Below are positions 1 to 32,094 of a DNA stretch of 32,094 nt, piece after piece. Numbering within the stretch: the stretch's first letter is position 1; each line of letters opens with the position of its first letter. The stretch comes from Deltaproteobacteria bacterium (GTDB lineage: Bacteria > Desulfobacterota > DSM-4660 > Desulfatiglandales > B25-G16), in assembly GCA_018400255.1 (NCBI GenBank), contig JAGYMO010000283.1, positions 1 through 32,094 on the forward strand. The letters run 5' to 3'. Position numbers and translations under genes: made by a program. Below the pieces are notes generated by a model. The model was not told where the DNA came from. It worked only from the letters and a program-made list of their open reading frames with translations, and ran no database searches.

Positions 1-372
1 ATCCTTTCCAATATAAGGTAAAATGTCTTATTTAAATGGGTGACTTAAATAGTTGCGGCTATAATTTTTTTACACTTTAAAATGATTATGGCGCCGATGG
101 TGATATATTTCCAGTTATAAATAGATCAAAAACCCCCAACATTTTTATTACATTGTTATACGGAATGTTTAATAAAATTTTTTGAATACAATCAAGGTAT
201 TTAATAACCTTGGTTAGCGGATAGATACCTATACGTATATCCAGCTTCATAAGAGAATAGTGCCAAAAAATCAAAGGCGTTTATTATTGTTCCGTATAAC
301 CTAGGAATGTTTGTTGACATTACATTTAAAATTACATATTTATAAAAAAACTAATGGTAAAAGACTTTCACG

Positions 373-900
373 GTGGAATATAGAATATTAAAGAAAATTT
401 CCGAAGAAACTATATCTAAAAAGGTTGAGGAGATTGCTCAAAATATAAGTTCGGATTATAAAGATAAAGAGCCAGTCCTTATAGGCATATTAAATGGATG
501 TTTTATCTTTATGGCAGACCTTATTAGAAAAATATCCATACCACTAGAGTTAGACTTTGTAAGGTTGGCCAGCTATGGGTCAAACAGTGCATCAAGCGGC
601 CGTATAAGATTAACAAAAGATGTTGAGTTATTAATTAGGGGCAAGCCGGTAATAATTGTAGAAGATATTGTTGATACAGGGCTCACATTATCTTATTTAA
701 TCAAGCATATTGAGAAAAAAGCGCCTGAATCAATAAAGGTATGCACGTTGATAAATAAGGTCGAACGAAGGTATAAGGAAGTGGTCATAGATTATCAAGG
801 GTTCGATCTAAAGGAAGGTTTCTTGGTTGGCTATGGGCTAGATTATGGCGAGAACTATCGATATTTACCATATATCCTTAGCTTAAAAATTGAAGACTAA
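373..900 (+). CDS. hpt: hypoxanthine(-guanine) phosphoribosyltransferase
   Basis: GTG-start ORF; PRTase motif VIIVEDIVDTGLTLSYL and C-terminal GFLVGYGLDYGENYRYLPYI typical of HPRT. Confidence 0.92.
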   Translation: MEYRILKKISEETISKKVEEIAQNISSDYKDKEPVLIGILNGCFIFMADLIRKISIPLELDFVRLASYGSNSASSGRIRLTKDVELLIRGKPVIIVEDIVDTGLTLSYLIKHIEKKAPESIKVCTLINKVERRYKEVVIDYQGFDLKEGFLVGYGLDYGENYRYLPYILSLKIED

Positions 901-916
901 CCGAAGGAGGATGCAC

Positions 917-1891
917 ATGATAGTTAGATGCGAGAAATGCAAAACCAAATTTTCAGTGGATGAAAATCTTATAAAGAAAACTGGTTCCAAGGTTAGATGT
1001 TCTGTTTGTAAACATGTTTTTACTGTTTTTCCTCCAACTGAAAAGGTGCAGGTTGAAAAACCACCATTAGATGAGGCTGAGGAAAGTCAGATGAATAAAA
1101 AATTAGCTGAGGACCTTGAAAAAACCCTTATTAATGAAATCGAGGATGATATTGCCCAAGAAGAAAAAATCGAGCCTATTTCAATTGACGAGCTGCCTGA
1201 CTTGGATAAACCGCATGAAGAGCTAAGAAAAGAAACTGACATTGATAAAGCCATATACCATGAAAGAGATGAGAAAAAGGCTGAAAAAGATGAGACATCA
1301 AGCAAGGTGCAAGCCCCAGAAGATGAGTCTGACCTTAATAAGCCACCTGAAATTATAAAGAAGAAACGAAGATCAGGGTTATTGGCTGTTATATTTCTTT
1401 TAGTTTTATTAATTGCCGGGGCTGTGGCTACTTTACTAATCACTAAACCAGACTTTCTTTTTAAGAAAACCCCCCCCCAACAACAACCTGTTGATATGGG
1501 AAATACAAGGCTTGCCTTTAAGGATATAACAGGTTTCTTTAAGGAGTCGGATAAAGTGGGTAGGCTATTTATTATTAAAGGCATGGTAGTAAATAACTAC
1601 CCGGAAAGCAGGGGTTTTATTAGGATAAGATCAAACATATTAGATTCAAGTGGAAAGATAGTGGTAACTAAGACAGTCTATGCGGGCAACCCTTTGACCG
1701 ATGATGAACTGATTTCACTTTCCATGAAAGAAATAAATGCGCTGTTAATGAATAAGTTAGGAAAAGCCAAAATGAACGTGAACATATCGCCACAGTCTTC
1801 TATACCATTTACAGTTGTTTTTGATTCCCTGCCGAATGATATGAACGAATTTACAGTGGAAGCGGTTAGCTCCTTTCCGTCTGGAAAGTAG
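917..1891 (+). CDS. MJ0042-type zinc-ribbon / DUF3426-like membrane protein
   Basis: N-terminal MIVRCEKCKTKFSVDENLIKKTGSKVRCSVCKHVFTVFPP zinc ribbon, acidic linker, single TM segment, C-terminal domain. Start moved from 890 to 917 because AAGGAGG (903-909) lies just upstream. Confidence 0.85.
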   Translation: MIVRCEKCKTKFSVDENLIKKTGSKVRCSVCKHVFTVFPPTEKVQVEKPPLDEAEESQMNKKLAEDLEKTLINEIEDDIAQEEKIEPISIDELPDLDKPHEELRKETDIDKAIYHERDEKKAEKDETSSKVQAPEDESDLNKPPEIIKKKRRSGLLAVIFLLVLLIAGAVATLLITKPDFLFKKTPPQQQPVDMGNTRLAFKDITGFFKESDKVGRLFIIKGMVVNNYPESRGFIRIRSNILDSSGKIVVTKTVYAGNPLTDDELISLSMKEINALLMNKLGKAKMNVNISPQSSIPFTVVFDSLPNDMNEFTVEAVSSFPSGK

Positions 1892-2327
1892 GACGGAATA
1901 AAAGCCTTTATCTTCAAAACTATTTTGACATTACTATGTAATAAAAATGTTGAAAAATAGCTGGGTTTATCTTTAAAAACACCATATTTTTTTATTCTCA
2001 TCATACTCTTAACAGATCTACGGATACAATAATACAAGAAGTTGCTATATCTTTAGAATTACGGTAGCTATCTTTATGTCTTTCCATAACAGACAGCGAT
2101 TAGTTTTTTCGAGGCCTCGAATTAAAGGCAATACATTTTTTGAGTATATAGTAGCATGCCCTTAGGCCAGAAAATTTTTCAGGAGATACATAGATTTACT
2201 TTTACCTTAAACGATTTGGCTGCTAAAAATGATTAATGTTTTAACCTTTTAAATGAATTATATAAATGACTTTCAGACCACTAGTATATAGATAAGGTAC
2301 ATAAATTATTAAGAGTACAAAGGAAAT

Positions 2328-3608
2328 ATGATGCTTGACATAAAATTTGTGCGTTCAAATATTGACAAGGTAATGGAGATGTTGAATCGAAGAGGTTATG
2401 ATCTTGATCTTTCAGGGTTTAAGGCTCTGGATGAAAAGAGAAGATCTATCTTGACAAACCTTGAAAAATTTAGAAATCAACGTAATACCGTTTCTGATAC
2501 AATAGCCTCTATGAGAAAGAGTGGAGAAGATGCTAAGACTCTCATTTCAGATATGAAGGATCTTTCAAAAAAAATCAAGGATATAGAAGCGGATATTCCG
2601 GCTGTTGAAGATGAGCTAAACAAGCTTTTAATGGTTATCCCAAATCTTCCTCATAAATCAGTGGTCTTTGGAGAAAGCTCCGATGATAACCCAGTCTTAA
2701 GGGAGTGGGGGGATATAAAAGATTTTGACTTTGAACCACTACAACACTGGGAAATTGGAGAGAGATTGAATATTCTTGATTTTTCGAGGGCGGCGAAGAT
2801 TGCAAGGAGTCGATTTTCCCTGCAAAAAGGATTAGGTGCAAGATTGGAGAGGGCAATGATTAATTTCATGCTCGATATTCATACTAGGTATCATAATTAT
2901 AAAGAGATTTTGCCGCCATTCCTTGTTAATACAGAGAGCATGACCGGGACGGGTCAGCTTCCTAAATTCAGTGACGATTTATTTAAGGTTGAAGGCTGGG
3001 ATCTTTTTCTTATACCCACTGCGGAGGTGCCGGTAACGAATATCCATCGAAATGAGATATTATCATCCGATGAGCTTCCTATCAAATATGTTTCTTATAC
3101 GCCATGCTTCAGGTCAGAAGCGGGCTCATATGGTAAGGATACAAGAGGCCTCGTTAGACAACATCAATTTAACAAGGTAGAACTGGTAAAATTTTGTCTG
3201 CCCGAGGATTCAGACCGCGAGCTGGAATTATTGACTGAAGATGCGGAGGAAATATTGCAGCGGTTAGAGCTTCCATACAGGGTAGTATCCCTTTGCACGG
3301 GGGATCTGGGTTTTTCCTCTGCAAAAACCTACGATATTGAGGTTTGGCTTCCTGGCCAAAGATTATTCAGGGAAATATCTTCCTGCAGTACCTTTACGGA
3401 TTTTCAGGCACGAAGGGCTAACATACGCTTCAGGAGAAAAAAGGGAAAGGGAAATGAGTTTGTTCACACGCTTAATGGCTCAGGCTTAGCTGTTGGCAGA
3501 ACGCTCGTAGCACTACTTGAGAATTATCAACAGGCTGATGGAAGTGTTGTTATCCCGGAGGAGTTGAGGCCTTATATGGATAATGTGTCTATTATAAAGC
3601 CTAGTTAG
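2328..3608 (+). CDS. serS: seryl-tRNA synthetase
   Basis: Full-length; N-terminal coiled coil, class II motifs ([72 protein letters not shown]). Confidence 0.97.
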
Positions 3609-3696
3609 ATTGTGACAAAAAATACTAAAAGTACCATAAACTTAATAAAAGCTGATAGATGGTGTATCATTCTTAAAGCCTACAGGAGCAATTGCG

Positions 3697-4941
3697 ATGG
3701 TTGATATGAATATAATCCACAGTAAAATTGATAGTTTCAGAGATGAAATGATTGAAATGCAGAGAGAACTTACCGCACGACCTGCATTAGGTCCTTTAAA
3801 TGGGGGAACTGGAGAACACGATAAGGCTGATTTTGCCAAAAAGCAGCTTGTTGCTCTAAGGCCTGACAACCTTCTTGAAATTAATGCCCCTGATAAACTT
3901 GCAGCTAATGGGTATAGACCCAATTTAGTTGCCACCTGGAATGGTACCAGGGAAGGAAGAAATGTATGGATACTCAGTCACCTGGATATTGTGCCACCAG
4001 GAGATCTTTCATTATGGAAAACTGATCCATATAAAATGGTAGTTGAAGGCGATACAATAATTGGCAGGGGCGTTGAGGATAATCAGCATGGAATGGTAAG
4101 CTCTTACTTCTCATTAAAGGCCATTATTGATTTAAATGTTCAATTTTCAGGAAAGATCAACCTTGCCTTTGTTGCTGATGAAGAAACAGGAAGCAGATTC
4201 GGCTTAGAGTATCTTGTTAGAGAGAAAAAGGAACTTTTCTCCGAGGATGATCTTATAATTGTTCCGGACGGAGGCAATGATGAAGGAACTATGATAGAGA
4301 TAGCAGAGAAGGCAATGCTCTGGCTAAAATTTACTGTTAAAGGTGTTCAATGCCACGCAAGCACGCCTGAGAAGGGTAAAAACAGCCTTTTTGCTATGGC
4401 AATGCTAATTTTAGAAATGGGCAAGCTAAAGGAAAAATTCAATATTAAAGATCCTGTCTTTAGACCAGAGGAATCAACATTTGAACCAACAAAGGTAGAA
4501 GCCAATGTCCCTAATGTGAATACTATTCCTGGCAGAGATGTTTTTTATTTAGACTGCCGTATTTTACCAGACTATACGGTAGATGACATTATCGAAGAGG
4601 CAACAAAAATAAGCAAGAACCTTGAAACAAACCTTGATTTACAGATAGACATTGAGCCAATACACAGACAGGACGCAGCGCCGTCAACGCCAGCGGATTC
4701 TCCGGTAGTTGCTATCCTTGAAGATGCAATCGAAAGGGTGACTGGTCTAAAGGCAAAGCCTATGGGAATTGGCGGAGGTACAGTGGCAGCATTCTTTAGA
4801 AATGCTGGTTTACCAGCGGCTGTATGGTCCACTACGTCACCTACTGCACATCAACCAAACGAATATTGCTCGATAAAAAACCTGATTAGTGATGCCAAGG
4901 TTATGTCAACGGTATTTCTTAATGACGAAAAGAGTTCGTAG
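3697..4941 (+). CDS. M20 family metallo-hydrolase (ArgE/DapE/ACY1-like)
   Basis: M20 metal-site motifs SHLDIVPPGD, GRGVEDNQHG, VADEETGSRFG and C-terminal TAHQPNEYC. Confidence 0.88.
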   Translation: MVDMNIIHSKIDSFRDEMIEMQRELTARPALGPLNGGTGEHDKADFAKKQLVALRPDNLLEINAPDKLAANGYRPNLVATWNGTREGRNVWILSHLDIVPPGDLSLWKTDPYKMVVEGDTIIGRGVEDNQHGMVSSYFSLKAIIDLNVQFSGKINLAFVADEETGSRFGLEYLVREKKELFSEDDLIIVPDGGNDEGTMIEIAEKAMLWLKFTVKGVQCHASTPEKGKNSLFAMAMLILEMGKLKEKFNIKDPVFRPEESTFEPTKVEANVPNVNTIPGRDVFYLDCRILPDYTVDDIIEEATKISKNLETNLDLQIDIEPIHRQDAAPSTPADSPVVAILEDAIERVTGLKAKPMGIGGGTVAAFFRNAGLPAAVWSTTSPTAHQPNEYCSIKNLISDAKVMSTVFLNDEKSS

Positions 4942-5052
4942 ACAAGTAAAAAGAGTAAATATTTCGAAAAAAGTCTTTCTGATGTTTGAATGTTATAGTT
5001 TCTAATGGAGCAGCTAAAAGATTGCCAAATTAGTCCTGCTTTTTGAATGAAT

Positions 5053-6669
5053 TTATTCAACCTTTTCAAGGCCTGGGGCCTTGATCCCTCGTCGCTCCAA
5101 AAGAGAACCTTCCAGGCGGTAAAACTGAATAAGCGCCTTAAGATAGTCTACTACTGATTGTACTTCGTTTATTTTACTAAGCAGAAGATCACGCTGTGCC
5201 TGCGCCACAAAGAAGTTGGTGGAATGACCTACCCGGAATTTTTCAGCTTCAACTCTAAGCTTTTCCTCTTCAAACCTTCTAGTAGCAGTGCTTGCCGATA
5301 TTTGCTCCCTTGTTCGATTAACCTCGATATAGGCATTTCGAATGTCAAGCTCAATTAACTGTGTGAGGTTGTTTAATGCCATCTCTGCTTGATCACGGCG
5401 GAGCAATGACCTTTGGTGCTGCGCCCTTGCATCACGGTTAAATAGAGGATATTCCAGATTGACACCTATCATCACATCATAGTTTTCCTCAGAGATATCA
5501 TTAGCAGAGTTTACAAAGGAGTCAGAATACCCGGTTTTTCCCAGGGAGATAAAGAGATCCATCCGCGGTAGAAGCCCGTTTTTTGTGCGAACTATTTCAA
5601 GGTCCTTCTGTTTAATTTCTAGTTTCGCCTGATTAATCTCTGGACGTATGCTGGTAGCTAACGATACATGTGATTGAACTTCATCAAGTTCTATGTTTGG
5701 TAGAACAGGGGGATGAACCAAAATGACATCTCTGCTCCAGAGCGAATCACCTAATGGGTTAAGTAACCCGAGCAATTTAAGCCTTGCAGATTCCTGCAGA
5801 CTTCTGGCATTGATTAGTTCCTGTTGCTGGGAAGCCAATTCAGCCTGTAAAGCAGCAAGCTCTGCCTCTGCCATGGTACCTACCTTTATCATCTCTTCAG
5901 TCTCGGCAATCTGCTGCTTTGCGAGCTTTACTGATTCCAGTACAATCTCGATCTGACGCCGGGAAAGGGCATAATCCCAGTAGGCAGTTTCAACCTGTGC
6001 TACCAATGCCTCGCTAAATCCCCGGAGTTCGTATTGGGATATGTCAGTGTCAATTTGCGATTGACGAAGCTGGGCCAGATTAACCTCTGATCCGAATCCA
6101 CGAAGCAGTGACTGGGTGACAGATAGGCCCAAGCGGGTTGATGAAAAGGTTTTGTGATATAAATCAGAATCTGTGGCCTCAACAATAGCATCCGCCTCAA
6201 GAAAGGTACCTGTGGAAAAGAATTTCTTGAGCGAGAGAATTCCCTCATAGGTATTACTGGTTGAATGGCCGCTGTACCCTTCAGGTTGCTTTAACAGTTC
6301 AGCTTTGCTTCTAAGGCCGGAAATTTCAGCTGCTATAGTTGAGTCAAATTCGGCACGTAGTTGCTGCTCAAAGGTTTTTTGAATAAATGGATTCATCTTT
6401 TCCACTGAGAGTGAGCGGTTGTTCTCCAATGCTATGAGTATGGCCTTCGTTGGTGTTATTTTTATTGGCCCTTTTTCCGGTATGTTCAGGGTTTGACTAT
6501 TTTTAGGTTTGATCTCAGCCGATACGTAACTATACTTTGAAGGATAAATAGTAGATGAAATTTTTTCCGGTGTGGTCGATAATTTTTTTGTGGTTACACA
6601 GGATAGTGTTGAAACTAAAAAACTCGCAATAATTACCGCAGATGCGCTTTTAAACAGTAAAATAGACAT
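5053..6669 (-). CDS. TolC family outer membrane efflux protein
   Basis: Signal peptide/lipobox-like N-terminus (STLSCV), paired OEP coiled-coil repeats; last gene of a MFP-RND-OEP operon; start overlaps stop of upstream RND gene. Confidence 0.9.
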   Translation of the reverse strand: MSILLFKSASAVIIASFLVSTLSCVTTKKLSTTPEKISSTIYPSKYSYVSAEIKPKNSQTLNIPEKGPIKITPTKAILIALENNRSLSVEKMNPFIQKTFEQQLRAEFDSTIAAEISGLRSKAELLKQPEGYSGHSTSNTYEGILSLKKFFSTGTFLEADAIVEATDSDLYHKTFSSTRLGLSVTQSLLRGFGSEVNLAQLRQSQIDTDISQYELRGFSEALVAQVETAYWDYALSRRQIEIVLESVKLAKQQIAETEEMIKVGTMAEAELAALQAELASQQQELINARSLQESARLKLLGLLNPLGDSLWSRDVILVHPPVLPNIELDEVQSHVSLATSIRPEINQAKLEIKQKDLEIVRTKNGLLPRMDLFISLGKTGYSDSFVNSANDISEENYDVMIGVNLEYPLFNRDARAQHQRSLLRRDQAEMALNNLTQLIELDIRNAYIEVNRTREQISASTATRRFEEEKLRVEAEKFRVGHSTNFFVAQAQRDLLLSKINEVQSVVDYLKALIQFYRLEGSLLERRGIKAPGLEKVE

Positions 6670-9600
6670 TATTTCATCTCCTTACCGCTGGTATTTTTGA
6701 GCAAATGTTCAGTCTCATGTTTACTGCTGCTATCGTGCTCTTTTATTTTCTTTCGCTCAAAAAGTGCATAGATGGTGGGGACGACTAAAAGTGTAATCAA
6801 ATTAGAACTTAACAGGCCTCCTATGATTGCCCTTGCCATAGGGGCCTGGGCTTCACCTCCCTCACCTATGCCAACAGCCAAAGGTGTCATTGCCAACATG
6901 GTGGTTGTTGAAGTCATCAGGATTGGTCGCAGTCGTCTTCTGCCTGCCTCCATAATGGCATCTAAAGCCGGCAGACCATCTCGGCGACGCAATAAGTTGG
7001 TATGGTCCACCAGCAATATCGCATTGTTTACTACAATGCCCCCTAGCATTATACACCCGATAAAGGATTGGATATTGAAGGTCGTGTTTGTTAGAAAGAG
7101 CATAAGTATAACACCTATAGCGGCAAGGGGTACGGAAAACATCACCACAAAAGGATATTTCAGGGATTCGTATAGAGATGCCATCACCATATATACCAGG
7201 ATAAGGGCTAGCACAAAACCTATAAAGAGCTCCCGAAAGGATTTTTGCTGCTCTTCATAGTCTCCTCCAAAGAGGATACTGAAATCTATAGGTATGGGTA
7301 GTGATTTAAGGCCTTCCCTTATATCACTCAAAACGGATCCCATATCCCTCCCGCTTATATTAGCTGTAACGTAAGTCACGCGCTCTTGATCTTTGCGTTC
7401 TATAAGGACAGGCCCTTGTCTGGGGTGAACATTTACGACATTTCGGAGCACGACCTTTGCCCCATCTGCATTGGTAATAGGGAGGTCAAGGATTTCTTGA
7501 AGGCTCTTTTTTTCTGCTTCCTCAATTTTTACCCTGATTGTATATTCATCCCCCCCCTCCCGGTAGTATCCTGCACGTGTCCCGGAAATAACTGTTTGAA
7601 GCATGTTGGCAATCTTAGACACCGTTAACCTCATGTCAGCCGCCTTCTGCCTATCCACTACAATAAGCTCTTCCGGGGTTCCAGTCTCCCGGCTTATCTT
7701 TGTATCGGTCACGCCTTCCGTGTTCCTTATCACTTCCTCAACACGGCGAGCGAGTATGTCTGATGTTTCAAGGTTATGTCCACGCACTTCGATCTGGACT
7801 TTTTCATCTTCTCCTGTGCCCATTCGAAGCAAAAAAAGCCCTTGCCCTGCACGAGTTCGGACTTCAACGCCGGGAATATCCGTGAGTCTTTTACGCAGGA
7901 TCGCTGCAATCTCCTCGCTGGAGCGATCTCTTTCCTTGATAGGTTTGAGTGCAATTCGCATTTCACCTGTGTTGGAACCCCTTGCACGCCACGTAGAGCC
8001 ACCAATGTATGCTACTGTATTTTTAATTTCCGGGACCTCCTGTTCGACTATGGCCTCGATCTTCCGAAAGCTTTTATTTAAAAAATCAAGCCGTGTGCCT
8101 ACGGCCATCTCCGCGGAAACCCTTACTTCACTTTCATCTGAGCTAGGCATTAGCTCAACTCCTACCAAGGGAATTAAAAAAAGACTGCCCAGGAGCATTA
8201 AAAATGCACCCCCTAATGTCAATATCCTGTGATGAAGGGCAAAGTTGAGAATACTTTTGTATTCATTTTCAAGCCAGGCAAACCATTCTCCTGTTGAATG
8301 TAAAAATTTTTTACCTTTATAAGAGCCATTATTTGAATTACCATTTACAGGTGCCCTTACCTGGCTGGTAAGCATGGGCAAAAGCGAAAGGGCGACAAGC
8401 AAAGAGCAGCCTAAAGAAAAGCTCACGACGTAAGAGAGCTGCTTAAACATAATTCCAGACATCCCCCTCATAAAGATGAGAGGTAAAAAGACGACTAACG
8501 TGGTTAGGGTGCTTGCAATTACTGCGGCTATTACCTCTTGACTTCCTTCAACAGCGGCGGATTTAGGGTCTTTACCCGTCTCTCTCAGCCGATAGATATT
8601 TTCAAGTACTACAATAGCGTTATCTACCAGCATACCTATACCAAGCGCAAGGCCTCCTAAGGTCATCAGATTCAATGTAAAGCCGCCAAAATACATTAAT
8701 GCAAAGGTTGCAACCATAGATATAGGGATCGTAACTGCAATAATGGCTGTGCTGAGTATATTTCTCAAGAAAAGCAGGAGGACGAATACAGCTAAAATTC
8801 CACCGTAGAGAATTGTTGTGCCCACATTAGTTATGGATCTTTTAATGTAATCCGAGCTGTCAATAATGGGGATAATATTGAGCTGAGGTATGTCTTTGTT
8901 GATTTGTTCAATCTCTTTTAGCACCTTCGTTGCTACATCAACCGTGTTTTTCCCCGATTGTTTGCTTATTGATAGACGAAGGCCAGGATTGCCATTTACC
9001 CTGACAATTCGGGTTACCTTTTCCCAGGCATCCTTTACGGTTGCGATCTCTTTCAGTTGGATCGGGACTCCTTCCCGCATTGCAACTACAGTATTTTCCA
9101 GTTCATTTAGATTAGTGTAAACGCCCGGCGTTCGGATAGTTATATCAAGTGCCCCTTGTTCTATGGTGCCGGCAGGAAGATTGATATTCTCCTCCTTGAG
9201 ACGCGTTAAAAGCTGATCTATTGGTAAATTGAGGGCTTTTATCTTTTCTGCGTTCAGGTTGACATGGATTTCCCGATCAAGCCCACCCCTGATATCTAAA
9301 GACGCTACTCCGGGGATACGCTCTATACGGTTTTTAACCTGATTGTCTATTATTCTTCTTATTTGTATGGGGTCTAAATTGCTGGATACTCCCATTATTA
9401 GTATAGGGAAGGCTGCAAGGTCAAATTTCCTGAGTCTTGGTTTTTCTGCATCTTCAGGTAGCAGCGGGGTTACGCGATCCAGCCGGTCCCGGATGTCATT
9501 GGCAGCCTCATCTAAATTTGAGCCCCATGTGAAAAGAACCCGAACATTGCTTTGACCCTCAGCAGAGACCGATGTAACCTGCTCGACTCCCGGCACAGCG

Positions 9601-9815
9601 GCCATTGCCTCTTCTACCGGCCTTGTAATCAGCTCCTCAACCTCTTCCGGGCTGGCATTCTCATATTCAGTAGTTATGCTTACAGTAGGGTACGTTATAT
9701 CAGGCATCAGGTCGATGGAAAGCCTGGACAGGGAAATACCGCCCAAAATTATGACAATCAGAGATACCATAATTGTCAGCACTGGCCTCTGGACGGAGAA
9801 TCGGGATATGTTCAC
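6669..9815 (-). CDS. RND efflux permease (AcrB/HAE1 family)
   Basis: 1048 aa; MNISRFSVQRPVLTIMVSLIVIILGGISLSRLSIDLMPDITYPTV N-terminus, GMLVDNAIVVLENIYR and C-terminal PILMTSTTTMLAMTPLAVG motifs. Confidence 0.96.
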   Translation of the reverse strand: MNISRFSVQRPVLTIMVSLIVIILGGISLSRLSIDLMPDITYPTVSITTEYENASPEEVEELITRPVEEAMAAVPGVEQVTSVSAEGQSNVRVLFTWGSNLDEAANDIRDRLDRVTPLLPEDAEKPRLRKFDLAAFPILIMGVSSNLDPIQIRRIIDNQVKNRIERIPGVASLDIRGGLDREIHVNLNAEKIKALNLPIDQLLTRLKEENINLPAGTIEQGALDITIRTPGVYTNLNELENTVVAMREGVPIQLKEIATVKDAWEKVTRIVRVNGNPGLRLSISKQSGKNTVDVATKVLKEIEQINKDIPQLNIIPIIDSSDYIKRSITNVGTTILYGGILAVFVLLLFLRNILSTAIIAVTIPISMVATFALMYFGGFTLNLMTLGGLALGIGMLVDNAIVVLENIYRLRETGKDPKSAAVEGSQEVIAAVIASTLTTLVVFLPLIFMRGMSGIMFKQLSYVVSFSLGCSLLVALSLLPMLTSQVRAPVNGNSNNGSYKGKKFLHSTGEWFAWLENEYKSILNFALHHRILTLGGAFLMLLGSLFLIPLVGVELMPSSDESEVRVSAEMAVGTRLDFLNKSFRKIEAIVEQEVPEIKNTVAYIGGSTWRARGSNTGEMRIALKPIKERDRSSEEIAAILRKRLTDIPGVEVRTRAGQGLFLLRMGTGEDEKVQIEVRGHNLETSDILARRVEEVIRNTEGVTDTKISRETGTPEELIVVDRQKAADMRLTVSKIANMLQTVISGTRAGYYREGGDEYTIRVKIEEAEKKSLQEILDLPITNADGAKVVLRNVVNVHPRQGPVLIERKDQERVTYVTANISGRDMGSVLSDIREGLKSLPIPIDFSILFGGDYEEQQKSFRELFIGFVLALILVYMVMASLYESLKYPFVVMFSVPLAAIGVILMLFLTNTTFNIQSFIGCIMLGGIVVNNAILLVDHTNLLRRRDGLPALDAIMEAGRRRLRPILMTSTTTMLAMTPLAVGIGEGGEAQAPMARAIIGGLLSSNLITLLVVPTIYALFERKKIKEHDSSSKHETEHLLKNTSGKEMK

Positions 9816-11044
9816 GATTTATCTTCCCCTGTAAGCCTTTTTACCGGGCTTGTATCTTTTTCAACACCTGTTTTAGTATCAGCAGGCTTTTCCCCTGGTA
9901 TAATAATAGGGGTGCCATCTTCCAATAAATGATGCCCTAACGTTACAACCAAACCGGCGAGGGGAGGATCCAGGACCTCGGCGTGTATAGTATTCACTAT
10001 ACCAACCTTAACCGGGATAAAACGGGCTTTCTGGCTCTGGAGATCCGCCAAAAAGGCACCCTGCGCCTCACTTCTCTTTATAAGTGCTTCCACAGGGATT
10101 AAAGTAGCTTTTTCATGCTTGTCAAACTCTGTTTCAACCCTTACAAACATACCGGGTTTAAGAATCTTTTCCGGGTTCGGTATTTCAACCTCTACCCTAG
10201 CCTCTCTGGACTTTTCCTTCAAAAGGGGGGCTATTCTTATAACCCTTCCGGAGAAGGTTCGATCAGGGAAGGCGTCAGTTGAAATAATCGCCTCAAAGCC
10301 TACCTTGATTTTAGAATAGTCTCTCTCTATCACGTGAATCACTGCGATAAGTTTTTCTATATCGATGACAGATACTATCGGGGTGTTGGGTGCCAACATT
10401 GCGCCTTCATCCACAAAGCGTTCTCCTATTAGCCGAAAGCCGGTATTGTTATTTTTGGTAACATGAATTTGTGTATATGAAAGCCTTATGTCTGCCCCTT
10501 TGAGGGCGGCTGCCTTTTGAGATACATTGGCGGTAGCCACCTTTAACTTTGCCTGCTGGCTTTTGAATTCAGCCTCTGCAGCATCAAGTTGGGATTCGGA
10601 GGCGATTTTTTTCTCCCATAATGCAAAGGTCCTTTTATACTCTTTTTCCGCCTTCTCTAGGTTCGATTTGCATTCCTGAAGATTTGCCCTGGCAACCTCT
10701 AATTCAGCCTTTGCTTGTATGACCTGCTGGAGATATTCATCATCGTCAAGTTTTGCAACGAGTTGCCCGCTTTCTACTTTATCGCCTATATTGACAAATA
10801 TCTTTTCAAGTCGCCCTGAAATTTTTGGTGCCACGATAAATTCAGAAAAGGGATAAAGGGATCCTGTAAAGGTTCCAATTTCCGTTATAGTGCCTATTCT
10901 TACTGGTGCAACCTCCACCGCGACACTAACATTATGAGCAGGCCCTGGTACGTTTTTCCTGGAATTAGATACCTTTTGGTAAATTTGCCAGCCAAGAAAC
11001 ACTATTCCTGCAAGTATAAGAATGGTAAATAGAAATTTTTTCAT
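9812..11044 (-). CDS. RND efflux periplasmic adaptor (membrane fusion) subunit
   Basis: Single N-terminal TM, lipoyl-like GRLEKIFVNIGDKVESGQLVAKLDD, alpha-hairpin, beta-barrel; 4-nt overlap with RND gene. Confidence 0.93.
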   Translation of the reverse strand: MKKFLFTILILAGIVFLGWQIYQKVSNSRKNVPGPAHNVSVAVEVAPVRIGTITEIGTFTGSLYPFSEFIVAPKISGRLEKIFVNIGDKVESGQLVAKLDDDEYLQQVIQAKAELEVARANLQECKSNLEKAEKEYKRTFALWEKKIASESQLDAAEAEFKSQQAKLKVATANVSQKAAALKGADIRLSYTQIHVTKNNNTGFRLIGERFVDEGAMLAPNTPIVSVIDIEKLIAVIHVIERDYSKIKVGFEAIISTDAFPDRTFSGRVIRIAPLLKEKSREARVEVEIPNPEKILKPGMFVRVETEFDKHEKATLIPVEALIKRSEAQGAFLADLQSQKARFIPVKVGIVNTIHAEVLDPPLAGLVVTLGHHLLEDGTPIIIPGEKPADTKTGVEKDTSPVKRLTGEDKS

Positions 11045-11612
11045 ATCGAAAACCTATAAGCCTACTAAAAATTATGTAGTGTTTTTATGTGTGCCCGGAC
11101 AAGCTTAGGTACAGAACATCATGAATTGACCAAATAGCCATCTCGACTGCTTCTTGACTTAGAAAAGGGTTAAATCACACAAGGGTACAATTAGGAAGGC
11201 CAAAATTTTTCCAAAGTTTGTAACGCTATCTTACAATGATTTTGCGTAGATGCCAAAACCTTCCAACCTTGTAAAAAAGTAAATAAAATTTTGACATGGG
11301 AAATGAGCCATAAAATGTGGATTATCTTATTCAGGATGGTCTTGGTATGAGGATTGACCTCCTTACCGAAATAATAGTGCTTAAACTATCAGCGCTCCCA
11401 TTTTTGCAAAGGAGAATAGGTAATTTATCACTATGTGTCAAGTTTAAAACAATAGCGTAAGGTGTTTGGTTAAAAATTTGTTAATAAAGTAATTCAGGTA
11501 ATATCTAAGCGTACTGGGTGTATAAAAAATTTCGTGAGGCCACCTAAGAGACATTCAAGCACAGAGAATGCATCTATAAATAAATAATAAAACCAGGTTT
11601 TTTATCGTATGA

Positions 11613-12164
11613 TCATCTCCTTCCACCTCTCCCCATTCCTTTTCCGCCTCTCCCCATTCCTTTTCCTCTTCCCATCCCTCTGCCCTTTCCTTTAACGCCA
11701 TCAAATTTTTGCCATTGGCTGGATTTTCCCTTATCGATTTCTGTCCTGGTCTCTGTTACTATTCGTCGAATGGCCGAGGAAATGGAGGAAAAAAGGCTTA
11801 GAACAATACCGGTGCCTTGTTCAAAAAAGGCCTCTGTTTTATCCTTTGTCCCAGTCTCTTCCCGGGGTTTAGAATAGCCTGGTTTACTGCTTGAATTTGT
11901 CCTAATGTCTTCGGCTGTCTCAGCCTTTCTATGCTGGTCCTTTTGTGGCCCAAGAGATTCTTTTGAAGACAAAAAAGATTGCATTGTCTCATAGGCCTCA
12001 TTAATTTCCTTTAATTTATTTTCAGCCTTTTGTTTTAGGCGGGGATTGCTTGAGAAACGATCAGGGTGCCAGATATTTACCATATCTTTATAGGCCTGTT
12101 TTAGCTCATCTATGCTTGCATTTTTATCAAGTTCAAGAATATCAAAACATTTTTTAATATCCAT
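11613..12164 (-). CDS. J-domain (DnaJ-like) protein with C-terminal G/R/M/K-rich repeat tail
   Basis: N-terminal J domain with HPD (MVNIWHPDRFSSNPRLKQKAENKLKEINEAYETM); C-terminus GKGRGMGRGKGMGRGGKGMGRGGRR. Confidence 0.88.
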   Translation of the reverse strand: MDIKKCFDILELDKNASIDELKQAYKDMVNIWHPDRFSSNPRLKQKAENKLKEINEAYETMQSFLSSKESLGPQKDQHRKAETAEDIRTNSSSKPGYSKPREETGTKDKTEAFFEQGTGIVLSLFSSISSAIRRIVTETRTEIDKGKSSQWQKFDGVKGKGRGMGRGKGMGRGGKGMGRGGRR

Positions 12165-12467
12165 TTTGTCTACCTTTTCACCAGTAATGGTATTGTAATG
12201 TGGCTGTTAATGTTTCGGGCAATACCCCGAACATGTTCATGATAATAAACCGGCCCTCGTATTTTAGCCCGGTTAAAAGATCATTTGTGTACGCATTGAT
12301 TCCCTATAAAATGTGTCATGATGCCCGCATCCAATACCACATCCTTTTTTAACATTTTAGATCATAAGATGTATATTTTTTAATTATTTAGAGCAATTTA
12401 CGGCTATATCACGGCAGTCCTTTGGCGAACGGGTTGCTGGGCCTAAAGAATGCGTTGGTCAAGACCT

Positions 12468-13235
12468 TCATAGGTATTTTTTACGAAATGCCTCTGTGGT
12501 TTCCCAAAGATCTGGTGTCAAATATTCCCTGACCTTTTTTACAAAATTTTCAGGTATGTCCCTGTAATATGCCTGTGCTATTCCCCCAGTAATGCAGGCG
12601 AGGGTGTCACTGTCACCTCCGAGAGAGACAGCGTTTCTTACTGCATCCTCGTAAGAATCCGAATCAAGGAAGGCAATTATAGCCTCAGGGACAGTTCCCT
12701 GGCAGGAAATGTCAAAGGAATAAAAGGGGCGAATGTCGTCAGTAGTACGGTTTAAGTTATAACCAAATTCCTTTTCTATCCTTCTTTTGATATCATTTTT
12801 GCTATAGCCATTTCTTGCAAGAAAGACAGCAAGCGCAGTTGCTTGAGCGCCTTTGATCCCCTCGGGATGATTGTGGGTGATCTCTGCAGACATCTGAGCC
12901 TGCAAAAGTACTGTAGCCTCTGTTGAGAAGGCAAGGCCAACAGGGCTAACCCTCATGGCAGCGCCATTTCCCCAGCTATTGTAAGGTCGATAATCATCTG
13001 AGTAAAGCCAGTGAATAAATGACCCACCGTAGCCGGCACCCGGATAATGACAACCTATTCGTCTTATTGAATCTACATATGTGCCGCTCGAGAGAATGGC
13101 GTCAGCAATGGCAACCGTAAGTACGGTGTCATCTGTGAAGTGACATTGAGCCTGGAAAAGAGGAAAGTCTTTAGTCTTTATCGGGTTGTGCTCATAAACT
13201 GAACCGATTATGTCGCCTGCAATTGCACCAATCAT
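12468..13235 (-). CDS. ADP-ribosylglycohydrolase family protein (DraG-like)
   Basis: MIGAIAGDIIGSVYE, HFTDDTVLT and SLGGDSDTLACITGGIAQAYY metal-binding motifs. Confidence 0.93.
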   Translation of the reverse strand: MIGAIAGDIIGSVYEHNPIKTKDFPLFQAQCHFTDDTVLTVAIADAILSSGTYVDSIRRIGCHYPGAGYGGSFIHWLYSDDYRPYNSWGNGAAMRVSPVGLAFSTEATVLLQAQMSAEITHNHPEGIKGAQATALAVFLARNGYSKNDIKRRIEKEFGYNLNRTTDDIRPFYSFDISCQGTVPEAIIAFLDSDSYEDAVRNAVSLGGDSDTLACITGGIAQAYYRDIPENFVKKVREYLTPDLWETTEAFRKKYL

Positions 13236-13526
13236 AGTTAACCTTCATATATTCAAGATTTATATATTGGCAATTTTACCTGGCATCCTACTATTAAACA
13301 GGAACGCAGGCAAATCTATTTTTTCCACTATGTAATATAGCACAGTCTTCTTACAGGGAAAGCTACGATAAAATAGGATTAAGGGCGTGTCAAGTAACAT
13401 TGTTGATGATTCTTAAAAACAACACATTAACAAATAGCCTTGTTTATCTTTTAAATCCTGTTTAAAATACAGTCTTATAGTTTTACGATGTATAATAAAA
13501 TTTTATAACTAAGGGGGTTTTTCTTC

Positions 13527-14558
13527 ATGAATACATACAATAAGGCCGTTGTTATTGGTGGGGGGGCTTTTGGAACGGCTATATCAAATGTACTTGCTGA
13601 AAATTTTAGCCGGGTTTTAATTAAGGTGAGAAGACAGAATACCTTTGATGACATTAGCAATGGAAGGAATGAATCCTATCTTCCGGGGCTAAGACTATCA
13701 AATAACATACAACCAGTTATGTCGTGGCATGAGATGTTTACCGGAGATGACGAAAAAATCGACCTGCTCGTCTTTGCTCTTCCCTCTGCCGCCCTTTTGG
13801 AATATCTGGATACCAATTATGACCCAATCCTAAGGATATTAAAAAAGGATGTGCCGGTTGTATCCCTATCAAAGGGAATTGACCCAAATACGCTGGAGTT
13901 AACAGATGATATATACCGTAAGTTTTTTAAGGACTTTTTAGATCACTTCACCTTTTTATCAGGCCCTTCTTTTGCAAAAGAGATAGTTGAAAGACAAATT
14001 ACAGTTGTCTCATTAGCTGGGAGATCAAAGAAGACCTTGATGAGTGTCTCAAGCATGTTGGATAATTCTTATTTTAAAACCTTGTCCTGCTATGACATAA
14101 AGGGTGTTTTGCTGGGCGGCGCTCTAAAGAATATTTTAGCTATTGCAGGGGGAATTATTGAGGGACTGGGTTTTAACCATAACACACGGGCTGCTCTGAT
14201 GACTCGGGGTATTTTTGAGATGCTTCATTTCGGACGAGTATTTAATGCCATGCCGGAAACCTTTTATGGTCTGAGCGGCATGGGAGACTTGATTCTTTCG
14301 ACTACTGGGGATTTAAGCCGCAATAAATTATTTGGTTTAGGTATTGCAAAAGGGATACAACCCCAGGATGTTCTAAAAGAGATGAAAACAACTGTAGAAG
14401 GCTATGAGACAACTCTAGCCGCACATCGTCTTTCCTTAAGGTATGATATTAGGGCTAGTATTTTTAACGGCGTGCACTCTGTCTTGTATGAGAATATTAC
14501 CCCGTTGCAAGCGTTAAGTAAGTTAATGCGGACCTCAACACGTTTTGAATTTGGTTAA
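13527..14558 (+). CDS. gpsA: NAD(P)H-dependent glycerol-3-phosphate dehydrogenase
   Basis: Rossmann GGGAFGTAIS, LSGPSFAKEI, GALKNILAIAGGIIEGLGFNHNTRAALMTRG, GLSGMGDLILS motifs; RBS-like AAGGGGG upstream. Confidence 0.94.
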   Translation: MNTYNKAVVIGGGAFGTAISNVLAENFSRVLIKVRRQNTFDDISNGRNESYLPGLRLSNNIQPVMSWHEMFTGDDEKIDLLVFALPSAALLEYLDTNYDPILRILKKDVPVVSLSKGIDPNTLELTDDIYRKFFKDFLDHFTFLSGPSFAKEIVERQITVVSLAGRSKKTLMSVSSMLDNSYFKTLSCYDIKGVLLGGALKNILAIAGGIIEGLGFNHNTRAALMTRGIFEMLHFGRVFNAMPETFYGLSGMGDLILSTTGDLSRNKLFGLGIAKGIQPQDVLKEMKTTVEGYETTLAAHRLSLRYDIRASIFNGVHSVLYENITPLQALSKLMRTSTRFEFG

Positions 14559-14578
14559 AGATCCAGGCTGCCTTTCAA

Positions 14579-14776
14579 TTATAAATACCAAGATGACAAT
14601 TGAGTAAGCCGAAAGCTTTGAAAATTGCCTTCATCCGCGCTAACCTCCCCGCGTATTGCTCGTCGAGGCAGGCAGGGGCGTTCAAGCCCCGCTTTCAGCG
14701 TGAGGGTCGCTTCGTTTCTTGAAGCAAAGCGGAAATCCCGAAAACGGGGGGGTGGCAGGATTCGTAAGAAAACCAT
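14579..14776. repeat. structured intergenic region, possible dispersed repeat element
   Basis: Several hairpins, e.g. GGGGC-GTTCAA-GCCCC (14675-14690) and GCTTC-GTTTCTT-GAAGC (14709-14725); weak, low-complexity Arg-rich ORFs only. Multi-copy nature is inferred. Confidence 0.35.
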
Positions 14777-15153
14777 GTAAAATCGCGCCCCATGAAGCCG
14801 CTTTTTCTATTTCTGCGTTTGTGTAAAACCCTTACGTCACTATAGTCATTGAGCCTCAGGTCATTTTTATATAATTTAGTCATTTTCTATTACGATTAAA
14901 CTTTTTTTACCACATCCAAAAATTTCCCAAAACAATATATATTACTTTATTCTAAGCTCAACGTTCTGCCCCAGAACACCATCTACCTTAATTAAAAAAG
15001 CCAATTGAATATCAATCTATTATTTAATATTTCAATTTGACTTATTAAAATAACTAATCTATTTCTATAAATCATGTATCCTCTATCAAAATCTGCAACC
15101 GCTTGCCGTCTGATTGGTTCACTGCGGCAATAGCTTTAAAAAAGGAGGGATGA

Positions 15154-16242
15154 ATGACTCAATTGAAGAACTTTTTTGCTACCCGGGTGGGAATAATCAG
15201 TGTCGGCGCCTTTATTGGGATTTTCGCCTCACTATTACAGAAATGGGGAAATCCCGGAAACATGGGCATATGCGTTGCCTGCTTTGAGAGAGATATTGCA
15301 GGTGCCATAGGGTTTCATCGCGCCGCAGTGGTACAATACCTGCGACCTGAAATCATAGGGTTTGTGCTTGGCTCCTTGATCGCTGCGTATATCTTCAAGG
15401 AGTTTCGTCCGAGAGTGGGCTCTGCACCAATAGTCAGGTTTGTGCTCGGAGCCTTTGCCATGATTGGTGCCTTGGTCTTTTTAGGCTGTCCCTGGAGAGC
15501 CCTGTTGCGCTTTGCAGGTGGCGATGGAAACGCCATCTTCGGGTTACTTGGTCTCATAGGAGGAATCTGGATTGGAACTCGATTCCTGAAAAGGGGATAT
15601 AACCTGGGGCGTACTGAAAAGACATATATCTCGGTTGGATGGATGCTTTCATTGATCATGATGGGCTTTCTTGTTCTTCTGCTTATCTTTCCACAAATCC
15701 AGGGCGAGGCGAAGAGCGACATCCTCTTTTATAGTTTAAAAGGGCCTGGATCCATGCATGCGCCCATCATTGTTTCTCTTTTGGTGGGTCTGGGCATAGG
15801 ATTTCTTGCTCAGCGAAGCCGGTTTTGCACCATGGGAGCCTTCAGGGATTTAATTTTGTTTCGGGAGGCCCATCTTTTTACCGGACTGGCAACCCTTGCG
15901 GTTTTTGCCTTTATGACCAACCTGGTTGTGGGGCAGTTTCATCCCGGTTTTGTGAAGCAGCCAGTTGCCCATACTATGGGCCTCTGGAATTTTGGAGGGA
16001 TGGTCCTCGCCGGGCTTGCTTTTTCCTTAGCAGGGGGGTGCCCTGGGCGTCAGCTTTTCCTGGCGGGGGAAGGTGACGGTGATTCTGCGGTGTTTGTTCT
16101 TGGAATGATCGTAGGGGCTGGTTTTTCCCATAACTTCGGCTTGGCCAGCTCACCCGCAGGAATTGGCCCTCACGGAATAGCAGCCGTGATTATAGGAATA
16201 CTTGTGTGTTTGTTCATTGGTTTCACCATGAGGAAAAAATAG
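15154..16242 (+). CDS. yedE: YedE-family putative selenium transporter / membrane protein
   Basis: Multi-TM; duplicated-type motifs GCPWRALLRFAGGDGNAIFGLLGLIGGIWIG, RSRFCTMGAFRD, GGCPGRQLFLAGEGDGDS; RBS aaaggaggg; in a cluster with selD. Confidence 0.85.
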   Translation: MTQLKNFFATRVGIISVGAFIGIFASLLQKWGNPGNMGICVACFERDIAGAIGFHRAAVVQYLRPEIIGFVLGSLIAAYIFKEFRPRVGSAPIVRFVLGAFAMIGALVFLGCPWRALLRFAGGDGNAIFGLLGLIGGIWIGTRFLKRGYNLGRTEKTYISVGWMLSLIMMGFLVLLLIFPQIQGEAKSDILFYSLKGPGSMHAPIIVSLLVGLGIGFLAQRSRFCTMGAFRDLILFREAHLFTGLATLAVFAFMTNLVVGQFHPGFVKQPVAHTMGLWNFGGMVLAGLAFSLAGGCPGRQLFLAGEGDGDSAVFVLGMIVGAGFSHNFGLASSPAGIGPHGIAAVIIGILVCLFIGFTMRKK

Positions 16243-16254
16243 GGGGTACACGTC

Positions 16255-16476
16255 ATGATAACAACCGTAGATGCAAAAGGCCTTTCCTGTCCACAGCCGG
16301 TATTAATGACGCTGGATGGGATAAAAAAGGCAGATGAAAACGAGATTTTAATACTGGTGGATACCGACACCTCAAAGGAGAATGTGAGCCGCGCTGCCAA
16401 GAGTCAGGGCTGGCAAGTGAAAGAGGTCCTTGAGGAAGGCGGAGGGTATCGGATTACCATTTCAAGGGAGGGGTAA
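16255..16476 (+). CDS. TusA/SirA-like sulfurtransferase (YedF-type, selenium-associated)
   Basis: TusA fold with CPQP motif: DAKGLSCPQPVLMTLDGIK; downstream of YedE. Confidence 0.85.
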   Translation: MITTVDAKGLSCPQPVLMTLDGIKKADENEILILVDTDTSKENVSRAAKSQGWQVKEVLEEGGGYRITISREG

Positions 16477-17030
16477 TGTCCTTTTTCAATGTATTTAAGC
16501 GGAAGCAGCAAGATATGTACCCTGGGGAAGCGATGTGTGACCGGGGGCTTTTGATATTCGAGAACACAAGCGAGGTTATCCTGGCAGAGAGGGTGCTAAA
16601 GGCCAAGGACTGGAACATCAGGGTAATGGGGCCGCCACCGGAAATCCGAAGTGGGTGCGATTTAGTAATAGAGATCCCTCTTATAGAGGAGCTTAATATC
16701 CTGAGGTCCCTTCAAAAGGAGGGTGTGCTACCTCGGGAGGTAGTTCCTGTTACCAGTCCCTTGCTTCAGCCTGTTGACCTGTTCAAGGTCAAGTACATCG
16801 ACAGGTATCTCATGGTTAGGGCAGCAAATATGAAATTGACCATTGACCTGGAAACGTCAATCATCGTGAATGTCTCAGGCGGAGGGTGCCCAGATGTTCC
16901 CTACCTCGCGCAAGAGATGGTGGGGAGGAAACTCATGGAGGCGCCAAGTCCTCGGGAAATCGGGCACACCTTATGTGGCTATGCCCTTCAGCTCGCGTAT
17001 GAGGAGGTGATTAGCAAATGCATGCAATAG
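16476..17030 (+). CDS. DUF3343-like putative Se/S carrier protein
   Basis: N-terminal GLLIFENTSEVILAERVLKAKDWNIRVMGPPPEIRSGCDLVIEI resembles the DUF3343 pattern; start overlaps stop of TusA-like gene (TAATG). Confidence 0.72.
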   Translation: MSFFNVFKRKQQDMYPGEAMCDRGLLIFENTSEVILAERVLKAKDWNIRVMGPPPEIRSGCDLVIEIPLIEELNILRSLQKEGVLPREVVPVTSPLLQPVDLFKVKYIDRYLMVRAANMKLTIDLETSIIVNVSGGGCPDVPYLAQEMVGRKLMEAPSPREIGHTLCGYALQLAYEEVISKCMQ

Positions 17031-18127
17031 TTGGAACTGTTCCTGTGGAAGATTTTCCCTTGGTGGCTGGAGAGGCAAGCCTTGCGGGGAATGAGTTTTT
17101 AATTCAAGATTACAAGGCCTTGGTTAATAGGGGAACCCCTGCCCTCATAGCAGCCGCCATTAAGGCGGGGGAGGTAGTGGGACTGCCTGCCCCTTATTGC
17201 TATCTCGTAGGTGATATTGGCCGTGGAGATGGCAGTAGAAGACTGTATGAGTTCCTAACAACTCATATAGGGGAATTTGACTTTGAAACAATTACGTTTC
17301 ATTATCTCCAGCCCGACGTTCATTGGCACAATAGGGTCCTCGAGATATTAAATAACAGGATGCCGCGACCCCGCCTCATAGCCGATGCCGGTTTTATGTA
17401 TGCGGCAAAGATGAGCGGAAGATCCCTGGAATATGATCTTTTCACACCTGATGTCGGTGAATTAGCATTTTTGGCAGACGAAGAAGCGCCTCACCCCTTT
17501 TATACCCGGGGTTTTATTCTCCATGAGGAAAGCAAGGTTCCTGAATTAATACAACGTGCTTATGACCATGGAAATGCCGCGCGGCACCTTTTGGTCAAGG
17601 GAGAGAGGGACTACATTTCCAGCCGGGAAGGAATTCGGGAGATTATCGATCATCCTTCAGAGGAGGCAATGGAGGTGATTGGCGGTACAGGAGATACTGT
17701 AACGGGGATTGTTGCAGCGCTAATCAGTACCGGTATGGAAATTGTTGATGCCGCACGTATTGCTGCAAAAACAAACAGGCTTGCCGGATACTACGCCAGA
17801 CCCACGGCTGCTACGCAGGTGATGGAAATCCTGCCTCACATACCGCGGGCCCTGGAAGAGGTGCTCCATGAAAAGCAAAGGCTTGATGCAGAGGGGGAAA
17901 GCCCCTCGATGGAAAGTAGCTCGATAAGCCCTGGTATGACCGTGCTGGATGTGATCAAGCGTTATAGGCACACTGAGTCCGTGTTCAAAAAATATGATGA
18001 GAAGGCCGGTGAATGTATCTGCTGCAATGCCCTCTTCGAACCTCTTGAAAATATGGCTGCACATTACGATCTAAACCTTGATGAACTTTTGGCAGAGCTT
18101 GAGGAAAGTATCTTGATTGACGCATGA
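17018..18127 (+). CDS. NAD(P)HX dehydratase-like (ribokinase superfamily) protein fused to C-terminal DUF1858/ScdA_N-like Cys-rich domain
   Basis: Ribokinase-type GGTGDTVTGIVAALI motif; C-terminus TVLDVIKRYRHTESVFKKYDEKAGECICCNALFEPLENMAAHYDLNLDELLAEL resembles DUF1858/ScdA_N. Confidence 0.7.
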   Translation: MHAIVGTVPVEDFPLVAGEASLAGNEFLIQDYKALVNRGTPALIAAAIKAGEVVGLPAPYCYLVGDIGRGDGSRRLYEFLTTHIGEFDFETITFHYLQPDVHWHNRVLEILNNRMPRPRLIADAGFMYAAKMSGRSLEYDLFTPDVGELAFLADEEAPHPFYTRGFILHEESKVPELIQRAYDHGNAARHLLVKGERDYISSREGIREIIDHPSEEAMEVIGGTGDTVTGIVAALISTGMEIVDAARIAAKTNRLAGYYARPTAATQVMEILPHIPRALEEVLHEKQRLDAEGESPSMESSSISPGMTVLDVIKRYRHTESVFKKYDEKAGECICCNALFEPLENMAAHYDLNLDELLAELEESILIDA

Positions 18128-18292
18128 TTGCATCTCTCATATCTGAGGAGGCACTTATAAAATCGTCATACTCTAAGGCCTTTTATATATCGATTTTTTG
18201 CCTTCCCTTTGAGGTAACGTTTTCGAGCGGTGTTTACGAGAAATTATGATATTTTCTCAGCTATGTTAGGATTTAGATAAATAGAGAGAACA

Positions 18293-19342
18293 ATGACTAA
18301 TAAAGAATACATACGGCTCACTCAGACTGTCAGCGGCTCGGGTTGAGCCTGCAAGATAGGTCCGGGGGACCTTGAGAAAGCCTTAGAAGGATTGCCGCTT
18401 ATCTCCAACCCAAACCTTATTGTAGGGATGGAGCATGCGGAGGATGCAGGGGTGTATCAACTGACGGAGGATCTGGCGATTGTACTCTCACTGGATTTTT
18501 TTACCCCCATCGTTGATGATCCTTATACCTTTGGTCAGATCGCTGCTACCAACTCGCTATCAGATATCTATGCCATGGGAGGAGTACCGATTACAGCCAT
18601 GAATATCATCTGCTTTCCTATAAAAACAATGGATATTTCTATCCTTCAGGAGGTTCTCAGGGGTGGATTGGATAAGATGCGAGAGGCGGGGGTGCCACTA
18701 GTCGGCGGGCATAGCGTCGAAGACAATGAGTTTAAGTATGGCCTCTCTGTAACAGGCACAATCCACCCACAAAAGATTATCTACAACAAGGGCGCAAGGG
18801 CGGGGGATAAGCTTATCCTTACTAAGCCTTTGGGTACGGGTATTATTAATACCGCCCTCAAAGGCGGACTGGCCGATGAGAATTCAGTGGCTGAAGCAAT
18901 ATCATGTATGAGCAGTTTAAACAAAAAGGCAGCAGAGCTTATGACTAAGGTAGAGGTAAACGCCTGTACGGATGTCACAGGTTTCGGCTTACTTGGCCAC
19001 GCCTGCGAGATGATAAAGGGGGAGGATGTTGGAATGATACTATACTCGTCAAATATTCCTATTCTACCCGGAACAGAGGATTATGCTATGATGGGGTTAA
19101 TCCCTGCAGGCACCATTCGGAATCGGGACTACAGCCTGCATATGATAAGGCGCTCTGCCGGGGTAACCGACGAGAGGCTTCTGATCCTTTTCGATGCCCA
19201 GACATCAGGAGGGCTGCTCATCTCGGTGCCCGCCCTTCAATCACAGAGCCTGCTTGAAATGCTTCATCGAGAAGGCGTAAAAGAGGCGGCTATTATTGGT
19301 GAGATCGTAGCACAGCCAAAGGGGATAATTGCTATAACGTAA
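18293..19342 (+). CDS. selD: selenide, water dikinase, itself a selenoprotein (in-frame TGA = Sec)
   Basis: ATG at 18293 is in frame with track ORF 18392: MTNKEYIRLTQTVSGSG-U(TGA 18344-18346)-ACKIGPGDLEKALEGLPLISNPNLIVGMEHAEDAGVYQL...; SelD motifs SDIYAMGG, VGGHSVED, TDVTGFGLLGHACEM, ASGGLL-like C-terminus. Confidence 0.93.
18358..18372 (+). promoter_or_regulatory. putative bacterial SECIS hairpin
   Basis: AGGTCC-GGG-GGACCT: perfect 6-bp stem, G-containing apical loop starting 18 nt after the TGA, consistent with known bSECIS geometry. Confidence 0.75.
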
Positions 19343-19352
19343 TCGAATGTAT

Positions 19353-19640
19353 TTATTGGGAAAGATTGTTCAGGACGGATGCCGTAAGCCTGGGAAAGAT
19401 CCTGCAGGTTGAATGGCTTTTGGATGAACCCATCACAGCCCCTATCCATAATTGCCTGGGCCTCTCCATTTCCCATTGTTATTTTTCCCGATGGGATATC
19501 CTCCACCGTGCCTTTTGCGTTCACGTGTTCATATTCAGGTACAACATTTTCAATAGACCGCAGGTCTTTTTGAAATGTAGAGCGGATAGTTATTTCCTGG
19601 CCTTTAAGATGCTCGAAACAGGGGCATACAGGAGGCAAAG
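19353..19640 (-). pseudogene. remnant of a response-regulator receiver (REC) domain, frameshifted near its C-terminus
   Basis: Minus-strand peptide NGEAQAIMDRGCDGFIQKPFNLQDLSQ matches the REC C-terminal KPF pattern. Removing one C in CTTTCCCAGG restores LSRLTASVLNNLSQ*, ending just past selD. Confidence 0.5.
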
Positions 19641-19850
19641 AAGATTTTTCCCCGGCAGGGCCGATCTCCCGGAAAAAAATTCCCTAATGAGAAATTTAAA
19701 AATCTTTTTATAGATTTATCTAATGTTAACAATGACATACACAATATGAGGAACTGGCATGATTTTCGCTTACTATTTTTAATAATAATCCTATGTAAGA
19801 CCTGAAGAGGATACTTTTCTTGGGACAAAACTATTAATGGGCGGAGCAAT

Positions 19851-20717
19851 ATGGATTCCAATGGAATAAAGAGTCCCGGATCGAAGACGATCAAAGGCTC
19901 TATGCCTCACGTAAAAAAGGCGAATCTAAAAAATAGCCTATATAAAAAGGAAATAAAGCATACTACGTCAGAGAAGCCCACCTTAGGCGGATTTATGTCT
20001 GTGCCCTTTGATGGACCAATTTCGGATGAAATCCTGTTCTCCAATGAAGAGCCCAGGGCTGTGCCATGGTCAGTGCCATGGGCTGATGTCATGATGACAT
20101 TATTTGTCATTTTTGCGGCGCTATATGTCTTTAAGCCTCCAATTACGGAAGAAGTGGTTACTCATAAGGAGGTGCGGACAGAGTATGTTGAGAGAACAAA
20201 AACTATTCCCCAGGGTCCCGGTGATGCTCAATTCCATGGGAAAAAGAGTATTCGAGATATCTATGATCTGAGCAGGCAGAAACTGAGCTCTGTATCTTCA
20301 ATAGAGTTGGTGCCTGACAAGGCTGTCAGGATAATCCTGAGGAGCGACCTGCTTTTCGACCTGGGGGAGGCACATATTAGGGAAGATGCAAAGGCATCAT
20401 TGAGGGAGGTCGCGGAGGTCCTCCGTCAAACCGAATACATGGTTAACGTGGCAGGGCATACGGATGATCTTTCTATAAGCACAGAGGACTTTCCTTCAAA
20501 CTGGGAGCTCTCAACAGCCAGAGCAGTTCAAGTCGCTCGTTTCCTCATGAAAGATATGGATATACCTGAAGAGAAATTTTATGTAACAGGGCATGCATTT
20601 TATCAACCGGTTAAACCAAATACTAACGATAGGAACAGAGCAGCCAACAGGCGCGTTGAAATTATTATAACAAAGGAAAGACCTCGTGGGGTCAGTGAAG
20701 AGGTTCAGCAAGGATAA
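19851..20717 (+). CDS. OmpA/MotB domain protein
   Basis: VPWADVMMTLFVIFAALYVF TM segment with MotB-like Asp; OmpA domain VAGHTDDLSISTEDFPSNWELSTARAVQVARFL...NRAANRRVEIIITK. Confidence 0.9.
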   Translation: MDSNGIKSPGSKTIKGSMPHVKKANLKNSLYKKEIKHTTSEKPTLGGFMSVPFDGPISDEILFSNEEPRAVPWSVPWADVMMTLFVIFAALYVFKPPITEEVVTHKEVRTEYVERTKTIPQGPGDAQFHGKKSIRDIYDLSRQKLSSVSSIELVPDKAVRIILRSDLLFDLGEAHIREDAKASLREVAEVLRQTEYMVNVAGHTDDLSISTEDFPSNWELSTARAVQVARFLMKDMDIPEEKFYVTGHAFYQPVKPNTNDRNRAANRRVEIIITKERPRGVSEEVQQG

Positions 20718-20852
20718 GTATCGTATCCAGTTGCTTGGGGCACGTTGCTTTTTCCCTTGAGATTATAATCGTTATGCCCTCTGTAAAGCTTATCATTGCT
20801 GTCAATCGGCAGGGTATTATGCAGGGACAACAAAAAAAGAAGGAGGTTGAAA

Positions 20853-21704
20853 GTGGAAAGAAATACCCTTATAGGCATTACAGCCAGCATCTTACTTCTT
20901 GTTTTAGGCTTCGTACTCAATGGAAGTATAGGGCTTTATTTTAACCTCGTTTCCATGTTGATAGTTGTTGGTGGTGTCTTCGGCGCTGCCTTTATCAGCT
21001 TTAGGTGGGAGCGCCTTGTCATAGTGTACAGGGTGCTTCGCTCTTTGTATAGAACGAAAATTCGAACGCCGGAGGAGATAGTAGAGACATTGGTGGATCT
21101 CTCAGTTAAAAGTAAGATCAATGGAATATTGTCTCTCCAGGATGACCAGGAAGAAACATCGATTAATTTTTTGAAACGTGCGCTTGGATTGCTCGTAGAT
21201 GGTTTCCCAAGGGAACAGATACGTGAGGCATTAACCACGGAGATGTATTTTTTTAAATTACGCAGGCAGGAGTCCGAAAGGGTTCTGAGGACTATTGCCG
21301 AGGTATGTCCTCCATTTGGGCTTATCGGGAGTATTGTTGGCCTTCTCGGATTGTTTTCAGCAGGGTATGATGATGCGAGCATTCTGAGGGCCATTGCGAC
21401 CGCCCTTACGGCCACTGTTTATGGAGCTGTCTTGGCATACTTCCTATTCATCCCCTTCGCGGCCCATATAAGAGAGAGAACAGACAACGAGCTACTTCTG
21501 CAAAAGATTATCCTTGAAGGGGTGATAGCGATAGAAAGTGAACTTAAGCCCAGGATGCTTGAATTAAAGTTGAAATCATTCCTGACGCCGTCTTCAAGGG
21601 CGGGAAACATTGTCTCCTTGGAGCGTATACGGGAGCGATTCAAGGTTAAGGAAGAGGAAGATAAACTTCCGTCCATTGAAAAGAGGCCTTTAGCCAAATC
21701 GTAG
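20853..21704 (+). CDS. MotA/TolQ/ExbB proton channel family protein
   Basis: GTG at 20853 preceded by AAGGAGG (track ORF starts 20796); MotA-like ERNTLIGITASILLLVLGFVLNGSIGLYFNLVSMLIVVGGVFGAAFISF, APPFGLIGS-like CPPFGLIGSIVGLLGLF. Confidence 0.88.
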   Translation: MERNTLIGITASILLLVLGFVLNGSIGLYFNLVSMLIVVGGVFGAAFISFRWERLVIVYRVLRSLYRTKIRTPEEIVETLVDLSVKSKINGILSLQDDQEETSINFLKRALGLLVDGFPREQIREALTTEMYFFKLRRQESERVLRTIAEVCPPFGLIGSIVGLLGLFSAGYDDASILRAIATALTATVYGAVLAYFLFIPFAAHIRERTDNELLLQKIILEGVIAIESELKPRMLELKLKSFLTPSSRAGNIVSLERIRERFKVKEEEDKLPSIEKRPLAKS

Positions 21705-21769
21705 CGCTGCCCTTGATAATGCCGTGCTTTTTTAGCCGGTCCAAATATACGGGGCAGATGTATGGGTTG

Positions 21770-23509
21770 TTATGGCGTCTTCCTGCAATTTAAAATGGCA
21801 TCGATATTTTTCTGAGCCCAGTCGTCCACCCTTCTTTCTTTTTCTACATAATCGATTAGCTTATCTGAGATATGCCTGTTTTTTAATACAGCCGCCACAG
21901 TCTTTTCTCCTCCGTCCTTTAACTTGAAAGGGTTTATATAGACAATTCCGTCTTCTTCTCCAAAACCCTTCTGGCTCAAGACCCTTGAAGCACCGCTTGT
22001 GCTCAGAACAAGAATGCCACGATCATTAGCTTTTTTATATTTCTGTGATAGAATGTATTCAAAGGCAACAAGATTCATGCCGTCTTCAAGGGGGGTGACA
22101 AGCATAACATCTATCTCCTTCATAAAGAGATAATTCTGGGGCGCAGGAATTCCTTTTTCTATAAGGATAATAGGGCTATCAGGTAATTTTGCATTTTTTC
22201 TCATAATCTCTTGCTTCACCATCATACTGAGGTTCTGATAGTCTAAATTATCAGACCTGCTAGGGGCTGTAACCTGATAAAGTCGGGCATCCTTTTTTAG
22301 ATTGCGCAAATTAATAAACGCATACTGAAAGACACCCAGTCTCTCCACCAGCCCCTTGGTATAATCACACCTGTCAAGCCCTCCAAAGATATATTTCCCG
22401 GCTTTCCTATCATCATATATTTTTTTGTAAAGACTCTCCTTGCCTAATTTATAATTTAATCTTTTTTTTGCCGAAACCTCAGAGATGATTTTATCTACAT
22501 CCAGGCCTATTGGAAAGGCACCAATAGTGGTTACACGGTCCCGATTATAAATTTCATAAGATTGCCCATCCACCCTGATCTTAACGGGAAACCATTCCTG
22601 CAATGCCTCAAGATAATTATCACAGTACTCTTTGGTGTGAAATCCGATGAAATCATTGGAAAGCATCCCCCATGTCAGCTTTTGCAAGGCAGTCTCAATA
22701 TTCTCACCAAAAGGTTCGTTAGCCTCGGCCTTAACCCTGTCCCTCTTGTCCTGCCGAATCAGCCCCTGAATTTCATGGATATTAAAGAAGGGGGTATGAA
22801 TGAATTGCCCTATACTAATCTTCTTTCTTTTTTCAGCAGAGATAACCTCTTCATCGAGCAAGGGCTTGTAGAACTCTGAAATTCGCATAAGATGATAATC
22901 CTGGCTCCAGATGACGATATCGCCGCTTTTCTTTTGTAATTCTTTGCTTTTTCGTACTTCATCGATGATGGTATTGGCAAATGTAACCCCGCTGCTGATA
23001 TACTGTATAAAATCGTTTTTCTCAAAATAGGGCCTGGGAAAAGATTGGATTCTTTTATAGAAAAGGGGTGATCTTGTAAGATGCATCAAGGGCCACAAAA
23101 AGCTGTTCGAAAATTTGTTGTAATAACCGTGCATATGCTCTGTGTCAAAAAAGACAAAGCGCATGTAAAAATCATAATCCTTATACCTGAAATGCATGCG
23201 GGTATCCGGTTCGATCTCTATATATGGAAAATGCTCTGGTGCGTATTTCTCTTTTTTCATCTTTTCAAACAAAAAGGCATAATGTCCACGGGCAACATCT
23301 ACATCGCTGTCTCCCATGGATGCCCCGAGCCAGGTAGTTTTCCACTTGCCGGGCCTCAAAAGACCGGACATTGCCTGGACCAGCCCGCCTTCCCCGAACC
23401 TAATTCCTCTTGGTCGTCTTCCCCTCTTTAAATTAGATTCTACGTTTGAAAGCAATTGCTCGGAGAAACTGAAAGGTCCTCTATTGGAAACAATAATCAA
23501 ATAACTCAT
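21770..23509 (-). CDS. otsA: alpha,alpha-trehalose-phosphate synthase (GT20)
   Basis: MSYLIIVSNRGPFSF, WSQDYHLMRI, GQFIHTPFFN, GGLDRCDYTKGLVERL, TPLEDGMNLVAFEYI motifs. Confidence 0.93.
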   Translation of the reverse strand: MSYLIIVSNRGPFSFSEQLLSNVESNLKRGRRPRGIRFGEGGLVQAMSGLLRPGKWKTTWLGASMGDSDVDVARGHYAFLFEKMKKEKYAPEHFPYIEIEPDTRMHFRYKDYDFYMRFVFFDTEHMHGYYNKFSNSFLWPLMHLTRSPLFYKRIQSFPRPYFEKNDFIQYISSGVTFANTIIDEVRKSKELQKKSGDIVIWSQDYHLMRISEFYKPLLDEEVISAEKRKKISIGQFIHTPFFNIHEIQGLIRQDKRDRVKAEANEPFGENIETALQKLTWGMLSNDFIGFHTKEYCDNYLEALQEWFPVKIRVDGQSYEIYNRDRVTTIGAFPIGLDVDKIISEVSAKKRLNYKLGKESLYKKIYDDRKAGKYIFGGLDRCDYTKGLVERLGVFQYAFINLRNLKKDARLYQVTAPSRSDNLDYQNLSMMVKQEIMRKNAKLPDSPIILIEKGIPAPQNYLFMKEIDVMLVTPLEDGMNLVAFEYILSQKYKKANDRGILVLSTSGASRVLSQKGFGEEDGIVYINPFKLKDGGEKTVAAVLKNRHISDKLIDYVEKERRVDDWAQKNIDAILNCRKTP

Positions 23510-23580
23510 CGTTAGTTAGTCCTTGTGATTTTGCCTTCCGCCTCGATTTTTAATTGATCCTTTATGATCCATATATGGCG

Positions 23581-24357
23581 CTATGATATCCAACCAGAAA
23601 GGAAAGACAGAAGTTCATCGGGCGGTTTAATCCAGATATCAGCTTCAGTTGGCCGAAATTCTTCACGAACCAAGAGGCCTATACCATTTCCCTTAATAGC
23701 CTTAAAGGCATCCTCATCTGTTAGATCATCTCCGAGATATGCCGCCACTGCTTCTTTCTCCATCTCATTGAGTATTTTCCTTACCGCGTTTCCTTTGTTT
23801 ATCCCCGGAACTCTAATCTCCATGCCCCCATCAAAATCAATTAAGCGAAGCCCCCAGGTTTTGGCGATGAGAGCGCGTTTTGAGTCAATCTTATTTTTCA
23901 TGGTAGCTACCTGCCTTCTATCCAGCCCCCTCCAATGAATGGCGAGACAGCCGGGCTTCTTTTCACACCGCTCCGCAAGGCCTATTCTTTCCACCCATTC
24001 CTTTGCGGAAACAAGCGCATTCAGAAATTTTTCATCTATTGATTCAATTTCATAAGAGCCGTCCGATTTCAAGTGCTCGAGTCCATGGGAACCCCATACC
24101 TCTGGATTTTTGTTAAGCTGCAAGAGGGGAAGCAAATCTTTTGTCCATCTGCCGCTGATGATGACCAAACGGATATCATGCCTCTGCAGAATTTTATTCA
24201 GAATTTCATGTACACCCGGGTAAGGAAGCGCATTTGCGGGATCCACCTGAAAGGGAGCCAGGGTACCATCATAGTCTAACAGAAGCGCCTTGTGCTCGGC
24301 CCTCTTGATTTGCATAAAAAACAGATCAAGGTCTATATCTGCATTCAAAACTTTCAT
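23581..24357 (-). CDS. otsB: trehalose-phosphatase
   Basis: HAD motif LLLDYDGTLAPF, VIISGR, AVAAYLGDDLTDEDAFKAIKG. Confidence 0.93.
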   Translation of the reverse strand: MKVLNADIDLDLFFMQIKRAEHKALLLDYDGTLAPFQVDPANALPYPGVHEILNKILQRHDIRLVIISGRWTKDLLPLLQLNKNPEVWGSHGLEHLKSDGSYEIESIDEKFLNALVSAKEWVERIGLAERCEKKPGCLAIHWRGLDRRQVATMKNKIDSKRALIAKTWGLRLIDFDGGMEIRVPGINKGNAVRKILNEMEKEAVAAYLGDDLTDEDAFKAIKGNGIGLLVREEFRPTEADIWIKPPDELLSFLSGWIS

Positions 24358-24420
24358 AACTCTTTTACATTAGCGAAATATTTTGGCAACCGGGTCCTCC
24401 TTCAATGCAGTTGAAATATT

Positions 24421-25668
24421 TTACCCGAGTTCAATACGTTCTTCTTTGGCGTGCAAAAGGGCGAAAATCAGCGTGAGGTATTCCCGTAGCTGCCTGGTGA
24501 TAAGGAAATTTTCGCGTACAAATTCCTTGGCTTTCTTCCCCATTTCCTCCATGATATCAGGGTTATGCAAAAGATAACGGATTCGCAGAGCCGCGCCTTC
24601 CGGTGTATTTACCAGGAACCCAGTGTGATGATTAACCACCTGGATACGGATCCCCCCAGTGTCACCGCCGATAACCGGCTTATTTTTCCACATGGCTTCA
24701 GTCACGGTTAAACCAAAGCCCTCCTTGATTGACTTTTGCATGACAATATCAGCGGAACGTTGAAGGGCATTAATCGTACGGTGTGCGTCCGCAGGTAAAA
24801 GAAGAATCCTGATGTCTGGGTCATCCATAGCTGCTGTCCGCACTTCCCGTAAAACCTCTTCCCCTTCAGGGTCATCTGAGGCGCCACCTCCTGCGAGCAC
24901 AAGCTGTAAAGGTGGAACAAATTCCTTTGCAAGCTGATAGGAGCGGATTACCCCGAAAGGGTCTTTGAATCGATCATAACGGGAAACCTGAAGTATTATT
25001 GGCCTTTCAGGGTCGATTTTAAAAGTTTGGAGAACCTTGCTGATTTCTTCCTCACCCAGATCGATATTTTTCTCATTGAAAGGATCAATGCTGGGCGCGA
25101 TAAGATAAACAGGGTGAGGCAATCGCTGCGCGAAACTTGAAAGGGAAAAAATGCTTGCATCATACTCAGAGACAAATTCGCGCAGATACTTCCAGACCGG
25201 CCTGAACGGCCTGCTGGCATCGATGTGACAGCGCCATACCCACTTGCCCCTGCGATTTGGAAAATACTTAATCAGTGCTGCGGGCTGAGGGTCGTGGGCA
25301 ATCACAACATCCGCCTCTTGCAAAAGCCCTTTTAGCCTCTCGGCTGTATCGGCATTCGTCTTTTCGTAAACCTTAAGATAACTTTCAGGTACATCTACCT
25401 GATTTCCCTGTATGGCATTGTGGAAGCTTTTTGTGCATTGATAAAAAATACTCTCGCCGGTAATAACCTCCCAGCTGGTTTCAATGCCAAGCTCTTGCAT
25501 CAGAGGCACCAGTTTCTGCAGTATCTCGGCAACCCCGCCCCCGGTTTGTGTGGAGTTAATGTGTACAAAACGAAGCCCATTAAGGGGTCGTGCTAATTGC
25601 TGTAGGTGCTCTATAACATCCCGACCGGCAATTTCTCCATATTTGTCAAGTAAATTTTTTTCTTTCAA
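24421..25668 (-). CDS. treT: TreT-like glycosyltransferase (trehalose synthase/phosphorylase type, GT4)
   Basis: HINSTQTGGGVAEILQKLVPLMQELGIETSWEVITG, DPERPIILQVSRYDRFKDPFGVI, KSIKEGFGLTVTEAMWKNKPVIGGDTGGI. Confidence 0.82.
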   Translation of the reverse strand: MKEKNLLDKYGEIAGRDVIEHLQQLARPLNGLRFVHINSTQTGGGVAEILQKLVPLMQELGIETSWEVITGESIFYQCTKSFHNAIQGNQVDVPESYLKVYEKTNADTAERLKGLLQEADVVIAHDPQPAALIKYFPNRRGKWVWRCHIDASRPFRPVWKYLREFVSEYDASIFSLSSFAQRLPHPVYLIAPSIDPFNEKNIDLGEEEISKVLQTFKIDPERPIILQVSRYDRFKDPFGVIRSYQLAKEFVPPLQLVLAGGGASDDPEGEEVLREVRTAAMDDPDIRILLLPADAHRTINALQRSADIVMQKSIKEGFGLTVTEAMWKNKPVIGGDTGGIRIQVVNHHTGFLVNTPEGAALRIRYLLHNPDIMEEMGKKAKEFVRENFLITRQLREYLTLIFALLHAKEERIELG

Positions 25669-26336
25669 GGTTCCTCTTTTTGAAAGTAGGTCTTAAACAC
25701 GTCGCTCAGTTCTTCGCGCAATTTTTTCAACGGGGTAAAATAGGAACATACGCCGCTTATCATTTGGCATAAAACGTCGTATTCACCTTCGAAATTAAGT
25801 AGCCAGTTTTGAAAATCATCCAGGGAGTTCGGGTTTCGGCGTTGGGCATCAATAAAATGATAGAATATGCTTCCAAGGGACAAGCCGGGTATAATATCAA
25901 CAAAATTTTTCGGGTTATTAACAGACAGCTTAGTGTCAAATACTACGATCTGGTATCGTATAAATTCGAATTGAGCGTCTCTTTCGGCCCAAGTAGGGAA
26001 TTCGGTTTCATCTAAGCTTTCTTCGATTGTCTCTATAAGCTCATTTCTTACGGCTTCCATTGATTCGTAGGTACTTGGATTAATAACGGCCAGGCGTTCT
26101 GCAAGCCTTTTGTTGTGAAGGCTGTGGAAAATCCAGCTGGCAAAATCGTTGTGATATTCAGGGTCATCAAACCGGGGTCTCAATAAACCTCCCCAAAAGT
26201 GATAATAAATGCTGCCAGGCTCGATTTGACGTAAGTGCTCCCTGAGCTCCCGTAAATTTTGAGCCTTCTTGCCAGTAGCGATGGCTATCAATGCACAATC
26301 CTTGATAGCAAAAGGAGATAATCCTGATTCAGTCAC
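25665..26336 (-). CDS. DUF5752-like protein
   Basis: SIYYHFWGGLLRPRFDDPEYHNDFASWIFHSLHNKRLAERLAVINP pattern; 4-nt overlap with the downstream TreT-like gene. Confidence 0.65.
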   Translation of the reverse strand: MTESGLSPFAIKDCALIAIATGKKAQNLRELREHLRQIEPGSIYYHFWGGLLRPRFDDPEYHNDFASWIFHSLHNKRLAERLAVINPSTYESMEAVRNELIETIEESLDETEFPTWAERDAQFEFIRYQIVVFDTKLSVNNPKNFVDIIPGLSLGSIFYHFIDAQRRNPNSLDDFQNWLLNFEGEYDVLCQMISGVCSYFTPLKKLREELSDVFKTYFQKEEP

Positions 26337-26508
26337 AATAACATCCTTAGTTAATGAAGGATCCTCAAATAAATAAAACCGCCCGAAACAGATTCCTGAA
26401 TGGTAGGATCAGAAACCCTTTTTTTATGCTTTCATTTTAATGCCAGTGTTCGATGCCAGCGCTAAAAAATACAATCTTATTCGTAACTATTCAGGTTTTT
26501 AGGTTGAA

Positions 26509-26517
26509 GACTGAAGG
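26509..26517. repeat. left inverted repeat GACTGAAGG flanking the four-helix-bundle gene
   Basis: Exact reverse complement CCTTCAGTC at 26908-26916. Confidence 0.45.
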
Positions 26518-26527
26518 CTGAAATATT

Positions 26528-26884
26528 TCAACCAACGCGTAATGATTGAATCAAACCATTAAGAACCTTCTCCGTTTCGATTACCGCAGGTTCAATGAGA
26601 GAAAAATCATCGTTGAGCAAGAAGCCCAAACGTTGAGATAAACTTATTTGATAATGAAGTTCTCTCAATGACCCCAACGCTATGTAAAGAAAACGCAGGT
26701 AATCGGCCTGACTATCCCGTGCGCATCCTTCAATAATGTTAGAAGGGACAGAAATTGCTGCCCGCCTCATTTGAGCAGTCAAACCATACAGCTCTTCCCT
26801 CGGAAACCTTGCGGTCACCCTGTAGGCCAATAATGCCAAATCATCAGCCAACTCAAAAGCGCGGAGTTTTGTGTGATCACGCAT
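26528..26884 (-). CDS. four-helix-bundle protein (23S rRNA-intervening-sequence / S23 family)
   Basis: KLRAFELADDLALLAYRVTARFPREELYGLTAQMRRAAISVPSNIIEGCARDS...GSLRELHYQISLSQRLGFL. Confidence 0.92.
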   Translation of the reverse strand: MRDHTKLRAFELADDLALLAYRVTARFPREELYGLTAQMRRAAISVPSNIIEGCARDSQADYLRFLYIALGSLRELHYQISLSQRLGFLLNDDFSLIEPAVIETEKVLNGLIQSLRVG

Positions 26885-26907
26885 GTTTTATTCCTATCAG
26901 GCTTCTA

Positions 26908-26916
26908 CCTTCAGTC
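26908..26916. repeat. right inverted repeat CCTTCAGTC flanking the four-helix-bundle gene
   Basis: Exact reverse complement of 26509-26517. Confidence 0.45.
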
Positions 26917-27450
26917 TATCTACCTGGATAACAATTCTCATTTTATAATAAAAACGAAGATTTTGCAAGGGACTAAGTTGGCTGCAAGAAATACCAGCAC
27001 CCCCATGAAATCATAACTTCATTGATAAATTAACTTAAGATTTTCATCCGTGACTACTCTGTTCCGTTGCTGCTGGTCTGCTTATTGCTGGTTGTTTGGG
27101 GCTAACCTGTTTGAAAAAGATGGTGCCATTTCACTGGGTTTACGAGTAGTACCAGTTCCATCATAGCTCAAGTTACCTCCGAGGTTTAAAAAGGATTTGC
27201 AGGATTTTTAGGATAGAAGATGACATGGTTTTTTCAAAGCGCCAGGGGACTATCTTTAAGTATCAAATCAGGGTTTAATGAGATATAAATGGGCTTCAGG
27301 TGTACCTGTTTCATCTTTCACTGCATAATCCGGGTTCAATTCATATCTTGTAGAGGCGCATCTGCTATTAGGCGCACTAATCAACCACGCGATTCCCTGC
27401 ATCGGCCAAATAAGCCTGGTGGCGAATAAAAACGCTGCACCCTGAAAAGC

Positions 27451-28212
27451 TCAAAGGACTGCAACACCCTGTCCACGGAGGTATTCTTTTAACTCTCCGA
27501 TTTCAATGATCCCGAAATGGAATACGGATGCAGCAAGCAAGATTGTAGCACCTGCTTGCACTGCCTGATAAAAATGAAGCAGTTCACCTGCTCCACCGGA
27601 GGCCACCACATCGGCAGAGACCGCACCCTTGATTGCTCTAATCACCGGCAGATCATAGCCGGTCCGCACCCCGTCTCCTGCTTTGCTTGTAGGAAGAATA
27701 ACCGACACGCCGTAACCGTCAACGCGCCTTGCCCACTCGATTGCATCTGCACCGGTTGCTGACCGTCCACCATCAATATAAACTTCATAGCCTGATGGCA
27801 TAGCAGCATTCTGATCTACATCAATGGCCACCGTCACCTTCTCAGGACCCAGCTTTTTAACCATTTCTTTGACCACTTCAGGCCTCCGAAAGGCAGCACT
27901 GCTGGTCGATATTTTGTTTGCTCCTGCTCTGAGCACTAACTCAGCCGATTTTACATCAGATATACCTCCGCCAACAGTGAATGGAACAGTTGCCACTTCG
28001 GCCACACGTTTAACCACGTCGAGCATCGTGGCCCTGCCTTCCACCGTAGCAGTGATATCCAGAAGCGCTAGTTCGTCGGCACCAGTTTCACAATACGCTC
28101 GTGCGCATTCCACAGGATCACCGGCGTCTTGTATGTCAACGAAATGGACACCCTTGACAACTCGTCCGTTCCGCATATCCAGGCAGGGCATGATTCTAAT
28201 TACTTGATCCAA
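27451..28212 (-). CDS. hisF: imidazole glycerol phosphate synthase subunit HisF
   Basis: IRIMPCLDMRNGRVVKGVHFVDIQDAGDPVECA, VGGGISDV, AIDVDQN, VVASGGAG, LLAASVFHFG. Confidence 0.92.
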   Translation of the reverse strand: MDQVIRIMPCLDMRNGRVVKGVHFVDIQDAGDPVECARAYCETGADELALLDITATVEGRATMLDVVKRVAEVATVPFTVGGGISDVKSAELVLRAGANKISTSSAAFRRPEVVKEMVKKLGPEKVTVAIDVDQNAAMPSGYEVYIDGGRSATGADAIEWARRVDGYGVSVILPTSKAGDGVRTGYDLPVIRAIKGAVSADVVASGGAGELLHFYQAVQAGATILLAASVFHFGIIEIGELKEYLRGQGVAVL

Positions 28213-28471
28213 TGTATTCCTCCTCGTTGTGTTGTTATATCAATGTATCCTTTTGCCTCATCATCTATAAAGGGTCATGACAGTACGTGTAATGTATGTG
28301 GCCAATAATATTCGCCAAATACCCCAACTCCCTCTTCGTCTATGCCTCCTAACAGTGGACAGATTTGGGGCGGAGCATTGTACGTCAACCCTCTTATAAA
28401 AGGTAAAAAGCTGTTAAATATCAAGCAATTGAAAAAATAGGAAAAAAGCTCGATCCCGCTTCACTGATTTG

Positions 28472-28888
28472 CTAACCCTTTATTGCTATGTTGTTTTCCC
28501 GGCACCATGCTTTCAGTGCCGCTTGCTGCCTGTTGTTTTCGAATTCGTACCAATCTTTTAGGACGCCCCTTCTTTCCAGAAGATCTTTATATCTTGAATA
28601 TGCGCCCCTTCGGCGAAAAATTCCATAAACCTTATCCAGCTCTTCCGGCAAGTATTTTGATGTGAATTCAATTACCAGGGGCTTGCCAAGATCGAGTGCA
28701 TTTTTATGAGGTATGGTTATGTACTTATCGGGATCATCGATGTCTTCCGGAAGCTCATCAAAATCAGCCATTTCAGAGGCATAGAATATTTCTCCTGTTT
28801 CCTTGCACAGGTAGGCGCTATTCATATACGGCTGATCCATACTTGCAAATAAGAATGCATTTTCAATATCATCAAATAAAACAGCCAT
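28472..28888 (-). CDS. UPF0158-like protein
   Basis: AYLCKETGEIFYASE...PEDIDDPDKYITIPHKNALDLGKPLVIEF...KVYGIFRRRGAYSRYKDLLERRGVLKDWYEFEN. Confidence 0.8.
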   Translation of the reverse strand: MAVLFDDIENAFLFASMDQPYMNSAYLCKETGEIFYASEMADFDELPEDIDDPDKYITIPHKNALDLGKPLVIEFTSKYLPEELDKVYGIFRRRGAYSRYKDLLERRGVLKDWYEFENNRQQAALKAWCRENNIAIKG

Positions 28889-29136
28889 AAGATATTCATC
28901 TTTTTTGAGGTTAACAGTAAAACTGTAACAGGGGACATCAAATTATAAGGCGTATTGTATCTACACAGCCACGAAGACATGAAGAAAAGATTGATATCGC
29001 TATAACAATGCACATATGTGATCAGGTTTTCTCACTGCTATTACTGCACCGCATATCAAGGAGGCCCATCCATGCAGTAATTTCATACTCTTTGTGGCTT
29101 AATGCCTTTGCGGCACTATACCTGAGTGGCTGCGAT

Positions 29137-29622
29137 TTATTCGTATTCATCATCGTATTCATCATCGTATTCATCATCATAGTCTGGATATTGAGGTGGA
29201 GATTCGCCAACTGCATTGATTACTTTAATATGCTTCTTCTTAGAATTAGTTTCAGTAATTTTTTGTACCTTAATTCGATGCCACCAATCATCACCAAAAT
29301 CAAAAAGATAATGAAAAACATCCTTCTCATTCAAACTGACATCACCGATTCGGGTCTTGGTTGTCGGTTCTTTCATTTTTTCAAAACCCATTATATCCTC
29401 TACACTCATCGGGTGCGTTATTTCCGGTGCATCATAAATGTCCCTTATGTTTTTGGTATCTTTCCTGGTGATGAAAAATGAATAAAGGTGCTCATCGTAT
29501 CTGTCGAATGCCTGGAAAATCGCTTCATGAAAATCATCAAAGGTGCAATTCTCGGAAGCTTCAATTATTCGATATAAATTTGGTATCCCTATTATAGACA
29601 CCCTGAACTGATATATCTTCAT
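29137..29622 (-). CDS. plasmid pRiA4b ORF-3-like protein with acidic DDEY repeat tail
   Basis: YQFRVSIIGIPNLYRIIEASENCTFDDFHEAIFQAFDRYDEHLYSFFI...FHYLFDFGDDWWHRIKV; C-terminus DDEYDDEYDDEYE. Confidence 0.85.
   Translation of the reverse strand: MKIYQFRVSIIGIPNLYRIIEASENCTFDDFHEAIFQAFDRYDEHLYSFFITRKDTKNIRDIYDAPEITHPMSVEDIMGFEKMKEPTTKTRIGDVSLNEKDVFHYLFDFGDDWWHRIKVQKITETNSKKKHIKVINAVGESPPQYPDYDDEYDDEYDDEYE
29143..29178. repeat. 12-bp tandem repeat GTATTCATCATC x3
   Basis: Direct reading; encodes DDEY units at the C-terminus of the pRiA4b ORF-3-like protein. Confidence 0.95.
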
Positions 29623-29650
29623 TTCTTCATTCCTATGCAGTTAACGTTGC

Positions 29651-29693
29651 GCGTAACGGGCAACAAGGGCATATGCGGCATTGCCTTGGTGCC
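29651..29693 (-). repeat. attC-like imperfect inverted repeat
   Basis: GCGTAACGGGCAACAAGGGCATATGCGGCATTGCCTTGGTGCC; arms GGCAaCAAGGgCAT / reverse complement of GGCAcCAAGGcAAT; lies upstream of the minus-strand gene 29137-29622. Confidence 0.35.
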
Positions 29694-29871
29694 ACTCCTT
29701 TAATTGCCCTGATTATACCAGACCAATATCGGATTGACAATAGAACATGTTGTTGCTCTCATAACGCAAAGCTGAATCTGGGCTCATTACGGAAGCTGGA
29801 TAAGACTCAAAGGATGACGCCTCTTGTTGCCCCCTTGATGCGCTTCTTGTATGCCTATCCCTGATTTAAAC

Positions 29872-30123
29872 TTATAAAGTAGTTTTTGGTAAAGCATTCA
29901 AGGAAGATACAAACTTTTTCTGATCGTATGGTCTGCCTTGTTTCAGAATTTCGAATATCTCGGATGCTACAACAATCCCGATCAAATTCTTTGCTTCCTT
30001 TTCGGTATAGCCTTCAGTGATTAACCGATTGAATGTTTGCTTTGTTTCAGGAGGATCATTCCCATTGATCTGGTTCTCAACTACTTCCATAATTGCAGCA
30101 TTCAGAATTTTGCTCTTCTTCAT
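29872..30123 (-). CDS. small hypothetical protein (83 aa)
   Basis: Intact ORF with plausible soluble helical sequence; occupies the space between two attC-like repeats. Confidence 0.65.
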   Translation of the reverse strand: MKKSKILNAAIMEVVENQINGNDPPETKQTFNRLITEGYTEKEAKNLIGIVVASEIFEILKQGRPYDQKKFVSSLNALPKTTL

Positions 30124-30159
30124 TCAAAGTCTCCAATACATATAGGTGTATAAGGGCCT

Positions 30160-30209
30160 GCGTAACAGGCCGGCATTGCAACGTAGCGGAAAACCCGGCC
30201 CTTGTTGAC
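30160..30209 (-). repeat. attC-like imperfect inverted repeat
   Basis: GCGTAACAGGCCGGCATTGCAACGTAGCGGAAAACCCGGCCCTTGTTGACC: GTAACA--GGCCGG pairs with CCGGCCCTTGTTGAC with two unpaired bases on one arm. Confidence 0.4.
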
Positions 30210-30293
30210 CAAGGTGTTATTTTTCAGGCTGTTCCGTTTGTGCCAGAATTCAATAAAGGCATTTCGGTCAATCAATTTTTCATTTATACCAAC

Positions 30294-30590
30294 CTACTGC
30301 TTTTGCGATTCTTCCTGTTGTATTTGACGGAGCCTCTTGTTCATACCTTGAATTCCTATCGGTAGAAGAATACCGTATGGAAGCCATAGGAGCCATTTAT
30401 ATGGAAATGCAAGAAATAAAAGAAGGGTTATGAAAATAATACCAAAAACCCAAAAGATTACCGATGCCTTTATAATGAATGTCCGTTCTTTTGGGCCATG
30501 TGTGTTTTTAATGCTGAAATAGGTTCCGATAGCTCCTCCAGCCACACCGATAATGCCGCCTATAATTCCACCAATTAAACCAGCGTTCAT
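30294..30590 (-). CDS. small membrane protein, hypothetical
   Basis: Gly-rich first TM (GGIIGGIIGVAGGAIGTYF) plus two further hydrophobic segments; intact ORF. Confidence 0.65.
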   Translation of the reverse strand: MNAGLIGGIIGGIIGVAGGAIGTYFSIKNTHGPKERTFIIKASVIFWVFGIIFITLLLFLAFPYKWLLWLPYGILLPIGIQGMNKRLRQIQQEESQKQ

Positions 30591-30609
30591 TTTTTACCTC
30601 TCTATTCTG

Positions 30610-30661
30610 TGCTAACGCTGAATTGTGCGGTGCGGCTTTTTGCATCCGCACCCGTGACATC
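30610..30661 (-). repeat. attC-like / hairpin element between brnA-like and membrane-protein genes
   Basis: Minus strand GGTGCGG-ATGCAAAAAG-CCGCACC hairpin followed by CACAATTCAGCGTTAGCAC (R'-like GTTAG core); left half lacks a recognisable R'' core. Confidence 0.3.
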
Positions 30662-30686
30662 TTTTGCTTCATTTGATCATTTGATA

Positions 30687-30953
30687 TTAGTGACGTAGTT
30701 CCGCGTTAATTTTTTCAGAAATAAATATTTTCAATAGTGACTGGTAAGGAATATCACGTTTGTTTGCGAGTACTTTCAACTCTTCAATCATTGATTCAGG
30801 CAAACGAAGGGATATTGATCTGGTTGAAGGTTTCAACTTCGGCAAAACCGTCTCTTCGGCATCAGACCAATCCAGGCATTCTGAAGAATCGGGTTCTTGC
30901 CAAAAAAGCCGCTCCTCAGGTTCATCTTTAAGTTTGGGTATTTTCTTTATCAT
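30687..30953 (-). CDS. BrnA-like / CopG-type antitoxin
   Basis: C-terminal ribbon-helix-helix-like STRSISLRLPESMIEELKVLANKRDIPYQSLLKIFISEKINAEL; ATGA overlap with preceding BrnT remnant. Confidence 0.8.
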   Translation of the reverse strand: MIKKIPKLKDEPEERLFWQEPDSSECLDWSDAEETVLPKLKPSTRSISLRLPESMIEELKVLANKRDIPYQSLLKIFISEKINAELRH

Positions 30954-31078
30954 TTTTTATGCCTTTCTATTTCCGACTCGGTCATGTACCGTGCAGAAAT
31001 GATCCTGATTTTCTCATTTCGAACGGTGAATACTGCAAAAAGCAAGCGATCTATATTTGTCCGACCGCGATAATGCGG
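30950..31078 (-). pseudogene. BrnT-family toxin C-terminal remnant
   Basis: Minus-strand reading PHYRGRTNIDRLLFAVFTVRNEKIRIISARYMTESEIERHKK* ending in ATGA overlap with the antitoxin start; in-frame TGA directly upstream (31079-31081). Confidence 0.75.
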
Positions 31079-31151
31079 TCAGCCCTTGAAATTTGAAAAA
31101 ATTGTAATTGCTCGCTAGTTTATTTCTCTAATCTTACTATATAGTTTTGCT

Positions 31152-31760
31152 TTATAACTTTAGGCCTATTTCCCAAGCCTTGCCTAGGTACTTATTTTTT
31201 TTCCGCTTGAGATTTAAGAATCGAGAGTCAGTAAATACTATTTTACTGATGACTTTTGCTTTAATCTTGCGAGTATAATGGTTCATCGCCCTCAATGTAT
31301 TTTTGCTTTCATCCATAAGTAGATTAAAAGGCCACGGTGTCGTACAAGAGGTAATAAATATTGCCTTTTTGCCTTCCATGCGCGCACGAGGCCCAAAACC
31401 AAGCGGGAGTTTCTTGCCAAATAATTCCTTACCCTCACCATGGGACATCGCTAATCCACATTGCCTGTCAAAAAATGTTTTCATAATACCCGAAACATTA
31501 GACCAATATGTTGGAGAAGCAAGAACCAGCACATCTGCATCTTTTACTTTTTCAAAAATCAAATTAAAATCATCTTTTAATACGCATTTTCCATTCCTTT
31601 CGCATGACCAACAACCAAGGCAATAATCTAGTTTATAGTCATATAGGTTTATTAGACTCGTCGTATGTCCGTTGGCCTTAGCGCCTTCTAAAACTTTACT
31701 TGCTAAAGCACTTACTAGTCCATTTTTTCTTTTTGTGCCGACGATAGCTAACAGATTCAT
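31152..31760 (-). CDS. NAD(P)H-dependent FMN reductase / flavodoxin-like oxidoreductase
   Basis: MNLLAIVGTKRKNGLVSALASKVLEGAK, CLGCWSCERNGKCVLKDDF, VLASPTYWSNVSGIMKTFFDR. Confidence 0.9.
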   Translation of the reverse strand: MNLLAIVGTKRKNGLVSALASKVLEGAKANGHTTSLINLYDYKLDYCLGCWSCERNGKCVLKDDFNLIFEKVKDADVLVLASPTYWSNVSGIMKTFFDRQCGLAMSHGEGKELFGKKLPLGFGPRARMEGKKAIFITSCTTPWPFNLLMDESKNTLRAMNHYTRKIKAKVISKIVFTDSRFLNLKRKKNKYLGKAWEIGLKL

Positions 31761-31782
31761 TTTTTATTTTTTATCTCCTTAA

Positions 31783-31841
31783 CGTCTAAGGAGCAAGTCA
31801 GCCGCGCGGTTTTTGCGTAAACTGAATTTGCCATGTTATGC
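31783..31841 (-). repeat. 59-bp attC-like element (putative integron recombination site)
   Basis: Minus strand GCATAACATGGCAAATTCAGTTTACGCAAAAACCGCGCGGCTGACTTGCTCCTTAGACG: outer TAAC/TTAGAC-type ends, inner GCAAaTTCAG pairing CTGACTTGC with an extra base; begins 8 nt after a stop codon and lies upstream of the next gene. Confidence 0.5.
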
Positions 31842-31848
31842 ACCAATT

Positions 31849-32094
31849 TTAATGCTTTCTACACTTTAGATATAATGCTTTTGTTTTCTCTCCTATAAGT
31901 TGAATGTCATCCACCGTGAAACCAGCGCTTTTCACAAGGGCAGAAAATCCATCGGGAGATATGCTGCTTCGCACATGACGCGGTGGTATACCCAATTGCT
32001 TAAGATACCTTATACCTAATTTTATTTTTTCAAAAAAGCTCATACCATAACCCGTATAGTCTACAGCAAGCAACAGACCTCCAGGTTTTAAAAC
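31849..32094 (-). CDS. class I SAM-dependent methyltransferase, C-terminal part (5' end beyond window)
   Basis: Minus strand reads in from the window edge as VLKPGGLLLAVDYTGYGMSFFEKIK...GFSALVKSAGFTVDDIQLIGEKTKALYLKCRKH*. Confidence 0.75.
   Translation of the reverse strand, partial: VLKPGGLLLAVDYTGYGMSFFEKIKLGIRYLKQLGIPPRHVRSSISPDGFSALVKSAGFTVDDIQLIGEKTKALYLKCRKH

Follow-up and report, generated by a model that had tools for sequence, protein, structure and literature searches.

The last 3.6 kb of contig C283 (28472-32094, reaching the contig end at 32094) carry a run of small genes on one strand, which a preliminary description took for a possible decayed integron-like cassette array. This raises the question of whether these genes came as integron cassettes or were brought together in some other way. 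We analysed the region as part of the window (the whole 32,094-nt stretch, contig C283), which comes from a draft genome of 393 contigs that is about 90% complete. The features of the region are the following:

28472-28888, minus strand: UPF0158 gene (Pfam UPF0158), a putative distal cassette
29081-29136, minus strand: repeat-like segment at the expected position of the pRiA4 attC, 79% match to G001:C34
29137-29622, minus strand: pRiA4b ORF-3-like gene, a cassette (Pfam 3e-23)
29639-29700, minus strand: site 1, with R' G^TTAACT at 29639-29645 and an upstream half not recognisable as attC
29872-30123, minus strand: gene for an 83-aa hypothetical protein, a cassette gene in other genomes
30160-30210, minus strand: attC site 2, possibly a compact variant, with R'' GGTCAAC and R' GTTACGC
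30294-30590, minus strand: gene for a 98-aa small hydrophobic protein, no family assigned
30610-30655, minus strand: site 3, half attC, which keeps the central stem (30627-30649) and R' GTTAGCA (30610-30616)
30687-30953, minus strand: BrnA-type CopG antitoxin gene (Pfam CopG_antitoxin 7e-29)
30953-31096, minus strand: BrnT toxin remnant (tblastn with the BrnT of G026)
31152-31760, minus strand: NADPH-dependent FMN reductase family gene (Pfam FMN_red 9.7e-22), cassette start G^TTAAGG
31777-31841, minus strand: attC site 4, decayed, with R'' GCATAAC at 31835-31841 and R' GTTAAGG at 31777-31783
31787-31792, minus strand: TCCTTA, 6 nt inserted between L' and R' as judged by pairwise alignment with the attC of contig C130
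31849-32094, minus strand: methyltransferase gene cassette, truncated by the contig end to its last 81 aa (3' end)

The minus-strand open reading frames that had been claimed are present, and the families given to them earlier (UPF0158, PRiA4_ORF3, CopG_antitoxin/BrnA and FMN_red) agree with Pfam. The list of seven genes had to be amended, since the methyltransferase is represented by its C-terminal 81 aa only, the contig end cutting the gene, and since the BrnT remnant before BrnA had been left out. All cassette genes lie on the minus strand, which is the attC orientation, mostly with one gene per cassette. The set of genes differs greatly from one relative to another rather than being invariant, each gene of the region being sporadic and present, at the thresholds used, in 0-7 of about 118 genomes. 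The methyltransferase family is also found in four same-family relatives and the FMN reductase has homologs in 6 of the 118 relatives, all of them distant (≤40%), while homologs of the 98-aa protein are absent from the 118 relatives; this protein has no NCBIfam match and its TauE signal falls under the Pfam cut-off. Homologs of the 83-aa gene are flanked or followed by attC in G006 (locus L135) and G064 (L136), the cassette of G006 having a start, GTTATAAT, that complements its own R'', and BrnA homologs lie near attC sites in loci L131 and L132. Among the genomes compared, homologs in a cassette context were not found for the FMN reductase, 98-aa and UPF0158 genes; a 74% homolog of UPF0158 in G040 has no attC nearby, and in the window attC was recognised on neither side of this gene. 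A search of a plasmid collection with the region gave no matches. The product of hisF (27451-28212) is 82% identical to the copy in G023, a member of another family, and at most 59% identical to those of same-family relatives, which suggests that this gene may have been acquired by horizontal transfer. Where the array ends on the left could not be set by synteny with G023, since hisF alone is common to both at the DNA level.

The four imperfect inverted repeats with GTTA cores are indeed found at 29651-29693, 30160-30209, 30610-30661 and 31783-31841, and GCGTAAC and GGCATTGC are common to sites 1 and 2, as had been described. The proposed folding check failed, the energies of the four spacers being not above those of dinucleotide shuffles (p = 0.10, 0.39, 0.12 and 0.12). 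Since shuffled sequence folds equally well, we dropped folding energy as evidence; the inverted repeats alone prove nothing, and it is the homology breakpoints described below that carry the case. The folding result, together with the repeat-like segment at 29081-29136, is what would be expected if illegitimate recombination had assembled an ordinary island of accessory genes, the inverted repeats being either terminators or copies of a dispersed repeat, a reading to which we return once the breakpoints have been given.

An attC model exists for Deltaproteobacteria (PMC8352920), a group with sedentary chromosomal integrons. For the present genome a simple R''/R' pattern scanner produced many false sites across the window, and a covariance model was therefore adopted instead. 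An integron integrase scores above the curated cut-off in 50 of the 118 relatives; the array side of 20 of these 50 was taken, and attC sites were found there on the expected strand. Model R1 was built from 12 aligned short attC sites (11 from the intI-side loci of relatives and the twelfth from contig C15 of this genome) and model R2 from 45 R1 hits, the window being used in neither. With R1, attCs score 22-57 bits in relatives and 20-47 bits on five other contigs of this genome (C15, C130, C374, C373 and C143); R2 gives 28-58 bits on these contigs, partly by construction, since sites there trained it. When the window was scanned with R2 (filters off, both strands, all 32 kb), the top two hits were sites 4 and 3, both on the expected minus strand: site 4 at 31784-31841 (14.4 bits, E 0.29) and the centre of site 3 at 30627-30649 (11.2 bits, E 1.7, model positions 19-42). 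Taken alone these hits are weak evidence for attC, the best scores in the window being 14.4-14.6 bits versus 20-58 for preserved sites. Sites 1 and 2 were missed by R2 in the whole window on both strands, no attC is recognisable between the FMN reductase and BrnA, and an Rfam scan of 26-32 kb returned chance matches only.

At the junction between the methyltransferase and the FMN reductase, positions 1-293 of contig C130 of the same genome are 92% identical (293 bp) to window 31798-32089 on the minus strand, comprising the end of the methyltransferase and the attC, and the similarity ends at R' (GTTA), with the breakpoint at 31783-31780. On C130 the attC is in good condition (42.7 bits by R1 and 57.9 by R2), the start of the cassette there complements its own R'', and related attCs occur in other genomes. 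Compared with C130, the TCCTTA insertion breaks the normal spacing of site 4. Both C130 and C283 begin inside the common methyltransferase cassette, and this duplication probably explains the assembly break at the contig end. In locus L121 (G005:C160, ~5530-5640) a methyltransferase homolog is followed by an attC-looking sequence, TATAAC...CGTTATAC, which is unrelated to the window attC and on which the attC model makes no call.

At the junction between the 83-aa and pRiA4 genes, the pRiA4-like gene is 82% identical (DNA, 492 bp) to a cassette gene of G067, and the similarity starts exactly at TTAACTGC, one base past the crossover G (29645/29644, G^TTAAC). In G067 the gene is followed by an attC (L118:652-712, 24 bits) and then by a BrnT/BrnA-type pair, as read from translations, and the opening bases of this cassette are complementary to the R'' that belongs to it (GCAGTTAAC), as circularisation would lead one to expect. 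In the window the R'' that belongs to the cassette itself has been lost or lies off the contig. The 3' flank of the pRiA4 gene in the window was considered as an attC missing only TTAA, and this was abandoned because the segment also matches the repeat-like stretch of G001; the attC model gives no hit at 29081-29136. This segment contains ACCTGAGTGGCTGCG, a motif with one other match in the genome, on C151.

At the junction between the 98-aa and 83-aa genes, site 2 recurs in G044:C54 (HGW-Deltaproteobacteria-15) with 86% identity over 59 nt, between unrelated same-strand genes (acetyltransferase-like and methyltransferase-like, read from translations). The similarity runs about 10 nt beyond R'' and stops at R' (30160-30166), which is the asymmetry to be predicted for an attC that moves along with its upstream cassette. 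In G044 the copy of the site forms a long hairpin when folded. It is conceivable, if rather doubtful, that site 2 and its homolog represent a compact attC variant (~51-55 nt, R' GTTACNC) missed by the usual models and used by the integrases of this lineage; were this true, some "empty" spacers in such arrays would be unrecognised attC sites.

Homology thus breaks within a few bases of the crossover point G^TTRRRY in three of the four flagged spacers. For the accessory-island reading these three independent breakpoints at R' would be a coincidence: we estimate the chance of three breaks within 3 nt at about 1e-4, for uniform breaks in spacers of 89, 170 and 249 nt. Further, a pattern scan of the species collection found one other copy only of site 2, which is therefore not a dispersed repeat, and we consider such an island extremely improbable. 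Sites 4 and 2 are placed among attC by homology and site 3 is a half site, the direct model scores being weak. The decayed cassette array proposed earlier is supported and, the folding part excepted, withstands the refutation set out for it: for two of the sites there are homologs with attC behaviour in other places, gene content varies among relatives, and three junction breakpoints fall at the crossover base.

The decay is real. At the junction between BrnA and the 98-aa gene, site 3 has lost its R''/L'' arm, with the central stem and R' (CGTTAGCA) left. The BrnT remnant matches residues 53-100 of the G026 BrnT (60% identity, E 4e-17, tblastn); in these 48 residues there is an in-frame internal stop, and the first 52 of the 100 residues are lost. 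We weighed whether the array could nevertheless be active and functional, with its distal tail only on C283 and with sites that look weak through divergence from the model. In favour of this, C283 breaks off within a cassette on the attI side, C130 shows how well an attC can be kept, and site 4 retains R'' and a pairable L box. The 6-nt insertion before R' in site 4, the missing R''/L'' half of site 3, the broken BrnT and the state of the integrase, whose best match in the genome is half a gene beside ISL3 transposase pieces, make an active array very improbable.

As the preliminary description had noted, there is no integrase open reading frame in the region, the contig itself stopping at 32094. 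The contig end lies inside the duplicated cassette, on the attI-proximal side of the region, where an integrase would lie; since the array would run on beyond 32094, the absence of intI is a statement on C283 only. Integron integrase matches in the genome are fragments only, on C349 and C15. The best is the N-terminal half on C349 (profile 5-141), which scores 168 bits with TIGR02249, 101 with a second integron-integrase model and ≤74 with XerA, XerC and XerD models, and ends just before pieces of an ISL3-family transposase. In this locus (L007, G000:C349, 3134-4126) the integrase has an N-terminal extension and is truncated after LFECLDLRV beside the broken transposase. A second scrap (profile 1-59) is found on C15, where an integrase N-terminus adjoins attC-bearing cassettes in the usual divergent layout (L008, G000:C15, 1091-1273 and 2156-3358). 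Together with C15, the five other contigs with attC sites include C130, C374, C373 and C143 (L068, L069, L070 and L071), cassette contigs of which several carry toxin-antitoxin genes (MazF-like, ParE).

We therefore read the region as the worn distal end of a cassette array belonging to a chromosomal integron, with a probability of roughly 0.9, on the breakpoints at R', the attC homologies, the attC-bearing contigs elsewhere in the genome and the sporadic genes that we observed. As in sedentary chromosomal integrons, the accessory genes lie on the same strand with attC between them and joints at G^TTRRRY, and the attC follow the GGCTAATTCAGCCGAC...GGCTGATTAGC type, which relatives have as well, but most attC in the region are degraded and intI is not on the contig. 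CALINs are clusters of attC sites that have no integron integrase (IntegronFinder 2.0, PMC9024848); the degradation of integrons has been proposed as one source of them (PMC9024848, PMC8618304), and draft genomes inflate their counts (PMC9024848). The region resembles them in that its cassettes bear attC and no intI is linked to them on the contig. It differs in that one attC only nears detection with the in-lineage model, besides those supported by homology, IntegronFinder 2 requiring two recognisable attC (PMC9024848), and in that the contig is truncated on the intI side.

In the process that we envisage, an integron integrase would have inserted each gene, in the form of a circular cassette, at G^TTRRRY, so that the genes would point the same way, away from an attI and intI that, we infer, lie beyond 32094. 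The attC sites would then have decayed through point changes, the 6-nt insertion, half-site loss and repeat invasion, with loss of recombination activity; excision and shuffling of these cassettes are probably slow or dead, and the genes would remain as ordinary chromosomal cargo. Recognisability of the sites falls towards hisF, which would fit an older array end, four sites being too few for the claim of a gradient.

Knowledge of integrons is unchanged by this region, a real but ordinary example. It offers one worked case of cassette fossilisation, in which one site is reduced to half, a spacer has gained an insertion and an antitoxin has outlived its toxin. It also illustrates that an array with attC sites mostly below detection is still recognisable when breaks in homology are compared with the position of the crossover base.
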